Assembly: GCF_014137855.1 (NCBI RefSeq)
Contig: NZ_JACGWT010000002.1
Location: forward strand, 124,001-188,000
Source: Microlunatus kandeliicorticis
GTDB taxonomy: Bacteria > Actinomycetota > Actinomycetes > Propionibacteriales > Propionibacteriaceae
Length of the DNA: 64,000 bases
Direction: 5' to 3'
Shown here: positions 1 to 64,000 of the stretch, piece by piece
How positions within the stretch are numbered: position 1 is the first letter of the stretch
Layout: every line of letters starts with the position of its first letter
Program-made: the position numbers and the translations under genes
Notes under the pieces: generated by a model
Database searches by the model: none
Told to the model about the DNA's origin: nothing
What the model saw: only the letters and a program-made list of their open reading frames with translations

Positions 1-1
1 G

Positions 2-427
2 ACCAGCGACCCGGCCAAGATCCGGTCGGTGCTCGGCAACCTGCTCGGCAACGCGGCCCGCGCCACCGCGGCCACCGGGCCGGCCGGGAGCATCGCGGTG
101 ACCGTGTCCGAGGAGCCTGGTCGAGTCAGGGTGCTGGTGACCGACAGCGGCCCGGGCGTGCCGGCCGCGGATCGCGAACGGATCTTCGAGCGGCTGGTCC
201 GGCTCGACGCCAGCCGCACCCGCGGGTCCGACGGGCCGGGCACCTCGGGCGGGGCCGGGCTGGGGCTGGCCATCGCCCGCGGCTACGCCCGCGCCCTCGG
301 TGGCGACCTGGTCTGTGTCGAGCCGCCCCCGGACGTCCGCGGCGCGGCCTTCCTGCTCACCCTGCCGCGGACGGCCCGCACCGTCGTCGGGTCGGGAGCG
401 TCACCAGCGCCGAGCGACCGTCCCTAG
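2..427 (+). CDS. Sensor histidine kinase, C-terminal part (truncated by window edge)
   Basis: Only the ATP-binding (HATPase_c) domain of a two-component sensor kinase is present; the sensor, membrane and His-phosphoacceptor parts lie upstream of the window. Reading from base 2, the N box (VLGNLLGNAARA), G1 box (VTDSGPGVP), F box (IFERLVRLDASR) and G2 box (GGAGLGLAIARGYA) appear in the canonical order and spacing, so the ATP site looks intact. The protein ends with a short Pro/Ser tail after LLTLPRTAR. The cognate response regulator is not visible and probably lies upstream. The downstream gene is convergent, so this kinase ends its transcription unit here. Confidence 0.9.
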   Translation, partial: TSDPAKIRSVLGNLLGNAARATAATGPAGSIAVTVSEEPGRVRVLVTDSGPGVPAADRERIFERLVRLDASRTRGSDGPGTSGGAGLGLAIARGYARALGGDLVCVEPPPDVRGAAFLLTLPRTARTVVGSGASPAPSDRP

Positions 428-464
428 GCCGCTCAGCCCGCCCCGAGACCGGACCGGTCGAGCC

Positions 465-932
465 TCAGATCCGCTCGGCCAGCAGCACCGGGATCAGCCG
501 GTCGGTCTTCTCCTGGTACTCGGCGTACGGCGGGTAGGCGGCGACCGCGCGGTCCCACCACTCCTGCCGCTCCTCGCCCTCGATCTCGCGGGCCCGGGCG
601 GCGAACCGCTCCGGGCCGTCCTGCACCTCGAGGGCCTCGGGGTCGGCGACCAGGTTGTGGTACCACTGCGGGTGGTCCGGCGCGCCGCCCTTCGAGGCCA
701 CCATGGCGTACACGCCGTCGTGCTCGACCCGCATCAGCGGGGTCTTGCGGATCTTGCCGCTCTTCGCACCGCGGTGGGTGAAGATCACCACCGGCATCCC
801 GGTGTCGGCCAGGGTGTTGGCCTCGGCCCCGTCGGTGCGCTCGTAGGTCTCCACCTGGTCCCGCACCCACTGCTCCGGGCTCGGCTCGTACTCGCCGTTC
901 AGCTTCGGGTTGACGCTCTGGTTCTGTGCCAC
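465..932 (-). CDS. Deazaflavin (F420)-dependent nitroreductase family protein
   Basis: About 155 residues, the usual size for the actinobacterial DUF385/Ddn-like family of F420H2-dependent reductases, which reduce nitro, quinone or enone substrates in the cytoplasm or at the membrane. The family signatures are visible: [17 protein letters not shown] (phosphate-binding Arg/Lys/Ser loop), [20 protein letters not shown], and the C-terminal [14 protein letters not shown] start at the GTG at 932 because homologues begin just before the [14 protein letters not shown] segment; a GTG at 950 would add six residues. The gene stands alone, convergent with the kinase before it. Physiological substrate unknown. 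Confidence 0.85.
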
Positions 933-983
933 GTCCCCATGGAACCGCACCGCTCAACCGGGACGCGGGCCGGGTCGGACCGG

Positions 984-989
984 CAGGAT
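984..989 (+). promoter_or_regulatory. -10 hexamer CAGGAT, leaderless start
   Basis: CAGGAT ends six bases before the GTG at 996. This matches the spacing seen before many other starts in this window and suggests a leaderless transcript. No Shine-Dalgarno sequence is present at a workable distance. Confidence 0.4.
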
Positions 990-995
990 GGGCCC

Positions 996-1952
996 GTGGC
1001 GACGCGGGCGGCCGGGGCCGAGGACGATCCGCCGGACGGTCTCGACGAGGTGGCCGAGGCCCTCTACGCCGGTGATCCCGACGACTTCGTGCGAGTCCGC
1101 GGCGAACGGGTCAAGCAGGCGCGAGCCGCCGGCGACCGCCGGCTGGCCACGGCCGTCGGCGCCCTCCGCCGGCCCACCCGGTCGGCCTGGACGGTCAACC
1201 TGCTGGCCCGCGAGGCGGCCGACGAGCTCGGCGCCCTGCTCGACCTCGGCGAGGCGCTCCGCGAGGCCCAGCAGAACCTGTCCGGTCCCGAGCTGCGCCG
1301 GCTCTCGGCCGAACGGCACCGGGCGGTCGAGGAGCTGGTCCGGCGCGCGGCCGCGCTGGCCGCCGACCACGGCGCCGCGCCGAGCGAGGCGGTCCGGCGC
1401 GAGGTCGGCCAGGCCCTCCAGGCAGCGTTGGCCGACCCGGCGACCGGCGCACGGGTGCGAGCCAGCCGGCTCGACAAGGTGCCCGAGTACGGCGGGTTCG
1501 GGCCGTTCGCCGCCTCGCCGGTCCCCGAGGCAGCAGCCCCCAGCCCTACCGCGACCCGCAACACCGCCTCACGCAGCGCCCGCGACGACGAGGACGACGA
1601 CGAGGACACCGCCGAGGACACCGCCGAGGACACCGCCGAGGACACCGCCGAGCGCGAGCGTCGGGCCGCCGCGGCGGCGGAACAGACCCGAGCGCTCCGG
1701 CAGGCCCTGGACGAGGCGACCCGAGCCCGCGAGGAGGCCGAGTCCGATCTCGACGACGCCCGCACCGAGTCGCAGGGCGCCGCGGACGACCTGGCCGGGC
1801 TCCGCGAGCTGCTCGCCCGGGCCGAGCAGCGGGCGGCGCAGGCCGAGGCGGCGGTCGAGCACGCGCGCGAGCGGGTCGAGACCCGGCGCCGGGCAGAGTC
1901 CGAGGCCCGCGAGGCGCTCGCCGCGATCGGCCCCGACCCCGCCGACGGCTGA
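996..1952 (+). CDS. Hypothetical coiled-coil protein with acidic tandem repeat
   Basis: Predicted 318-residue soluble protein of unknown function. The N-terminal half (residues about 10-170) is helical and contains RRPTRSAWTVNLLAR and a KVPEYGGFGPF segment. It resembles an actinobacterial conserved hypothetical, but I cannot name a domain. The middle (about 180-220) is a disordered acidic linker with DDEDDDE followed by four copies of DTAE. The C-terminal 100 residues are an Ala/Glu/Arg-rich coiled coil. The GTG at 996 is chosen because it follows a -10-like CAGGAT by six bases and because the protein-like composition starts there; the same frame is open much further upstream, but with non-coding composition. 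No signal peptide or membrane segment. Confidence 0.7.
   Translation: MATRAAGAEDDPPDGLDEVAEALYAGDPDDFVRVRGERVKQARAAGDRRLATAVGALRRPTRSAWTVNLLAREAADELGALLDLGEALREAQQNLSGPELRRLSAERHRAVEELVRRAAALAADHGAAPSEAVRREVGQALQAALADPATGARVRASRLDKVPEYGGFGPFAASPVPEAAAPSPTATRNTASRSARDDEDDDEDTAEDTAEDTAEDTAERERRAAAAAEQTRALRQALDEATRAREEAESDLDDARTESQGAADDLAGLRELLARAEQRAAQAEAAVEHARERVETRRRAESEAREALAAIGPDPADG
1605..1652 (+). repeat. 12-bp tandem repeat, four copies, inside coding sequence
   Basis: The unit GACACCGCCGAG is repeated four times without a change, encoding DTAE x4 in the acidic linker. Perfect identity suggests recent slippage and a likely length polymorphism; the reading frame is kept because the unit is a multiple of three. 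Confidence 0.95.
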
Positions 1953-1990
1953 CCGCAGCCCGACCCGGACCAGCCCGTCAGACCAGCCCA

Positions 1991-4168
1991 TCAGACCAGT
2001 CCGGCCACCGTGCCGACGCTCGAGCCGGTGCCGGGCACCGGGTCCGAGGCGGGCAGGGCGAGCCGGAAGGTGGCACCCTCGCCGGGTCGGCTCTCGGCCC
2101 AGATCCGCCCGCCGTGCCGGTGCGCGATCGAGCGGCAGATCGCCAGCCCCAGCCCGGTCCCGCCCTTCTCGCGCGCGTCGGAGGAGTCGACCTGCTCGAA
2201 GCGTTCGAAGATCGTCTCGAGCTTGTCTCCGGGGATGCCGCGTCCGTGGTCGGTGACCCGGAACACCACCTCCGCGCCGCTGCTCCCGACCGCGACCTCG
2301 ACCCGGCCGCCGGGCTCGGAGAACTTGACGGCGTTCCCGAGCAGGTTGATCAGCACCTGGACGATCCGGTCGCCGTCGGCCTGGACGGTCCCCGCCACCG
2401 GCCCGACGACGATCTCCACCCGGTGGTCGGCGGCGGTCGGCCCCATCCCCTCGACCGCCTGCTCCACCAGCGAACGCGCCTCCCAGGCGGCGAACCGCAT
2501 CACCTCGGCGCCCGACTCGATCCGCTCGATGTCGAGCATGTCGTTGATCAACCGGGTCAACCGGTCCGCGCTGCGTACCGCGATCTCGATCAACCGGGTG
2601 CCCCGCTGGTCGAGATCGCCGGCCACGCCGCTGGCCACGATCCCCAGCGAGCCGCGGATCGCGGTCAGCGGGGTGCGCAGCTCGTGGCTGACCACGGAGA
2701 TGAACTCGTCCTTCATCCGCTCCACGGCGCGCCGCGCGCTGACGTCACGGAAGACCACCACCGCCCCGCTCAGCCGGTCACCCAACAGGATCGGGCCGAC
2801 CGCGAGCTCGACCGGGAAGGTGGTGCCGTCCGCCCGGCGGAACACGTCGGCCACCGTGTCGACCGGGACCCGCTCGGACAGCGCGAGCCCGATCGGGCAG
2901 CCCGCGCCGGCCGGGACGGCCTCGTGGTCGTGCAGCACCCGGCCCTCACGGGCACCGACCAGCTGGTCGGCCGCCCGGCCCAGCATCTGCGCGGCGGCCG
3001 GGTTGACGAAGGTGATCCGGCCGTCGGGATCGACCCCGAACACCCCCTCGGCCACCGCCGCGACGACCCGGCTGTTCTGATCGGCCAGCTGGCGGAACTC
3101 GTCGCCCCGGCGGCGGAGCTGGACCACCTGGTCCTCGAGGTCGTGGGTGAGCCGGCCGTTGTCCACGGTGAGCAGCACCTGGCGCAGACCGATCAGCACC
3201 AGCAGCAGGATCCCGGTGACCACCAGCACCGGGTCGGCCAGGCGTCCGGGCCAACTGACGGCGACCGCGATCGCGGCGGCCGTCGGCAGGTAGACGACCA
3301 CCGAGGTCACCGCCAGCGCTCGCTGGTCGGCCCGGTGCCCCCTCGTGTCCGCCGACGCAGCCGGGCGGTCCGCGCCGTCCGGGCGATCGGGCTCACGGAC
3401 CAGCGCGGCGAGCGCCATCAGCAGATAGCCCGCGATCCAGCCCACGTCGAGCACCGACCCGGAGGCGTACCGGCCGAGCGCCTCGAGGTAGTTGTAGGCG
3501 CCGTCGGCGCCGAAGTAGCAGAGGACGCCGAGGGTCAGCAGGGCCAGCCGTCCGCGGGTGCTCGGCCCGGCGCGGACCAGCGCGACCGCGGCCAGCGTCA
3601 GCAGTACGGCGTCGAGGACGGGGTAGGCGGTGAAGACCACCCGGCCGAGCATCGAGGTCCCGCGCGTGGTGACCGCCGGCAGCACCACCGACCAGGTGAC
3701 GAAGAACAGGCCGAGTGCTACCACCAGCCCGCTGAGCAGCAGCCGGAGCCGCGCCCCGGGGACCACGGGACCGACCGGCACCCGGAGCAGCCCGACCGCG
3801 AGCGGCACCGGAGCCAGCAGATAGAAGACGTCCGGCAGCCCGGGCGCGGCCACCCACTGCAGCAGGTGGGTGATCACCGCGTAGCTGCCCTCGGCGAGCG
3901 TCCACGACAGTCCCGCCAGCGCCACCCCCTGCCAGGTCCGCTGCCAGGGCGAGGGCGTCCTCGCGCGCCGACCGGCGGCGACGGCCAGCGAGGCGGCCGC
4001 CGGGACGGTGAGCAGATCGCTGAGCAGCTCGCGACCGGCCGCCGGGACCGACGCGGCGACCGTGACCAGCAGGTAGCCGAGCACGACGACGGCGGCACCG
4101 AGCGCGAAGACCGGGGCGGCGGACGGGCTCAAACGTGAGCGGGGTGGGTCGGCCGACGTCTCGACCAC
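1991..4168 (-). CDS. Membrane PAS sensor histidine kinase
   Basis: About 725 residues. Residues 15-330 form a multi-pass membrane region (roughly ten hydrophobic helices) of a kind used to sense membrane or small-molecule signals. A short coiled linker leads to a PAS domain (about 365-475, VDPDGRITFVNPAAAQMLG). The HisKA dimerisation domain has the phosphoacceptor His near residue 495 in SVVSHELRTPLTAIRG, and the HATPase domain has the N box (NLLGNAVKFS), DHGRGIPGDK and GGTGLGLAICRS. The GTG at 4168 is preceded by GGGAGG at 5-6 nt, so I prefer it to the longer open frame. No response regulator is adjacent, so it looks like an orphan kinase. The PRC-barrel gene is divergent. Confidence 0.88.
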   Translation of the reverse strand: MVETSADPPRSRLSPSAAPVFALGAAVVVLGYLLVTVAASVPAAGRELLSDLLTVPAAASLAVAAGRRARTPSPWQRTWQGVALAGLSWTLAEGSYAVITHLLQWVAAPGLPDVFYLLAPVPLAVGLLRVPVGPVVPGARLRLLLSGLVVALGLFFVTWSVVLPAVTTRGTSMLGRVVFTAYPVLDAVLLTLAAVALVRAGPSTRGRLALLTLGVLCYFGADGAYNYLEALGRYASGSVLDVGWIAGYLLMALAALVREPDRPDGADRPAASADTRGHRADQRALAVTSVVVYLPTAAAIAVAVSWPGRLADPVLVVTGILLLVLIGLRQVLLTVDNGRLTHDLEDQVVQLRRRGDEFRQLADQNSRVVAAVAEGVFGVDPDGRITFVNPAAAQMLGRAADQLVGAREGRVLHDHEAVPAGAGCPIGLALSERVPVDTVADVFRRADGTTFPVELAVGPILLGDRLSGAVVVFRDVSARRAVERMKDEFISVVSHELRTPLTAIRGSLGIVASGVAGDLDQRGTRLIEIAVRSADRLTRLINDMLDIERIESGAEVMRFAAWEARSLVEQAVEGMGPTAADHRVEIVVGPVAGTVQADGDRIVQVLINLLGNAVKFSEPGGRVEVAVGSSGAEVVFRVTDHGRGIPGDKLETIFERFEQVDSSDAREKGGTGLGLAICRSIAHRHGGRIWAESRPGEGATFRLALPASDPVPGTGSSVGTVAGLV

Positions 4169-4373
4169 CGACACCTCCCGGGTCACCGGCCGCACCGCCA
4201 GGACGGAGGATGCGGACGTACGGATCTGACGGTCGGCGGGCGGTCCCCGACCCGGCGCCGAGACGAGCGGGACCGGGTGGGTCTGACGCTCCGGCCCCGC
4301 CGATATCGTACGGCGTGGGACCTGCAGGCGGTCGATCCACGACCGCCGCCGACCGGGTGAAGGGTGGACCACG

Positions 4374-4730
4374 ATGCTCGAGGCCGAGGACATCCGGGAC
4401 TGGCGCGACCACGCCGTCGTCGACCAGACCGGGGCCAAGATCGGATCGCTGGAAGCGGTCTACTTCGACACCTCGACCGAGCTGCCGGCCTTCGCGACGG
4501 TCAAGGTCGGGCTGCTCAACGGCTCGCGGCTGATCTTCGTCCCGCTCGACGGGGCGACGGTCTCGCCCAAGGCGGTCAAGGTTTCGATTGACAAGAAAGT
4601 TGCCAAGGACGCGCCGGCGATCGACACCGACGGCGAGCTGCCCGCCTCCCTCGAGCCGGCGATCTACCAGCACTACGGGATGACCTACCAGGCCGGCGCC
4701 TCCGGCGAGCGCCGGCTCGGCCGCCGCTGA
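4374..4730 (+). CDS. PRC-barrel domain protein
   Basis: 118 residues. The N-terminal 70 residues match a PRC-barrel: IRDWRDHAVVDQTGAKIGSL, then VYFDTSTELPAFATVKVG and SRLIFVPLDGATVSPKAVKVS. PRC-barrels occur in RimM and photosynthetic reaction-centre H subunits; stand-alone actinobacterial versions have no settled function and are often stress-associated. The C-terminal 45 residues include a LPASLEPAIYQHYGM stretch and a basic tail. A GAAGGGTGG ribosome-binding sequence lies about eight bases before the ATG, and TATCGT near 4306 could be the -10. Transcribed divergently from the large histidine kinase. Confidence 0.8.
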   Translation: MLEAEDIRDWRDHAVVDQTGAKIGSLEAVYFDTSTELPAFATVKVGLLNGSRLIFVPLDGATVSPKAVKVSIDKKVAKDAPAIDTDGELPASLEPAIYQHYGMTYQAGASGERRLGRR

Positions 4731-4808
4731 CCCGAGCACCCCACGACGGGCTCGGGGCACCGGGTGAGGACTGCGCCCTGAGCTCGTCGAGGGGCGGGGC
4801 CGTCGCCC

Positions 4809-7124
4809 TCAGTCGCGACCGGCGGCCTTCTTGACCAGCGAGCCGAACGCCTCGAACAGGTGGTCCTCCGGCGTACCGAACGGGTTGTCGTCGACCAGGT
4901 AGGTCCAGGTGGCCGACGGTCGGCGCACCTTGGAGGCATCCTCGTCGAGCCCGTCCGCGGTGATCACCGCCGAGTCGAAGACCTCGACCGCGGCGTCGTC
5001 GGCGTCGCTGATCACGGTCCGGAAGGCCGCCTGCGCCTCGGCGTGGAAGGCGTGCAGCGGGGTCTGCCGCCCGAGCGCGCGGAGGTGGATCCCCTCGCGG
5101 AGGTCCTGGGCGAAGGCCAGGTGGTCGCTCCAAGCCTGGTCGAGGTGGAACAGGCACAGCGTCCGCGCGGCCGCGGCCACCGGCTCCTCCCCCAGCTCCT
5201 CGACCAACGCGTCCCAGCGCTCGGAACTGCGCGCCGCGATCAGGTCGGCCGCCGCATCGCCGGTCAGCAGCTGCTCACGGCGTTCGAGCACCGCGAGGCG
5301 CTGGTGGTGCAGCTGCTGGCTGTAGAGCCAGCTGTTGCGGTGCACGTCGAGCAGCTCGCCCTCACCGACCCGCTGGGCGTGCTCGACCTGGTGCTGCGCG
5401 GCGGCCGAGCTGATCCGTCCGGTCTCGTCGACCTGGCTGTCGCGGACCACGAACGAGGCGGTCTCCGGGTTGTCCTGCAGGCTGGTGAAGAACACCGACC
5501 CACCCGGGTCACCCTGGCGTCCGGCGCGCCCGCGGAGCTGGTCGTCGAGCCGTCGGGTCGGGTAGCGCCCGGTCCCGATCACCAGCAGACCGCCGAGCTC
5601 GGCCACCGCCTCCCGGTCGGCCTCGTCGGCCCCGCCGAGCCGGATGTCGACCCCCCGCCCGGCCATCTGCGTCGAGACGGTGACCGCGCCGAGCCGGCCC
5701 GCCTCGGCGATCAGCGTGGCCTCCTCGGCGTCGTTCTTGGCGTTGAGCACCGAGCAGTCGACCCCGGCCTCGACCAGCCGGTCGTGCAGCCGCTCGGAGG
5801 CGGCGACGTCGTGGGTGCCGACCAGGACCGGGCGTCCGGTCTCGTGCAGCTCGACGATCGCCGTGATCAGCGCCTGCTCCTTGTCGGCCTGGTCGACGTA
5901 GAGCCGGTCCTCCTCGTCGACCCGGATGTTCGGCCGGTGGGTCGGGATGACGCCGACCTCGAGCTCGTAGAACTCGCGGAGCTGCTCGGCCGCGGCCACC
6001 GCGGTGCCGGTCATCCCGCAGACCAGCGGATAGCTGCTGATCAACGCCTGGATGGTGGTCGAGTCGAGGATCACCCCGCGGCCGGTGACCGCGAGCTCCT
6101 CCTTGGCCTCGACCGCCGCGTGCAGACCGTCGGGCCAGCGCTGCAGCTCGGCGACCCGGCCGCGGTTGAGGTCGATCAGCTTCACCTGGCCGTCCTCGAC
6201 CAGGTAGTCGACGTCGCGGGTCAGCAGCACCTGCGCGTGCAGCGCGATGTTGACCGCGGTGAGCACCCGCTCCTGCCCGGCGGCGTAGAGGTCGTCGATC
6301 CCCAGCAGCTGCTCGACGTGCTGCAGCCCGGCCTCGGTGAGGTTGGCGCTGCGCCGGTCCCCGCCGATCTCGATGTCGGTCTCCGGATCGAGCTGCTCGA
6401 CGATCCGGGCCGCCTCGGAGGCGTCGTCGCCCTGCTCGTCGCTGCCGGCCAGCACCAGCGGCACCTTGGCCTCGTCGATCATCACCGCGTCGGCCTCGTC
6501 GACCACGGCGACGTCGAGCGGGGTCAGCACCCGCTGGTCCGGATCGGTGCAGAGCCGGTCACGGAGGGTGTCGAAGCCGACCTCGCTGATCGAGGCGTAG
6601 CAGACGTCGGTGGCGTAGGCGGCGCGGCGCTGCTCCGGCGTCGCGTTCTGGGTGACGTGGCCGACGCTGATCCCCAGCAGGGTGAAGATCGGGCCCATCC
6701 ACTCGGCGTCGCGGCGCGCCAGGTAGTCGTTCACGCTCAGCACCTGCACCCGGCGTCCGCGGGCGACGAACCCGGTGGCGGCCAGCGCGCCGACCATCGT
6801 CTTGCCCTCGCCGGTGGCCATCTCGATCACCTGGCCGGCGAGCAGCCCGGCGGCGCCGAGCAGCTGCTCGTCGTAGCTGCGCTCGCCGACGGCGCGTTCG
6901 GCAGCCGAGCGCCCGATGGCCAGCAGGGTGGCCAGGTCGTCCGGGGTCAGCTCGTCGGTGACGAACTCGCGGAGCACCGCGTACCGCTCGGCCAGGCCGG
7001 CGTCGTCGAGGGCGTCGATCTCGGCCGCGAGCCGGTTCGCCGCGTCCACCGCCGAGGAGTGCTGACTGACGTCGGCGGTACCGGGCCGCCCGATCCAGCG
7101 CCGGAACGACTGCCGCAGACCCAA
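4809..7124 (-). CDS. secA2: Accessory Sec translocase ATPase SecA2
   Basis: 771 residues, shorter than housekeeping SecA (about 900 or more) and without the zinc-binding C-terminal tail, as in actinobacterial SecA2, which drives export of a restricted set of proteins. NBD1 has EMATGEGKT (Walker A, residues 101-109) and VVDEADAVMIDEA (Walker B, about 207-219). NBD2 contains GRPVLVGTHDVAASERLHDRL, VSTQMAGRGVDIRLGG and QLRGRAGRQGDPG, the latter two being the motif that binds nucleotide across domains. The start codon is TTG at 7124, supported by AGAGG seven bases upstream. It is followed downstream on the same strand only by the chromosome region of the PRC gene, so no accessory export partner (SecY2, Asp proteins) is adjacent. 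Confidence 0.93.
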   Translation of the reverse strand: MGLRQSFRRWIGRPGTADVSQHSSAVDAANRLAAEIDALDDAGLAERYAVLREFVTDELTPDDLATLLAIGRSAAERAVGERSYDEQLLGAAGLLAGQVIEMATGEGKTMVGALAATGFVARGRRVQVLSVNDYLARRDAEWMGPIFTLLGISVGHVTQNATPEQRRAAYATDVCYASISEVGFDTLRDRLCTDPDQRVLTPLDVAVVDEADAVMIDEAKVPLVLAGSDEQGDDASEAARIVEQLDPETDIEIGGDRRSANLTEAGLQHVEQLLGIDDLYAAGQERVLTAVNIALHAQVLLTRDVDYLVEDGQVKLIDLNRGRVAELQRWPDGLHAAVEAKEELAVTGRGVILDSTTIQALISSYPLVCGMTGTAVAAAEQLREFYELEVGVIPTHRPNIRVDEEDRLYVDQADKEQALITAIVELHETGRPVLVGTHDVAASERLHDRLVEAGVDCSVLNAKNDAEEATLIAEAGRLGAVTVSTQMAGRGVDIRLGGADEADREAVAELGGLLVIGTGRYPTRRLDDQLRGRAGRQGDPGGSVFFTSLQDNPETASFVVRDSQVDETGRISSAAAQHQVEHAQRVGEGELLDVHRNSWLYSQQLHHQRLAVLERREQLLTGDAAADLIAARSSERWDALVEELGEEPVAAAARTLCLFHLDQAWSDHLAFAQDLREGIHLRALGRQTPLHAFHAEAQAAFRTVISDADDAAVEVFDSAVITADGLDEDASKVRRPSATWTYLVDDNPFGTPEDHLFEAFGSLVKKAAGRD

Positions 7125-7278
7125 CGCGCTGCCTCTCTGCCGACTCCCCCGGACCTCGGCGCGCCCGACCGGACGCGTCCGCTCGCACGATAGCTCAGCC
7201 GCCGGAACCGGCCGCTGTGCTCGGCTCCCCGCCCCGGCCTCGCGCGCCGGCAGGAGATGAAGGGTGAGTACGCGGGGG

Positions 7279-7554
7279 TCAGCGCAGCTCGAGCTCGACG
7301 CCCTCGTCGGCGAAGACCGCGACGATCCGGTCGAACCGCTCGCCGAGCCGGGCCCGCGAGACGGCGCTGTGCGCCCAGACGAACCGGAACGGCCGGTCGT
7401 CGGGGGTGCCGTAGCCGCCGCGCAGGCAGTCGGCGAGCGCGTCGAGGTTGCGTCCGAAGTAGCCGTCGGGTCCGTTGACCGCGCGGCCGAGTTCGGCCCA
7501 GAACCCGCGCTGGGTCTCGAACCGGCTGCCGTCGATGCGGTAGGTGACCGGCAC
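7279..7554 (-). CDS. Barstar-family ribonuclease inhibitor
   Basis: 91-residue cytoplasmic protein of the barstar family, which binds and blocks barnase/RNase Sa-type enzymes. The inhibitory helix is clear: YFGRNLDALADCL (residues 32-44) aligns with barstar's YYGENLDALWDCL, so Tyr32, Asp38 and Asp42 match the interface residues Tyr29, Asp35 and Asp39. Trp38 of barstar is Ala here. GGGGAGGAG lies six bases before the GTG at 7554; a GTG at 7575 overlapping the RNase stop codon is an alternative start adding seven residues. It sits directly behind the RNase gene, so enzyme and inhibitor are co-transcribed and probably translationally coupled. Confidence 0.9.
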   Translation of the reverse strand: MPVTYRIDGSRFETQRGFWAELGRAVNGPDGYFGRNLDALADCLRGGYGTPDDRPFRFVWAHSAVSRARLGERFDRIVAVFADEGVELELR

Positions 7555-7571
7555 CGGGTGCTCCTCCCCGC

Positions 7572-8021
7572 TCACCGCTCGGCCCCGGTGATCTCGCAGA
7601 AGCTGTCGTAGTGGTCGCCGGTGTAGAACCACACCGCTGGGTCGGTCAGCGGCTTCCCTCCGGTGACGATCCGGCGGGCTCCCCGGGTGCGCGAACCGGG
7701 CGTGATCACCGTGTACTCGTGGTAGTAGCCCGAGTGCTCGGCGGGCAGCACCCGTTCGCGGTTGCCGAACACGACGCCGTCGTTGCGCGGGAACGGGAAC
7801 GGCCCGCCGCGGCGGATCAGGGTGACGGTCTCGTCGGCCTCGCCCGGGAGCGAACCGAGCGGGCAGGTCCGCAGCCCGGAGTCGCCGCGGGTGCTGGTCG
7901 GGGTCGAACCGGCGGACGCCGTGGGCGAGGACCCGGCGGACGTCGCCGACGGACCGGAGGCACAGCCGGCCAGCAGGCCGACGAGGGCCACGCCGACCAG
8001 CCATCGCGACGTCCGCTGCAC
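7572..8021 (-). CDS. Secreted guanyl-specific RNase (barnase/RNase Sa-like) lipoprotein
   Basis: 149 residues. Residues 1-20 are a lipoprotein signal (LLAGC, Cys20 as lipidation site), followed by a Ser/Thr/Ala-rich linker to about residue 48 and an RNase Sa-like domain. The catalytic residues are visible: Glu102 in YYHEYTV, Arg113 and Arg117 in TPGSRTRGARR, and His137 in YTGDHYDSF, in the same order as Glu54, Arg65, Arg69 and His85 of RNase Sa. It should cleave single-stranded RNA after guanosine outside the membrane; lipid anchoring is unusual, as the best-known members are freely secreted. The GTG at 8021 follows CACAAT by six bases, so the transcript is probably leaderless. The barstar-like inhibitor follows immediately. 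Confidence 0.9.
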   Translation of the reverse strand: MQRTSRWLVGVALVGLLAGCASGPSATSAGSSPTASAGSTPTSTRGDSGLRTCPLGSLPGEADETVTLIRRGGPFPFPRNDGVVFGNRERVLPAEHSGYYHEYTVITPGSRTRGARRIVTGGKPLTDPAVWFYTGDHYDSFCEITGAER

Positions 8022-8027
8022 GCCCCC

Positions 8028-8033
8028 ATTGTG
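8028..8033 (-). promoter_or_regulatory. -10 hexamer CACAAT for the RNase-barstar pair
   Basis: On the minus strand CACAAT ends six bases before the GTG of the RNase gene. There is no ribosome-binding sequence in between, so a leaderless transcript is likely. Confidence 0.45.
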
Positions 8034-8052
8034 CGGGTCCGGCGCGTGCGTG

Positions 8053-8183
8053 CCCTTCGACGGGCTCAGGGCGCGCTGTGGAGCGCTCAGGGCGCGGGCG
8101 GGGCGCTCAGGGCGCGGTGCGGAGCGTTCAGGCCGCGGTGCGCGGGTCGCCCGACACCACCGCGCCCTGAGCCTGTCGAAGGG
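8053..8183. repeat. Dispersed intergenic element: 23-bp inverted repeat enclosing spaced direct repeats
   Basis: The left arm at 8053-8075 begins CCCTTCGACGGGCTCAGGGC, and the right arm at 8161-8183 is its reverse complement with one mismatch. Between them GCTCAGGGCGCG recurs at 8064, 8085, 8105 and, degenerate, at 8126, about every 20-21 bp. The same layout occurs at 56677. It fills the gap between the RNase and nuclease genes and could fold into a large stem in RNA. Confidence 0.85.
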
Positions 8184-8192
8184 CGGCGTCCG

Positions 8193-10133
8193 TCAGCCGC
8201 GCGGCACCGCGAGCCCGACGATCACCGGGTCGTGGTCGCTGGCCCGGTAGGGGTTCGGGTGGTAGTAGTCCACGGCGGTGGTGTCGTACTCGGAGTAGTC
8301 GCGGGCGTCCGAGGTGATCGAGTTGATGTTCCAGACGTGCGCGCCGGTCAGCTCACGGGCAGCCGTTCGGTTCAGCAGCACGTGGTCGAGCGATCCGGAC
8401 AAGCCGTCGTAGACGTAGGAGTGGTCCGACTCCGGGGCCGCGTTGACGTAGCCGCGGGCCTCGAGGGTCCGCAGCGGGTCCTCGTGCGTGTAGGAGTTGA
8501 AGTCACCGATCAGCGCGACCGCTCTGGCCCCGCTGGCCTGCTGCACGCTCGGCACCCAGGAGGCCAGCGCCTCGGCCTGGGCCACCCGGTCGGCGTTCCA
8601 GGCGCCCTGGCCGTGGTCGGCGTTCGGGTCGTCGGCGTCGCTGGGCGCCGAACCCTTCGACTTGAAGTGGTTGACCACGACCAGGGCCCGCGCCCCGCCG
8701 GAGCGCGGGGTGAAGACCGCACCGATCGGCGTCCGGGCGTTGCCGAACGGACCGCTGTCCACCGCGTCCGCGCCGTCGGCATAGGCGTGGCCGACCAGCT
8801 TCGCCCGCGCCGGCTGGTAGATCAACGCGCTGGTGATCACGTCCTGGTCGGAGGTCGGTTGCAGCTGGGTCGACGACGGCACGAAGGCCCACTTGCGGTA
8901 GCCCGCGGCCCGGTTGAGCGCGGTGACCAGCGTCCGCAGCGCGCTGTCCCGCGGTGCCCCGACCTTGATCGAGTTCTCGATCTCCATCAGCCCGGCGACC
9001 GCCGGGCTGAGGGTGTTGACCGCCGCGACGATCTTGGCCTGCTGTCGGCCGAAGTCCACCCGGTCCCAGGCGCCGCGGACGTCGCAGTCCTCGGTGACGT
9101 TGTACGAGCCCGCAGTGTCGAGATTGCTGCCGGTGCAGCCGGTCCGGCCCTGGCCGACGGTCGGGAAGAAGTTCTCCACGTTGAACGAGGCGATGCTCAA
9201 CCGCCCCCGCACGGTCGGGACCTTCTCCCGCGGGCGGACGGTGATCCGGGCGATCTCGTGTCCCGCCGGGGTGGGGGTGGTCGGCTGCAGCGTCCAGTCA
9301 CCGAACCGGACGTCGATGATCACCGGCCGGGTGATCCGCGCGGTGTCGCCGACCTTCACGTCGCGGTTGCGGGTGAGGTAGGGCGGGGTGCCGCCGGCCG
9401 GGTTGCTGGCCGTGGCGAAGAAGCCGGCGTTGGTGCCGTCGTCGAGCAGCACGCCGCGAGCCGCGTTCCGGGCCGCCTGCGCCTTCTCCCTCGTCGAACC
9501 GTAGGGCGCGGCGTCGGTTGGCTGCACCGCGACGCCCCTGCCCTCGCTGAGCGCGAGCTCGCCGTAGTGAAGCACCGGGTAGACGTCGGAGATCGTGAAG
9601 GTCTTCGGTGCCTGCCAGAGCATCGACTCGAGGTTCTCGCGGTGCGCGGCGGTGGCCGCCCAGGACAGCCCCGTGATCGGGCGGACCGCGGCGTGCGGGG
9701 CCCGGGAAACGGACACGGTGACCGCGCCGCCGATCTCGGTCAGCGTGTTCCCCTTCGCGCTGCCGTACTCCTGCACGGTCCCGGACACGTCGACCAGGTC
9801 GCCGATCGCCACGCCGGCGGGCTTGCCGCCGGTGTAGACGAACACCGCGTCGGACGGCCGGTCCAGGTCGCGGCGCGGACCACCGGTGCCGGGGGTCTGG
9901 ACGACGAACCCGCGCAGATCGGCACTGCCGTTGCCGTAGACCGCGGTGACCACCGACGGCCGCAACGCGACCTGGCGACCCAGCAGCGGTGAGGTCGCTC
10001 CGGTGCCCTGCACCTCGGCGATGGTGACGGGGTCGGCAGCGTGCGCCGGTACGGCGGTGGCGGCCAGGCCGGAGCCGGCGACCAGGGTGGCGCTGAGCAC
10101 GATCGGCAGCGCACGGGGGGAACGGCGGGACAT
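8193..10133 (-). CDS. Secreted ExeM/NucH-type endonuclease
   Basis: 646 residues. The signal peptide (about 1-33, cleavage after AHA) is followed by an OB-fold-like region (about 35-130, VTIAEVQGTGATSPLLGRQV) and a C-terminal endonuclease/exonuclease/phosphatase domain. The EEP motifs are in order: IASFNVENFF, GLMEIEN (metal-binding Glu), ALIGDFNSY, SLDHVLLN and ASDHDPVIV (catalytic His). Family members degrade extracellular DNA for phosphate scavenging, and some work during biofilm turnover. The ATG at 10133 has GAGGAG eight bases upstream. It is a single-gene unit on the same strand as the RNase, so two secreted nucleases lie side by side. Confidence 0.92.
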   Translation of the reverse strand: MSRRSPRALPIVLSATLVAGSGLAATAVPAHAADPVTIAEVQGTGATSPLLGRQVALRPSVVTAVYGNGSADLRGFVVQTPGTGGPRRDLDRPSDAVFVYTGGKPAGVAIGDLVDVSGTVQEYGSAKGNTLTEIGGAVTVSVSRAPHAAVRPITGLSWAATAAHRENLESMLWQAPKTFTISDVYPVLHYGELALSEGRGVAVQPTDAAPYGSTREKAQAARNAARGVLLDDGTNAGFFATASNPAGGTPPYLTRNRDVKVGDTARITRPVIIDVRFGDWTLQPTTPTPAGHEIARITVRPREKVPTVRGRLSIASFNVENFFPTVGQGRTGCTGSNLDTAGSYNVTEDCDVRGAWDRVDFGRQQAKIVAAVNTLSPAVAGLMEIENSIKVGAPRDSALRTLVTALNRAAGYRKWAFVPSSTQLQPTSDQDVITSALIYQPARAKLVGHAYADGADAVDSGPFGNARTPIGAVFTPRSGGARALVVVNHFKSKGSAPSDADDPNADHGQGAWNADRVAQAEALASWVPSVQQASGARAVALIGDFNSYTHEDPLRTLEARGYVNAAPESDHSYVYDGLSGSLDHVLLNRTAARELTGAHVWNINSITSDARDYSEYDTTAVDYYHPNPYRASDHDPVIVGLAVPRG

Positions 10134-10340
10134 CCAGGGATCTCCTCGGGGGCGGTGGACGTGAAGGATTGCCGCGGAAGCGGCACGCCGTGCCCAAATC
10201 TGTCCTGCCCCGCCCGTCGAGCGCAAGGTCCTGCGGCGATCGTTCACCCGTTCGTCGTTCGCCTCCCGCGGACCGAGCCCGTCGAGGCAGCCCTGCGCCA
10301 CGACGACGGGCTCAGCGCACGTTCCGGTGCACGACCTCGC

Positions 10341-12212
10341 TCAGAAGGCGGCCTCGTCCAGGTCCATCGCGCCGAGGTCGACGGCCTCGGCGATCGCCCG
10401 CTCGGCGCTGATCCGCGGCAGCTGGGTAGCGGCGAACCAGCGCGCCGAGGCCACCTTGCCCTCGTAGAACCACTGGTCGGCCGGGCTCAGCTCGCCACCG
10501 AGCTTGGCCAGGGCGACCTCGGCGCCGCGGAGCAGCAGCCAGCTGCAGATCACGTCGCCGAGCGCCATCAGCAGCCGGGTGGTGTTCAGCCCGACCTTGT
10601 AGACGTTGCGCGGATCGGACTCGGGCATCATCGGCACCGAGCTCTGCAGGTCGCCGACCATCTGCGCGACGATCTCGCCGACGTCCTCGAGCGCCTTGGC
10701 CAGCAGGGCTCGCTCGGTCTTGAGCTGACCGTTGCCGGCCTCGCTCTCGAGGAAGGCGGTGACCTCGGCCGACAGCGCGCCGAGCGCCTGCCCCTCGTCG
10801 CGGACGATCTTGCGGAAGAACAGGTCCTGGCCCTGGATCGCCGTGGTGCCCTCGTAGAGGGTGTCGATCTTGGCATCGCGGACGTACTGCTCGATCGGGT
10901 AGTCGGTCAGGAAGCCGGAGCCGCCGAAGGTCTGCAGCGACTCGGTGCCGAGCAGCGTCCAGCTGCGCTCCGAGCCGTAGCCCTTGACGATCGGCAGCAG
11001 CAGGTCGTTGAGCCGGTGGGCGGTCTTCGCCGTCTCCACGTCGCCGCTCGCCTTGGCCAGCGCCACCCGGTCCTGCACGGTGGCGGTGTAGAGAACCAGC
11101 GCACGCATCCCCTCGACCGCGGCCTTCTGGGTCAGCAGCGACCGCCGGACGTCGGGGTGGTGGGTGATGGTCACCCGCGGCGCGGACTTGTTGGTCTGCT
11201 GGGTGAGGTCGGGCCCCTGGACGCGGGTCTTCGCGTACTCGAGCGCGTTGAGGTAGCCGGTCGAGAGGGTGGCGATCGCCTTGGTGCCCACCATCATCCG
11301 CGCGTGCTCGATCACCTGGAACATCTGGCGGATGCCGTCGTGGACCTCGCCGAGCAGCCAGCCCTTGGCCGGGACGCCGTGCTGGCCGAAGGTCAGCTCG
11401 CAGGTGTTGGAGACCTTGATCCCCATCTTGTGCTCGACACCGGTGACGAAGACGCCGTTGCGCTCCCCGGTGAGCTCCCCGGTCTCGAGGTCGAAGTGCT
11501 CCTTCGGGACGACGAACAGGCTCAGTCCCTTGGTGCCCGGGCCGCCGACGCCCTCGACACCGGTCGGGCGGGCCAGCACCAGGTGGACGATGTTCTCGCT
11601 CAGGTCGTGCTCGGCCGAGGTGATGAACCGCTTGACGCCCTCGATGTGCCAGCTGCCGTCGGGCTGCGGGATCGCCTTGGTGACGCCCGCCCCGACGTCG
11701 GAGCCGGCGTCCGGCTCGGTCAGCACCATCGAGCTGCCCCACTGCCGGTCGACCATGAGCCGACCGATCTTCTGGTCGCGCTCGGTGCCGTTGGCCCAGA
11801 TGACGAAGCCCATGCTCGGCCCCGAGGCGTACATGTAGACGGCCGGGTTGGCCCCCAGCACCAGCTCGGCGATGCTCCACTGCAGCGACGGCGGAGTCGG
11901 CTGGCCGCCGATCTCCTCGGGCAGCTCGACCCGCCAGAAGTCGGAGTCCATGTAGGCGGCGAACGACTTCTTGAAGCTCGCCGGCAGCGGTGCGGTGTGG
12001 GTCTCGGGGTCGAACACCGGGGGCGTCCGGTCCGCCTCGACGAACGAGTCGGCGATCTTGGTCCGGGCCAGCCGGTCCGCCTCGGTCAGCATCGCCTCGG
12101 CGGTCTCGACGTCGAGGTCGGTGTAGGGCCCGGACCCCAGGATCGCGCCGCGGTCGAACACCTCGAAGAGGTTGAAGGTGATGTCGCGGAGGTTGGTCTT
12201 GTAGTGGGTCAT
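10341..12212 (-). CDS. Acyl-CoA dehydrogenase, long C-terminally extended type
   Basis: 623 residues, in the large FadE group with an N-terminal extension and a C-terminal helical domain. The FAD/substrate motifs [15 protein letters not shown] and [12 protein letters not shown] are present, followed by an LVVPKEHFD-type strand and [22 protein letters not shown] (about 460-485), typical of the family. The likely reaction is alpha-beta dehydrogenation of a medium- or long-chain acyl-CoA, with electrons passed to ETF. No beta-oxidation partners are adjacent. It is a single-gene unit with two palindromes just upstream, so it is probably controlled by a TetR-type repressor responding to acyl-CoA. 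The substrate is not predictable from sequence alone. Confidence 0.92.
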
Positions 12213-12264
12213 CGGAGGCGTCCCTCGAGGTGTCAGCTGGCTTCGGCGGCAGCGTCGGTGCGTT

Positions 12265-12305
12265 GTTACCGACGAGTAACTTCCATGATGCTACTCGCCG
12301 GTAAC
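12265..12305. promoter_or_regulatory. Two tandem 16-bp operator-like palindromes before acyl-CoA dehydrogenase
   Basis: GTTACCGACGAGTAAC at 12265-12280 and GCTACTCGCCGGTAAC at 12290-12305 are two versions of the same imperfect palindrome (consensus GTTACTCGYCGGTAAC when the first is read on the minus strand), 25 bp centre to centre. They lie 53-93 bp upstream of the ATG of the dehydrogenase. Paired sites of this size and position are typical of TetR-family repressors of fatty-acid genes; the regulator is not encoded next to them. Confidence 0.65.
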
Positions 12306-12319
12306 CAGCGCAAGTGGGG

Positions 12320-12661
12320 TCAGCCCCGGTTGCCGTCGGGGTCGAGGTCGGCGAGCTCGGCCAGGGCGGCCTCCCACCGGCGGCGGCGCTCGCCCGCGTC
12401 CTGCTCCCACCAGGGGGTCCCGCGCTCCCCGAGCCCGTGCTTGGCCGCGCCGACCCGGCGTCGGGCGGCGGCGACGGCGTCCTCGTCGCCGCCGGCCCGG
12501 GCCTGCTTGACCGCGTTGCGGGCCCGCCCGAGGAACCGGCGCAGCCGGGCGGCCTCGTCGGCGGGGATCAACGGGTCCTGCCGGCGCCAGCGGCGGCCGC
12601 CGACCACCAGCCAGCGCTCGTCCTCGGACGAGCGTGCTGCGTCGTCGTCGGAGCCGTCCAC
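12320..12661 (-). CDS. Conserved hypothetical protein (WLVVGGRRWRR family)
   Basis: 113 residues, soluble, highly charged. It opens with a Ser/Asp-rich tail, then WLVVGGRRWRRQDPLIP, which I recognise from a family of small actinobacterial proteins of unknown function sometimes mislabelled as Tol biopolymer transporter. The rest is helical (LGRARNAVKQARAGGDEDAVAAARRRVGAAKHGL) and ends with a conserved-looking WWEQDAGERRRRWE. No signal peptide or membrane helix. The GTG at 12661 is preceded by TAGCCT at six bases, suggesting a leaderless transcript. It is divergent from the DJ-1-like gene. Confidence 0.75.
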   Translation of the reverse strand: MDGSDDDAARSSEDERWLVVGGRRWRRQDPLIPADEAARLRRFLGRARNAVKQARAGGDEDAVAAARRRVGAAKHGLGERGTPWWEQDAGERRRRWEAALAELADLDPDGNRG

Positions 12662-12667
12662 GAGCGG

Positions 12668-12673
12668 AGGCTA
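12668..12673 (-). promoter_or_regulatory. -10 hexamer TAGCCT, leaderless start
   Basis: TAGCCT on the minus strand ends six bases before the GTG at 12661, with no ribosome-binding sequence in between. Confidence 0.5.
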
Positions 12674-12708
12674 GTCCGGCCCGGTGCGGATCCCGGCGGA
12701 CCGACGGG

Positions 12709-12714
12709 CAGACT
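12709..12714 (+). promoter_or_regulatory. -10 hexamer CAGACT, leaderless start
   Basis: CAGACT ends six bases before the ATG of the DJ-1-like gene. The G-run in the gap is too close to the ATG to act as a Shine-Dalgarno. Confidence 0.5.
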
Positions 12715-12720
12715 CGGGGG

Positions 12721-13290
12721 ATGAGCAATCCGACCACCGACCCCGCAGCCGTGAAGAACATCGCGTTCCTGGTCGCTCCCGAAGGGATCGAACAGGTGGA
12801 GCTGGTCGATCCCTGGCGCGCCGTGGAGGACGCCGGACACAACCCCGAACTGGTCAGCACCGCACCCGGACAGGTGCAGGCCTTCGACCACCTGACCGCC
12901 GCCGACCGGATGGACGTCGACGTCGTGGTGGGCGACGCCGACCCCGACCACTACGACGCGCTGGTGCTGCCGGGCGGGGTGGCCAACCCGGACGCACTCC
13001 GCCTGGACGCCGACGCGGTCGCCTTCGTCCGCGACTTCGTGGCCAGCGGCAAGCCGGTGGCTGCGATCTGCCACGCGCCGTGGACGCTGATCGAGGCGGA
13101 CGTGGTCCGCGGGCGTCGGCTGACCTCGTGGCCGAGCCTGCAGACCGACATCCGCAACGCGGGCGGCGAGTGGGTGGACGAGCAGCTGGTCACCGACGGG
13201 AACCTGATCACCAGCCGCAAGCCCGACGACCTGCCGGCCTTCATCGGCGCGCTGCTCGAGGCGATCAATCATGGTGCCGCAGGCGCCTGA
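12721..13290 (+). CDS. DJ-1/PfpI family protein (YhbO/PfpI type)
   Basis: 189 residues, the normal length for PfpI/YhbO-type proteins with a class I amidotransferase-like fold. The nucleophile elbow is AAICHAPW with Cys117, backed by the acidic residue in PEGIEQVE (Glu22 or Glu24) and by LVLPGGVANPD. Members have been described as proteases, glyoxalases and protein or nucleotide deglycases; which activity applies here cannot be read from the sequence. No membrane segment. Last gene of its unit, ended by a strong bidirectional hairpin. The 3' end shows a short direct repeat (GGTGCCGCAGGCGCCTGA) across the stop codon. Confidence 0.9.
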   Translation: MSNPTTDPAAVKNIAFLVAPEGIEQVELVDPWRAVEDAGHNPELVSTAPGQVQAFDHLTAADRMDVDVVVGDADPDHYDALVLPGGVANPDALRLDADAVAFVRDFVASGKPVAAICHAPWTLIEADVVRGRRLTSWPSLQTDIRNAGGEWVDEQLVTDGNLITSRKPDDLPAFIGALLEAINHGAAGA

Positions 13291-13335
13291 TCGGACGGGT
13301 GCCGCAGGCGCCTGACCGACACGGACCCGAACAGA

Positions 13336-13377
13336 CGCGAGACGCCGGCACCCCTGCGGGGGTGCCGGCGTCTCGCG
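13336..13377. terminator. Bidirectional terminator hairpin
   Basis: 19-bp perfect stem (13336-13354 with 13359-13377, arm core GACGCCGGCACCCC) and a TGCG loop. It lies between the convergent DJ-1-like gene and the ABC ATPase gene, so it can end transcription from both sides. No T-tract, as is common in high-GC actinobacteria. Confidence 0.85.
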
Positions 13378-13394
13378 CGTACCGGTGGTGGAGC

Positions 13395-14207
13395 TCAGTC
13401 GTGCAGCCGGGGCACGTCGCTGAGCAGCCGCCGGGTGTACTCGTGCTGCGGATCGAAAATCACCTTGTCGGTGGGACCCTGCTCGACCATCACGCCGTGC
13501 TCCATCACCAGCACGCGGTCGGCCAGATAGCAGGCCTGGCCGATGTCGTGGGTGATGAACAGGATGGTCATGCCCAGCTGGTCGCGCAGGTCGGTGAGCA
13601 CGTTGAGCACGTTGACCCGCAGCGACGCGTCGAGCATCGAGGTCGCCTCGTCGGCCACCAGCATGGTCGGCGACATCATCAGCGCCCGGGCGATCATCAC
13701 CCGCTGCCGCTGACCACCGGAGAGCTGGTGCGGGAACCGGTCGAGCACGTCCGGCCCGCTGAGCCCGACATGGTTGAGCGCCTCCTCCATCTTCGCCTGC
13801 CCCGCCTCGGCGTCCCCGAGCAGCCGGAGCGCCCGGCTGAGCAGCCGCCGGACGGTGAAGAACTGGTTGAACGCGCTGAACGGGTCCTGGAACACCGCCT
13901 GCACGTCCCGCCAGTAGGCGGTCCGGGCGCCACCGCGGAGCTTGGTGACGTCCCGGTCCTCGAAGGTCATCGTGCCGCTGGTGATCGGCAGCAGGCCGAG
14001 CACCATCCGGGCCATCGTCGACTTCCCGGAGCCGGACTCACCGACGATCGTGGTGATCTGGCCCTTGTTGAGGTCGAAGCTGACGTTCTTGACCGCTTCG
14101 ACCGCCCGGCGGCCGTGACCGAAGGTCTTGTTGACCTCGCGGGCCGAGAACAGCGCCTCGTGGCTGCCGGCCAGCGCCGGGTCGTCCCGGACGACGGACT
14201 GGGTCAC
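13395..14207 (-). CDS. ABC importer ATPase (OppF-like)
   Basis: 270 residues, cytoplasmic ATPase of a peptide/oligosaccharide (Opp/Dpp-type) importer. Walker A GESGSGKST, signature LSGGQRQR, Walker B TMLVADEATSMLD and the H-loop ILFITHDI are all present, so the site looks active. The GTG start at 14207 overlaps the stop codon of the preceding ATPase (GTGA), indicating translational coupling. It is the last gene of the five-gene importer operon and pairs with the next ATPase to power the two permeases. The LacI-controlled context argues for an oligosaccharide substrate rather than a peptide, which is inference. Confidence 0.92.
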   Translation of the reverse strand: MTQSVVRDDPALAGSHEALFSAREVNKTFGHGRRAVEAVKNVSFDLNKGQITTIVGESGSGKSTMARMVLGLLPITSGTMTFEDRDVTKLRGGARTAYWRDVQAVFQDPFSAFNQFFTVRRLLSRALRLLGDAEAGQAKMEEALNHVGLSGPDVLDRFPHQLSGGQRQRVMIARALMMSPTMLVADEATSMLDASLRVNVLNVLTDLRDQLGMTILFITHDIGQACYLADRVLVMEHGVMVEQGPTDKVIFDPQHEYTRRLLSDVPRLHD

Positions 14208-15301
14208 GCGTTCGCTCCCTCGGTCGTGGCGGCGTGTGCCGGGGTGGCGCCGGCCGCGGGCAGGTCGAGCTCGGTCGGGTCGTCGATGTGCCGCGGTACG
14301 GCCTTGTCGGCCGGGACCGCCTCACCCGGGTGCTGCGCCGACCAGAAGCACGCGCTGAAGGTCAGCTCGTCGCCGACGTGCGGTGGCTCCTTGGTGCGGC
14401 AGTCCGGCATCACCAGACCGCAGCGCGGGTGGAACCGGCAACCGGCCGGCGGGTTCGCCAGGTTGGGCGGCGAGCCCGGGATGCCCCGCACCCGCTTCTT
14501 GCGGAAGGCGGGCTCGGGCACCAGCACCGAGTTGAGCAGTGCCGCCGAGTACGGGTGCTTGGGACCGGTGGCGATCTCCTCGGCGGGGCCGATCTCGGCG
14601 ATCTTGCCGGCGTACATCACCGCGATCCGGTCCGAGACCGTCCGGAGCACCGGCAGGTCGTGGGTCACGAAGACGACCCCGGACATGATCTTCTGCTCGA
14701 GCATCTGCTTGAGCATGTCGATCAGCGCCTTCTGGCTCGACACGTCGAGCGCGGAGGTCGGCTCGTCGGCGATCAGCAGCCGCGGGTTGAGCAGCGTCGA
14801 GATGATCGTCACCACCCGCTGCTTCATGCCGCCGGACAGCTGGTGCGGGTAGGCGTCGAGCACCCGGACCGGCAGCTCGAGCTCCTTGAGCCGGTCCCGG
14901 GCCCGGTCCAGCGCCTCGTTCTTGCTGATCCGGGCGTTGTGGGCCCGCATCACGTCGTAGACGAGGGTGCGGACCCGGAGCGTCGGGCTGATCGAGTTCA
15001 TCGCGCCCTGCGGGAGCAGCGAGACCACCGAACCCCGCCAGGTGCGCGGGATCCGGCTGCCGACCGCGAGGTCCTGGGACTGGCCGTCGATCACCAGGGT
15101 GCCGCTCTCGACGTAGAGCGGGGCCCGCGCGGTGAGCGAGAGGATCGCTCCGAGGGTGGACTTGCCGCAGCCGGACTCACCGGCGACGCCGAGCACCTCG
15201 CCCTCGTCGATGTGGACGCTGACGTCGTCCACCGCCCGCACCTCGACCCCACCGGTCTGGTAGGCCGCGGTCAGGTGGGTGGCCTCGAGCAGCCGGGTCA
15301 T
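14204..15301 (-). CDS. ABC importer ATPase (OppD-like)
   Basis: 365 residues. Walker A GESGCGKST, signature LSGGMKQRV, Walker B LLIADEPTSALD and H-loop FVTHDLPV are intact. The C-terminal extension has the Cys-rich segment typical of OppD/DppD proteins (GCRFHPRCG, MPDC, FSACFW), followed by a longer than usual Ala/Pro tail of about 40 residues. The ATG overlaps the stop of the permease gene (ATGA) and the stop overlaps the next ATPase. Works with the OppF-like subunit at the inner face of the permease pair. Confidence 0.92.
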   Translation of the reverse strand: MTRLLEATHLTAAYQTGGVEVRAVDDVSVHIDEGEVLGVAGESGCGKSTLGAILSLTARAPLYVESGTLVIDGQSQDLAVGSRIPRTWRGSVVSLLPQGAMNSISPTLRVRTLVYDVMRAHNARISKNEALDRARDRLKELELPVRVLDAYPHQLSGGMKQRVVTIISTLLNPRLLIADEPTSALDVSSQKALIDMLKQMLEQKIMSGVVFVTHDLPVLRTVSDRIAVMYAGKIAEIGPAEEIATGPKHPYSAALLNSVLVPEPAFRKKRVRGIPGSPPNLANPPAGCRFHPRCGLVMPDCRTKEPPHVGDELTFSACFWSAQHPGEAVPADKAVPRHIDDPTELDLPAAGATPAHAATTEGANA

Positions 15302-16287
15302 GCGACACCTCCGTCTCTCACGGTCGACGAGCTCGCGCCGGCGGTCCGGCCGGCCCGACCCGGGGCCTCGATCAGCGGGCTGCTGCCGAGGGTCTGCGGG
15401 CTGGCCACGGCCGGCACCGGGGTGGCGGCACCACGCGGACGCTTGCGCAGCTTGCCGCGGCGGAGCCGCGGGTTGAACACCTCGTCGAGGCTCGACTGCA
15501 GCAGCAGCAGCGAGAACGCGACCAGGGTGAGCATGATCGTCGGTGGCAGGAACGCCCACCAGGCCCCGGTGCGGACCGAGCCCCAGGCGAGCGCCCAGTA
15601 GAGCATCGTGCCCAGCGAGGTCTCCCCGGACGGGCCGAGGCCCAGCATGCTCAGTGCCGACTCGGTGAGGATCGCCCCGGAGACCTGGAGCACGAAGGCC
15701 ATCGCCACGTAGCTCAGCAGGTACGGGAGGATGTCCCAGAGCAGGATGCTGATCCACCGGGCGCCGGAGAGCCGGGCCACGTCGATGTGCTCACGGACGC
15801 GGATGCTGGTCGACTGCGCCTGCACCGCGCGGGCCGTCCACGGCCAGCTGGTGATGCCGATGACGAAGCCGAGGATCACCGCGTTCCGGCCGTTGAGGGC
15901 CACCGACAGCAGGATGACCACGACGATCGACGGGATCGCCAGCACGATGTTGGTGATACCCATCAGGATGTCGCTGACCACGCCGCCCTGGAAGCCGGCC
16001 ACCAGACCGATGATCAGGCCGATGACCATGGCGATGATGCCGGCCAGCAGACCGACCAGCAGCGAGGTGCGGATGCCGTTGACCAGGTTGGCCAGGACGC
16101 TCTGGCCCTCGTTGTCGGTGCCCAGCCACATGGCCAGCTTGTTCATCGACGGGGCGTCGTAGAGCCCGCCGATCACCGCGTTGGGGTCGGTGCGGACGAT
16201 GAACGGTCCGAGCACGCCGACGACCAGCACGAACAGGATGAGGCTGGCGGCCACCCAGAACCGCGGGGTGAAGTTGATCGCTTTCAT
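15298..16287 (-). CDS. ABC importer permease (OppC-like)
   Basis: 329 residues. A first membrane helix (FWVAASLILFVLVVGVLG) is followed by an extracytoplasmic loop and a BPD_transp_1 domain of five helices. The EAA-type coupling helix HIDVARLSGARWISILLWDI contacts the ATPases. The C-terminal 50 residues (after FNPRLRR) form a basic, Pro/Ala/Ser-rich cytoplasmic tail longer than in OppC. It lies between permease B (16-bp gap) and the ATPase genes (4-bp overlap). Confidence 0.92.
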   Translation of the reverse strand: MKAINFTPRFWVAASLILFVLVVGVLGPFIVRTDPNAVIGGLYDAPSMNKLAMWLGTDNEGQSVLANLVNGIRTSLLVGLLAGIIAMVIGLIIGLVAGFQGGVVSDILMGITNIVLAIPSIVVVILLSVALNGRNAVILGFVIGITSWPWTARAVQAQSTSIRVREHIDVARLSGARWISILLWDILPYLLSYVAMAFVLQVSGAILTESALSMLGLGPSGETSLGTMLYWALAWGSVRTGAWWAFLPPTIMLTLVAFSLLLLQSSLDEVFNPRLRRGKLRKRPRGAATPVPAVASPQTLGSSPLIEAPGRAGRTAGASSSTVRDGGVA

Positions 16288-16303
16288 GGTGTTCTCCTCT
16301 CGC

Positions 16304-17314
<1,011 letters not shown>

Positions 17315-17354
17315 GGGTTCCCCCGAGACCAGGTAGAGGAGCGGACACCGGAAA

Positions 17355-17396
17355 CGCCTGAGCCCTCCGCGGGAGGTTCCACGAAGGGCTCAGGCG
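17355..17396 (-). terminator. Intercistronic hairpin between binding protein and permease genes
   Basis: 12-bp perfect stem: CGCCTGAGCCCT (17355-17366) pairs with 17385-17396, loop of 18. Such hairpins behind binding-protein genes usually protect the upstream message or partly terminate, giving excess binding protein. Its right arm resembles the GGGCTCAGG core of the dispersed repeats in this window. Confidence 0.7.
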
Positions 17397-17408
17397 GTCA
17401 CCGACGGA

Positions 17409-19250
17409 TCAGGCCGAGACCTTCTTGATCTTGAAGAGCCACTGGATGCCCGCGCCCTGCCACATCGGCGGCGCGTACGGGTTCTTCTCGTCGGGGAAGT
17501 TGGTCCAGTTGCCCTCGACGTACTCGTAGAACTCCAGCGGGCGGTACATCAACGGCACCTGCGGGACGTACTCGCGGTAGATGGCGTCGAGCTTGTCGTA
17601 GGCCGCCTTCCGCTCCTCGTCCGTGGTCGCGGACCCCGCGGAGTCGAGCAGGCCCGCCACCTCGGAGTTCTCGAACCGGCCCCAGTTGGAGTAGGCGGAC
17701 TTGCCGGCCCCCGGGATGCCCCGGCTGTCCATGGCGTCGCGGAAGCGGGTCCACGGGCTGGCCGGGCTGACACCCGAGTAGGAGTAGCAGGCCATGTCGA
17801 AGTTGCCGTTCTGCAGCGCGTTCGTCACGTTCGGGCTCTGCGGGAACTCGGTCACCGCGTCGATGCCGACGGCCTTGAGGCTCTTGGCCGCGACCTCGCA
17901 GGCGGTGTTCCAGTCGGTCCAGCCGGTCGGGGTGATGATCTTCCACGGACCCAGCCGGGTGCCGTCGGGCAGCGAGTAGACGCCGTCCGACCCCTTCTTG
18001 CAGCCGAGCTCGTCCTCGAGGATCGAGATCGCCTTCTTGGGGTCGTAGCTCCAGCCCTTGCTCTTCGCGTCGTCGGCGTTGAAGAACTTCTGCTCGAACC
18101 CGCTCGGCAGGATCAGGCTGGGCTGCGGCACGTCGGAGTAGCTCGACATGGCGGTGGCCACGATGGTCGCGGTGTCGATCGCGTAGGCGATGGCCAGCCG
18201 GACCTTCGGGTTGCTCAGACCCTTCTTGAGGGTGTTGATCTGCAGCAGCGGGATGTTGCCCGGCAGGTAGTACGGCTTGTCCTTGAGCCAGGTGCCGGCC
18301 GGGAGCTTCTGGTTCTCCCAGAGCTTCCAGATCTGCGGGGTGAAGGTCTGCGAGGCGTCGATCTTCTCGCCCTGCAGCGCCAGGTCGGCGTCGCCGTTGC
18401 CCGAGAAGATCGGGTGGTTGATCGCGGTCATCGGCGGGGTGCCGAACACCGTCTTGCCCCAGTAGTTGTCGTTGCGCTTGAGCGCGACCTGGGTCTGGTC
18501 GGCCTTGTCCAGCAGGAACGGGCCGCTGCCGACGGGCTGCTCGTTGGTGTCGGTGAGCAGCTTGCTCGAGCCCTTCGACGACCAGATGTGCTTCGGGATG
18601 ATGTAGGTGCCGGCGATCGCGTTGCGGATCGGCAGCATGTTCAGCGGCTTGGTCTTGCCGGTGAACTGCACGGTCTTGGAGTCGACCGCCTTGACCGAGT
18701 CGAGGTAGGTCCAGACGTTCGAGTAGCTGACCGCGGTGTCCTTGGCGAGCTCGAAGGTGTACACGACGTCGTCGGCGGTCAGGTCCTGGCCGTCCGACCA
18801 CTTGGTGCCGTCCTGCAGCGGGACCACGAGGACGTTGCTGCCCTTCTCCTGCAGCTCCTTGCCCAGACCCGGCTGCAGCGAGCCGTCGAGCAGGTTGAAG
18901 CGGAGCAGGGTCTCGTAGATCAGCTGGCTCTGGCCACCACCGGTGGGCCACGCCGGCGACGGGCCGAGCGGGTTGAAGTTGGTGGGCGGGCCCCACTGGA
19001 AGCCGGACACGAAGAAGGTGTCACCGGCGGTGCCGGAACGCCCCTTCGAGCCGCCGCTGCCACCGCTCCCGCTGCTGTTGCCGGTCTGTGCGGTGCCACA
19101 GCCTGCGGCGCCGACGCCCACGGCCGCGGCGCTCACCCCCAGGCCGGCCAGCGCCAGGAACCGCCGGCGGCTGGTCTCCCAGGTCGCGCCCCAGCGGCTC
19201 TCGTCGCCGCCGTCGGGCCCGAAGGGACCCTTCTCGTTGGCATCGGACAC
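17409..19250 (-). CDS. Family 5 extracellular solute-binding lipoprotein, Tat-type signal
   Basis: 613 residues. A 28-residue Asp/Gly-rich leader precedes a twin-arginine motif SRRRFLALAG, a hydrophobic stretch and the lipobox GAAGC, so the protein is probably exported folded by Tat and then lipidated. A Gly/Ser linker follows. The mature part is a SBP_bac_5 (DppA/OppA) domain: PSPAWPTGGGQSQLIYETLL, GTKWSDGQDLTADDVVYTFELAKD and GDADLALQGEKIDAS. Family members bind peptides, but actinobacterial ones often bind oligosaccharides. The GTG at 19250 has AAGGAGG seven bases upstream. First gene of the importer operon, with a promoter-operator about 190 bp upstream. Confidence 0.92.
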   Translation of the reverse strand: MSDANEKGPFGPDGGDESRWGATWETSRRRFLALAGLGVSAAAVGVGAAGCGTAQTGNSSGSGGSGGSKGRSGTAGDTFFVSGFQWGPPTNFNPLGPSPAWPTGGGQSQLIYETLLRFNLLDGSLQPGLGKELQEKGSNVLVVPLQDGTKWSDGQDLTADDVVYTFELAKDTAVSYSNVWTYLDSVKAVDSKTVQFTGKTKPLNMLPIRNAIAGTYIIPKHIWSSKGSSKLLTDTNEQPVGSGPFLLDKADQTQVALKRNDNYWGKTVFGTPPMTAINHPIFSGNGDADLALQGEKIDASQTFTPQIWKLWENQKLPAGTWLKDKPYYLPGNIPLLQINTLKKGLSNPKVRLAIAYAIDTATIVATAMSSYSDVPQPSLILPSGFEQKFFNADDAKSKGWSYDPKKAISILEDELGCKKGSDGVYSLPDGTRLGPWKIITPTGWTDWNTACEVAAKSLKAVGIDAVTEFPQSPNVTNALQNGNFDMACYSYSGVSPASPWTRFRDAMDSRGIPGAGKSAYSNWGRFENSEVAGLLDSAGSATTDEERKAAYDKLDAIYREYVPQVPLMYRPLEFYEYVEGNWTNFPDEKNPYAPPMWQGAGIQWLFKIKKVSA

Positions 19251-19708
19251 GCGTGTTCCTCCTTGAACTCGGCCCCAGCGGCCGAATGGCGATACGAAGT
19301 GTTGATCTTGATCCGGCATCAGCCGGGTCCCCAGGTGCCGGATCCGGGTCGCGCACTCGACGGCGACGTCCGTCGGGCAACCCGCTCCGCGACGTCGCGA
19401 TCCTGTCTCGATACCCGGGCCTTGCAGGCCCGGGGCCAACCCATCACTTAACCGGTTCGGCTGTCAAGGACGACACCCGAATCGTTATCCCGCCGCGTCC
19501 CACAAGATCAGCGCGATCTCAACCAGGGCAGGGATAGCGGCCCTGCCGAGGCGGTGGTGAGGTGACTGACGGGCCCGCGATGGCGGTTCCGGCAGGTCAG
19601 GATGACACATCCCGGCGGCCGGCGTGGCCGTTGTCGAAAGAAAATCGATTCAGCGGCGCGTCGCCCGGTGCCCGGGCCTCAGGGAGCCGGCGGTCACCCA
19701 GCCGGCGC
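19251..19708. other. 458-bp non-coding region between LacI gene and importer operon
   Basis: No convincing gene. On the minus strand it holds the importer promoter-operator (19439-19467), then in the presumed leader a 9-bp hairpin CCCGGGCCT/AGGCCCGGG with a 3-nt loop at 19414-19434, and the ribosome-binding sequence just before 19250. The part nearest the LacI gene (about 19480-19708) shows nothing I can name. Confidence 0.6.
19439..19467 (-). promoter_or_regulatory. Importer promoter with LacI-type operator in the -35/-10 spacer
   Basis: On the minus strand TTGACA (19467-19462) is followed 17 bp later by ATGGGT (19444-19439). The spacer contains the palindrome AACCGGTT within ACTTAACCGGTTCGGC (19446-19461, plus strand). 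That 16-mer matches the site before the LacI gene at 14 of 16 positions. A repressor bound here would block RNA polymerase directly. Confidence 0.65.
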
Positions 19709-20767
19709 TCAGGCGACCGGTGCCGGTTCTCGGCAGGTCAGCGTGGTCGGCGCCGGGCCGGGCGGCGGGGCGGTGCTGCCGCGGGCCAGCATCACCGGGG
19801 TGCGCTCCTGGAAGGTGCCGATCGCCGCCCCGTCGACCAGGTCGGTCACGCGGCGGGCGACGTGCGCGCCGAAGGCGACCACGTCGTGGCTCATGGCCGA
19901 GAGCTGCGGCGTGGTGATCTCGCACAGCGGCGACCCGTCCCAGGCCAGCACGCTGACCTCGCCAGGCACGTCGATCCCCATCTCGTGCAGCACGCCGAGA
20001 CTGGTCACCGCCATCAGGTCGTTGTCGAACATCAGCGCCGTCGGCCGGTCGGGGCCGGTCATCAGCGCGCGGGTCGCCCGGCGTCCGGCGTCCGCGGAGA
20101 AGTCGGTGTGCTCGATCCGGGTCTCCAGCCCCAGTCCGGCGCCGACCGCGAAGAAGGCCTCGTCGCGGACCCGGGTGTGGGCCAGGTCGCCGAGGCCGGC
20201 CACCCGGCCGATCCGCCGGTGGCCGAGCCCGGCCAGGTGCCGGACGGCCTCGGCCATCGAGGCCCCCTCGTCGATCCACACGCAGCTCAGCCCCTGCGCG
20301 TGCTCGACCGAGCCGACGCAGACCGCGGGCAGCTCGAGCTCCTTGAGCAGGCCCATCCGCGGGTCGTCCAGCCGGAGGTCGACCACGATCGTCGCGTCCA
20401 CCCGGCGCTCGGACCACCACCGCCGGTAGATGGCCAGCTCGCTGTCGAGGTCGGGCACCACCTGGAGCAGCAACGCCGAGGCCCGGTCGGCGAGCACCGA
20501 CTCGATGCCGGCGACGAACTCCATGTAGAACGGCTCGGCCGCGAGCACCCGCGGCGAGCGGGCCAGCACCAGTCCGAAGGCGTCGGTCCGCGACCCGGAG
20601 AGCAGCCGGGCGGTCCGGTTGGGCGCCCAGCCCAGCCGGTCCGCGACGTCGAGGATCCGGGCCCGGGTGCTCTCCGAGACCCCCGGACGGCCGTTGAGCG
20701 CATAGGAGACGGCGCCCTTCGAGACACCCGCCTCGCGGGCGATGTCCCGGATGGTGATCCGCTCCAT
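19709..20767 (-). CDS. LacI-family transcriptional regulator
   Basis: 352 residues. The N-terminal helix-turn-helix ITIRDIAREAGVSKGAVSYALNGRPGVSESTRARI and hinge helix RTARLLSG are typical LacI. The rest is a periplasmic-binding-protein-like ligand domain (FGLVLARSPRV to VDLVDGAAIGTF), so it senses a sugar or sugar derivative. The ATG at 20767 has GGAAGGGA nine bases upstream; the GTG directly before it is also possible. The gene sits between the importer operon (same strand, downstream) and the divergent isomerase-oxidoreductase pair, and both flanks carry the same operator-like sequence, so it likely controls all three units including itself. Confidence 0.93.
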   Translation of the reverse strand: MERITIRDIAREAGVSKGAVSYALNGRPGVSESTRARILDVADRLGWAPNRTARLLSGSRTDAFGLVLARSPRVLAAEPFYMEFVAGIESVLADRASALLLQVVPDLDSELAIYRRWWSERRVDATIVVDLRLDDPRMGLLKELELPAVCVGSVEHAQGLSCVWIDEGASMAEAVRHLAGLGHRRIGRVAGLGDLAHTRVRDEAFFAVGAGLGLETRIEHTDFSADAGRRATRALMTGPDRPTALMFDNDLMAVTSLGVLHEMGIDVPGEVSVLAWDGSPLCEITTPQLSAMSHDVVAFGAHVARRVTDLVDGAAIGTFQERTPVMLARGSTAPPPGPAPTTLTCREPAPVA

Positions 20768-20817
20768 CACGAACCGTCCCTTCCTGGCCGTTTCCAGTCC
20801 GGAGCCCCTGGTCTGGA

Positions 20818-20833
20818 ACTGAACCGGTTCGGT
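20818..20833. promoter_or_regulatory. LacI-type operator between regulator and catabolic genes
   Basis: ACTGAACCGGTTCGGT contains the perfect 10-bp palindrome GAACCGGTTC with a CG step at its centre, typical of LacI-family sites. It lies in the divergent region, 51 bp from the LacI start and about 190 bp from the isomerase start. A near-identical site is in the importer promoter. Confidence 0.65.
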
Positions 20834-21021
20834 AGTGTGGCGCGAGACCAAGTGATAGCTCCGGAAGTCGGTCGCCGTCAACCACCAGGCTTCCCCAGCG
20901 CGGTCCGTGTCACCCGCTCCGTCGCGGGCCACCGGCAGCCCGCTGGGCGCCGGGCCCGACCCTCCGGACACCCCGTAACACCCGTCCGATCTCGTTCCGC
21001 GTCCAGAGGAGAACCCTGCCC

Positions 21022-21774
21022 ATGCTCAGCACCGAGAACCTCTCGGTTCAGCTCTACACCGTCCGGGAGGCGCTGTCCGACGACGTCGACGCCACCCTGG
21101 CCCGGCTCGCCGCGGCGGGCTACCAGCTCGTGGAGCCGTTCGCGTTCACCAAGTTCTTCGACGGCCTGAAGAGCGGCCTCGCCGCGCACGGGCTGTCCGC
21201 CCCGACCACGCACGCCAGCCTCGTCGACGCCGACGACGTGGACGACACGCTGGCGGCGGCCAAGGAGCTGGGCATCCAGACGGTGATCGACCCGCACACC
21301 GACCCGAAGCGCTGGAGCAGCGCCGAGGAGGTCGCGAAGATCGCGGCCTCGCTCAACGCGGCCGCCGAGAAGGCCGCGGCGCACGGGCTGAGCGTTGGCT
21401 ACCACAACCACGCCTTCGAGCTCGAGAACAGCATCGACGGCCGGCACGCCCTCGAGGTGTTCGCCGACCACCTCGACCCGGCCGTCCGGCTCGAGGTCGA
21501 CACCTACTGGGCCTACGCGGGCGGCGCCGACGTGCCGGCCCTGCTGGGTCGGCTCGGTGAGCGGGTGCTGGCCATCCACATCAAGGACGGCGACGGCACC
21601 AAGGACGTCAAGAACCAGACCGCGGTCGGCTCCGGCTCGCTGCCGGTGTGGGACTACATCGACGCGGTGCCGAACCTCGGCTACGGCGTCGTCGAGCTCG
21701 ACGACAGCGCGACCGACCGGTTCGTCGCGGTCGAGGAGAGCTTCAGCTACCTGAGCAAGGGGAGGAACGCCTGA
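21022..21774 (+). CDS. Sugar phosphate isomerase/epimerase (xylose isomerase-like TIM barrel)
   Basis: 250 residues, AP_endonuc_2/xylose-isomerase-like TIM barrel. Metal-binding and barrel motifs are visible: LSVQLYTVREAL at strand 1, GLSVGYHNHAFELE (Glu/His), RLEVDTYWAYAGG (Asp) and LAIHIKDGDG (His/Asp). Family members isomerise or epimerise keto sugars and inositol derivatives. The next gene overlaps by one base and encodes a Gfo/Idh/MocA oxidoreductase, a pairing often seen in oxidation-epimerisation routes for unusual sugars. The substrate is unknown; the LacI regulator and importer next door suggest it comes from an imported glycoside or oligosaccharide. Confidence 0.9.
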   Translation: MLSTENLSVQLYTVREALSDDVDATLARLAAAGYQLVEPFAFTKFFDGLKSGLAAHGLSAPTTHASLVDADDVDDTLAAAKELGIQTVIDPHTDPKRWSSAEEVAKIAASLNAAAEKAAAHGLSVGYHNHAFELENSIDGRHALEVFADHLDPAVRLEVDTYWAYAGGADVPALLGRLGERVLAIHIKDGDGTKDVKNQTAVGSGSLPVWDYIDAVPNLGYGVVELDDSATDRFVAVEESFSYLSKGRNA

Positions 21775-22892
21775 TGAGCAACGCGAGCACCGGCAAGACC
21801 GGACCCGTCGGCGTCGGCATCATCGGTGCCGGCGTGATCAGCAAGACCTATCTGGAGAACCTGACCTCGTTCCCCGACGTCCAGGTGCTGGCCGTCGGCG
21901 ATCTGGTCGAGTCGGCGGCGCAGGCCCGCGCCGGCGAGTTCGGCATCGACACCCACGGCGGGGTCGACGCGGTGCTCGGCCACCCGGACGTGGAGATCGT
22001 GGTCAACCTGACCATCCCGGTCGCGCACGCCGAGGTCGCCCAGAAGGCGATCGAGGCCGGCAAGCACGTCTGGAACGAGAAGCCGCTGACCCTCGACCGC
22101 GACTCGGGTCAGGCATTGATCGACGCCGCCGAGAAGGCCGGCGTCCGGATCGGCTGTGCGCCCGACACCTTCCTCGGCACCGGTCTGCAGACCACCCAGA
22201 AGATCATCGAGCGCGGCGACATCGGCACCCCGCTGACCGCGCTGACCCTGATGCAGAGCCCCGGCCCGGAGTCCTGGCACCCGAACCCCGCGTTCCTGTT
22301 CCAGGAGGGCGCCGGTCCGCTCTTCGACATCGGCCCGTACTACCTGACCGCGCTGGTGCAGATGCTCGGCCCGGTGGCCACCGCCTACGCGGTGAGCTCG
22401 AAGTCGAAGGCGCAGCGGACCATCGGTTCGGGCCCGAAGGCCGGCGAGGTCTTCGACGTCACCGTCCCGACCCACCACGGCGCCACGCTCTCGTTCGAGA
22501 GCGGCGCGTCGAGCCAGGACATCTTCAGCTTCGAGTCGTCGGTCGGCCGGATCCTCTTCGAGATCAACGGCACCGAGGGCACCATCGCGGTGCCGGACCC
22601 GAACATGTTCCAGGGCGAGATCAAGGTCCGCAAGGCCGGCTCGGACGACTGGGAGACCGTCGCCGACACCAAGGAGCTGTCCTCGCGCGGCACCGGGGCG
22701 CTCGACATGGCCCGGGCGATCCGTGAGGACCGTCCGCACCGGGCCACCGGCGCGCTCGCGCTGCACGTGCTCGACACCATGCAGTCGATCGCCGAGTCCG
22801 CCGAGCGCGGCGCCCCGGTCGAGGTGAAGAGCACCACCGATCGTCCGGCCGCGATCCCGGACGACTGGGACCCCAAGGCCCGCACGGTCTGA
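21774..22892 (+). CDS. Gfo/Idh/MocA family oxidoreductase
   Basis: 372 residues. The N-terminal Rossmann fold has GVGIIGAGVISKTYLENL, and the catalytic lysine is in HVWNEKPLTLD (family EKP motif). The C-terminal substrate domain contains GAGPLFDIGPYYLTAL and a beta-sheet region to FQGEIKVRKAG. It probably oxidises a sugar hydroxyl with NAD(P)+. TGATG overlap with the isomerase stop and GGGGAGGAA eight bases upstream indicate tight coupling. Second and last gene of the catabolic pair, closed by a strong hairpin. Confidence 0.92.
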   Translation: MSNASTGKTGPVGVGIIGAGVISKTYLENLTSFPDVQVLAVGDLVESAAQARAGEFGIDTHGGVDAVLGHPDVEIVVNLTIPVAHAEVAQKAIEAGKHVWNEKPLTLDRDSGQALIDAAEKAGVRIGCAPDTFLGTGLQTTQKIIERGDIGTPLTALTLMQSPGPESWHPNPAFLFQEGAGPLFDIGPYYLTALVQMLGPVATAYAVSSKSKAQRTIGSGPKAGEVFDVTVPTHHGATLSFESGASSQDIFSFESSVGRILFEINGTEGTIAVPDPNMFQGEIKVRKAGSDDWETVADTKELSSRGTGALDMARAIREDRPHRATGALALHVLDTMQSIAESAERGAPVEVKSTTDRPAAIPDDWDPKARTV

Positions 22893-22909
22893 GGTCCACC
22901 CGACCGCAG

Positions 22910-22964
22910 CAGAACACCCCGCACTCGCCGGCTCCTCGGAGCCGGTCGGGTGCGGGGCGTTCTG
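22910..22964. terminator. Two-part bidirectional terminator
   Basis: The outer arms 22910-22924 and 22950-22964 (AGAACACCCCGCAC with one mismatch) enclose an inner perfect 8-bp stem CCGGCTCC/GGAGCCGG at 22928-22945 with a 2-base loop. It lies between convergent genes. Confidence 0.85.
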
Positions 22965-22986
22965 TGGTTCCGGGTCGACGCAGCCG

Positions 22987-23181
22987 TCAGGGCTGGGCGT
23001 CCTCGTCGAGGATGTCGTTCAGCGCCTCGCGGACGGCCTGCCGGGTGGCCAGCCGGACGGAGGCCGCCCGCTGGATCTCGGCGGTGTCGGCGTCCTCGAT
23101 CCGCTGGCGCTCCTCGCGCTCGGCCTCGAGCGCGCGGTCGCGCGCGTAGCGGATCCGTTCGGTCAGGTCACCGTCGGTCAT
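22987..23181 (-). CDS. Small charged hypothetical protein
   Basis: 64 residues, soluble, almost entirely helical (TERIRYARDRALEAEREERQ and RLATRQAVREALNDILDEDA). I do not recognise a family. It follows the 72-residue membrane-protein gene with only three bases between stop and start, so the two are co-transcribed. Coding status is supported by composition, the tight arrangement and the upstream AGGAGGAGAG sequence. Confidence 0.65.
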   Translation of the reverse strand: MTDGDLTERIRYARDRALEAEREERQRIEDADTAEIQRAASVRLATRQAVREALNDILDEDAQP

Positions 23182-23184
23182 GCG

Positions 23185-23403
23185 TCAGCTCTCCTCCTCC
23201 AGCTTGAGGGCCACCCCGAGCGCCATGAAGGTCGGCGCCCAGTGCCCGATGAAGATGCCCCAGCGGTCGGACTGGGCCTTGTCATCGCCCTTCTTGGCGC
23301 GACTGGAGAAGTAGGTAGCGAGCGACAGGCCGATCGAGGCGAACGCACCGATGTAGGCGTACTCGCTCTTGAACCCGGCCTCGGACAGCTTCTTGATCAA
23401 CAT
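23185..23403 (-). CDS. Small membrane-associated hypothetical protein
   Basis: 72 residues. It has an N-terminal amphipathic segment (MLIKKLSEAGFKSEYAYIG), a hydrophobic helix (AFASIGLSLATYFSSR), a short basic loop and a second helix (GIFIGHWAPTFMALGVALKL) ending EEES. Likely two membrane helices with a cytoplasmic KKGDDK loop. GAGCA before the ATG is a weak ribosome-binding sequence. First of a two-gene unit with the 64-residue protein. Small paired-helix proteins like this are common in actinobacteria and of unknown function. Confidence 0.7.
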   Translation of the reverse strand: MLIKKLSEAGFKSEYAYIGAFASIGLSLATYFSSRAKKGDDKAQSDRWGIFIGHWAPTFMALGVALKLEEES

Positions 23404-23614
23404 CGGGTGCTCCTGTGGTTCGGTGGTGGGTCACCGGGGATTCGTGCCGGGGCCCTCCTCCGGACGCGCCCACCCGGAAACCGTCCGGCCGACGCTCGTG
23501 GTATGCCTCCCTCTGTCCGGGGAGTTACCCCGGACGGCCCGGGCCGAACCCGGTCGGTGCCCCCAGTGCAGCAGGCCGGTCAGTGCACCACGGCCAGTCC
23601 GTGCAGCAGGGCGG

Positions 23615-25150
23615 TCAGTGCAGCAGGGCCAGCCCGGGGTCGCGGAGGATGTCGGCGACGTCGACCAGGAACCGCGAGCCCTGCTCGCCGTCGGCCAGCC
23701 GGTGGTCGAAGGACAGCGCCAGGGTGGCCACCCACCGCGGCGCGACCCGCTCGTCCGCACCGGTCCCGACCACCCAGGGCCGACGGTCGATGGTGCCCAC
23801 CGCGAGGATGCCCGCCTCGCCGGGATTGAGGATCGGCGTCCCGGCGTCGACCCCGAGCGGTCCGATGTTGGTGATGCTGAAGGTCCCGCCGGCCATCTGC
23901 GCCGGCTGGGTGCGTCCGGCCCGGGCGGTGCTGACCAGCTCGCCGGTGGCCGCGGCCAGCTCCACCAGCGACAGCCGTTCTGCGCCCTTGATGTTGGGCA
24001 CCACCAGCCCGCGCGGGGTGGCGGCCGCGATCCCCAGGTTGACCCCACCGTGGAAGACGATCTCCTGGTTGGCCTCGTCCCAGCTCGAGTTGAGCTCGGG
24101 GGTGCGTCCGAGGGCCAGGCAGACGGCCTTGCTGATGATCAACAGCGGCGAGACCCGCAGGTCGGCGAACTCCTTGCGCTGCTTGAGTTTCGCGACCAGC
24201 TCCATCGTCGCGGTGACGTCGCAGGTCAGCCAGACCGAGACGTGCGGGGCGGTGAACGCGGACTGGGTCATGGCCAGGGCGGTGGCCTTGCGGACCCCCT
24301 TGATCGGGACCCGACGGTCCTCGCCGGCGAGCCGGGCCGGACGGGCGGGACCCGCCGACTCGGGCTCGTCCTCGGCCGCAGCCGGCTCGGCCAGGTCCGC
24401 CTGCGGTGCCGACGTGCCCGAGACCGCGGCGCGGACGTCGTCACGGGTGACGATCCCGCCGTCGCCCGTCCCGGTGACCGTGGTCAGGTCGACGCCCAGG
24501 TCCTTGGCCAGTTTGCGGACCGGCGGCTTGGCCAGCGGTCGGCCGGCCTCGACCACCGGGGTGACGTCGACACCGGCGGTCGGCGGGGTGGCCGGGCCCG
24601 GCGCGGGCAGCGGCGCGCCGTGCGGCTCGTCCGCGGTCGGGGTCAGCGGGTGCACCTCGTCCGGACGGTGACCGACCGGGTGGTCGGTCGCGAAGGAGTC
24701 CGCGACACCGGCGCGACTCGCCGTCTCGGCCGGGTCGACGGCCGGGTCGGCGCCGGGGCGTCGCGGACGGCGACGGGTGCCGCCCTCCCGCGGCCCGTAG
24801 CCGACCAGGTTGGCCACCCGGGTGCCGGAGGCCTCCGGGTCGGCCAGTGCGGGGACCAGGTCGTCGGTCGGCGCGTCGGCCGCGGCGGGGCCGTCGACCG
24901 GTGCGGGCGTCCCGCTGCCGTCGTCGATGGCGATGATCGGGGTGCCGACGTCGACGGTGTCTCCCTCGGCGACCAGCAGCCGGGCCACCCGTCCGGCGAA
25001 GGGGATCGGCAGCTCGACCAGCGACTTCGACGTCTCCACCTCGACGACGATGTCGTTGATCTTGACCTCGTCACCCTCGGCGACCCGCCAGGTGACGATG
25101 TCGGCCTCGACCAACCCCTCACCGGGGTCCGGCAGCCGGAACTCCTTCAC
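23615..25150 (-). CDS. bkdC: Branched-chain 2-oxoacid dehydrogenase E2 (dihydrolipoamide acyltransferase)
   Basis: 511 residues. The N-terminal lipoyl domain (1-78) has the acceptor lysine in VEVETSKSLVEL. A long Pro/Ala/Asp linker follows. The E1/E3-binding domain lies at about 205-245 (PPVRKLAKDLGVDLTTVTGTG), then another linker, and the catalytic domain (about 285-511) ends with SFDHRLADGEQGSRFL, where His and Asp of DHRxxDG are the transferase residues. A single lipoyl domain and the E1 alpha/beta neighbours favour the branched-chain type over pyruvate. The GTG at 25150 has AAAGGA eight bases upstream. E3 is not in the window. Confidence 0.88.
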   Translation of the reverse strand: MKEFRLPDPGEGLVEADIVTWRVAEGDEVKINDIVVEVETSKSLVELPIPFAGRVARLLVAEGDTVDVGTPIIAIDDGSGTPAPVDGPAAADAPTDDLVPALADPEASGTRVANLVGYGPREGGTRRRPRRPGADPAVDPAETASRAGVADSFATDHPVGHRPDEVHPLTPTADEPHGAPLPAPGPATPPTAGVDVTPVVEAGRPLAKPPVRKLAKDLGVDLTTVTGTGDGGIVTRDDVRAAVSGTSAPQADLAEPAAAEDEPESAGPARPARLAGEDRRVPIKGVRKATALAMTQSAFTAPHVSVWLTCDVTATMELVAKLKQRKEFADLRVSPLLIISKAVCLALGRTPELNSSWDEANQEIVFHGGVNLGIAAATPRGLVVPNIKGAERLSLVELAAATGELVSTARAGRTQPAQMAGGTFSITNIGPLGVDAGTPILNPGEAGILAVGTIDRRPWVVGTGADERVAPRWVATLALSFDHRLADGEQGSRFLVDVADILRDPGLALLH

Positions 25151-25213
25151 GCGCGGTCCTTTCCCGGATCCAGCATGATCGACTCGGGCATCATCACGAC
25201 GGCCGTGATCGTC

Positions 25214-25258
25214 GGGCTCATGATCATCGGGCTCATGATCATCGGGCTCATGATCATC
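25214..25258. repeat. 15-bp tandem repeat between E1 beta and E2 genes
   Basis: GGGCTCATGATCATC occurs three times without change (25214, 25229, 25244), with partial copies on both sides. Each unit contains the palindrome ATGATCAT. It fills part of the 112-bp gap after the E1 beta stop. Confidence 0.9.
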
Positions 25259-25262
25259 GGGC

Positions 25263-26237
25263 TCAGTAGGCCAGCGACCGGTCGACCGCGTCGAGCACCC
25301 GGTCGAGGTCGGGCAGGTACTCGTCCTCGACGCGGCTCGGCGGGTAGGGCATGTCGTAGCCACCCACCCGCAGCACCGGCGCCTCGAGCGCGTAGAAGCA
25401 CTGCTCGGTGATCCGGGCCGACAGCTCGGCACCCATCCCCAGGTTGAGCGGCGCCTCGTGCACCACCACCGCGCGACCGGTGCGCTGCACCGAGCCGACC
25501 ACGGTGGCCAGATCGAGCGGCGACAGCGAGCGCAGGTCGACGACCTCGAGGTCGCGTCCTTCCTCGGCGGCCGCCGCGGCCGCGTCGAGACAGGTCTTGA
25601 CCATCGGGCCGTAGGCGAGCAGCGTCAGGTCGCGTCCGGGTCGGACGACGGTCGCGCTGTGCAGCGGGACCGGGCTGGCCTGCTCGTCCACCTCGGCCCG
25701 CTCGTGGTAGCGGCGCTTGGGCTCGAGGAAGACCACCGGGTCGTCGGAGGCGACGGCCTGCTGGATCATCCAGTAGGCGTCGACCGGGTTGGAGCATGCG
25801 ACGACCTTGAGCCCGGCGGTGTGCGCGAAGTAGGTCTCGGGCGACTCGCTGTGGTGCTCGACCGCGCCGATCCCGCCGCCGAACGGGATCCTGATCACCA
25901 TCGGCATCCGGACCCGGCCGCGCGAGCGGTAGTGCATCTTGGCGACCTGGTTGACGATCTGGTCGAAGGCCGGGAAGACGAAGCCGTCGAACTGGATCTC
26001 GCAGACCGGCCGGTAGCCGCGGAGGGCCATCCCGACCGCGGTGCCGATGATCCCCGACTCGGCCAGCGGCGAGTCGATCACCCGTGCCTCGCCGAAGTCC
26101 TTCTGCAGCCCCTCGGTGACCCGGAAGACACCGCCGAGCTTGCCGATGTCCTCACCGGCCAGCACCACCTTGGGGTCGGCTTCGAGCGCGCGCCGCAGGC
26201 CGGCGTTGAGCGCCTTGGCCATGGTCAGCCGGGTCAC
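25263..26237 (-). CDS. bkdB: 2-oxoacid dehydrogenase E1 beta subunit
   Basis: 324 residues, standard length. Transketolase-like fold: VVLAGEDIGKLGGVFRVTEGL, ESGIIGTAVGMALRGYRPVCEIQF, and PVVFLEPKRRYHERAEV. The C-terminal domain ends LRVGGYDMPYPPSRVEDEYLPD, characteristic of branched-chain type subunits. It forms the alpha2beta2 thiamine-diphosphate E1 with the upstream gene product. The GTG at 26237 overlaps the E1 alpha stop (GTGA) and has GGAGG seven bases upstream; an ATG five codons later is less likely. Confidence 0.93.
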   Translation of the reverse strand: MTRLTMAKALNAGLRRALEADPKVVLAGEDIGKLGGVFRVTEGLQKDFGEARVIDSPLAESGIIGTAVGMALRGYRPVCEIQFDGFVFPAFDQIVNQVAKMHYRSRGRVRMPMVIRIPFGGGIGAVEHHSESPETYFAHTAGLKVVACSNPVDAYWMIQQAVASDDPVVFLEPKRRYHERAEVDEQASPVPLHSATVVRPGRDLTLLAYGPMVKTCLDAAAAAAEEGRDLEVVDLRSLSPLDLATVVGSVQRTGRAVVVHEAPLNLGMGAELSARITEQCFYALEAPVLRVGGYDMPYPPSRVEDEYLPDLDRVLDAVDRSLAY

Positions 26238-27412
26238 CAGGCCACCTCCGTCCCGGTCGCGGCGGCGTCCTGCCCCGCCTCGGTGAAGGAGTCGCGATAG
26301 GCCTCGTACTCGGCCCGCTGCTCGCGCAGGTGCACCGGGGTGTCGGCGTACACCACGTCGAACAGCCCGGCGAGGTCCGGATCGGGCAGCGCCAGACAGC
26401 GGGAGCGGACGTCCGCGGCCAGCTCGTCGGCCTCGGCGTCGATCGCGGCGAACCAGTCCGGACCGGTGTCGGTGTGGCGTTCGAGGTAGGCCCGGACGCG
26501 GGCGATCGGGTCCTTGAGCCGCCAGTGCTCGAGCTCGTCGGCCAGCCGGTACTTGGTCGGGTCGTCGGAGGTGGTGTGCGCACCCATCCGGTAGGTGTAG
26601 GCCTCGATCAGGGTCGGTCCGCTGCCCGAGCGGGCCCGCTCGAGCGCCTTGCTGGTGACCGCGTGCACGGCGAGCGCGTCGTTGCCGTCGACCCGGACGC
26701 CGGGGAAGCCGAAGCCGGCCGCGCGCTGGTAGAGCGGGATCCGTGACTGGCGCTCGATCGGCTCGCTGATCGCCCACTGGTTGTTCTGGCAGAAGAAGAC
26801 GATCGGCGCGTTGTAGGAGGAGGCGAAGACGAACGCCTCGCTGACGTCGCCCTGGCTGGTGGCGCCGTCGCCGAGGTAGCCGATCACCGCGGCGTCCTTC
26901 TCGGGGCTGCCGTGGCCGACCAGACCGTCGCGCTCGAGCCCCATCGCGTAGCCGGTGGCGTGCAGGGTCTGGGCGCCGATGACGATCGTGTACAGGTTGA
27001 AGCGGGTGTCGATCGGGTCCCAGCTGCCGTGGCTGACGCCGCGGAACAGCTTGAGCAGGTTGACCGGGTCGACCCCGAGCGTCCAGGCGACCCCGTGCTC
27101 GCGGTAGGTCGGGAAGACCGAGTCGAGCGGACCGAGCGCCCGCCCGGAACCGATCTGCGCGGCCTCCTGGCCGAGGCAGGACGCCCACAGCCCGAGCTCG
27201 CCCTGACGCTGGAGCGCGGTGGCCTCGGTGTCGACCCGGCGAGTCAGCAGCATGTCGCGGTAGAAGCCGGCGATCGCCGCGTCGTCGCCGTCGAAGGCGT
27301 AGTCGGGGTGGTCGACCCGCTCACCCTCGGGGGTGAGCAGCTGGACCAGGTCGACCTCGGCCGGTCCGCTCGGGAACCCGGGGCCCCGGTGGTCCGGAAG
27401 GGTGTCGCTCAT
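26234..27412 (-). CDS. bkdA: 2-oxoacid dehydrogenase E1 alpha subunit
   Basis: 392 residues. The thiamine-diphosphate motif is visible as GYLGDGATSQGDVSEAF followed by FFCQNNQWAIS. The phosphorylation-loop region EAYTYRMGAHTTSDDPTKYR is the usual RxGxHxxxDDxxxYR sequence of branched-chain E1 alpha. The N-terminal 30 residues (VDLVQLLTPEGERVDHPDY) fit the BkdA type. It decarboxylates branched-chain 2-oxoacids to feed acyl-CoA into catabolism or branched fatty-acid primers. ATG at 27412 with GAGAGGA upstream. First gene of the bkdABC unit. Confidence 0.92.
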   Translation of the reverse strand: MSDTLPDHRGPGFPSGPAEVDLVQLLTPEGERVDHPDYAFDGDDAAIAGFYRDMLLTRRVDTEATALQRQGELGLWASCLGQEAAQIGSGRALGPLDSVFPTYREHGVAWTLGVDPVNLLKLFRGVSHGSWDPIDTRFNLYTIVIGAQTLHATGYAMGLERDGLVGHGSPEKDAAVIGYLGDGATSQGDVSEAFVFASSYNAPIVFFCQNNQWAISEPIERQSRIPLYQRAAGFGFPGVRVDGNDALAVHAVTSKALERARSGSGPTLIEAYTYRMGAHTTSDDPTKYRLADELEHWRLKDPIARVRAYLERHTDTGPDWFAAIDAEADELAADVRSRCLALPDPDLAGLFDVVYADTPVHLREQRAEYEAYRDSFTEAGQDAAATGTEVAW

Positions 27413-27737
27413 CTGTGCCGTGTCCTCTCGCCTCGTCGCGGGGTGACCGCAGGGGTGGCGGTGACGACCGGCGGGTGGTGCCCCGCGGCTGTCGGTGCCG
27501 CCCGGTCGCCGGTGCGGGTACGGGTGGCCCGCGGACGACCGTGGCGTCAACGTACTCCCGGGCCTCGGCCGCTGGGAAAACCACTTGCGTGTCCTGGTTT
27601 CTCCTCCGGAAGATGGCGCCCGATCAGTCAACCGGCCCCGGACCAGCGCCGCGGGCCCGCCCGGAGGAGGTGTGTCGTGTCCGTCGCCGCCCTCGGTCGT
27701 GCCCTGCGACCGCCCCTTCTCCGGAGAGATCCTGATC
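27413..27737. other. 325-bp divergent regulatory region (bkd operon / RIO-type kinase)
   Basis: Non-coding. It holds an inverted repeat AAACCA (27578-27583) / TGGTTT (27595-27600) with an 11-bp gap, in a locally AT-richer stretch, which could be an operator. The ribosome-binding sequence CCGGAGAG of the kinase lies near 27721. I could not fix -35/-10 elements for the bkd promoter with confidence. Confidence 0.45.
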
Positions 27738-28673
27738 ATGAACGCCACCTTCCCGGCCGACCGGCCGGGTCCCGAGCGGCTGCCCGACGCGGGCCGCTCG
27801 ACCACGCACGACTTCCTCGCTGAGTCCTTCCCTGCCGACGACCCCGCCGACGGTTCCTGGTTCGCGTCCGCGGGCTTCGAGCTGCCCGACGACGAGCTGC
27901 CCCCGGGCCAGCGCTGGTCCCGCTACGACGAGATCGGCGTCCTGACCGGACCCGAGCCGGTGCCCGGCTGGGTGGTCACCGAGGACGCGGCCGTCGAGAC
28001 CGAGCTCGGCATCCTCAAGACCGGCAAGGAGGCCGACGTCTGGCTGATCGACCGGGCCGTGCCCGGCCGCGCCGATCGTTCCTGTCTGCTCGCGGCCAAG
28101 CGCTACCGGGACGCCCAGCACCGCCAGTTCCACCGCGACACCGGTTACACCGAGGGACGCCGGGTGCGGAACAGCCGCGACCGGCGGGCGATGGCCAAGG
28201 GCACCCGGCACGGCCGGTCGGTCGAGTCCGGGCAGTGGGCGGTCGCCGAGTTCGACGTCCTCGCCCGGCTCTGGTCGGCGGGACTGCCGGTGCCCTACCC
28301 GGTGCAGCTCGACGGCACCGAGCTGCTGCTCGAGTTCGTCACCGGCGAGGACGGCGAGGCGGCGCCGCGGCTCGCCCAGACCCGTCCGGACGCCGAGCGG
28401 CTGTCGTCGTACTGGGAGCAGCTGCGGGCGGCGATGCAGGCGCTGGCCGCGCTCGGCCTCGCCCACGGCGACCTGTCGCCGTACAACCTGCTGGCCGCCG
28501 GCGACCGGCTGGTGGTGATCGACCTCCCGCAGGTCGTCGACCTGGTCGGCAACCCGTCGGGTCCGGACTTCCTGGCCCGCGACTGCCGCAACGTCTGCAG
28601 CTGGTTCACCGCACGCGGGCTGCCGCAGGACCCGGACCTGCTCTTCGGCGAGCTGATCAGCTATGCCTGGTGA
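27738..28673 (+). CDS. RIO1-like serine protein kinase
   Basis: 311 residues. An acidic N-terminal 80 residues precede a RIO kinase domain: GILKTGKEADVWLID (nucleotide loop), LLAAKRYRD (Lys), a flexible RRVRNSRDRRAM loop, the catalytic loop AHGDLSPYNLL (Asp) and the metal-binding VVIDLPQVVD. RIO kinases in archaea and eukaryotes act in small-ribosomal-subunit maturation; bacterial members are less understood. The protein lacks the lysine-rich C-terminal tail of eukaryotic Rio1. Single-gene unit, divergent from the bkd operon, ATG with GGAGAG upstream. Confidence 0.88.
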   Translation: MNATFPADRPGPERLPDAGRSTTHDFLAESFPADDPADGSWFASAGFELPDDELPPGQRWSRYDEIGVLTGPEPVPGWVVTEDAAVETELGILKTGKEADVWLIDRAVPGRADRSCLLAAKRYRDAQHRQFHRDTGYTEGRRVRNSRDRRAMAKGTRHGRSVESGQWAVAEFDVLARLWSAGLPVPYPVQLDGTELLLEFVTGEDGEAAPRLAQTRPDAERLSSYWEQLRAAMQALAALGLAHGDLSPYNLLAAGDRLVVIDLPQVVDLVGNPSGPDFLARDCRNVCSWFTARGLPQDPDLLFGELISYAW

Positions 28674-28724
28674 GTCGGGCGGACCGGTCCGGGCTCACCC
28701 GGTCCGGGCTCAGCCTGTCCGCGC

Positions 28725-29906
28725 TCAGCCGGTCCGAACCGGGACCCAGCGGCGCTCGGCGGCCGAGGTGACCATGGCCTCGACCACCCGGGCGGCCCGG
28801 GCCGCGTCCTCGATCGTGGCGCCGACGTCGGTGCCGCTGGCGATCCCGGTGAGCAGCCGGTGCGCCTCGATCACCTTGAGGTCGTCGTAGCTCATGGCGA
28901 TCCCGGCGCCGGGCTGGAACCGGGCCAGCTCGGCGTCGCCCGGCCGGACCAGGCGGGTCTGCCAGGACGCGTCGACGTGACCCTGGCGACCCGCGCCGCC
29001 GAGGCAGACGTCGAGCTCGCCCATCCGGCGGAAGTCCCAGCGGAGCGCGCCGTCGCTGCCGTGGACGGTGATCGCGTAGCTGCACTGCTCGCCCACCGCC
29101 ACCCGGCTGGCCACCAGCGACCCCCGGACCCCGCCGGCGAAGCGGAGCAGCGCGGCGGCGTAGTCCTCGTTCTCGACCGGGAGCGGCGGGCCGTCGCCGG
29201 CGACGTGCGCGTGCCCGGTCGAGGCGCCGGCGGCCGGTGGCCGCTCGGGCACGAAGGTGGCCGTCTCGGCGACCACCTCGGTCAGCTCGCCGACGAGGTG
29301 GCGCCCGAGGTCGATGCCGTGGCTGACCAGGTCGCCGAGCACCCCGGACCCGGCCTCGGCGGCCCGGAACCGCCAGGACAGCGGGCCCGACGGATCGGCG
29401 GAGTAGTCGGCCAGGAAGCTCAGCTCGACGTGCTCGACGGCGCCGATCCGTCCCTCGGCGATCCAGGCCCGGGCCAGCTCGACGGCCGGGGCGTTGCGGT
29501 AGTTGAACCCGGCCGCCGACCGGACCCCGGCGTCGCGGACCGCGGCGGCGATGGCCTCGGTCTCGGCCGCGTCCCGTCCGGCCGGCTTCTCGATCCAGAG
29601 GTGCCGGCCGGACTCCGCCACCGCCACCCCGACCTCGCGGTGCAGGAAGTTCGGGCCGGTGACGCTGACCAGGTCGAGGTCGTCGCGGGACAGCAGTTCG
29701 CGCCAGTCGGTGTGGGTCGCCACGCCGTACAGGTCTGCGGCCCGCGCCAGCCGGTCGTCGGGCGCGTTGTCGGCCACCGCCACCAGCACCGGGCACACCG
29801 GCAGCTCCGGGTAGTGCTGCCGGACCCGGGTGTGGGCCCGGGCGTGCACCTGACCCATCCAGCCGAGCCCGACGATCCCGACCCGCAGGGGTGTCACCGC
29901 CGTCAT
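28725..29906 (-). CDS. Gfo/Idh/MocA family oxidoreductase
   Basis: 393 residues, a second member besides the one at 21774. Rossmann motif RVGIVGLGWMGQVHARAH, catalytic lysine in LWIEKPAGRDAAE, then GSGVLGDLVSHGIDLGRHL, a common sequence in myo-inositol 2-dehydrogenase-like and related sugar dehydrogenases. An Ala/Gly-rich insert (about residues 220-250) separates parts of the C-terminal domain. Isolated gene; the substrate cannot be inferred. The ATG at 29906 is preceded by TAGGGT at seven bases, indicating a leaderless mRNA. Confidence 0.9.
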   Translation of the reverse strand: MTAVTPLRVGIVGLGWMGQVHARAHTRVRQHYPELPVCPVLVAVADNAPDDRLARAADLYGVATHTDWRELLSRDDLDLVSVTGPNFLHREVGVAVAESGRHLWIEKPAGRDAAETEAIAAAVRDAGVRSAAGFNYRNAPAVELARAWIAEGRIGAVEHVELSFLADYSADPSGPLSWRFRAAEAGSGVLGDLVSHGIDLGRHLVGELTEVVAETATFVPERPPAAGASTGHAHVAGDGPPLPVENEDYAAALLRFAGGVRGSLVASRVAVGEQCSYAITVHGSDGALRWDFRRMGELDVCLGGAGRQGHVDASWQTRLVRPGDAELARFQPGAGIAMSYDDLKVIEAHRLLTGIASGTDVGATIEDAARAARVVEAMVTSAAERRWVPVRTG

Positions 29907-29913
29907 GGCCGCG

Positions 29914-29919
29914 ACCCTA
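29914..29919 (-). promoter_or_regulatory. -10 hexamer TAGGGT, leaderless start
   Basis: TAGGGT on the minus strand ends seven bases before the ATG at 29906; no Shine-Dalgarno in the gap. Confidence 0.55.
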
Positions 29920-29941
29920 GTGGCGCGCTCCGCGCGTCCGA

Positions 29942-30037
29942 CCCGCTCTCCCCCGACGCCGCACCCCCTACGTCCCGCTCTCCCCCGACGTCGCATCCCC
30001 TACGTCCCGCTCTCCCCCGACGCCGCACCCCCTACGT
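29942..30037. repeat. 32-bp minisatellite, three tandem copies
   Basis: Units at 29942-29973, 29974-30005 and 30006-30037. Each begins CCCGCTCTCCCCCGACG and ends CCCCTACGT; copy 2 differs from the others at two positions. The last unit can pair with 30055-30067 (AGGGGGTGCG) to form a hairpin. Non-coding, in the 362-bp gap between an oxidoreductase and a CGNR protein gene. Confidence 0.92.
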
Positions 30038-30093
30038 CCACCTCGCACCGGATATAGGGGGTGCGACGTGGCTGCAGGCGGTGCGAGGTGGGG

Positions 30094-30207
30094 TTTCGCG
30101 GGCCGGGTGCGGTTTCGCGGGCTGGGTGGGGGTTCGCGGGCTGGGTGGGGTTTCGCGGGCCGGGTGGGGTTTTGCGGGCCGGGTGGGGTTTTGCGGGCCG
30201 GGTGGGG
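30094..30207. repeat. 19-bp minisatellite, six tandem copies
   Basis: The unit TTTCGCGGGCCGGGTGGGG recurs with a strict 19-bp period (markers at 30097, 30116, 30135, 30154, 30173, 30192), with C/T changes between copies and one T-rich variant in the last two. The strand is G-rich with several GGG/GGGG runs. No gene is supported here; the open frames through it only encode the repeat. Confidence 0.9.
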
Positions 30208-30268
30208 TGGCGGGTGAGAGTGCGGAGCGGGGGTGGAGGCCAGAGCGCGGGAAGTCCGGCCGACCCGG

Positions 30269-30814
30269 TCAGCCGGCAGTGCGCTTGCGGGCCCGGTAGG
30301 CCGCGACGTGGGTCCGGTTGGCGCAGTTGCCGGTGTCGCAGAACCGCTTCGAGCTGTTCTTGGACAGGTCGACCAGCACCGCCTCGCAGTCGGCCGCGGC
30401 GCAGGTCTTGAGCCGGGCGAAGTCACCGGCGCGGAGCAGGTCGACGAAGCCCATCGCCGCCTCGGCTCCCAGCCGGTGGGCGAGCGGCTGGTCGGACGCG
30501 GTGACGTGCAGGTGCCAGTCGACGTCGTCGTGCCGGGTCAGGTAGGGCCGGGCCTCGGCGTCGGCCAGGATCGCGTTGACCAGCGGCACCGCGGCGTCGG
30601 CCGAGCCGGCCCGCCAGACGTCGTGCAGGCGGTCCCGCAGCTCCTGCACCTCGACCAGCTCGGTCCGGGTTCCGCGGCGGACTCCGCTCATGCGGTGCTC
30701 GTCCAGCCAGGCCAGCAACGCGGGGACGTCGGGCAGGTCCTCGGTCTCGACGCCGGTGTTGACCAGCGCGGCCGCGGTGACCAGCGCCTCCTGTGTGTCA
30801 TGGGCGTACAGCAT
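30269..30814 (-). CDS. CGNR zinc-finger (ABATE domain) putative transcription regulator
   Basis: 181 residues. Residues 1-125 are the helical ABATE stress-response domain (ALVTAAALVNTG, LLAWLDEHRM, ELRDRLHDVW), and the C-terminal 45 form a CGNR zinc finger: LKTCAAADCEAVLVDLS then RFCDTGNCANRTHVAAYRARK, with the four Cys kept and the family CGNR present as CANR. Proteins of this type are predicted DNA-binding regulators. It is divergent from an EamA-type exporter gene 95 bp away, a common pairing, and may regulate it. AGGAG lies six bases before the ATG; GTCAGGAG is duplicated about 40 bp upstream. Confidence 0.9.
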   Translation of the reverse strand: MLYAHDTQEALVTAAALVNTGVETEDLPDVPALLAWLDEHRMSGVRRGTRTELVEVQELRDRLHDVWRAGSADAAVPLVNAILADAEARPYLTRHDDVDWHLHVTASDQPLAHRLGAEAAMGFVDLLRAGDFARLKTCAAADCEAVLVDLSKNSSKRFCDTGNCANRTHVAAYRARKRTAG

Positions 30815-30909
30815 GTTGACTCCTGACAGTCCGCGGCCCTAGGGTCATGATCGAAGGGATTTTAGCTCCTGACGACGACGCGCGGAGGAGCCGACGGGAG
30901 GAGCGGGCG

Positions 30910-31911
30910 ATGAGCACCGAGGCGACGCTGGTCGAGGCGGGCGTCGGGACGACGTCCCCGACCGCGACCGTACGACCGACCGGGGGCGGGGTGCTGCTCG
31001 CGCTCGGCGCGGCCGCGGCGTTCGGCTCGTCGGGCACGCTGGCCCGCTCGCTGCTCGACCTCGGCTGGTCGCCCGCGGCGCTGGTCGCGGTCCGGCTCGG
31101 CGGCGCCGCGCTGGTGCTGCTCGTGCCGGCTCTGCTCGCCGCGCGGCGGTGGCGGCCGAGCCGGCGGTCGGTGCTCCGGCTGGCGCTCTACGGTCTGGTG
31201 GCCGCGGGCGGCGCCCAGTTCTGCTACTTCAGCGCGATCCAGTACCTGCCGGTGGCCACCGCGATCCTGATCGAGTTCACCGCCCCGATCTGGCTGATCG
31301 CGGTCTACGCCGTGCTGCACCGGCGGCGGCCCTCGCCGCTGGTGCTGCTGGCCGCCGCGCTCGCCCTGGTCGGGCTGGTGCTGGTGCTCGACGTCCTGCA
31401 CGCCGGCGCGGTCGACCCGCGCGGACTGGCCTGGGCCCTCGGCGCCGCCGCCTGCGCCTGCGGCTACTTCCTGCTCTCCGACTCCACCGGCGGTGCGAGC
31501 GAGGCGACCGGTGGCACCGAGGACGAGATCCCGCCGGTGCTGATGGCCGCCGCGGGCACCGGGCTGGGCGCGGTCTTCGTGCTCGCCGTGGGCGCCACCG
31601 GGCTGATGCCGCTGGCCGCCCGGACCGGCACGGCCCGGCTGACCGGTCTCGACCTGCCCTGGTGGGCGGCGCTGGCCGTGCTGGTGGCGGTGCCGACCGT
31701 GCTGGCCTACCTGCTCGGGATCGCCGCGATCCGCCGGCTGGGCGGGGCGTCGGCCTCCTTCCTGGGGCTCGCCGAGGTGCTGTTCGCCGTGCTGTTCTCG
31801 GCCCTGCTGGTCGCCCAGCGCCCGGGGGCGGTGCAGCTGGCCGGGATGGTGCTGGTGATCGCCGGGATCGTGCTGGCCCAGCGACTCCCGACGCCCGGGG
31901 CGCGCCGCTGA
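30910..31911 (+). CDS. EamA/DMT-family transporter
   Basis: 333 residues with ten hydrophobic helices in two five-helix EamA halves (AFGSSGTLARSLLDLGWSP, FCYFSAIQYLPVATAILIEF, then LAYLLGIAAIRRLGG, SFLGLAEVLFAVLFSALL). Related proteins export amino acids such as threonine and homoserine (RhtA), purines or drugs. The loop between halves carries a Gly/Thr/Glu insert (about residues 190-205). Start at the ATG at 30910, with GGGAGGAG upstream; an ATG 63 bases earlier lacks support. Divergent from the CGNR regulator. Confidence 0.88.
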   Translation: MSTEATLVEAGVGTTSPTATVRPTGGGVLLALGAAAAFGSSGTLARSLLDLGWSPAALVAVRLGGAALVLLVPALLAARRWRPSRRSVLRLALYGLVAAGGAQFCYFSAIQYLPVATAILIEFTAPIWLIAVYAVLHRRRPSPLVLLAAALALVGLVLVLDVLHAGAVDPRGLAWALGAAACACGYFLLSDSTGGASEATGGTEDEIPPVLMAAAGTGLGAVFVLAVGATGLMPLAARTGTARLTGLDLPWWAALAVLVAVPTVLAYLLGIAAIRRLGGASASFLGLAEVLFAVLFSALLVAQRPGAVQLAGMVLVIAGIVLAQRLPTPGARR

Positions 31912-31924
31912 GCACGGCGTTCGC

Positions 31925-31930
31925 GAGAAT
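31925..31930 (+). promoter_or_regulatory. -10 hexamer GAGAAT, leaderless start
   Basis: GAGAAT ends six bases before the GTG at 31937, just after the stop of the exporter gene, giving the methyltransferase gene its own probable promoter. Confidence 0.45.
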
Positions 31931-31936
31931 GCTCCC

Positions 31937-33037
31937 GTGGGCAGATGGCGGAGTCTCGAGGTCGGCGGGCGACGGGTGCTGGTCACCGACGGCTCGGCCC
32001 GCGCGCTCGGCACCGTCACCGAGCTCCAGCACGCCGGGGCCCGGGTCACGGTGGCCGCGCCCGGAGCGGCGGCGCTGACCGACCTGGCCGAACGCGGGCT
32101 AGTCACGGTGACCACGGCGGTCGACGTCCTCGAGCCGGGGCTCGCCCTGGTGGTGCTGGCCGGCGGTCCCGACGACGACCGGCTGGCCGGCCTGGCCGCC
32201 GACGCCGGCCTGCTGGTCACGACCGTGGCCCGCGACGTCGCATCCGACGTCCCCGTCGAGCTGGACGACGAGGCCGCGCGCGGCACCCTGGCCCCGCTCG
32301 AGCCGGGCGAGGTGGTGCTCGTCGGCGGGGGCCCGGGTGACCCGGGGCTGCTGACCCTGGCCGGGCTGGCCGCCGTCGAACAGGCCGACGTGATCGCCAC
32401 CGACCGGCTGGCCCCGCTCGGGCTGCTCGACCGGGCCCGGCCCGACGCCGAGATCGTCGACGTCAGCAAGACCCCGCGCGGGGCGTTCACCACCCAGGAG
32501 ACGATCAACGCGCTGCTGGTCGACCGCGCGCTGGCCGGGCGCCGGGTGGTCCGGCTCAAGGGCGGCGACAGCTTCGTCTTCGGGCGCGGCGGCGAGGAGT
32601 GGCAGGCCTGCGCGGCCGCCGGTGTCCGGGTGCGGGTGATCCCCGGGGTCACCTCGGCCACCGCGGCCCCCGCGGCGGCCGGGCTGCCGCTCACCCACCG
32701 CACCCTCACCCAGGGCTTCGCGGTGGTCTCGGGTCACGTCGGCCCCGGCGACCCGCGGAGCACCGTCGACTGGGCCGGGCTGGCCCGCTCCGGGCTGACG
32801 CTGGTGGTGCTGATGGGCTGGGACCGGCTGGCGGCGATCACCGACGCCCTGATCGAGGCCGGTCGATCCCCCGACACCCCGGCCGCGGTGGTGGCCGACG
32901 CCACCCTGCCGAGCATGCGGGTGGTCCGGGCCCCGCTCGCCGCGCTGGCCGGGACGGCGGCCGAGGCCGGGCTGCGCCCGCCGGTGGCGGTGGTGATCGG
33001 CGAGGTGGCCGGATTCGACCCGGCGGCCCAGCCCTGA
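31937..33037 (+). CDS. cobA: Uroporphyrinogen-III C-methyltransferase with degenerate N-terminal Rossmann domain (CysG-like)
   Basis: 366 residues. Residues about 115-355 form a SUMT (CobA) domain: EVVLVGGGPGDPGLLTLAG (loop binding S-adenosylmethionine), VIATDRLAP, RLKGGDSFVFGRGGEE and VIPGVTSATAAPAAAGLPLTHR. It methylates uroporphyrinogen III to precorrin-2 for siroheme or B12. Residues 1-110 resemble the precorrin-2 dehydrogenase half of CysG (GGRRVLVTDGSARALGTV), but the GGGxVA nucleotide loop is not conserved, so NAD-dependent oxidation and ferrochelation are doubtful. GTG at 31937 follows GAGAAT by six bases. Confidence 0.88.
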   Translation: MGRWRSLEVGGRRVLVTDGSARALGTVTELQHAGARVTVAAPGAAALTDLAERGLVTVTTAVDVLEPGLALVVLAGGPDDDRLAGLAADAGLLVTTVARDVASDVPVELDDEAARGTLAPLEPGEVVLVGGGPGDPGLLTLAGLAAVEQADVIATDRLAPLGLLDRARPDAEIVDVSKTPRGAFTTQETINALLVDRALAGRRVVRLKGGDSFVFGRGGEEWQACAAAGVRVRVIPGVTSATAAPAAAGLPLTHRTLTQGFAVVSGHVGPGDPRSTVDWAGLARSGLTLVVLMGWDRLAAITDALIEAGRSPDTPAAVVADATLPSMRVVRAPLAALAGTAAEAGLRPPVAVVIGEVAGFDPAAQP

Positions 33038-33080
33038 CCTCGCACCTCACGTCCCGCCCGCGGGGAGCGTCTACCGGTCG

Positions 33081-33560
33081 ATGAGCAAGCCAGCGTTCGC
33101 CGTGGTGGTGGAGCGGCACGGTCCGACCGTGCTGCGGGTCTGCCGCGCGGTGGTCGGGCCCGACGACGCCGACGACGCCTGGTCCGAGACGTTCCTCTCC
33201 GCGCTCCGCGCCTATCCGGAGCTGCCCGAGGACGCCAACCACGAGGCGTGGCTGGTCCGGATCGCCCACCACCGCTCGGTCGACCTGCTCCGCCGCCGCG
33301 GACGGGCCCCGCGTCCGGTGGCCGCGCTGCCCGACCGGCCGTCGCCGCACGGCAACCCGCGTCCGCCCGAGGACGCCCTGTGGGCCGCGGTGGCCGCCCT
33401 GCCGGAACGCCAGCGGCTCGCTGTCGCCTACCACTACCTCGGCGGGCTGCCGCACGCCGAGGTCGCCGCACTGATCGGCGGCCGGACCGACGCGGTCCGC
33501 CGGGCCGCCGCCGACGGCATCGCGGCGCTGCGCCGCGCCTACCCCGAGGACGACGGATGA
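33081..33560 (+). CDS. ECF-type RNA polymerase sigma factor
   Basis: 159 residues. Region 2 covers about 8-75 (VLRVCRAVVGPDDADDAWSETFLSAL and WLVRIAHHRSVDLLRRRGR), and region 4 covers about 100-155 (ALPERQRLAVAYHYLGGLPHAEVAALIGG, TDAVRRAAADGIAALR). The stop codon overlaps the start of the alkyltransferase gene (ATGA), so both are made from one message. No anti-sigma gene is adjacent, so control must come from elsewhere. The link to a DNA-repair protein suggests a role in the response to alkylation, which is inference. Confidence 0.9.
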   Translation: MSKPAFAVVVERHGPTVLRVCRAVVGPDDADDAWSETFLSALRAYPELPEDANHEAWLVRIAHHRSVDLLRRRGRAPRPVAALPDRPSPHGNPRPPEDALWAAVAALPERQRLAVAYHYLGGLPHAEVAALIGGRTDAVRRAAADGIAALRRAYPEDDG

Positions 33561-34171
33561 CCGATCCACTGACCCTGCTCCGGACCGACGACGCCGACCG
33601 GCTGACCGCGCTGACCTCCCGGCTGGCGGCCGAGGCCGAGCGCGAGGGGCTGCTCGACCTGGCCTACCGCACCGTCGACAGCCCAGTGGGACCGCTGCTG
33701 CTGGTGGCGACCCCGGAGGGCCTGGTCCGGGTGGCCTTCGCGGTCCAGGACCACGACGCGGTGCTGGCCGGGCTGGCTGTCGCCGTCAGCCCGCGGCTGC
33801 TGCCCGCCGCCGGACGGCTCGACCCTGCGGCCCAACAGCTCGACGAGTACTTCTCCGGTCGGCGCGACGCGTTCGCGCTGCCGCTGGACCTCCGGCTGAC
33901 CGGCGGGTTCCGTCGCCGGGTGGTCGAGCGGCTGACCACCATCGGGTACGGCCGGACCGGGAGCTACGCCGAGCTCGCCGCCGCGGCCGGCAGCCCGCGG
34001 GCGTTCCGTGCGGTCGGCACCGCCTGCGCCACCAACCCGCTACCGGTGGTGCTGCCCTGCCACCGGGTGCTGCCGAGTGGTGGCTCGGTGGCCGCGGGCC
34101 GGGTCGGCGGGTACGCCGGCGGGGCCGAGGCGAAGCGGTGGCTGCTCGGCTTCGAGGCCGCACACCGCTGA
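33557..34171 (+). CDS. ogt: Methylated-DNA--protein-cysteine methyltransferase (Ogt-like)
   Basis: 204 residues, longer than usual because of an N-terminal helical extension of about 35 residues (LTLLRTDDADRLTALTSRLA). The enzyme removes alkyl groups from O6 of guanine to its own cysteine in one irreversible turnover. VDSPVGPLLLVATPEGL starts the N-terminal domain; the DNA-binding helix RAVGTACATNPLPVVLPCHRV contains the acceptor Cys168 in PCHRV. Overlaps the sigma factor gene by four bases. Confidence 0.93.
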   Translation: MTDPLTLLRTDDADRLTALTSRLAAEAEREGLLDLAYRTVDSPVGPLLLVATPEGLVRVAFAVQDHDAVLAGLAVAVSPRLLPAAGRLDPAAQQLDEYFSGRRDAFALPLDLRLTGGFRRRVVERLTTIGYGRTGSYAELAAAAGSPRAFRAVGTACATNPLPVVLPCHRVLPSGGSVAAGRVGGYAGGAEAKRWLLGFEAAHR

Positions 34172-34227
34172 GGCGCGGGCTGAGCCGGCTGGCGGGTTTC
34201 TGCAAGACCGGCAGGGAGGAACCGGCC

Positions 34228-34233
34228 TAGCGT
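34228..34233 (+). promoter_or_regulatory. -10 hexamer TAGCGT, leaderless start
   Basis: TAGCGT ends six bases before the ATG at 34240. A GGGAGGA sequence exists upstream, but 19 bases from the ATG, too far for initiation. Confidence 0.45.
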
Positions 34234-34239
34234 CGGGGC

Positions 34240-34653
34240 ATGAGCACCGATCCCGCCTCCACCCATGACCCGGCGTCCACTGAGGGAGCCCCGGCGGCCC
34301 GGCTGGCCATGGTCACCGTCGACTGCGCCGACCCCGGCGCCTCGGCCGCCTTCTGGTCCGCCCTGCTCGGGCTGCCGATCAGCTACGCCGACGAGAACGC
34401 AGCCATGGTCGGTGGCGCCGACGGCTCACCGGCGATCGGCTTCGGGAAGGTCGAGGGCTACCGTCCGCCGTCGTGGCCCGGCGAACCGAGCGACAAACAG
34501 TTCCACCTCGATCTCGACGTGGCCGACATCCCGGCCGCCGAGGCCCGGGCGGTCGCGCTCGGCGCGACCGTCCCGGAGTTCCAGCCCGGCGACCGCTGGC
34601 GGGTGCTGCTCGACCCGGCCGGACACCCGTTCTGCCTGGCGTCGTGGTCCTGA
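34240..34653 (+). CDS. VOC-superfamily (glyoxalase/bleomycin resistance-like) protein
   Basis: 137 residues. Two beta-alpha-beta-beta-beta modules: MVTVDCADPGASAAFWSALLGLPISY and KQFHLDLDVADIPAAEARAVALGAT. It ends WRVLLDPAGHPFCLASW, the usual glyoxalase-like finish. The His in FHLDLDV and the terminal strand could contribute to a metal site, but the full metal set is not clear. Members include dioxygenases, epimerases and antibiotic-binding proteins; no specific function can be given. Single gene, probably leaderless. Confidence 0.85.
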   Translation: MSTDPASTHDPASTEGAPAARLAMVTVDCADPGASAAFWSALLGLPISYADENAAMVGGADGSPAIGFGKVEGYRPPSWPGEPSDKQFHLDLDVADIPAAEARAVALGATVPEFQPGDRWRVLLDPAGHPFCLASWS

Positions 34654-34678
34654 GCTCACCCGGCCCGGGCGCGCGGCG

Positions 34679-35104
34679 TCAGTCCTTCGGGTGCACCACG
34701 GCGTCGAGCACCAGCGCCGCGCCGGCGCCGAGCATGAAGACGTCCTTGCTGACCCCGAGACCCTGCGGGGTCGGCCAGATGCTGTTGGGCTTCCGCATGC
34801 CGGGCGTCCGGTAGTAGACCGTCAACAGCGTCGCGGAGAAGGCGGTCAGCCCGGCCCCGGCGAGGAAGCGGGGGACGAACGGTGCCAGCAGCGCCGCACC
34901 GAGCGCGATCTCGCCGGCCGACAGCAGCTTGAAGAACTTCGTCGGCTCCATGTCCTTGAACTGCGGCAGTGCGTTGCTGGCCATGCCGTGCATCGCCTTC
35001 GCGGTCTCGGCGTCACCGCCCCACTTCTCCAGGCCGCTGTGCAGCACGAACGCGCCGGTGGTGGCGCGGAGCGGGAGGTTGCGCAGGAAGGTCCGGAATC
35101 CCAT
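34679..35104 (-). CDS. DoxX-like membrane protein
   Basis: 141 residues, with four hydrophobic segments: an N-terminal helix (LRATTGAFVLHSGLEKW), KFFKLLSAGEIALGAALLA, PRFLAGAGLTAFSATLLTVYY and SKDVFMLGAGAALVLDA. The layout and the FVLHSGLEKW opening fit the DoxX/SURF4-type family of small actinobacterial membrane proteins, some linked to redox stress. The ATG at 35104 is preceded by TAGGGT at seven bases. It stands alone, upstream of the terminator of the ABC exporter pair. Confidence 0.75.
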   Translation of the reverse strand: MGFRTFLRNLPLRATTGAFVLHSGLEKWGGDAETAKAMHGMASNALPQFKDMEPTKFFKLLSAGEIALGAALLAPFVPRFLAGAGLTAFSATLLTVYYRTPGMRKPNSIWPTPQGLGVSKDVFMLGAGAALVLDAVVHPKD

Positions 35105-35111
35105 GGCCGGA

Positions 35112-35117
35112 ACCCTA
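35112..35117 (-). promoter_or_regulatory. -10 hexamer TAGGGT, leaderless start
   Basis: TAGGGT on the minus strand ends seven bases before the ATG at 35104. Confidence 0.55.
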
Positions 35118-35144
35118 CGGTGACCGACCCCGGAGACGACGATC

Positions 35145-35183
35145 GGGGCGGATCGGCCGCGTGGTCGCGGTCCGATCCGCCCC
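35145..35183 (-). terminator. Terminator of the ABC exporter operon
   Basis: 12-bp perfect stem GGGGCGGATCGG (35145-35156) with 35172-35183, loop of 15, located 22 bp after the exporter stop codon. Confidence 0.8.
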
Positions 35184-35204
35184 GGTGTCGGGTGCGGCGG
35201 TCGG

Positions 35205-37103
35205 TCAGGCCAGGGACTCGACCCAGGCGTTGTGCAGCGCCGCGTACCGGCTGTCGGTGCTTCCGGTGAGCTCGGCCGGGCTGCCGTCCTCGACGATCTG
35301 CCCGTGCTCGAGGACCAGCACCCGGTCGGCGATCTCCACCGTGCTCAGCCGGTGGGCGATGATCACCGCGGTCCGCTCGGCCAGGATCGTCTGGAGCGCG
35401 CGCTGGACCAGCCGCTCGCTCGGGATGTCCAGGCTCGAGGTCGCCTCGTCGAGGATCAGCACCGCCGGGTCGGCCAGGAAGGCCCGGGCGAAGGCGATCA
35501 GCTGGCGCTGGCCGGCCGACAGCCGCTCGCCGCGCTTGCCGACGTCGGTGTTGTAGCCCTCGGGCAGCAGGTCGATGAAGGTGTCCGCGCCCACCGCCGC
35601 CGCGGCCCGCTCGATCTCGCTCTGCGGCGCGCTCGGCTTGCCGAAGGCGATGTTCTCCCCGACCGTCCCGTCGAACATGAAGTTCTCCTGGGTCACCATC
35701 ACCACGTTGCGGCGCAGGTCCTCATCGGACAGCTCGCGCAGGTCGATGCCGTCGAGCAGCACCCGCCCCTCGGTGGGGTCGTAGAACCGGCTCATCAGCT
35801 TGGCGATGGTGGTCTTGCCCGCCCCGGTGGTGCCGACCAGCGCCAGCGTCTGACCCTTGGGGATGGTCAGGTCGAGGTCGGGCAGCACCGGGCGGTCGGC
35901 CACGTAGGTGAAGTGCACGTGGTCGAAGCGGACCTCGCCGCGGGCCCGGCCGATCGCCTTCGGGTGCTTGGGCTCGGGCACCGACGGCTCCTCCTCGAGC
36001 ACGCCGGAGAGCTTCTCCAGCGCCGAGGAGGCCGAGAGGAAGGTGTTGTAGAACTGGCTGATGTTCTGCATCGGCTCGAAGAACATCCGCAGGTAGAGCA
36101 GGAACGCGGCCAGCACCCCGATGGTGACGTCGCCCTCCAGCGCCCGGTAGCCGCCGTAGAGCACGACCACGCCGATGGTGATGTTGCCGATCAGCTTGAT
36201 GCCCGGCATGAAGACCGCCACCAGCCGGAACGACCGGGTGTTGACGTCGCGGTACTGGCCGGCGACGTCGGCGAAGATGTCCTGGTTGCGCGGCTCGCGG
36301 CGGTAGGCCTGGACCGCCCGGATGCCGGTCATCGTCTCGACGAACTGGACGATGGTCAGCGCCGAGGACTCCCGGACCTTGCGGTAGGTGTCGGCCGAGT
36401 TGCGGCTGAACCAGCGCGACAGCAGCAGCAGGAACGGGAAGCAGAGCAGGCACACCAGGCCGAGCTTCACGTCGAGCAGCACCATCAGCACCGCGACGCC
36501 GATCATGGTGAGCACCGCGTTGATCAGGCTGTCGAAGCCGGTGGCCAGCAGCTCCTGGATGGCGTCGACGTCGCTGGTCAGCCGGGACACCACCCGACCC
36601 GAGGTGTAACGGTCGTGGAAGGCCACGTCGAGCCGCTGGAAGTGCTTGAACACCCGCCGGCGCAGCTCGAGCAACACGTTCTGGCCGACCCCACCCGAGG
36701 TGCGGAGGAAGACGATCCGGCTGATCGTCTGGAAGGCGACCGCGAGCAGCATCACCGCGACGATGGTGAACAGCGCCTGCGCGCCGCGCCCGGCCAGGAT
36801 CGGCGGGACGCCGCGGTCGATGCCCCGGCTGACCAGCCACGGGATGCTCAGCCGGGCACCGTTCTCCACCAGGACGGCGAAGACCATGAACACGATCGTC
36901 TTGTGGTACGGCCGGAGCAGGTCGCCGAGCAGCCGGCGGCTGCGCTGCCGGAGGAAGACGGTGCCCTGGTTGGCCAGGTCGGCGTCGCCCTCGGCGCTGA
37001 CGCCGCGCCAGGCCTCGAACCGGTCGGCGCTGCCGTCGGTCGGCCGGTCGTCCTGGTGGGGCTTCTGCCCCGCCCCCGACGGTCGCGCCTCGGTGGTGCT
37101 CAT
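35205..37103 (-). CDS. ABC exporter half-transporter, subunit with intact catalytic site
   Basis: 632 residues: an N-terminal tail of about 60 residues, six membrane helices (about 75-370) and an NBD. Walker A GTTGAGKTT, signature LSAGQRQL, Walker B AVLILDEATSSLD with the catalytic Glu, and H-loop AHRLST. The start overlaps the stop of the upstream exporter gene (ATGA), so the two products almost certainly form one heterodimer. Its signature has LSAGQ rather than LSGGQ, which serves the partner's site. The substrate may be a drug, lipid or peptide. Confidence 0.92.
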   Translation of the reverse strand: MSTTEARPSGAGQKPHQDDRPTDGSADRFEAWRGVSAEGDADLANQGTVFLRQRSRRLLGDLLRPYHKTIVFMVFAVLVENGARLSIPWLVSRGIDRGVPPILAGRGAQALFTIVAVMLLAVAFQTISRIVFLRTSGGVGQNVLLELRRRVFKHFQRLDVAFHDRYTSGRVVSRLTSDVDAIQELLATGFDSLINAVLTMIGVAVLMVLLDVKLGLVCLLCFPFLLLLSRWFSRNSADTYRKVRESSALTIVQFVETMTGIRAVQAYRREPRNQDIFADVAGQYRDVNTRSFRLVAVFMPGIKLIGNITIGVVVLYGGYRALEGDVTIGVLAAFLLYLRMFFEPMQNISQFYNTFLSASSALEKLSGVLEEEPSVPEPKHPKAIGRARGEVRFDHVHFTYVADRPVLPDLDLTIPKGQTLALVGTTGAGKTTIAKLMSRFYDPTEGRVLLDGIDLRELSDEDLRRNVVMVTQENFMFDGTVGENIAFGKPSAPQSEIERAAAAVGADTFIDLLPEGYNTDVGKRGERLSAGQRQLIAFARAFLADPAVLILDEATSSLDIPSERLVQRALQTILAERTAVIIAHRLSTVEIADRVLVLEHGQIVEDGSPAELTGSTDSRYAALHNAWVESLA

Positions 37104-39130
37104 CGTGCCTGCCTCCCGCCCTGCGCGCGTTCGTACTGGTCCTGGTCGTGGGCCTCGTCCTCGCACCCGGCCCGTTCGAGCTCGGCGCGTTCGAACTCGG
37201 CCTCCTCGAGCCGCTCCTCGGCGCGGTCGATCCCCTCCTCGTCGTCGAACTCGGCCGACATCAGCGCCTGGTACTCGGGCACCGTGGCGAGCAGCTCGGA
37301 GTGGGTGCCGACGGCGGTGATGGTGCCCCCGGAGAGCAGCGCCACCTTGTCGGCGAGCAGCACGGTCGAGGCGCGGTGCGCGACGACGATGCCGGTGACG
37401 CCGACCAGCACTCGCTTGAGCGCCTCCTCGACCAGCGCCTCGGTGTGGATGTCGAGCGCGGACAGGGTGTCGTCGAGCACCAGGATCGCCGGCTTGGTGA
37501 GCACCGCGCGGGCCAGCGCGAGCCGCTGCCGCTGACCGCCGGAGAGGCTCATGCCCTGCTCGCCGATCCGGGTGTCCAGGCCCCAGGGGAGGTCGTGGAC
37601 GAAGTGCGCCTGGGCGACGTCGATCGCCTCGGCGATCTCCTCCTCGGTGGCGTCGGGCCGGCCGAGCGTCAGGTTCTCCCGGGCCGACATCGAGAACAGC
37701 GTCGGGTCCTCGAACGCGGTGGCCACCACCTGGCGGAGCCGGGCCAGCGGCAGCTCGCGGACGTCCACGCCGTCGACGGTGATCCGGCCAGCGGTGACGT
37801 CGTAGAGCCGCGGCACCAGGCTGGTGAGCACGGTCTTGCCGGCGCCGGTCGAACCGACCACGGCGACGGTCTCGCCGGGCAGCACCTCGAGGTCGAGGTC
37901 GTGCAGCACCGGGATCCCGTCGTCGGGGAAGTGGAAGCCGACGCCCTCGAGCCGGAGGTGCCCCCGGACGTCGCCGAGCTCGGCGTGACCGTCGGTGATG
38001 GTGTTCTCGGTGTCGAAGATCTCGGCGATCCGGTCGGCCGCGGTCATCGACTCCTGGGCCATCGACAACAGGAAGCCGAGCGAGGCGATCGGCCAGACCA
38101 GCGACACCATCAGGGTGGTGAAGCCGACCAGGGTGCCGAGGCTCAGCCGGCCCTGACCGGCGGCGAGCGCACCGAGCGCGAGCACCACGATCAGGGTGAG
38201 GTTCGGGATGACCTCGAGGAAGGTCCAGAAGAACGACTGCAGCTTCACCCGGCGGATCGAGGTGTCGTAGAGCTTGGTGCTGCGCTGGTCGAACTTGCCG
38301 AAGATGTGCCAGGAGCGACCGAAGGACTTGATCACCCGGAGCCCGAGCGCGCCCTCCTCGACGGTCGAGGCGACGTCACCGGTCTCGTCCTGGACCTTGC
38401 GGGACAGCCGGGTGTACTCGCGCTGGGTGCGCAGGCAGAGCCACACGATCGGGACGATCGAGACCAGCACCACGAGCCCGAGCGGCCAATAGAGGTGCAG
38501 CAGGATGCCGACCACGACCGCGATCTGGGCGATGTTGACCAGGATGAAGAGCATCCCGAAGCCGAGGAACCGGCGGACCGTGGACAGGTCGTTCATGATC
38601 CGGCTGAGCAGCTGACCGGACTGCCAGTGGCCGTGGAAGGCCATCGGCAGCCGCTGCAGCTTGGCGTAGAGGTCGAAGCGGATGTCGTACTCGGTGCCCA
38701 GCGTCGCCTTGGAGACGATCCAGCGGCGGCCGAACATCAGCAGCGCCTCGACGACACCGAGGGTCATGGCCAGCAGGCCGAGCGAGTAGATGCCGCGGCG
38801 GTCGGAATGCGCGATCGGGCCGTCGATCACCGCCCGGGTGACCAGCGGGACGACGATGGCCGCGCCGACGCCGATCCCGGCGAAGACGAAGCTGCCGATG
38901 AAGCGGCCCTTGTAGGGGTTCAGGTAGGTGCGGAACCGCCACAGCGAGGCCGAGGCCCCGGTGCGGGGGTTGCCGCGCCGGTCGACCGACGGCGCGGCCA
39001 GCGCGGGCTGCCGGTCGAGCACGGAGACGGACTCGGCGCTGGGTCGGCCGGCGCTCGGCGCCGGGTCGGGCGTCGGCAGGTCGGGTTGCGGGCTGGACGT
39101 TCGCGGTGCGGCCGAGAGGTCGGCAGACAT
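37100..39130 (-). CDS. ABC exporter half-transporter, subunit with degenerate Walker B Glu
   Basis: 676 residues, with a Pro/Ser-rich N-terminal tail of about 60 residues, six helices and an NBD. Walker A is GSTGAGKT and the signature is canonical LSGGQRQR. Walker B reads AILVLDDTLSALD, with Asp where the catalytic Glu should be, and the H-loop is AHRAST. This pattern marks the non-hydrolysing site of heterodimeric exporters such as TM287/288 and BmrCD. The C-terminal 45 residues are a charged helical tail (RAEERLEEAEFERAELERAG). First gene of the exporter pair. Confidence 0.92.
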   Translation of the reverse strand: MSADLSAAPRTSSPQPDLPTPDPAPSAGRPSAESVSVLDRQPALAAPSVDRRGNPRTGASASLWRFRTYLNPYKGRFIGSFVFAGIGVGAAIVVPLVTRAVIDGPIAHSDRRGIYSLGLLAMTLGVVEALLMFGRRWIVSKATLGTEYDIRFDLYAKLQRLPMAFHGHWQSGQLLSRIMNDLSTVRRFLGFGMLFILVNIAQIAVVVGILLHLYWPLGLVVLVSIVPIVWLCLRTQREYTRLSRKVQDETGDVASTVEEGALGLRVIKSFGRSWHIFGKFDQRSTKLYDTSIRRVKLQSFFWTFLEVIPNLTLIVVLALGALAAGQGRLSLGTLVGFTTLMVSLVWPIASLGFLLSMAQESMTAADRIAEIFDTENTITDGHAELGDVRGHLRLEGVGFHFPDDGIPVLHDLDLEVLPGETVAVVGSTGAGKTVLTSLVPRLYDVTAGRITVDGVDVRELPLARLRQVVATAFEDPTLFSMSARENLTLGRPDATEEEIAEAIDVAQAHFVHDLPWGLDTRIGEQGMSLSGGQRQRLALARAVLTKPAILVLDDTLSALDIHTEALVEEALKRVLVGVTGIVVAHRASTVLLADKVALLSGGTITAVGTHSELLATVPEYQALMSAEFDDEEGIDRAEERLEEAEFERAELERAGCEDEAHDQDQYERAQGGRQAR

Positions 39131-39454
39131 GGTGGACGCATCCTCAACAGATCGGGTGGCGACGGGCTCGTGCGATCGGGCGCCGGAGTGGCGGCCACGA
39201 CCTTCCCACCAAGGTCCGACACTGCCCCTCAGATCCCGGGCCCGGACCGGCCGGCCCGTGAGGTCGTCCGGAGCCCGTGTGCGGGAACCCGATAGATCCA
39301 GTATCGAACTTCGCCCGCGGTTGAGGTCAACCGCTTAACCAGTCGCTACTGAATCGGTTCACAACCTACTTCAGCGCGGTTCGGCCCGGCAGATGCATAG
39401 CCGCCGTCTCGATCGGTGAAATCGCTTTCCGTCCTTCCGGGACGCGTCGGCCCG
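39131..39454. other. 324-bp region between TetR gene and ABC exporter operon
   Basis: Non-coding. It contains the probable exporter promoter (minus strand TTGACC near 39328, with GATACT 19 bp downstream) and two symmetrical sites listed separately. From 39131 to about 39300, and from 39365 to 39454, I see no further structure. Confidence 0.5.
39319..39361. promoter_or_regulatory. Operator-like sites in exporter promoter region
   Basis: GGTTGAGGTCAACC (39319-39332) is a perfect palindrome with a 2-bp centre that overlaps the candidate -35. Next to it, 39334-39357 starts CTTA and has AGTCGCTACT at its centre, keeping the AGT-N4-ACT core and spacing of the palindrome between the TetR gene and xylA. 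TGAATCGGTTCA (39350-39361) overlaps its end. Confidence 0.5.
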
Positions 39455-40084
39455 TCAGCGCGCACCGAACAGCGCCGTCCAGGCGCTTACCAGGTCGACG
39501 TGCTCGGGATCGCGGAGCCAGCGCAGCTGGAGGCCGTCCATCATCGCGATCACCTGCCGACCCCGGACCGCCGGATCGGGGTGCAGGTCGGAGACCGCGC
39601 TGCCGAAGAAGGCGATCACCCGTGCCTCCCGGGCCAGGAAGTAGTCGTGGGCGGGGTGCCGGTCGTTGAGCGACTCGGCGTTGAGCACCGAGTAGAGCCG
39701 GACGATCTCGGGCTGCCGCGCGTTGCGGGCCACCACGGCGGCGCAGACCTCGGCCAGCGGGAGGGCCCGGACCCGCTCCTCGAGCTCGGCGGGCGGCACG
39801 CCCAGCTCCACCGCGAGCGCCTCGTCGTCCACCCGGTCGCGGCGCTCGAGCACCGCGATCAGCAGCGCGTCCTTGGTCCCGAAGTGGTGCAGCAGCCCGG
39901 CGTCGGTGATCCCGCAGGCGGCGGCGATGTCGTGCACCGAGACCGTCCAGAACCCGCGCCGGGCGATCAGCGCGGACGCGGCCTCGAGGATCTGGTCGCG
40001 CCGGTCGGCCGGGGACAGCCGCTGCCGCCGCGCCGGCTCGGCCGTCGGCGTCGGTCGCGCGCTCTGCCCAGTCGTTGCCCTCAC
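39455..40084 (-). CDS. TetR-family transcriptional regulator
   Basis: 209 residues. A basic N-terminal tail of about 20 residues precedes the TetR helix-turn-helix (RRDQILEAASALIARRGFWTVSVHDIAAACGITDAGLLHHFGTKDALL). The C-terminal ligand/dimerisation domain contains AVISM-like helices and MMDGLQLRWLRDPEHVD near the end, as in the AcrR/BetI-like group. It is divergent from xylA and upstream of the ABC exporter genes on its own strand. Operator-like palindromes lie in both flanking regions, so it may link the two. GTG start at 40084; a -10 TACGCT sits at 40141-40136. Confidence 0.9.
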   Translation of the reverse strand: MRATTGQSARPTPTAEPARRQRLSPADRRDQILEAASALIARRGFWTVSVHDIAAACGITDAGLLHHFGTKDALLIAVLERRDRVDDEALAVELGVPPAELEERVRALPLAEVCAAVVARNARQPEIVRLYSVLNAESLNDRHPAHDYFLAREARVIAFFGSAVSDLHPDPAVRGRQVIAMMDGLQLRWLRDPEHVDLVSAWTALFGAR

Positions 40085-40144
40085 CCGTTCGTTCGAGCCC
40101 GTCCGATCGCTTGACCCCCCGCTCGGACGGACGCTAGCGTACCG

Positions 40145-40168
40145 CTTACCTAGTGACCACTAAGTAAG
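40145..40168. promoter_or_regulatory. 24-bp operator palindrome between TetR gene and xylA
   Basis: Near-perfect palindrome: CTTAC, one base, TAGTG, AC, CACTA, one base, GTAAG. It lies in the spacer of the TetR gene's own promoter and 21 bp upstream of the xylA ATG, where a bound TetR dimer would repress both directions. Confidence 0.75.
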
Positions 40169-40188
40169 GCTCGACGAAAGGGAACGCG

Positions 40189-41367
40189 ATGGTGCGCACA
40201 CCGACGCCCGAGGACAAGTTCAGCTTCGGTCTTTGGACCGTGGGCTGGACCGGCACCGACCCGTTCGGTGGACCGACCCGGCCGGCGCTCGACCCGTGGG
40301 AGTACTCCGACAAGCTCGCCGAGCTCGGCGCCTGGGGCATCACCTTCCACGACAACGACGTGTTCCCCTTCGAGTCCGACGAGCAGACCGCGAAGAAGAT
40401 CGTCGGCCGGCTCAAGGACGCCGCCGACAAGGCCGGCCTGGTGATCGAGATGGTCACCACCAACACCTTCACCCACCCGGTGTTCAAGGACGGCGGCCTC
40501 ACCTCCAACGACCGCGCGGTCCGCCGGTTCGGCCTGCGCAAGATCCTCCACGCGGTCGACCTGGCCGCCGAGGTCGGCGCCGAGACCTTCGTCATGTGGG
40601 GCGGCCGCGAGGGCGCCGAGTACGACGGCTCGAAGGACGTGTACGCCGCCTTCGACCGCTACAAGGAGGGTCTCGACACCGTCGCCGGCTACATCAAGGA
40701 GCAGGGCTACGACCTGCGGATCGGCCTCGAGCCGAAGCCGAACGAGCCCCGCGGCGACATCTTCCTGCCCACCGTGGGGCACGCCCTGGGGCTGATCGCC
40801 CAGCTCGAGCACGGCGACATCGTCGGTCTCAACCCCGAGGTCGGCCACGAGCAGATGGCCAACCTCAACTACACCCACGGGATCGGCCAGGCGCTGTGGA
40901 GCGGCAAGCTCTTCCACATCGACCTCAACGGCCAGCGCGGGCTCAAGTACGACCAGGACCTGGTCTTCGGCCACGGCGACCTGATCAGCGCCTTCTTCAC
41001 CGTCGACCTGATCGAGAACGGGTTCCCGGGCTCGCCCGACGCCCCGCGCTACACCGGCCCGCGGCACTTCGACTACAAGCCGTCGCGGACCGAGTACATC
41101 GACGGCATCTGGGCCTCCGCGCAGGCCTGCATGGCCACCTACCTCGGTCTGGCCGAGAAGGCCAAGGCGTTCCGGGCCGACCCGCGGGTCACCGAGGCGA
41201 TGACCTACGCCGGGGTCTACGACCTGGCCACGCCGACGCTGGCCGAGGACGAGTCGGTCCAGGACTTCCTGGCCGCCGCGGAGGACATCGACCTCGACCG
41301 CGCCGCCCAGCGCGACTACGGGTTCGTCGCCCTCCAGCAGCTGGCCGTCGAGCACCTGATCGGCTGA
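40189..41367 (+). CDS. xylA: Xylose isomerase
   Basis: 392 residues, class I enzyme of the Streptomyces/Arthrobacter type, converting D-xylose to D-xylulose (also glucose to fructose). Numbering matches the Streptomyces enzyme closely: catalytic His54 and Asp57 in FHDND, Trp137 in MWGGREG, metal ligands Glu181 and Lys183 in EPKPN, Glu217 and His220 in NPEVGHEQM, Asp245 in FHIDLNG, Asp255 and Asp257 in KYDQDL. AAAGGGAA lies about six bases before the ATG. Xylulokinase is not adjacent, and the divergent regulator is TetR rather than the ROK-type XylR usually next to xylA in this phylum. Ended by a long hairpin. Confidence 0.96.
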
Positions 41368-41380
41368 TCCGGCCGCGTCC

Positions 41381-41433
41381 ACGCCGAGCCGGTCGGAGCG
41401 CCCCCACCTCGGGCGCCCCGGCCGGCTCGGCGT
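41381..41433 (+). terminator. Terminator of xylA
   Basis: 23-bp stem with two mismatches: 41381-41403 (ACGCCGAGCCGG...) pairs with 41411-41433, loop of seven. Beyond it GTTCGTCGTCGGC is repeated. Confidence 0.85.
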
Positions 41434-41517
41434 CGTTCGTCGTCGGCATCGTTCGTCCCCGGCGTGGTTCGTCGTCGGCGTCTCGCGCCGGACGCGGTCC
41501 GCTGGGATCATGGACCG

Positions 41518-42111
41518 GTGCCGTCCCGAGCCCGCCGACCCGAGCCGACCCCGCAGGAGTACGCGGTCCACATCGACCGGCGGGCCACCGACCGGATGTA
41601 CGCCGGGGTGGTCGGCATCTGGGGCGCGCTGCTGGTCGTCGGGCTCGTGGGTTTCGGGTTGCTCGCCGCCGGCGTGATCTCGCAGACCGCCGCGGTCGGC
41701 CCGCTCGTCTTCATCCTGGTCTGCGTCCCCAACCTGGTGATCTACGGCTGGATCTGGCGGGCCACCCGCCGGCTCGACGTCCCGCTGCTGGTCCGCCCCG
41801 GCGGGCTCACCTGCCGGACCCCGCGCGGCGAGCTCAGCGTGCCCTGGGACCGGGTGGTCGACGTCCGCGTCGCGCGCGCCTTCCGGCAGGACCAGCTCAC
41901 CGTGCTGGTCGACCCTTCGATCGGCCCGGACACCCCGGGGGTGAGCGCGACGCTGAGCCGGTCGAGCTGGTCGACGGTCCGCAAGGCGGGGCTGCGGCTG
42001 TCGTTCCGGGTGGTCGCCGAGCCGGCGTCCGAGGTGCTGGCCGCGGTGGCCACGCTCTCCGGCGGGCGCTTCACCCCGGCCCTGCCCGGCGAGGCGAAGC
42101 CCGCCCGCTGA
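41518..42111 (+). CDS. Membrane protein with PH-like C-terminal domain, paralogue 1
   Basis: About 197 residues. Two membrane helices (VVGIWGALLVVGLVGFGLLAAG and VGPLVFILVCVPNLVIYGWIW) are followed by a beta-rich domain: LVRPGGLTCRTPRGELSVPWDRVVDVRV, PGVSATLSRSSW, and GGRFTPALP at the end. It aligns end to end with the next gene product, so the two arose by tandem duplication. Function unknown. I start at the GTG at 41518 (six bases after GATCAT) rather than further upstream, since the upstream codons are repeat-like. Confidence 0.75.
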   Translation: MPSRARRPEPTPQEYAVHIDRRATDRMYAGVVGIWGALLVVGLVGFGLLAAGVISQTAAVGPLVFILVCVPNLVIYGWIWRATRRLDVPLLVRPGGLTCRTPRGELSVPWDRVVDVRVARAFRQDQLTVLVDPSIGPDTPGVSATLSRSSWSTVRKAGLRLSFRVVAEPASEVLAAVATLSGGRFTPALPGEAKPAR

Positions 42112-42136
42112 CCCGTCGGGTTGGCAGCATGACCCG

Positions 42137-42754
42137 GTGACCTCCCTCCCCGGCGCGCCCACCGGCCCGGTCGCGGGGCCCGCCACGCCCACCCGGCCGC
42201 CGCAGTTCACCGCCCAGCCGCAGCTGGCCACCACGATCCGGCGTTCGGCGGTCGACCGGATGTGGGCGCCGGTGCTGATCCTGATGCTGGTGCCCGTGCT
42301 GCTGCTCGTCGGACTGACCGTGCTGGTGGCCGTCACCGAGGACGGCGGCTTCGGGCTCGTCTTCGGCCTGATCACGCTGCTGATGCTCGGCTTCGCCGGG
42401 ATGCTGGCCGGCTTCTGGTGGCGGCTCCGCACGCTCCGCGACCCGCTGGTGATCAGCCCGGCCGGCGTCGGCTACACCACGCTCAGTGGGGTGATGGCCG
42501 TGCCGTGGGAGGCCGTCCAGGTGGTGCAGGTCGAGTCCGCCGGTCTCGGCGCCCGGCTCAACGTCCGGCTCTGGCCTGGCCTCGCCCCCAACGCACCGGG
42601 CGTGACCGCGACCGTGCCCCGCTGGTTCTGGCGCCGGACGCTGCGCACCGGCCTCTACCTGCCGTTCCGGATGCTCGAGCAGGACCCGACGCTGGTGCTC
42701 GCGGCGATCAACGACCTGTCCGGCGGCCGACACCGTCCGGCCCTCCCGCGCTGA
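42137..42754 (+). CDS. Membrane protein with PH-like C-terminal domain, paralogue 2
   Basis: 205 residues. A Pro/Thr-rich N-terminal tail is followed by two helices (VLILMLVPVLLLVGLTVLVAV and GLVFGLITLLMLGFAGMLAGF) and a beta-rich domain: LVISPAGVGYTTLSGVMAVPWEAVQVVQV, PGVTATVPRWFW, ending SGGRHRPALPR. The order of motifs is the same as in the preceding gene (DRM before helix 1, PLV-G, VPW, PGV-AT, SGGR--PALP). GTG at 42137 comes six bases after CAGCAT. Function unknown. Confidence 0.78.
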   Translation: MTSLPGAPTGPVAGPATPTRPPQFTAQPQLATTIRRSAVDRMWAPVLILMLVPVLLLVGLTVLVAVTEDGGFGLVFGLITLLMLGFAGMLAGFWWRLRTLRDPLVISPAGVGYTTLSGVMAVPWEAVQVVQVESAGLGARLNVRLWPGLAPNAPGVTATVPRWFWRRTLRTGLYLPFRMLEQDPTLVLAAINDLSGGRHRPALPR

Positions 42755-42775
42755 GCGGCAGCACCGCGCGCTCAC

Positions 42776-42781
42776 TACGAT
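42776..42781 (+). promoter_or_regulatory. -10 hexamer TACGAT before the mycothiol dehydrogenase gene
   Basis: TACGAT lies about 36 bases before the GTG at 42818. That gene also has GAGGAGGA just upstream, so this unit has a normal leader. Confidence 0.45.
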
Positions 42782-42817
42782 GACGGAGCCGCCAGCCCCG
42801 TCGTCGAGGAGGACATC

Positions 42818-43972
42818 GTGCCGCAGCAGGTCCAGGGAGTCATCGCCCGCAGCAAGGGGGCGCCGGTCGAGCTGGTGACGGTCAACGTCCCGGACGCCGG
42901 CCCGGGTGAGGCGGTGGTCCGGATCCTCGCCTGCGGGGTCTGCCACACCGACCTGCACTACCGCGAGGGCGGGATCGGCGACGACTACCCCTACCTGCTC
43001 GGGCACGAGGCCGCCGGCATCGTCGAGCAGGTCGGCGACGACGTCCGCGACCTCGCACCGGGCGACTACGTGATCCTCAACTGGCGCGCCGTCTGCGGCA
43101 CCTGCCGGGCCTGCCGCCGCGGCCGTCCCTGGTACTGCTTCAACACGTTCAATGCCACCCAGAAGATGACGCTCGAGGACGGCACCGAGCTGTCGCCGGC
43201 GCTGGGCATCGGCGCCTTCATGGACAAGACGCTGGTGGCCGCGGGCCAGTGCACCAAGGTCGACGAGCGCGCCCGTCCCGCCGCCGCCGGGCTGCTCGGC
43301 TGCGGGGTGATGGCCGGGCTCGGCGCGGCGATCAACACCGGCAACGTCGGCCGCGGCGACAGCGTCGCCGTGATCGGCTGCGGCGGGGTCGGCTCGGCGG
43401 CCATCGCCGGGGCGCGGCTGGCCGGAGCGTCGAAGATCATCGCCGTCGACGTCGACGAGCGGAAGCTGGCCGTGGCCCGCGAGCTCGGAGCGACCGACGC
43501 GATCAACGCGCGCGAGGGCGACCCGGTCGCGCAGATCCAGGCGCTGACCGGCGGGTTCGGCGCCGACGTGGTGATCGACGCGGTCGGCCGCCCGGAGACC
43601 TGGCTGCAGGCGTTCTACGGCCGCGACCTAGCCGGCACCGTGGTGCTGGTCGGCGTCCCCACGCCGGAGATGACGCTGGAGCTGCCGCTGCTCGACGTGT
43701 TCGGGCGCGGCGGCTCGCTCAAGTCGAGCTGGTACGGCGACTGCCTGCCCGACCGCGACTTCCCGATGCTGATCGACCTCTACCTGCAGGGCCGGCTGCC
43801 GCTGGACGCCTTCGTCACCGAGGAGATCGGCATCGGCGACATCGAGGCGGCCTTCGACAAGATGCACGCCGGCGACGTGCTCCGCTCGGTGGTGATCCTC
43901 GACGGCCCGGACAGCGACTCCGGCTCGACCAACCCGCTCGAGGCGCACGAGGGCGAGCAGGTGAGCGCGTGA
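42818..43972 (+). CDS. mscR: S-(hydroxymethyl)mycothiol dehydrogenase
   Basis: 384 residues, zinc-dependent alcohol dehydrogenase of the mycothiol-dependent formaldehyde dehydrogenase / nitrosomycothiol reductase type. Catalytic zinc ligands lie in [12 protein letters not shown] and LGHEAAG; the structural zinc cysteines are in [15 protein letters not shown]; the NAD site is [26 protein letters not shown] near the end is typical of MscR. It oxidises the formaldehyde-mycothiol adduct to S-formylmycothiol. It has a C-terminal acidic tail of about 20 residues. Overlaps the downstream metallohydrolase (GTGA). Confidence 0.92.
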
Positions 43973-44571
43973 GCGCGCGGATCGACCACACGGTCACCTC
44001 GGGGACCTTCAGCCTCGACGGTCAGACCTTCGACGTCGACAACAACGTCTGGGTGGTCGGTGACGACCGCGAGTGCGTGGTGATCGACGCCCCGCACGCG
44101 GTGGCGCCGATCCTCGCGCTGGTCGGCGACCGGTCGGTCGCGGCGATCGTGTGCACCCACGGTCACGACGACCACGTGCGGATCGCCCCCGAGCTGGCCG
44201 CGGCCACCGGCGCGCCGGTGCTGCTGCACCCCGCGGACCGGGTGGTCTGGGCCCTGACCCACGACGTCGCCCCCGACGGCGAGCTCGACGACGACCAGAC
44301 GATCCTGATCGGCGGCACCGAGCTGCGCGTCCTGCACACCCCCGGCCACACCCCGGGCGCCGTCTGCCTGTACGCCGAGGCCCTCGGCACCGTGTTCAGC
44401 GGCGACACCCTGTTCCAGGGCGGGCCGGGCGCCACCGGACGCAGCTACAGCGACGCCGACCTGATCCGGCGGTCGATCCGCGAGCGGCTGTTCGCGCTGC
44501 CGGACGCGACCGTCGTCCGGACCGGGCACGGCGACGACACCACGATCGGCGCCGAGAAGCCGAACGTCTGA
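43969..44571 (+). CDS. MBL-fold metallohydrolase, probable partner of mycothiol dehydrogenase
   Basis: 200 residues, metallo-beta-lactamase fold of the glyoxalase II-like group. Metal-binding residues: THGHDDH (HxHxDH), the His in [14 protein letters not shown], the Asp in [17 protein letters not shown], and VRTGHGDDT. Translationally coupled to mscR by a 4-bp overlap, as with the corresponding gene pair in mycobacteria. The likely role is hydrolysis of S-formylmycothiol or a related thioester; this follows from context and fold, not from a direct motif. Confidence 0.9.
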
Positions 44572-44699
44572 GCGGAACCCGCTCGCTCTGCGGACGGCTG
44601 GTCCTCGAGCCTGGTCGGCCGGGACCTGTCGCGCAAGACTGGTCGGTGAGCCCGGCGTGACGCCGGGTTCCAGCCACCTTGAGCACCAGGGAGCGACCG

Positions 44700-44912
44700 A
44701 TGACCTACGTCAGGACCGACCCGTCGACCATGACGCCGGCCGAGCTGGCCGACTACCGGGCCCGGACCGGCGCCGCGGTCCCGGAGGACGTCGTCCCCGG
44801 GACCACGGTCGAAGTCCGCTTCGACGCCGCCGAGCACGCGGAGGTCAGCCGGCGGGCCGAGGCCGAGGGCCTCGAGGTCGCCGACTACGTCCGCCGGGTC
44901 GCGCTGGCCTGA
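44700..44912 (+). CDS. Small ribbon-helix-helix-like protein
   Basis: 70 residues. The C-terminal half TVEVRFDAAEHAEVSRRAEAEGLEVADYVRRVAL has the strand-helix-helix pattern of Arc/MetJ-type DNA-binding proteins, many of which are antitoxins. The N-terminal half (YVRTDPSTMTPAELADYRARTG) is unlike the usual flexible toxin-binding tail. No toxin gene is adjacent. The ATG at 44700 has GGGAG seven bases upstream; a TTG 21 bases earlier is possible. Coding status is moderately supported. Confidence 0.65.
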   Translation: MTYVRTDPSTMTPAELADYRARTGAAVPEDVVPGTTVEVRFDAAEHAEVSRRAEAEGLEVADYVRRVALA

Positions 44913-44937
44913 CCTCCCGGCTGACCGCCGCGACCGG

Positions 44938-45576
44938 TCAGGCCGCGAGCGCGCGGCCGGCGTCGCGGGCCGCGTCCTTGGCCCGGGCGTGCAGCTCGGC
45001 GGCCGTCTCGGTGAACGCGTCCAGGGCCGGGTTCACCCCCACCAGGGTGAACTCCCGCTCGACCACGGTGAGGTCGGCACCCCAGACGTCGGCCAGGATC
45101 CGGCGCAGGTAGCCGGTCGAGTGGTCCCAGCCCTCGCGGGGTGTGCCCGGACCGTACGCCCCACCGCGGACGGTGGCCAGCACGACCTTCGTGCCGGCCA
45201 GGAACGGCGGTGCGCCGGCGGCGGCGCGCGGGTCGGTGATGATCAGGTCGATCCAGGTCTTCACGTGCTGCGAGACCCCGAAGTTGTAGAGCGGGACGGC
45301 GAGCAGGATCGCGTCGGCCTCGACCAGCTCGTCGACCAGCCCGGCGGCGAGCTTGACCGCGGCGGCCTGCTCGGCGGTGCGCTGGTCCTCGGCGACGAAG
45401 CCGGCGGAGACCGCGTGGGCCCAGGCGTCGGCCGGCAGCGGGTCGACCCCGAGGTGACGGGTCTCGACCCGGTCGCCGGGGTGGGCCTGCAGCCACTCGG
45501 CCTCGACCAGGTCGGCGATCTCCCGGCTGGCCGAGCCCTCGATCCGGATGCTGGCGTCGAGACGGAACAGAGTCAT
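44938..45576 (-). CDS. azoR: FMN-dependent NADH-azoreductase / NAD(P)H quinone oxidoreductase
   Basis: 212 residues, flavodoxin-like fold. FMN-binding SIRIEGSASREIAD at the N-terminus, the AVPLYNFGVSQHVKTWIDLI segment (PxYNFxxPxxLK-type azoreductase signature), and ATVRGGAYGPGTPREGWDH before a final helical region. It reduces quinones or azo compounds with NADH. Divergent from a MarR-family regulator across an 88-bp region with two repeats of TTCA-N4-TGAA, so it is probably repressed by that MarR and induced by electrophiles. Confidence 0.9.
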   Translation of the reverse strand: MTLFRLDASIRIEGSASREIADLVEAEWLQAHPGDRVETRHLGVDPLPADAWAHAVSAGFVAEDQRTAEQAAAVKLAAGLVDELVEADAILLAVPLYNFGVSQHVKTWIDLIITDPRAAAGAPPFLAGTKVVLATVRGGAYGPGTPREGWDHSTGYLRRILADVWGADLTVVEREFTLVGVNPALDAFTETAAELHARAKDAARDAGRALAA

Positions 45577-45600
45577 ATTGGTGTGCTCCTCGTGTGGTCA

Positions 45601-45647
45601 CTTCATGGTTGAAGCTTCTTGCAGTGAAACTCAGTTCAAGCGTGAAG
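45601..45647. promoter_or_regulatory. Two TTCA-N4-TGAA operator-like repeats between azoR and marR
   Basis: CTTCATGGTTGAAG (45601-45614) and GTTCAAGCGTGAAG (45634-45647) share a TTCA-N4-TGAA dyad, 33 bp centre to centre (about three helical turns). The stretch is clearly AT-richer than its surroundings. The second site lies just before the marR -10. Confidence 0.65.
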
Positions 45648-45652
45648 TCAAG

Positions 45653-45658
45653 TAGGCT
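45653..45658 (+). promoter_or_regulatory. -10 hexamer TAGGCT, leaderless start of marR
   Basis: TAGGCT ends six bases before the ATG at 45665; there is no room for a ribosome-binding sequence. Confidence 0.6.
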
Positions 45659-45664
45659 CAGGGC

Positions 45665-46141
45665 ATGGACACCGCACCCCGCTGGCTCGATGCCGAGCAG
45701 CAGCACGCCTGGATCGGGGTCGCGGCGATGGCCATCCAGCTCCCGGGCGCGCTGGACGCCCAGCTGCAGCGCGACTCCGGGCTCAGCCTGTTCGAGTACT
45801 TCGTGCTGAGCCGGTTGTCGATGACTTCCGACCAGACGCTGCGGATGAGCGCCCTCGCCGAGCTGGCCAACGGCTCGCTCTCCCGGCTGTCCAACGTCGT
45901 CAAGCGGCTCGAGCAGCGCGGCTGGGTGCGTCGGTCCCCCGACCCCGACGACGGCCGGGCCACCGTCGCCAGTCTCACCCCGGAGGGACGCCGCCGGGTC
46001 GAGGAGGCGGCTCCGGGGCACGTGGCCGAGGTCCGGCGACTGCTGATCGACGTGCTGAACCCCGAACAGCTGCGGGCGGTCGGTGAGGCGGGCGCCGTGG
46101 TCGCCGCGACGATCCGGCACGGCTGCCCGCCGCCCTGCTGA
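45665..46141 (+). CDS. MarR-family transcriptional regulator
   Basis: 158 residues with the winged-helix core RLSMTSDQTLRMSALAELANGSLSRLSNVVKRLEQRGWVRRSPDPDDGRATVASLTPEGRRRVEEA. The DDGR wing motif is typical of MarR. It is likely the repressor of the divergent azoreductase gene and of itself, sensing quinones or related electrophiles. Cys residues occur only at the C-terminus (GCPPPC), where they could act in thiol sensing; that is speculation. Probably leaderless. Confidence 0.9.
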   Translation: MDTAPRWLDAEQQHAWIGVAAMAIQLPGALDAQLQRDSGLSLFEYFVLSRLSMTSDQTLRMSALAELANGSLSRLSNVVKRLEQRGWVRRSPDPDDGRATVASLTPEGRRRVEEAAPGHVAEVRRLLIDVLNPEQLRAVGEAGAVVAATIRHGCPPPC

Positions 46142-46179
46142 CCCCGGCTCGTGGCGCCGGGCGCGGCAGCCGGTCTCGC

Positions 46180-46185
46180 TAGGCT
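46180..46185 (+). promoter_or_regulatory. -10 hexamer TAGGCT, leaderless start
   Basis: TAGGCT ends seven bases before the ATG at 46193. Confidence 0.6.
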
Positions 46186-46192
46186 GACCCGC

Positions 46193-47407
46193 ATGCCCTC
46201 CCGACCGGTCCTTCCGACCGAGCCGTCCGGCGACCGTCCCGTCCCGCCCGGCCGTCCCGGCGTCGTGCCGTCCGACCGGCACCCCACCACGCGGGACGCC
46301 ACCTGGCCGCTCTGGGGGGTGGTGGTGGCTGCGGCGCTGGTGATCGTCGGCGTCGGGCTGAAGTCGACCGCCAGCATCATCGGGCCGACCTTCCTGGCGC
46401 TGACCCTGGTGATCACCTTCCAGCCGCTGCGCCGGGTGCTGGTGACCAAGGCGCGGATGCCCGGCTGGTTCTCCACCGTGGTGGTGCTGCTGGCGATCTA
46501 CGGCGCCCTGCTGGTCGTGCTGGGCTCGGTGGTGCTGGCCATCGGTCAGCTGGCCACGACGCTGCCGAGCTACACCAGCTCGTTCGTCACCCTCTACAAC
46601 AACGCGCTCGCGCAGCTGTCCGACCTCGGGGTCGGCCAGGCGCAGCTGACCAGCATGCTCAGCTCGATCAACGTGTCGAGCTTCACCGGGATCGCGCAGA
46701 CCCTGCTCAGCAGCGTCAGCAGCGGGCTCTCCCTGATCGTGCTGCTGGTGACGGTGATCATCTTCCTGGCCGCCGACGCCGCCGGGTTCGACCAGCGGCT
46801 CGACCGGATCCGGCGGCAGCGCTCGACGCTGGCCGACGCGTTCGGCGAGTTCGCCCGCCGGGTGCGCAGCTACTGGATCGTCACCAGCGTCTTCGGGCTG
46901 ATCGTCGCGGTGATCGACGTGATCGCGCTCTGGATCATCGGCGTCCCGCTGGCCCTGACCTGGGGCGTGCTCGCCTTCGTCACCAACTACATCCCCAACG
47001 TCGGCTTCGTGCTCGGGGTGATCCCGCCGGCCCTGATCGCGCTGCTCGACGGCGGCCTGGGGCCGATGGTCGCGGTGATCGTCAGCTACTGCGTGGTCAA
47101 CTTCGTCGTCCAGACGCTGATCCAGCCGCGGTTCACCGGCGACGCGGCCGGGGTCAACCCCTCGATCGCGTTCCTGTCGTTGATCTTCTGGGCCTACCTG
47201 CTCGGTGCGCTGGGCGCGCTGCTGGCCATCCCGGCCACCCTGTTCGTCAAGGCGACGTTGATCAACGCGAACCCGCGGGCACAGTGGTTCGCCGCCCTGA
47301 TCGACACCGACGAGGAGCACCGCAAGAAACGCAAGCGGGACAAGCGTTCCCGCCGCAGTCCGCGTCCGACCGAACGCGAGGCCGAACCGGCGGACGCGGC
47401 CGGCTGA
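46193..47407 (+). CDS. AI-2E family transporter
   Basis: 404 residues. A Pro-rich N-terminal tail of about 35 residues precedes eight hydrophobic segments in the AI-2E (TqsA/PerM) pattern: two pairs at the N-terminus, a Ser/Thr-rich central loop (NNALAQLSDLGVGQAQLTSML), then the long C-terminal group with FVTNYIPNVGFVLGVIPPALIALLDGG and FVVQTLIQPRFTGD, the family's most conserved regions. The C-terminus is very basic (HRKKRKRDKRSRRSPR). Members export small molecules or act in ion exchange; true AI-2 transport is unproven for most. The start is the ATG at 46193, preceded by TAGGCT, not the earlier in-frame GTG. Confidence 0.88.
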   Translation: MPSRPVLPTEPSGDRPVPPGRPGVVPSDRHPTTRDATWPLWGVVVAAALVIVGVGLKSTASIIGPTFLALTLVITFQPLRRVLVTKARMPGWFSTVVVLLAIYGALLVVLGSVVLAIGQLATTLPSYTSSFVTLYNNALAQLSDLGVGQAQLTSMLSSINVSSFTGIAQTLLSSVSSGLSLIVLLVTVIIFLAADAAGFDQRLDRIRRQRSTLADAFGEFARRVRSYWIVTSVFGLIVAVIDVIALWIIGVPLALTWGVLAFVTNYIPNVGFVLGVIPPALIALLDGGLGPMVAVIVSYCVVNFVVQTLIQPRFTGDAAGVNPSIAFLSLIFWAYLLGALGALLAIPATLFVKATLINANPRAQWFAALIDTDEEHRKKRKRDKRSRRSPRPTEREAEPADAAG

Positions 47408-47448
47408 GCCGACCGCGCCCGTCCCGTTCGGGCGTCACCGGGTGGTCG

Positions 47449-48423
47449 TCAGCGGCGCAGCTCGGCCGGCTCACGCGGCGTGTACGGCGCCTCGAGCCGG
47501 CCGACCTCCTCGTCGCTGAGCTCGATCTCGAGCGAGGCGACCGCGTCGGTCAGGTGGTGCGGCTTCGAGGCCCCGATGATCGGGGCGGTGACCGCCGGGT
47601 TGCGGCTCACCCAGGCCAGCGCGACCTGGGCCGCGGGTACGCCCCGCTCCTCCGCCACGGCCGTCACCGCCGCGACGATCTCGGCGTCCGCCGGCTGGTA
47701 GAGCGTCTGGCCGAACTGGTCGGTCTCCGAGCGGTTGGTCTTCTCGTCCCAGGGTCGGGTCAGCTTGCCGCGGGCCAGCGGGCTCCACGGGATCACCCCG
47801 ACACCCTGGTCCTCGCAGAGCGGGAGCATCTCGCGCTCCTCCTCGCGGGCCAGCAGGTTGTAGTGGTTCTGCATGCTGACGAAGGGCGTCCAGCCGTTGA
47901 CCGCGGCGGTGTACTGCGCCTTGCTGAACTGCCAGGCCCACATCGACGAGGCGCCGAGGTAGCGCGCCTTGCCGGCCCTGACCACGTCGTGGAGCGCCTC
48001 CATCGTCTCCTCGATCGGGGTGTTCGGGTCCCACCGGTGGATCTGGTAGAGGTCGACGTAGTCGGTCCCGAGCCGGCGCAGCGAGTGGTCGATCTGCGTC
48101 ATGATCGACTTCCGGGACAGCCCCTGGCCGTTCGGGCCGGGCGACATCCGGCCGTGCACCTTGGTGGCCAGCACGATCTCGTCGCGGTGCCCGAAGTCGC
48201 GCAACGCCCGACCGGTGATCTCCTCGCTCGACCCGTCGGAGTAGACGTTGGCGGTGTCGAAGAAATTGATCCCGGCCTCGATCGCGCTGCGGATGAACGG
48301 CCGGCTCTCCTCCTCCGGCAGCGACCACGCGTGGTTGCCGCGGTCCGGCTCGCCGTAGGTCATGCAGCCCAAACAGATCGGTGACACCTGCAGTCCGGTG
48401 TCACCCAGTCGTACGTAGTCCAT
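47449..48423 (-). CDS. Aldo/keto reductase
   Basis: 324 residues, (beta/alpha)8 barrel. The tetrad is Asp and Tyr in FFDTANVYSDG, Lys in LATKVHG, His in YQIHRWD. The cofactor region PIIGASKPHHLTDAVASLEIEL and the VYSDGSSEEITGRAL segment place it in the AKR subgroup of predicted general NADPH-dependent aldehyde/ketone reductases. ATG at 48423 with GAGGAGAG upstream. It follows an NAD-dependent epimerase gene on the same strand by 35 bases, so the two probably form an operon. Confidence 0.92.
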   Translation of the reverse strand: MDYVRLGDTGLQVSPICLGCMTYGEPDRGNHAWSLPEEESRPFIRSAIEAGINFFDTANVYSDGSSEEITGRALRDFGHRDEIVLATKVHGRMSPGPNGQGLSRKSIMTQIDHSLRRLGTDYVDLYQIHRWDPNTPIEETMEALHDVVRAGKARYLGASSMWAWQFSKAQYTAAVNGWTPFVSMQNHYNLLAREEEREMLPLCEDQGVGVIPWSPLARGKLTRPWDEKTNRSETDQFGQTLYQPADAEIVAAVTAVAEERGVPAAQVALAWVSRNPAVTAPIIGASKPHHLTDAVASLEIELSDEEVGRLEAPYTPREPAELRR

Positions 48424-48458
48424 GTCTCTCTCCTCAGCTGTCTCTCGTCGGCGTCGTC

Positions 48459-49334
48459 TCAGACGTGGTCGCGCCAGCTGTGCTGCGGCGTCCAGCCGAG
48501 CACGGTGCGCGCCTTGGTGCTGTCCAGCCCGGGCTCGTGCTCGCCGAGCTCCCGGCGCAGCGGGACGTCGGGGGCGACCTGCGCCAGCAGCTCCGCGGTC
48601 GGGGTCCGCATCACCGAGTCGGGGTTGGCGATCACGAACACGTCGGCACCCGGCTGGTCGTGGTCGAGCGCGCAGGCGACGGCCGCGGCGCCGTCGCGGG
48701 CGTCGATGTAGGACCAGTAGTTCCACTTCCGGACGGTCGGGTCGTCCTGGAAGTCCTCGAAGCCGGCGTAGTCGGCCGGGACCATCACGTTGCTGAACCG
48801 CAACCCGATCATCGACAGCTCCGGGTTCCACCGGCAGAACTGGACGGCCATCGTCTCCTCGAGGTGCTTGACCAGCGAGTAGGTGCTCTCCGGCCGGTGC
48901 ACGTCCTCGTCCACCGGCAGGTAGTCCGGCGGGGTGTCGAACGGGAGCCCGAGCACCGTCTCGCTGGAGGCCCAGACGATCTTGGTGATGTTCGCGAGCT
49001 TGGCCGCCTGGTAGACGTGGAAGCTCGAGGTGATGTTGTTGGCGAACGTCGCCGCGTTCGGGATCAGCCCGGGAGCCGGGATCGCGGCGAGGTGCACCAC
49101 CGCGTCGATCCGGTCGTACCTGTCGTCGATGCCGGTGAGCACCTCGGCCACCTGGCCGTAGTCGGTGAGGTCGACCCGGACGAACGCGCCGTCCCAGTCC
49201 GGGTCGGGCGTGCGGTCGAGGCTGACCACCTCGTCGCCGCGGTCGGCGAGATGGCGCACCACCACCCGACCGAGCTTGCCGCTGCCGCCGGTGACGGCGA
49301 TCCGCCGGCGCTGTCCGTTCGACCCGAGTGCCAT
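48459..49334 (-). CDS. NAD-dependent epimerase/dehydratase (extended SDR)
   Basis: 291 residues. The Rossmann motif is RIAVTGGSGKLGRVVVRHL (TGGxGxxG) and the catalytic Tyr-Lys pair is in STYSLVKHLEE (YxxxK), with the Ser of WASSETVLG before it. It resembles UDP-glucose 4-epimerase-like or uronate dehydrogenase-like proteins; GLRFSNVMVPADY and YWSYIDARDGAAAV are typical of this group. The substrate is not certain. The ATG at 49334 follows TAGCGT by seven bases. First gene of a likely operon with the aldo/keto reductase. Confidence 0.88.
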   Translation of the reverse strand: MALGSNGQRRRIAVTGGSGKLGRVVVRHLADRGDEVVSLDRTPDPDWDGAFVRVDLTDYGQVAEVLTGIDDRYDRIDAVVHLAAIPAPGLIPNAATFANNITSSFHVYQAAKLANITKIVWASSETVLGLPFDTPPDYLPVDEDVHRPESTYSLVKHLEETMAVQFCRWNPELSMIGLRFSNVMVPADYAGFEDFQDDPTVRKWNYWSYIDARDGAAAVACALDHDQPGADVFVIANPDSVMRTPTAELLAQVAPDVPLRRELGEHEPGLDSTKARTVLGWTPQHSWRDHV

Positions 49335-49341
49335 GAAGCCG

Positions 49342-49347
49342 ACGCTA
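49342..49347 (-). promoter_or_regulatory. -10 hexamer TAGCGT, leaderless start
   Basis: TAGCGT on the minus strand ends seven bases before the ATG at 49334. Confidence 0.5.
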
Positions 49348-49461
49348 TGCGCGGGCCCCGGCGGTCTCGTCGGCAGGGTGGCCTCCGGTCCCGGCGGTTC
49401 AGGGGGCGGCCAGGGTCACCGTCGCTCCGGTCGGGCGGCGGCGCGTGGGAGCATCGGGACC

Positions 49462-49863
49462 ATGCGATGGATCCTCCGGCTGCTCGCCAACGCGGCCGCG
49501 CTCGGCGTGGCCACCTGGTTGCTCGACGGCATCTCGCTGACCGCGACCACCACCGAGGGCAAGATCGTCGCGCTGCTGGTGGTCGCGCTGATCTTCGGCA
49601 TCGTCAACGCGGTGGTGAAGCCGGTGTTCAAGCTGGTCACCGCGCCGGTGGTGCTGCTGACCCTGGGCATCTTCCTGCTGGTCATCAACGCGCTGATGCT
49701 GCTGCTGACCTCGTGGCTGTCGAACCTGGTCGGGTTGGGCTGGCACGTCGAGGGGTTCTGGACGGCGGTGCTCGGGGCGATCATCGTCTCGGTGGTGAGC
49801 TTCGTGCTCAACGCGTTCGTCCCCGACCGGGACGAGCGCAACCGGCGGCGGGGCCGCCGGTGA
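49462..49863 (+). CDS. Phage-holin-IV-like (DUF, YvlD-type) four-helix membrane protein
   Basis: 133 residues with four hydrophobic helices: LLANAAALGVATWLLDGI, KIVALLVVALIFGIVNAVVKP, LVTAPVVLLTLGIFLLVINALMLLL and FWTAVLGAIIVSVVSFVLNAF, ending in a basic tail. The arrangement (NAVVKPVFKL-PV-LTLGIFLLVINALML) is that of the YvlD/phage-holin-IV family of membrane proteins found in normal chromosomes; it does not indicate a prophage. It overlaps the phosphatase start (GTGA). Function unknown, in some bacteria linked to envelope stress. Confidence 0.88.
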   Translation: MRWILRLLANAAALGVATWLLDGISLTATTTEGKIVALLVVALIFGIVNAVVKPVFKLVTAPVVLLTLGIFLLVINALMLLLTSWLSNLVGLGWHVEGFWTAVLGAIIVSVVSFVLNAFVPDRDERNRRRGRR

Positions 49864-50387
49864 GCCCCGACGCCGGGGGTGCCGGCGGAGGCGTCGACCC
49901 GGTCCGGGTGGTCTTCGTCTGCTGGGGCAACATCTGCCGCTCGCCGATGGCCGAGCGGGTCGCCGAGCGGATGGCCGCCGACGAGGGACTGCAGGACGTG
50001 GTGTTCACCAGCGCCGGGACCAGCAGCGAGGAGCTCGGCGAGCCGATCGACCCGCGGGCCCGGCGGACGCTGGCCGAGCACGGCTACCGCACCGAGGGGC
50101 ACCGGGCGCACCAGATGGACGCCGACGAGCTGGCCGGCGCGGACCTGGTGGTGGCGATGGAGCAGCTGCACGTCGACCGACTGGCCCGGCTGGGACGCGG
50201 CCGCGAGGTCCGGCTGCTCAGCGACTTCGACCCGGACGCCGGGCCGGGGTCGGGCGTGCCCGACCCGTGGTACGGCGGCCAGGACGGGTTCGTCGACACC
50301 CTGAGCATGATCGAGTCGGCGATGCCCGGCGTGCTCGAGCGGGTCCGCGAGCTGCAGGCGGCCCGGACGGCGGACCAGCCCGGCTGA
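49860..50387 (+). CDS. Low-molecular-weight protein-tyrosine phosphatase
   Basis: 175 residues. The active-site loop is CWGNICRS (Cys21 to Arg27 in this numbering, CxGNxCRS), and the general-acid Asp is in PDPWYGGQDGF. A 14-residue Gly-rich leader precedes the fold. Low-Mr phosphatases act on phosphotyrosine of cell-surface polysaccharide kinases or stress proteins, and some actinobacterial ones are secreted. The GTG at 49860 overlaps the stop of the membrane-protein gene, so the two are coupled. Confidence 0.9.
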   Translation: MSPDAGGAGGGVDPVRVVFVCWGNICRSPMAERVAERMAADEGLQDVVFTSAGTSSEELGEPIDPRARRTLAEHGYRTEGHRAHQMDADELAGADLVVAMEQLHVDRLARLGRGREVRLLSDFDPDAGPGSGVPDPWYGGQDGFVDTLSMIESAMPGVLERVRELQAARTADQPG

Positions 50388-50460
50388 CCGCACTCCGGGC
50401 GTCGGCCGGGGCTAGGCTGGATCCCGTTGCCGGGTCGCCCCGGCGGGAGCGGAGGTCCTG

Positions 50461-50676
50461 ATGGCGAACGTGATGAAGGGCGTGGCCGGTGTGGCCACCG
50501 CGGTGGCCTGGATCATCGGCATGGTGATCCTGGTGATGGCCGACACCGGTCGGCTCTCGCTCTGGCCCTGGCTGACCATCGGCGGCGCGATCGCCATGTT
50601 CGCCAGCTTCGCCACCCTGGTGATCGCCTTCGCGCACGCGGTGATCGTGACCAGCGAGCCGCACGAGTCCAAGTAG
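50461..50676 (+). CDS. Small two-helix membrane protein
   Basis: 71 residues, two membrane helices (GVAGVATAVAWIIGMVILVMA and LWPWLTIGGAIAMFASFATLVIAFAHAVIV) and a short polar tail SEPHESK. I do not recognise the family. GCGGAGGTCCTG before the ATG is a good ribosome-binding sequence, and TAGGCT at 50413 is a plausible -10, giving a leader of about 40 bases. Followed by a very stable bidirectional terminator. Confidence 0.75.
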   Translation: MANVMKGVAGVATAVAWIIGMVILVMADTGRLSLWPWLTIGGAIAMFASFATLVIAFAHAVIVTSEPHESK

Positions 50677-50694
50677 CTCACGCCTCGGACGCGT

Positions 50695-50740
50695 CAACGG
50701 GGGTGATCCGCACCGAGGTCGGTGCGGATCACCCCCGTTG
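50695..50740. terminator. Bidirectional terminator, 20-bp perfect stem
   Basis: CAACGGGGGTGATCCGCACC (50695-50714) pairs completely with 50721-50740 around a 6-base loop. It lies between convergent genes. Confidence 0.88.
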
Positions 50741-50758
50741 TGCTGCGTGGCGCGACGC

Positions 50759-53008
50759 TCAGGCGGGCAGCGCGGTCAGCTTCTGAGCCGGGAGCACCCG
50801 GCGACGAGCCACCGCCACCACCGAGGCGGCCAGGCCGACCACCAGCCAGCCGAGCAGGACCGCGACGGCGTGGCCGGTGCCCGAAGCGCCGGTGACCACC
50901 GCGCGCAGCCCGTCCAACCCCGGCGACAGCGGGAGCACCGGGCGCAGGTCGTCGATGAAGCTGGGCACCGCACTGGTCAGGCTGGCTGCAGCGACCACGG
51001 CCAAGGCGAGCGCGGAGAGCAGCCGGCCGAAGCCGCCGAACCAGGCGGTCAGCGCGTGGTTGACCACCGCGAACGTCACCGCGGCGAAGACCAGGAACCC
51101 GAGCGTCGCCGCGTAGTCGCCGAACGACAGGTCGAGCAGCTGCTGGAGCACCACCGAGAAGACCACCGCCTGCACGGCCCCGATCGCCGCGCCCGGCGCC
51201 AGCGCCTCGAGCGCGAGCCGGACCGTCGACTTGGCCGAGCCGAGCACGTCGGACGGCACCGCCCGGACCACCAGGTAGGTGACCAGGCCGCCCAGCCAGA
51301 GCGCGAGCAGCGCCAGCAGCGTGGTCGTCGTGGTGTCGGAGAACAGGCTGTCGGGCTGCTGGTGCTCGACCGGCGCAGCGACCACCGAGGCCAGCGTGGT
51401 CCGGTCGGACTTCGTGTAGGTCGGGATCTGCTTCGCGCCCTTCTCGAGCCCGTCGGCGAGCTTGGTGGTGCCGTCGGCCAGCTGGTCGCCGCCGTCGCTG
51501 AGCTTGACCAGCCCGGTGTGCAGCTGGTCGACCCCGGCCGAGGACTTCGACACCCCGACCGCGAGCTGGTTCGCCCCGGTCGAGAGCTTGCCGACCCCGG
51601 TGGCCAGCTTGTCCGCCCCGGTGGCGGTCTTGGCGATCCCCGTGCTTAATCCGGTCAGTCCCGTCGAGAGCTGATCCGTACCGGCTGCGAGCTTTCCGAG
51701 GCCGGTGGCGAGACTCGAAGTGCCGGTCGCGGCCTGGTGAACACCGGACGCGAGACCATCGCCGCTGGTGGCCAACTGCTGCCCCCCGCTGACGAGCTTG
51801 CCGGCATTGGTGCCCAGAACGGAGGCGCCGTTGGCGAACAGCCGGTACGAGGCGATCACACCATCGGGCTGACCCTTCGGTGAGATCTGATCCTTGCCGA
51901 AGATGGACTGAGATGCCGCCTTGAACCCGGCGGCGAACACGGCGCACTGCTGCGGATCGGAGATTTGGGCAGGAGCGCAGAGGGCTTGGTCCGGGGCGTT
52001 CTGAATCTGCTCCGCCTGCTTGGTCGCCTCGGTCTGCGCCGTTTGCAGCCCGCCTGCATAGGTACTGATCCCGCTGCCGAGCTTCCCCACGTTGTCCACG
52101 TAGGTGCCGACACCCTGGGTGTACTGCGCGGTGCCGCTGTCGACCTTCTTCAGCCCTCCGGCGAGCTTCTTCGCTCCGTCTGCCGATGACTGCGTTCCAT
52201 CGGCCAACTGTCCGACCTGCTTCGGCAAGCTCTTCGTCCCGGCGGCCAGCTGGTCGAGTCCGTTCGCCAGCTGCGTCGTCCCGGTCGAGGTCTGCGCGAT
52301 GCCGCCGGCGAGCTGGCTGCTGCCGGTGCTGAGCTGGGCCATCCCGTCGGCGAGCTTGCCGGCGCCGGTGGCGGTCTGGTCGAGTCCGCTGCTCAGCTGG
52401 GTGGCGCCGTCGGCGAGCTTACCGGCCCCGTTGGCGACCGTGGTGAACTGCTTCTTGGTGTCGTTGAACCCGAGGTAGATGTTCTCGAGGTAGTTCTGGG
52501 TCAGCGTCTTGTTCAGGGTGCTGACCGCGACGCTCGAGATCGCCTGCGCCACCGCGGGGTCGGTGACCCCGGCCACCTGCGAGGTCTGCACCTGCAGCGT
52601 GGCGCGCTGGGCGTCGTCGGCCTTGTTCTTGGCGTAGCTGGTGGCGTCGGCGCTGAAGCTCTTGGGGATCGTCACCACCGCGGCGTACCGGCCGTCGGCC
52701 AGGCCCGAGGCGGCGTTGGCCCGGTCACTGAGCACCCAGTCGAAGTTGACCGCCGCCTGCTTCTTGATGTCGTCGCTGCCGTTGACCAGCCCGCCGGCCA
52801 GCTGCCGACCGAGCGGCACCAGCTGGCCGTTGAGCCGGACCGGGTCGTCGAGGTTGACCACCGCGGCCTGCACCCGGGCCAGCCGGTCCTGCGAGTGGTA
52901 GGTCGCGGCCAGAAAGCCACCGGCCACCAGCAGCGGGACCAGCAGGACACCGAGCAGGGTGATGATCCCCGCCTTCCGGGTCGTGCGGCTGCGCTCGATG
53001 CTGAACAT
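50759..53008 (-). CDS. YhgE/Pip-family membrane protein
   Basis: 749 residues. One N-terminal helix (AGIITLLGVLLVPLLVAGGFLAA) is followed by an extracytoplasmic region of about 470 residues and a C-terminal block of about six helices of ABC-2 type (from LLALLALWLGGLVTYLVV). The outside region consists of many degenerate repeats of the form GxxxLAxGxxQLxxG. A central insert (about residues 280-390) interrupts them and contains two Cys in QALCAPAQISDPQQCA. The family includes Pip phage receptors and YueB/EsaA-type proteins of type VII secretion loci. The gene lies 71 bases behind the MMPL gene on the same strand and probably works with it. Confidence 0.88.
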   Translation of the reverse strand: MFSIERSRTTRKAGIITLLGVLLVPLLVAGGFLAATYHSQDRLARVQAAVVNLDDPVRLNGQLVPLGRQLAGGLVNGSDDIKKQAAVNFDWVLSDRANAASGLADGRYAAVVTIPKSFSADATSYAKNKADDAQRATLQVQTSQVAGVTDPAVAQAISSVAVSTLNKTLTQNYLENIYLGFNDTKKQFTTVANGAGKLADGATQLSSGLDQTATGAGKLADGMAQLSTGSSQLAGGIAQTSTGTTQLANGLDQLAAGTKSLPKQVGQLADGTQSSADGAKKLAGGLKKVDSGTAQYTQGVGTYVDNVGKLGSGISTYAGGLQTAQTEATKQAEQIQNAPDQALCAPAQISDPQQCAVFAAGFKAASQSIFGKDQISPKGQPDGVIASYRLFANGASVLGTNAGKLVSGGQQLATSGDGLASGVHQAATGTSSLATGLGKLAAGTDQLSTGLTGLSTGIAKTATGADKLATGVGKLSTGANQLAVGVSKSSAGVDQLHTGLVKLSDGGDQLADGTTKLADGLEKGAKQIPTYTKSDRTTLASVVAAPVEHQQPDSLFSDTTTTTLLALLALWLGGLVTYLVVRAVPSDVLGSAKSTVRLALEALAPGAAIGAVQAVVFSVVLQQLLDLSFGDYAATLGFLVFAAVTFAVVNHALTAWFGGFGRLLSALALAVVAAASLTSAVPSFIDDLRPVLPLSPGLDGLRAVVTGASGTGHAVAVLLGWLVVGLAASVVAVARRRVLPAQKLTALPA

Positions 53009-53079
53009 GTCTGTCTGCGTCCTCGGGTCGTGTCGACGGGCGGTTCGGGGTGCGGGGTCGGTCCGCGGGGTGCGGCCGG

Positions 53080-55875
53080 TCAGGCCGGGGCGCCGACCAG
53101 GTCGGCCGGGCGGTCGAGCACCCGCGGCGACCGCGGGCCCTCGAGCAGCCCGGGCGCGACGCCGGCGGGCAGCAGCTGGGAGAGCTCGTCCGGGCGGTCG
53201 GTGGCGATCACCAGACTGCGGTCGGCGCGCGCGGCCATCAGCTCGCCCAGCACCGCGGCCACCGCGGCGCGGTCCGTCTCGGGCAGCTCGCCGGCGTGGT
53301 CGATCACCACCAGCTGCACCCGCGACCGGACGGTCCGGCGCAGCTGGGCGACGAAGCGCTCGGCCCGGGCGTCGAGCACCACCGACCGGCGCCGGACCGC
53401 GCTGCCCTGCTGCGGCAGCACCAGCCCGAGCGCCTTGACCTCGCCGGCGGACGGCTTCATCCGGCCGGTCAGCGTCCAGAGCAGCGCGGTGGTCGCCGGC
53501 CCGGACGGGACCGCGACGACCTGGCCGGGCATCAGCTCGACGTCGATCGGCCCGAAGCTGCGGTCGCCGACCCGCCCGGCCAGCCCCTCGGCGTAAACCA
53601 GCGCCGGGTGGTTCGGGACGGGCCAGTCGGCCTGCTTGACCTGGTGGGCCAGCGCCTCGCCCTCGACGTCGAAGGTGGGCAGCCGCTCGTCGATCCAGCG
53701 CGGCAGCTTCCAGGCGGTGCGGCCGAGCAGCGCGAGCACCGCCGGCACCAGCGTCATCCGGACGATGAAGGCGTCGACGAAGACGCCGACCGCCAGCCCG
53801 AACGCGATGGTCTTGATCTCCGCCGTGCCCTCGGGGACGAACGCGGCGAACACCGCGAACATGATCACCGCGGCGGCGACGACCACCCGCGAGCTGGCGA
53901 CGAACCCGGTCTCGATGGCCCGGTGCGGGTCACCGCTGCGCAACCCGCCGCCGTGGACGAAGTCCTCGCGGATCCGGGAGACCAGGAACACCTCGTAGTC
54001 CATGGCCAGCCCGAAGAGGATCCCCATCAGCAGGATCGGCAGGAAGCTGATCACCGGGCCGACGTGCTCGACGTTGAGCGGACCGGCCAGCCAGCCGTGG
54101 ATGAAGACCAGGCTGGTCGCGCCGAAGCTGGCCAGCACGCTGAGCAGGTAGCCGATGGTCGCCTTGAGCGGGACGGCGATCGAGCGGAACACCATGGTCA
54201 GCAGCACCAGCGAGAGACCGACCACCAGCACGCCGAACGGCAGAAGCGCCGAGCCGAGCCGGTTGGAGACGTCGATCTGGATGGCGGTGATCCCGGTGAC
54301 CGCGGTGTCGACGCCGTACTCGGCCTTGAAGTGCGGCTCGAGAGCCCGGATCCGCTCGACCAGGTCGGCGGTCGCGGGCGCGTCGGGCGCGGTGGTCGGG
54401 ATGACCTGGACGATGCCGGTGTCCGCGGTCTGGTTGGGTGTGGCGAGCGGGACGCTGGCCACGCCGGGCAGGGCGCGGATCTCGTCGCCCATCTTGTCCA
54501 TCACGCCCAGCGGGTCGTTCGAGCCGACGATCTTGGCGGTGACGATCAGCGGGCCGTTGTAGCCCGGGCCGAAGTGGTCGGCGACCAGGTCGTAGGTGGT
54601 CCGGGCCGGGGTGCCGACGTCGGCGGTGCCGTTGTCGGGCAGCGACAGCCGGAGCGACTGCGCCGGCAGCGCCAGCGCGCCCAGACCGATGACGACGATC
54701 GCGATGGTCAGCGCCGGCACCTTGGTGACCAGCCGGACCCAGCTGCGGGCCAGCTGCGGACGCTGCTTCGCCGCGACCGGGACGGCGTGCTGCGCGGGCT
54801 GGCCGTTCGCCGCGGCGGCTGCGGCGGCCTTGCGGGCCGGGCGCGAGCCGGCCGGCTTCGGACGCAGCCGCTCGCCGGCGAAGGCGAGCAGCGCCGGGAG
54901 CAGGGTGAGCGCGATGACCACGGCCACCGCGACGCCGACCGCGGCGGCGATGCCCATCGTGGTGAGGAACGGAATGCCCGCGACGGACAGCCCGGCCAGC
55001 GCGATCATCACGGTGAGCCCGGCGAACACCACCGCCGAGCCCGCGGTGGCCACCGACCGGGCGATCGACTCGCCGACCTCCATCCCGTCCCGGAGCTGGT
55101 CCCGGTGTCGGGAGGTGATGAACAGGGCGTAGTCGATGCCGACCGCCAGCCCGAGCATCAGCGCCAGCATCGGGGTGGTCGAGCTGACCGTGACCAGCGC
55201 GGTCACCGCCACGATCCCGGCCATGGTGACGCCGACGCCGAGCAGCGCCGTCAGGAGCGGCATCCCGGCCGCCCGGAGCGAGCCGAGGGTGAAGAACAGC
55301 ACGATCAGCGCGACCACCACGCCGATGCCCTCGGTGGCCGAGATGTGCACCGAGTTCATCTGGAAGGCGTCGCCGCCGACCGAGACCGTCGAGCCGGGCA
55401 CGGCCGCCTGGATGGCCCGGCCCTCGGCCTCGAGCCGGTTCTGGAGCGCGGTGGTCACGCCCTCCCGGTCGACCGAGAGCTGGACGCTGATGATCGCCGC
55501 CGACCCGTCGTCGGAGATGACGTTCTTGATCCGCTGGTCGAACGGCGAGCTCACGGTGTCGACCAGGTCGATCTTCTTGAAGGCGGCGACGCCGTCGAGG
55601 ATCGCCTGCCGCTCGTCGCCGGTGCGGACGCTCTGCCCCTCGGGCGCGACCACGATCACCTGGGCGCCGGCCCCGCTGACCTGCGGGAACGTCAGCTTGA
55701 GCGAGTCCAGAGCCTGCTGCGACTCGGTGCCCGGCAGCGAGAAGGAGTCCTCGAAGTTCGCCCCGGACAGGCCGGCCGCGCCGCCGAGGACGACCAGCAC
55801 GGCGAGCCAGGCCAGCAGCACCCGCAGCCGGCGCCGGATGGCGAGCTTGGCGAGTCCGTACAGGTAGGAGGACAC
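53080..55875 (-). CDS. MMPL-family transporter fused to a degenerate ABC ATPase-like domain
   Basis: 931 residues. Residues 1 to about 720 are a standard MMPL/RND pump: helix 1 at 15-35, extracytoplasmic domain, SVHISATEGIGVVVALIVLFF, a second half after a basic loop with AAAAANGQPAQHA, and two sets of six helices. Residues about 758-910 read like an ABC nucleotide-binding domain: LVYAEGLAGRVGDRSFGPID, VELMPGQVVAVPSGPATTAL where Walker A should be (no GKS/T), TLTGRMKPSAGEV, and VQLVVIDHAGEL as the Walker B remnant. No LSGGQ signature is seen. GTG at 55875 with AAGGAG upstream. Operon with the YhgE/Pip gene; divergent TetR. Confidence 0.9.
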   Translation of the reverse strand: MSSYLYGLAKLAIRRRLRVLLAWLAVLVVLGGAAGLSGANFEDSFSLPGTESQQALDSLKLTFPQVSGAGAQVIVVAPEGQSVRTGDERQAILDGVAAFKKIDLVDTVSSPFDQRIKNVISDDGSAAIISVQLSVDREGVTTALQNRLEAEGRAIQAAVPGSTVSVGGDAFQMNSVHISATEGIGVVVALIVLFFTLGSLRAAGMPLLTALLGVGVTMAGIVAVTALVTVSSTTPMLALMLGLAVGIDYALFITSRHRDQLRDGMEVGESIARSVATAGSAVVFAGLTVMIALAGLSVAGIPFLTTMGIAAAVGVAVAVVIALTLLPALLAFAGERLRPKPAGSRPARKAAAAAAANGQPAQHAVPVAAKQRPQLARSWVRLVTKVPALTIAIVVIGLGALALPAQSLRLSLPDNGTADVGTPARTTYDLVADHFGPGYNGPLIVTAKIVGSNDPLGVMDKMGDEIRALPGVASVPLATPNQTADTGIVQVIPTTAPDAPATADLVERIRALEPHFKAEYGVDTAVTGITAIQIDVSNRLGSALLPFGVLVVGLSLVLLTMVFRSIAVPLKATIGYLLSVLASFGATSLVFIHGWLAGPLNVEHVGPVISFLPILLMGILFGLAMDYEVFLVSRIREDFVHGGGLRSGDPHRAIETGFVASSRVVVAAAVIMFAVFAAFVPEGTAEIKTIAFGLAVGVFVDAFIVRMTLVPAVLALLGRTAWKLPRWIDERLPTFDVEGEALAHQVKQADWPVPNHPALVYAEGLAGRVGDRSFGPIDVELMPGQVVAVPSGPATTALLWTLTGRMKPSAGEVKALGLVLPQQGSAVRRRSVVLDARAERFVAQLRRTVRSRVQLVVIDHAGELPETDRAAVAAVLGELMAARADRSLVIATDRPDELSQLLPAGVAPGLLEGPRSPRVLDRPADLVGAPA

Positions 55876-55937
55876 CGGATCTCCTTGCGCGGCCCGTCGC
55901 GGGCGTTCGGCGGTTCCGTGCCGGTCGGCACGGGTCG

Positions 55938-55968
55938 ATACAGTACTGTATTCAATACACCGGCGTAT
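55938..55968. promoter_or_regulatory. Paired TetR-type operators between MMPL and TetR genes
   Basis: ATACAGTACTGTAT (55938-55951) is a perfect 14-bp palindrome. ATACACCGGCGTAT (55955-55968) is a second dyad with one mismatched pair and the same ATAC/GTAT ends, 17 bp centre to centre. Both lie in the divergent region, 63 bp or more from the MMPL start and 68 bp or more from the TetR start. Confidence 0.75.
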
Positions 55969-56035
55969 CCGGATGCCGGCGACCGTGACCCTGGCCACAA
56001 GCTGTGTCGGTCCGGAGAGGAAGATCGGACACCTG

Positions 56036-56662
56036 ATGACCAGCACCAGCGCCGCACCCCCCGTGAGCGGCCGGCGGGCGGCGACCCGGGAACGGCTGAT
56101 GAACGCCGCGGTCGGCGTGTTCGCCGAGCGCGGGATCATCGGGGCCAGCGTCGAGGAGATCTGCGAGGCCGCCGGGTTCACCCGCGGCGCCTTCTACTCG
56201 AACTTCGCCGACAAGGACGAGCTGGTGCTGGCCATGCTGCGGCTGCAGATGGAGCACCAGTACGCGGCGGCGCAGGCGGCGATCGACGTGATCGCGGAGA
56301 ACGGGCCGCGCGGCGACCCGGACGCGGTGCTCACCGCCGCGCTCGACACCCTCGAGCACCACCTGCACCCCGAGCGCGAGTGGGTGCTCGCCCAGCACGA
56401 GCTGCTGCTCTACGCCGCCCGCCGACCGGCCGTGCGGGACGCCTACCGGGAGTTCAGCGACGGCTACCTCGAGCAGTTCGGCGCGTTGATCGCGCGCGGC
56501 GTCGAGGCGTCCGGGCTGAGCCTGGCCATCCCGTTCGGCGACGCGCTCGAGCTGCTGACCTCCTGCCACGTGCAGGACCAGCTCGACCGGCTGTTCGACC
56601 AGGGCGGCGAGTCCCGCCGGTTGCGGATCCTGCTCCGGTTGCTCACCCGGCCCGCGGGCTGA
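56036..56662 (+). CDS. TetR-family transcriptional regulator
   Basis: 208 residues. HTH: RRAATRERLMNAAVGVFAERGIIGASVEEICEAAGFTRGAFYSNFADKDELVLAML, with the GFTRGAFYSNF recognition helix common in TetR regulators of efflux pumps. The C-terminal domain (HPEREWVLAQHELLLYAARRPAVRDAYREF) is the usual ligand/dimer part. Almost certainly represses the divergent MMPL/YhgE operon through the paired palindromes between them. The ATG at 56036 has no good ribosome-binding sequence nearby (GGAGAGGAAG is about 15 bases away), so the start is moderately certain. Confidence 0.9.
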   Translation: MTSTSAAPPVSGRRAATRERLMNAAVGVFAERGIIGASVEEICEAAGFTRGAFYSNFADKDELVLAMLRLQMEHQYAAAQAAIDVIAENGPRGDPDAVLTAALDTLEHHLHPEREWVLAQHELLLYAARRPAVRDAYREFSDGYLEQFGALIARGVEASGLSLAIPFGDALELLTSCHVQDQLDRLFDQGGESRRLRILLRLLTRPAG

Positions 56663-56676
56663 GGCCCCATCCGCTG

Positions 56677-56759
56677 CCCTTCGACAGGCTCAGGGCACGG
56701 AGCTGGGGCTCAGGGCACGGGTGTGGGGCTCAGGGCCCGGGGGTGGGGTCAGGGCACCG
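56677..56759. repeat. Second copy of the dispersed intergenic element
   Basis: CCCTTCGACAGGCTCAGGGC begins at 56677, followed by partial copies of GCTCAGGGCACGG at 56708 and 56728 and a weaker one near 56748, on a 20-bp period. The matching inverted arm present at 8161-8183 is missing here. It separates two convergent genes and could act as terminator. Confidence 0.85.
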
Positions 56760-56791
56760 TGAGGGGTCGGCGGGCTCCGTGACGGATCAGG

Positions 56792-57823
56792 TCACTCGGT
56801 GGCGTCGCGGGCGCCGGCCCAGAGGTCGACCCCGGAGTCGACGGCGTGCTTGTCGATCTCGGCGAGCTCGTCGTCGGTGAAGTCGAGGTTGCGGACCGCG
56901 GCGACGTTGTCCTCGAGCTGCTTGACGCTGCTGGCGCCGATCAGCGTCGAGGTCATCCGCTGGTCGCGGAGCACCCAGGCCAGCGCGAGCTGGGCCAGGG
57001 TCTGGCCGCGGCTCTGGGCGATCTCGTTGAGGGCACGGACCCGCCCCAGGTTCTCCTCGTTGATCACGCCCTGGTCGAGCGACTTGCCCTGCGCGGCGCG
57101 CGACCCCTCCGGGATGCCGTCGAGGTAGCGGTCGGTGAGCAGCCCCTGGGCCAGCGCGGTGAAGGCGATGCAGCCGGCACCGACCCGTTCGAGGGTGCCG
57201 AGCAGCTCGGGCTCGATCCAGCGGTTGAACATCGAGTACGAGGGCTGGTGGATGGTCAGCGGGGTGCCGAGGTCGGCCAGGATGCTCGCCGCCCGCGCGG
57301 TGTGCTCGGGCGAGTAGGACGAGACGCCGACGTAGAGCGCCTTGCCGGCCCGGACGGCCGCGTCGAGCGCGCCCATCGTCTCCTCGAGCGGGGTCTCGGG
57401 GTCCGGGCGGTGGTGGTAGAAGATGTCGACGTAATCGAGCCCGAGCCGCTGCAGGCTCTGGTCGAGGCTGGCGGTCAGGTACTTGCGCGAGCCGTGGTCG
57501 CCGTACGGCCCCGGCCACATGTCCCAGCCGGCCTTGCTCGAGATGATCAACTCGTCGCGGTAGGGCTTGAAGTCGGTGGCGAACAACCGGCCCGCGTTGG
57601 TCTCGGCCGACCCGTAGGGCGGACCGTAGTTGTTGGCCAGGTCGAAGTGGGTGACCCCGAGGTCGAAGGCCCGCCGGGTGATGTCGCGCTGCCGGGCGAA
57701 CTCGACGTCGTCGCCGAAGTTGTGCCAGAAGCCGAGCGAGACGGCCGGCAGTTTCAGGCCGCTGCGCCCGCAGCGGCGGTAGGGCTGGACGTCGTAGCGA
57801 TCCTCGGCGGCCTGGTAGGACAT
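56792..57823 (-). CDS. Aldo/keto reductase, YghZ (L-glyceraldehyde 3-phosphate reductase) type
   Basis: 343 residues. AKR tetrad: Asp and Tyr in THFDLANNYGPPYGSAE, Lys in IISSKAGWDMWPGPYGDHGS, His in IFYHHRPD. The GPYGDHGSRKYL segment is diagnostic of the YghZ/Gpr and Kv-beta-like subgroup. It reduces L-glyceraldehyde 3-phosphate or methylglyoxal-like aldehydes with NADPH in characterised members. Cofactor-binding STLIGASSVKQLEDN near the end. The ATG at 57823 follows TATTCT by seven bases. Confidence 0.92.
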   Translation of the reverse strand: MSYQAAEDRYDVQPYRRCGRSGLKLPAVSLGFWHNFGDDVEFARQRDITRRAFDLGVTHFDLANNYGPPYGSAETNAGRLFATDFKPYRDELIISSKAGWDMWPGPYGDHGSRKYLTASLDQSLQRLGLDYVDIFYHHRPDPETPLEETMGALDAAVRAGKALYVGVSSYSPEHTARAASILADLGTPLTIHQPSYSMFNRWIEPELLGTLERVGAGCIAFTALAQGLLTDRYLDGIPEGSRAAQGKSLDQGVINEENLGRVRALNEIAQSRGQTLAQLALAWVLRDQRMTSTLIGASSVKQLEDNVAAVRNLDFTDDELAEIDKHAVDSGVDLWAGARDATE

Positions 57824-57830
57824 GACAGCG

Positions 57831-57836
57831 AGAATA
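57831..57836 (-). promoter_or_regulatory. -10 hexamer TATTCT, leaderless start
   Basis: TATTCT on the minus strand ends seven bases before the ATG at 57823. Confidence 0.55.
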
Positions 57837-57974
57837 GGGGGACCGACCCGGCGCGCCGACCGCAGGGTCGGGGCCCGCGGAGCCGGTCGGAAGCGACCTC
57901 CGACGGTGATCTTCCGACGAGCCGATGAGACACAGATGTGGACCATTCGGGCGATTCGATGAAACTCTGGCGCC

Positions 57975-58670
57975 ATGCACATCTTGGTGGTGGACGACGA
58001 TCAGGCGGTCCGGGACTCGCTGCGTCGCTCGCTGGCCTTCAACGGGTACGAGGTGACGACGGCCGACGACGGGCTGGAGGCCCTCGCCCGGCTCGGTGCG
58101 GTCCGGCCGGACGCCGTGATCATGGACGTGATGATGCCCAAGCTCGACGGGCTGGAGACGACCCGGATGCTGCGGTCGGCCGGGAACGACGTGCCGATCC
58201 TCATCCTCACCGCGCGCGACGCCGTCGGCGACCGGGTCGACGGGCTCGACGCGGGTGCCGACGACTACCTGGCCAAGCCCTTCTCGCTCGACGAGCTGCT
58301 GGCCCGGCTCCGCGCCCTGGTCCGGCGCGCCGGCACGGTGGCCGACTCCTCCGACCCCTCCACCCACAGCCTGACCTTCTCGGACCTGGTCCTCAACACC
58401 CACACCCGTGAGGTGATCCGGGGGTCGCGCCAGATCAGCCTGACCCGGACCGAGTTCGCCCTGCTCGAGGCGTTCATGAAGAACCCGCGCCGGGTGCTCG
58501 AGCGGTCCTGGCTGCTCAACGAGGTGTGGGGCTTCGACTTCCCCACCACCGCCAACAGCCTCGAGGTCTACATCGGTTACCTGCGGCGCAAGACCGAGGT
58601 GGACGACGAGTCGCGGCTGATCCACACCGTCCGCGGCGTGGGCTACGTGCTGCGCGAAACCCCGCCGTGA
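57975..58670 (+). CDS. OmpR/PhoB-family response regulator (MprA-like)
   Basis: 231 residues. Receiver domain 1-115: acidic pocket VVDDDQ, phospho-acceptor Asp in [12 protein letters not shown] (about 47), Thr in LTARD, Lys in [11 protein letters not shown]. The DNA-binding winged helix (about 135-230) contains [27 protein letters not shown] and [12 protein letters not shown]. The sequence resembles mycobacterial MprA, which responds to envelope stress. The sensor kinase gene follows 110 bases later on the same strand. No ribosome-binding sequence; AAACTC lies close before the ATG, so the start may be leaderless. Confidence 0.93.
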
Positions 58671-58780
58671 CCGGGGCGCCGCGATGACGACCACCGACCC
58701 GCGGCCCGTGACCACTTGATCATGACCACCCCCCGTCCCATGATCAGCAGGCTCCCGTCCGGTCCGCCCCGGAACCGACC

Positions 58781-60211
58781 ATGATCAGCTTCCTGCGTCG
58801 TTACCTGACCGCCGTCTCGCTGCGCCGGCGGGTCTCCGCGCTGACCGCGTTCGCCGTGGCCACCGCGGTGGCGGTGACCGGCGTGGCCGCCTACGTGACC
58901 ACCCGGGTCGCGCTCTACAACCAGCTCGACAGCGAGCTGACCAGCCTGGCCCGCTCGGTCGCCGTCACCGTGCGTCCGGACGTCCGCGGCCTCGGCGGGC
59001 TGACCGGCGAGGCGCTGGCCGCCGGCAACGTCAGCGTCGCGGTGATCAAGGCCGACGGCGAGGTGCGGCTGGTCCCCGACGAGGCGGTCACGCTGCGTCC
59101 CGGCCCCGAGGAGCTCGTGGTGGCCCGGGTGCAGACCGGCTCGTCCGCCCGCACAACGATCGCCTCGAACGGCCAGCTCTACCGGGTGGTCGCGGTGCCG
59201 GTGCCCGGCTACGAGTACGCCCTGGTGCTCGGCCGCCCGCTGGCCGCCACCAACGTGATTTTGTCCTCGCTGTGGGTGGTGCTGCTGATCTTCGGGGCGG
59301 TCGGGGTGATCGCCGCCGCCTTCGCCGGGTCGGCGGTGGCCCGGTCGAGCCTCCGCCCGGTCCGCCGCCTGACCGCGGCGGTCGAGGAGGTCACCACCAC
59401 CGACGACCTCGCCCCGATCCCGGTCAGCGGACGCGACGAGCTGTCCCGGCTGGCCGACTCCTACAACCGGATGATCCGTTCGCTCAGCCGGTCCCGCGAG
59501 CGGCAGCGCCAGCTGATCGCCGACGCCGGGCACGAGCTCCGCACCCCGCTGACCAGCCTGCGGACGAACATCGAGCTGCTGGCCGCCGACGACCGCAACC
59601 CGATGCTGCCGCCCGGGGCGCGGACCGAGATCCTCACCGACGTCACCGCGCAGCTGGCCGAGTTCACCGCCCTGATCGGCGACCTGGTCCAGCTGGCCCG
59701 CGACGACCAGCGAGCGCCCGCGCTCGAGCCGCTCGACTTCCGCGACGTGGTCAACGCCGCGCTGGAACGCGCCCGCCGGCGCGGGCCCGGGCTGCACTTC
59801 GACGTCGAGCTCAACCCGCTCTACCTGGTCGGCGAGCCCGACACACTGGAGCGGGCGATCACCAACCTGCTCGACAACGCGGTCAAGTGGAGCCCGGCCG
59901 GGGGCACCGTCCGGGTCCAGCTCGAGGGCGACCGGCTGCGGATCGCCGACGAGGGTCCGGGCATCGCCGAGGAGGACCTGCCGCACGTGTTCGACCGCTT
60001 CTACCGCGCCGAGTCGTCGCGGAACACGCCGGGCACCGGGCTCGGGCTGTCGATCGTCGCCCAGGCCGCCGCCCGGCACGGCGGCTGGGTCCGGGCCGGA
60101 CGCTCGGCCCAGGGCGGTGCGGAGTTCACCTTCCGGGTGCCCGGGTCGACCATCCCGCCCGAGGACGAGGCCGCCGCCACCGAGATCATCCCCCGGGTCA
60201 CCGCGAGCTGA
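58781..60211 (+). CDS. HAMP sensor histidine kinase (MprB-like)
   Basis: 476 residues. Helix 1 (SALTAFAVATAVAVTGVAAYV), an extracytoplasmic sensor of about 110 residues, helix 2 (VILSSLWVVLLIFGAVGVIAAAF), HAMP (to RDELSRLADSYNRMI), HisKA with His in IADAGHELRTPLTSLR, and HATPase with NLLDNAVKWSP, IADEGPGIAEEDLPHVFDRFYRAE and GTGLGLSIVAQ. Pairs with the upstream regulator. The 110-bp spacer contains three TGATCA sites (58717, 58741, and 58782 across the start codon). By homology to MprAB it may sense cell-envelope damage. Confidence 0.93.
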   Translation: MISFLRRYLTAVSLRRRVSALTAFAVATAVAVTGVAAYVTTRVALYNQLDSELTSLARSVAVTVRPDVRGLGGLTGEALAAGNVSVAVIKADGEVRLVPDEAVTLRPGPEELVVARVQTGSSARTTIASNGQLYRVVAVPVPGYEYALVLGRPLAATNVILSSLWVVLLIFGAVGVIAAAFAGSAVARSSLRPVRRLTAAVEEVTTTDDLAPIPVSGRDELSRLADSYNRMIRSLSRSRERQRQLIADAGHELRTPLTSLRTNIELLAADDRNPMLPPGARTEILTDVTAQLAEFTALIGDLVQLARDDQRAPALEPLDFRDVVNAALERARRRGPGLHFDVELNPLYLVGEPDTLERAITNLLDNAVKWSPAGGTVRVQLEGDRLRIADEGPGIAEEDLPHVFDRFYRAESSRNTPGTGLGLSIVAQAAARHGGWVRAGRSAQGGAEFTFRVPGSTIPPEDEAAATEIIPRVTAS

Positions 60212-60299
60212 GCCGGGCCGGGTCTCAGACGGCCCGGTTAGGCTCCCGCGGAGGTCGTCCGGCCCCGGACGGACCAGCGAGCACCCGGGAGGCAGCGGC

Positions 60300-61955
60300 G
60301 TGTCGACCCCGCAGAGCCCGGCCGTCCCGCTGCGGACGCCGCCCGCGACGCCGGACCGCCGCCCGGGCGTCCCGGCGCTGGCGACCGCGGCCGCCCTCAC
60401 AACGGTGGTCGCCTTCGTGGTCCGGCTGGTCCCGGTGCTCCGCGGCGGCGGGCTGCACGGCCTCGGCAACTACGACGACGCGGTGCACTTCGCCGCCACG
60501 GTCGGGCTGGTCCACGGGCGGCTGCCCTACCGCGACTTCCTGCTGCTCCAGCCGCCCGGGATCCTGGTGCTGCTGAGCCCGTTCGCCGCGCTCGGCCGGC
60601 TGGTCGGCGACCCGGACGCGTTCGCCCTGGCCCGGCTCGCCTGGATAGCCGTCGGCGCCGTCACGGCCGGGCTGCTCGGGCTGGTGCTCCGCCGGCACGG
60701 GCTCGTCGCGGTGCTGGTGGGCGGGCTGACCTACGCGCTGTTCTTCCCGGTGTCCTACGTCGAGCGCACCACCCTGCTCGAGGGTCCGCAGAACACCCTG
60801 CTGGTGCTCGCGGTGCTGCTGCTCGGGGTCGACGGCGGCCGCTTCGGGTGGCCCGCCGCACTCGACCGGACAGCTCCGGGCCGCTGGCTGCGCCGGCTGG
60901 TGCCGGACGCCGGCGACGCCGGGTCGAGCACCGCGGAGGGACCCGCCGACCCGTTCCCGCCCTCGAGGCTCCGCCGGGCGGTGATCGCCGGCTGCGCGCT
61001 CGGGCTGGTGGTGACGATCAAGATCTGGGGAGTCGTGATCGTGATGGCGGTGGTCGGCTGGCTGCTGGTCGGCCGCCGGTCGCGGGAAGCCGCGGCGACC
61101 GGTCTCGCCGCGATGGCCCTGGCCGCGGTGGTCTATCTGGTCTTCTTCGTCCAGGCGCCGACCGCGATGTGGCAGATGGTGGTCACCGACCAGCTGGGCC
61201 GGCGCTCGGTCGGCACGGTGTCGGGTCGGCTGGCCGTCGCCACCGGGTTGCGCGGGGACGGCGGCGATCGGGTGCCGGGCGTGCTGCTCGGCGTCGTGCT
61301 GCTGGTGGTGCTGGCCGCGCTGCTGCTGGCCCTGCGCACCGCGCTCGGCCGGCTGGGGGTCGCGCTGTACGTCGTCTCGGTCCTGGTCCTGGTGGCCACC
61401 CCGTCGGAGTTCCTGCACTACGGCGCGCTGCTCGGGGCCCCGACGGCCCTGGTGCTCGGCACCGCCGCCGGCACCCTCGCCGGCCGTCCCGCCGCCGCGC
61501 CGCGCGGGCGTCCGGTGCTCGCGGCCGTGCTCGGGGTGGCGGTGCTGGTCGGGCTCGGCTGGCACCAGCCCGACAGCCGGTTCGGCACCCGCTTCCGGAT
61601 CACCCCGGCGGTGCGGGACGCCGTCGACCGGGCCCCCGGCTGCGTCACCTTCGACGACCCGGGACCGGCGCTCGAGCTCGACGTGGTGCAGCGCAACCTC
61701 GACCGCGGCTGCCCGCTGGTCGTCGACCTCGGGGGACGCTCTTACCACCCGCCGATGATCCGGGCGGTCCCGCGGGACCGGAACAGGCTGTGGCAGGCCT
61801 ACGCCCTGGACTACCTGCGCGGTGGCGACGTCGCGCTGATCTCCCGGTTCCGCACCGGCGGCGGGTTCTCGGCCGCGACCCGGGCGGTGGTCCGCCGGTG
61901 GCCGCTGCTGGCTAAGTCCGGACCGGTCGACGTCCGGCGTCCGCCGGGACGCTGA
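60300..61955 (+). CDS. GT-C type membrane glycosyltransferase (PMT/ArnT-like)
   Basis: 551 residues, with 10-12 membrane helices. The first extracytoplasmic loop has NYDDAVHFAATVGLVHGRLPYRDFLLLQPPG, the Asp-Asp and RxPYRDF pattern of GT39/GT83-like polyprenyl-phosphate-sugar transferases. The C-terminal part from about 440 is an extracytoplasmic domain without helices (PGCVTFDDPGPALELDVV). It would add a sugar from a lipid carrier to a cell-wall or protein acceptor. GTG at 60300 with GGGAGGC upstream; TAGGCT at 60239 is the likely -10. Donor and acceptor are unknown. Confidence 0.82.
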   Translation: MSTPQSPAVPLRTPPATPDRRPGVPALATAAALTTVVAFVVRLVPVLRGGGLHGLGNYDDAVHFAATVGLVHGRLPYRDFLLLQPPGILVLLSPFAALGRLVGDPDAFALARLAWIAVGAVTAGLLGLVLRRHGLVAVLVGGLTYALFFPVSYVERTTLLEGPQNTLLVLAVLLLGVDGGRFGWPAALDRTAPGRWLRRLVPDAGDAGSSTAEGPADPFPPSRLRRAVIAGCALGLVVTIKIWGVVIVMAVVGWLLVGRRSREAAATGLAAMALAAVVYLVFFVQAPTAMWQMVVTDQLGRRSVGTVSGRLAVATGLRGDGGDRVPGVLLGVVLLVVLAALLLALRTALGRLGVALYVVSVLVLVATPSEFLHYGALLGAPTALVLGTAAGTLAGRPAAAPRGRPVLAAVLGVAVLVGLGWHQPDSRFGTRFRITPAVRDAVDRAPGCVTFDDPGPALELDVVQRNLDRGCPLVVDLGGRSYHPPMIRAVPRDRNRLWQAYALDYLRGGDVALISRFRTGGGFSAATRAVVRRWPLLAKSGPVDVRRPPGR

Positions 61956-61994
61956 CCCGCTGCGCCGCGGACCGTCCGGCTCAGACCGTCCGGC

Positions 61995-62954
61995 TCAGGA
62001 CCGGCCGCGGGTCGCGTACGGCGTGTGCGTGGGCAGCGTCATCCGCGGTGCCCGTCGGGGCGGCCGCAGGCCCATCAGGGCGAGCAGCTGCTGCACCCGG
62101 AACCGGTGACCGCGGTAGGGCTCCAGGACCTCGGTGCAGGCGTCGTCGTCGAGCGCCTCGCCGGTCAGCGCCCAGGTGATGCCCTTGCCGACGTGGTAGT
62201 CGCCGATGCTCCAGGCGTCGGCGTCGCCGTGCGCGCGCTGGCGGACCTCGGCCGACGTCCAGGGCCCGATCCCGGGCAGGCTGCGGAGCGCCGCGTCGAC
62301 CGCGGCCGAGTCGCGGCCCAGGGTGCGCTCGAGCGCGGTGGCGCGGGTGGCCGCCCGGACCAGGGTGCGGCTGCGGCGCTGCTCGACCCCGGCGGCCAGG
62401 AACTTCCAGCTCGGCACCCGGGCCCAGACCTCGGCGGTCGGCGGCAGCCGCATCCCGAAGGCGGCCGAGCCCGGGTCGTCGGTCGGGCCCGGTGCCGGCT
62501 CGCCGTACTCGGCGGTCAGCAGCCGGAACGCCCGGAACGCCTCCTTGCCGGTCACCACCTGCTCCAGACAGGCCGGCGCCAGCGCCTCCAGGACGAGGTC
62601 GGTCGCGCCGACCCGGTAGCTGCCGAACCGCCGCAGCGCCTCGACCAGCGGCGGGTGCTCGGGGCGCGGGACGAAGCCGCTCGGGTCGTCGTCGGCACCG
62701 ACCAGCCGCGGGACCTGGTCGATCGCCCACTCCGCCCCCGGGCCCCAGGCGTCGGCCCGGACCCCGTCGGCGAGCGGAGCCAGCTTGAGCAGGACGGGCC
62801 CCTCGGGCGTCCGCGAAGCCCGCAGCCAGCCGGTGCCGATCCGCCGGTGGGTCGGATCGGCCGGCCCGCGGCGGTGGTGGCCGAGGATCGCGGACAGCGG
62901 GACCGGGCGGCCCAGCCCGACCACCCGGCTCGCCTGCGGACGTCGCCCGGTCAC
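61995..62954 (-). CDS. AlkA-like DNA-3-methyladenine glycosylase (HhH-GPD)
   Basis: 319 residues. The helix-hairpin-helix motif LRSLPGIGPWTSAEVRQRAHGDADAWSIGDYHVGK carries the catalytic Asp (of IGDY). The N-terminal region (DPTHRRIGTGWLRASRTPEGPVLLKL) matches the beta-sheet domain of AlkA-type enzymes. It removes alkylated bases such as 3-methyladenine. The GTG start at 62954 overlaps the stop of yaaA (GTGA). Together with the alkyltransferase at 33557 it is the second alkylation-repair gene in the window. Confidence 0.88.
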   Translation of the reverse strand: MTGRRPQASRVVGLGRPVPLSAILGHHRRGPADPTHRRIGTGWLRASRTPEGPVLLKLAPLADGVRADAWGPGAEWAIDQVPRLVGADDDPSGFVPRPEHPPLVEALRRFGSYRVGATDLVLEALAPACLEQVVTGKEAFRAFRLLTAEYGEPAPGPTDDPGSAAFGMRLPPTAEVWARVPSWKFLAAGVEQRRSRTLVRAATRATALERTLGRDSAAVDAALRSLPGIGPWTSAEVRQRAHGDADAWSIGDYHVGKGITWALTGEALDDDACTEVLEPYRGHRFRVQQLLALMGLRPPRRAPRMTLPTHTPYATRGRS

Positions 62955-63748
62955 CCGGCCGCCTCGCGGCGGTCCGACCCCTCGTTCCCGCCGAGCACCG
63001 CCCGGACCTCGAGCCGGCGGCGCGGACCATCGCCCAGCAGCGCGCAGTCGAATCCGGCCGCTCCGAGCGCGGCCACCACCTGCCGTCCGCTCCGGAGCGG
63101 ACGGTCGGTCTCGAGCAGGGCCCGGACGACCAGCCCGCGGGTGTGCTTGGCGTGGTGGCTGACGCTGACCAGCCGGCCGTCGACCTCGGTGACCACCCGG
63201 ACCTGCAGGGTCTCGACACCGGCCGGCATCCGCCAGGCGTCGGCGTAGCCCTGCGAGCGGCAGTCGACCACCGGACCAGCCGGCAGGTCCAGCGACGCGG
63301 TCCGCTCCCGCCACCAGCCCGGCAACGACCCGAACCCGGGCAGCCGGGTGTGTGCGGAGACCCGGTAGGACGGGATGACGTCGCCGAGCCGGATCGGCCC
63401 CCACAGCGCGCTCTGCACCCGCACCCACCGGGCGGCCCGGCGGCGGGCGTCCGCGGACAGGCTCGGGTGGTCGAGCGCGGCGTACAGCACGCCGGTGTAG
63501 ACCTCGTGGGCCGGCCGGGCCGGCAGCCGGGCGAGGTCGACGTTGCGCCGGACCTCGGCCAGCGCGGCCGGTCCGACGCCGAACCGGTCGGCGGCGTCGT
63601 CGCGGGCGCTGGCCCCGACCACCGCGTCGAGCACGGCGCGCCGGGCCTCGGTCAGCTCGGGATGGGCGAGCGTGGACAGGTCGACCCGTCGGCGTCCGGT
63701 GCGCTGCGGCTCCGCCTTGCCCTCGGACGGCGGCAGCAGCACGAGCAC
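62951..63748 (-). CDS. yaaA: Peroxide stress protein YaaA (DUF328)
   Basis: 265 residues. Family hallmarks: N-terminal VLVLLPPSEGKAEP, YTGVLYAALDH, RVQSALWGPIRLGDVIPSYRVSAHTRLP and CRSQGYADAWRMP. YaaA lowers intracellular free iron and limits Fenton damage under peroxide stress, and binds DNA. GTG at 63748 has GGAGGG six bases upstream, so I exclude the longer frame. Coupled to the DNA glycosylase gene by a 4-bp overlap, which makes an oxidative/alkylation damage operon. Confidence 0.92.
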   Translation of the reverse strand: MLVLLPPSEGKAEPQRTGRRRVDLSTLAHPELTEARRAVLDAVVGASARDDAADRFGVGPAALAEVRRNVDLARLPARPAHEVYTGVLYAALDHPSLSADARRRAARWVRVQSALWGPIRLGDVIPSYRVSAHTRLPGFGSLPGWWRERTASLDLPAGPVVDCRSQGYADAWRMPAGVETLQVRVVTEVDGRLVSVSHHAKHTRGLVVRALLETDRPLRSGRQVVAALGAAGFDCALLGDGPRRRLEVRAVLGGNEGSDRREAAG

Positions 63749-63908
63749 GCGCGACCCTCCCTCGTCCGTCCGATCCCGCCGGTGCACCGGCCGTCCTGCT
63801 GCCGCGCCGAGGTGGATCGCCTCGGTACCGTTCGGGTGTCAGGCGACACCCCCGACAGCTGCGGCCTGCCCCCACGGACAGGTCGCCCGACTCAGGTTAG
63901 GTCAGACC

Positions 63909-64000
63909 GTGCCGCATCCCGACCACGCCGGCCGCCCGCAGACGGCGGAGGGCTCGGTGCGCCAGCTCAAGGCCCTGCGGCTGATGATCGTGGTGCTGAT
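63909..64000 (+). CDS. N-terminal fragment of a gene running out of the window
   Basis: Thirty codons from a GTG at 63909, giving a polar start (PHPDHAGRPQTAEGSVRQLK) and the beginning of a hydrophobic helix (LRLMIVVL). It is preceded by TTAGGT at six bases, similar to the leaderless pattern. Probably a membrane protein; nothing further can be said. Confidence 0.5.
   Translation, partial: MPHPDHAGRPQTAEGSVRQLKALRLMIVVL

Follow-up and report, generated by a model that had tools for sequence, protein, structure and literature searches.

The C-terminal tail of an MMPL family pump encoded in the analysed window (64,000 nucleotides of the Microlunatus kandeliicorticis genome) is a degenerate ABC nucleotide-binding domain (NBD), and the next gene downstream encodes a YhgE/Pip protein. 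The recurrence of such an apparently dead motor next to a YhgE/Pip gene across actinobacteria suggests a plug that unites two normally separate transporter classes. The features of the locus are listed below; A3 denotes the profile of the tails of 31 MMPLs from Propionibacteriaceae, the family of the window.

53083..55875, minus strand: gene for the MMPL-pseudoNBD fusion; 931 aa, begins with GTG, TGA stop at 53080-53082
53707..55875, minus strand: MMPL/RND pump part with two MMPL modules (PF03176, E 2.7e-81)
53656..53706, minus strand: conserved linker LPRWIDERLPTFDVEGE; closes the MMPL part, with the fusion point just after it
53083..53601, minus strand: pseudo-ABC NBD, ~175 C-terminal residues; ABC-beta/aromatic-loop part, crippled P-loop and Walker B part, helical subdomain missing
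53479..53517, minus strand: what is left of Walker A, VAVPSGPATTALL; lacks the Gly and Lys and is shorter than the P-loop of relatives (A3)
53413..53469, minus strand: best conserved stretch of the tail, TGRMKPSAGEVKALGLVLP; invariant G-R, G and P (A3)
53284..53319, minus strand: Walker B-like strand VQLVVIDHAGEL; Asp retained, His in place of the catalytic Glu
53182..53217, minus strand: switch region SLVIATDRPDEL, without the H-loop His
50759..53008, minus strand: YhgE/Pip gene, 749 aa, proposed partner; membrane protein of the ABC-2 type that includes a long stretch of heptad repeats
56036..56662, plus strand: divergent TetR-type regulator (TetR type read from sequence)
55938..55951, no strand: perfect 14-bp palindrome ATACAGTACTGTAT, candidate TetR operator, in the 160-bp gap between the TetR and MMPL genes

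The fusion gene and its YhgE/Pip partner

The MMPL match falls in a minus-strand open frame (53083-56193; PF03176, E 2.7e-81) whose likely start codon is the GTG at 55875, preceded by AAGGAGATCC, so that the product is 931 aa long. Residues 1-723 form a standard pump with two PF03176 modules, followed by the linker LPRWIDERLPTFDVEGE, in which P, W, P, D and EG are invariant columns of profile A3. This linker also terminates MMPLs that apparently lack the NBD and match profile positions 1-45 only. The ~190 residues beyond it have no Pfam match; the LVYAEGL...PG and PGQVVAV pieces of the tail map to 53524-53601 and 53509-53529, respectively. Relatives of the TetR-type regulator are divergently encoded at most of the fusion loci examined, and the palindrome ATACAGTACTGTAT is present in a single copy in the window. 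In Saccharopolyspora hirsuta, YhgE/Pip (F1721_04135) and MMPL (F1721_04140) genes with neighbouring tags are induced by cholesterol 3.8- and 3.3-fold (PMC9782250). A perfect inverted repeat, GGGGGTGATCCGCACCGA..TCGGTGCGGATCACCCCC (50699-50736), just past the YhgE/Pip stop in the window, is a possible transcription terminator.

YhgE/Pip proteins occur widely, are for the most part unexplained and tend to be regarded as orphans. The one in the window matches TIGR03061 (E 1.7e-30) and TIGR03062 (E 2e-22), contains 12 xxxLxxG stretches and exceeds the cut-off of the ABC-2 family PF12698 (ABC2_membrane_3; E 1e-9, 38.4 bits against 31.6); relatives reach 76.8 and 86.2 bits with this family (E up to 3e-24). 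Because YhgE/Pip matches ABC-2 membrane proteins, the tail takes the place of the ATP-binding subunit of the YhgE/Pip system. In agreement with this, one paper (PMC3924187) notes putative ABC-2 superfamily transporters among the homologues of the Pip family. A search by sequence found no solved structure of a YhgE/Pip relative, with matches only to coiled-coil/repeat stretches.

A YhgE/Pip partner was proposed in the original prediction and is supported by gene order: YhgE/Pip is next downstream at 53 of the 54 fusion loci, the one exception being cut by a contig end (33/34, including the exception, and 20/20 in the two sets that make up the 54). The separate ABC and YhgE/Pip genes to which that prediction also referred do exist but represent this same pair in its unfused state. 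The best non-fused matches of the tail profile from f3, another family of the order, are mostly ABC-like proteins of 240-380 aa, and all 28 separate pseudo-NBD genes read in context lie directly upstream of YhgE/Pip. One of these pairs is in the window's own genome, where another YhgE/Pip gene is accompanied by a pseudo-NBD gene that is not fused (L180, G000:C2:527000-540000, frames 3869-6895 and 6031-7137, minus strand), in which the Walker A motif GLTGSGKS is intact and LSGGQ is missing.

The association also holds in reverse. When YhgE/Pip genes above the NCBI cut-off were taken from 118 genomes of the class, with the NBD playing no part in the choice, all 25 that were fetched had an NBD directly upstream, either as a gene of its own or as the C-terminal part of an MMPL; none of the 5 proteins below the NCBI YhgE/Pip cut-off had one. 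Given this pairing in both directions, YhgE/Pip and the pseudo-NBD make up the two halves of an ABC-2-like system in this class. The tail in the window clusters with the other YhgE/Pip-linked NBDs and immediately precedes YhgE/Pip; in this lineage, the ABC-like partner of YhgE/Pip is the pump tail, not a separate gene.

In the NBD tree, fused and separate forms come together, apart from the 29 canonical NBDs of the window's own genome (support 100); this tree contains three changes between the fused and separate states as well as long branches and, taken alone, is compatible with one fusion or several. The YhgE/Pip tree, in which fused and separate systems are split by a single change (support 99), favours a single fusion event. 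Distances among the NBDs track those among the YhgE/Pip proteins (r 0.89 over 78 pairs). This correlation partly reflects the shared descent of neighbouring genes, and adjacency of genes by itself does not prove a complex. Two long frames resembling natural MMPL-NBD-YhgE/Pip triple fusions were rejected as proof of one, as both look like frameshift read-throughs: in L056 (5362-10989, 1876 aa), the NBD end seems to run on in another frame and the junction is arginine/proline-rich text, and in L188 (4404-9242, 1613 aa), the middle of the NBD is in another frame.

Residue loss in the pseudo-NBD

The reported loss of GKS/T and LSGGQ from the tail is confirmed and extends further, to a shortened P-loop and the disappearance of the helical subdomain. 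In the position of the Walker A motif GxxxxGK[S/T], the tail has the shortened VPSGPATTALL, and the Walker B strand reads LVVIDH, with the Asp present and the Glu replaced by His. In the clade of the window, which has no helical subdomain, the columns of the Walker A Lys and the Walker B Asp are separated by a median of 65 residues versus ~122, and the LSGGQ signature is missing because this entire subdomain is missing. What the window tail retains is the P-loop core along with the GRM...G...LP stretch after the Walker A helix. In one subgroup of tails (L061, L059, L060 and L047), several residues are inserted after the Walker A helix, ahead of the next conserved part.

These losses are not peculiar to the window, as indicated by a residue census of 55 fusions and 28 separate YhgE/Pip-linked relatives (n=83) against the 29 canonical NBDs of the same genome. 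The canonical domains contain the Walker A Lys and the second signature Gly in 29/29 cases, the LSGGQ-like motif in 26/29, the catalytic Glu in 28/29 and the switch His in 26/29. Among the YhgE/Pip-linked domains, by contrast, both the LSGGQ-like motif and the switch His are absent throughout (0/83 each) and the catalytic Glu is found twice (2/83). The Walker A column holds Lys in 14/55 fusions and 4/28 separate relatives, and the complete GxxxxGK[S/T] is retained in 13/55 and 4/28, respectively; the Walker B Asp persists in 71/83 (47/55 for the fusions alone). The 15 fusions that retain the helical subdomain have Lys in 8 and Glu in 1, with neither an LSGGQ-like motif nor the His in any. The 40 that lack this subdomain, including the one in the window, have Lys in 6, no Glu and no His, and their signature region is gone. 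The 28 separate relatives have Lys in 4 (Arg in 23), Glu in 1 and no LSGGQ-like motif or His. To judge by these motifs, the entire YhgE/Pip-linked group looks catalytically dead.

The degeneracy was not caused by the fusion because the unfused relatives are already degenerate: none has LSGGQ or the switch His, and the catalytic Glu and the Walker A Lys are nearly always absent. The original prediction, according to which an ABC gene was fused to the pump and then lost catalysis, thus stands with respect to the fusion and the motif loss and fails with respect to the order of events. Sequencing error as the source of the missing Walker A is rejected given that the loss is family-wide; the homologues with a complete Walker A that might have exposed such an error do exist, but what they reveal is loss lineage by lineage.

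Since 13 of the 55 fusions keep the complete Walker A motif, with L052 and L062 as examples of intact tails, nucleotide binding is possible in some lineages, and one could imagine the tail as a nucleotide sensor in which ATP bound without hydrolysis gates the pump or YhgE/Pip according to the energy state. The same motif in 4 of the 28 separate relatives, the substitution of Arg for Lys in many others and the Walker B Asp of 47/55 fusions would all fit such a role. It is nevertheless unlikely, considering that the P-loop in the window is shortened and has neither the Gly nor the Lys, and that the helical subdomain, which closes over ATP, is lost in 40/55 fusions. Another scheme would have the tail dimerise with an intact ABC ATPase from another locus, giving a half-dead NBD pair that still uses ATP. 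NBD heterodimers with one dead site exist in asymmetric ABC exporters, which lends this scheme a precedent, and the genome of the window has 97 ABC_tran matches. Yet the two-gene operon includes no canonical ABC gene, and the fusions without the helical subdomain have lost the signature motif required by a partner site, which makes such a dimer quite improbable.

Spread, selection and ancestry of the tail

Other MMPLs with the same tail, for which the original prediction proposed a search, were found in 156 of the 198 Propionibacteriaceae genomes, nearly always in a single copy, as well as in other actinobacterial families. Within Propionibacteriaceae, named relatives bearing the tail include Tessaracoccus, Arachnia and one Propionibacteriaceae MAG, and the tail is open in 118 of the 141 good-quality genomes and in 25 of the 29 genera. 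Elsewhere in the class, MMPL-NBD fusions are present in at least the families f3, f20, f39, f45, f46 and f47. A second, highly diverged MMPL-NBD copy in one genome (G019; L068, 7134-8147, plus strand) has a long acidic extension after the NBD, followed by YhgE/Pip.

The dN/dS ratio of the tail ranges from 0.08 to 0.50 in 17 pairs of related genes and is well below 1 in every one of them; the tail is therefore under purifying selection. In 16 of the 17 pairs, this ratio exceeds that of the pump, by up to about three times. Such faster evolution fits a loose adaptor and equally a weakly constrained one. Together with the disappearance of the key ABC motifs, it could also be taken to indicate a fading relic of an old fusion with no current role, but this interpretation is very improbable in view of the intact frames in most good genomes of the family, the low dN/dS of all 17 pairs and the invariant G-R and G...P residues.

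By itself, the window tail is a weak ABC match (CcmA, E 0.004; an MlaF-type chain in PDB, E 0.0025) that falls below the Pfam threshold, and a PHROGs search gave nothing for it. Profile A3 matches many ABC NBDs in PDB at E ~1e-6, and the f3 tails, which are longer than that of the window, match Pfam ABC_tran with E values of 3.5e-16 and 2.7e-14 (L062 and L063). The A3 and f3 tails align end to end (hhalign probability 100%, E 5.5e-44), and all seven of the separate relatives tested are over the ABC_tran cut-off. Because the longer-tailed relatives match ABC_tran, the ABC origin of the tail is secure, and the ABC-like order of elements originally read after the last MMPL helix is borne out as that of a degenerate NBD.

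Of two structure models, the first, of the window tail (6 sequences), was set aside as too weak, with a pLDDT of 49.5; Foldseek placed ABC chains first, none of them under E 0.001. The second, of the related L069 tail, has a pLDDT of 62 overall and 85-92 in the core and consists of a P-loop alpha/beta core for which, at the middling confidence of this model, AAA+ cores are the best fold matches and ABC chains rank below. Thus, the better model shows a P-loop domain without telling ABC from AAA+, whereas the sequence identifies the tail as an ABC domain, and the AAA+-like look of the bare core is due to the loss of the helical subdomain. An ABC-looking P-loop domain of another class (AAA+/STAND-like), as could be surmised from the fit of the model to AAA+ cores and from AAA_16 being the top Pfam match of L047, is hardly credible when full-length relatives exceed the ABC_tran cut-off (E 3.5e-16 to 9.3e-7), as do all tested separate relatives, the profile-profile link is so strong and the missing subdomain accounts for the AAA+ likeness.

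Proposed coupling and comparison with known systems

The best explanation is a docking adaptor, because an NBD that is not expected to burn ATP is encoded together with an ABC-2 membrane protein wherever examined. Most likely, the tail serves as the ABC subunit of the YhgE/Pip system and couples the proton-driven MMPL pump to it. The tail is expected to lie in the cytoplasm, at the C-terminus of the pump, and should not act as an ATPase. It would dock on the cytoplasmic face of YhgE/Pip in the way that an NBD engages its ABC-2 partner, and would thereby hold, and perhaps move, YhgE/Pip with the proton-driven conformational cycle of the pump. The pump and YhgE/Pip together could export an envelope lipid or a similar molecule under the control of the divergent TetR regulator. 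By analogy with the MMPL pumps of other actinobacteria, which export envelope lipids, a lipid or lipoglycan is the probable substrate. The homology, gene pairing, residue loss and selection were observed directly in the data described here; physical docking, coupling to proton flow, the substrate and the regulation are the predicted parts of the scheme. A bolder and more tentative proposal, to which we give slightly less than an even chance, is a hybrid class of actinobacterial transporters in which the ABC-2-type protein YhgE/Pip is driven by a proton-powered RND pump in place of ATP hydrolysis, with the dead NBD as the mechanical coupling.

Neither the fusion nor the NBD-YhgE/Pip pair is described in the literature searched, which largely left out subscription papers; the components are known, and the combination is new as far as the searchable literature goes. 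The actinobacterial YhgE/Pip proteins gain a constant partner and prove to follow the plan of an ABC transporter whose motor is dead; in many families this dead motor is joined to an RND pump. Should the proposed coupling prove real, it would mean that two transporter superfamilies powered in different ways have merged, and simple gene removals could then test what YhgE/Pip does.

The arrangement can be compared with several known systems. In asymmetric ABC exporters and in CFTR NBD1, a degenerate NBD has likewise been retained as a structural or regulatory part after the loss of catalysis; there, however, the sister NBD is active, whereas the operon described here encodes no active NBD and the helical subdomain is missing. 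ABC-2 type transporters such as DrrA/B and NodI/J similarly combine an NBD-like protein with an ABC-2 membrane protein encoded alongside it, but the NBD here is joined to an RND pump and has neither the Lys nor the signature, the catalytic Glu or the switch His. The partner gene, with matches to TIGR03061 and TIGR03062 and a weaker one to EsaA, is akin to the YhgE/Pip and EsaA family; EsaA and the firmicute YhgE/Pip proteins are not known to possess an NBD partner, in contrast to the actinobacterial YhgE/Pip tested here, which have one. Finally, the MMPL/HAE RND transporters (MmpL3, ActII-3), which are proton-driven, share with the fusion the two MMPL modules and the way in which the transmembrane part ends (VRMxLVPAVxxLLG..AWWLPxWL); the fusion differs from them in its C-terminal tail, a pseudo-ABC NBD, and in the pairing of its gene with YhgE/Pip.
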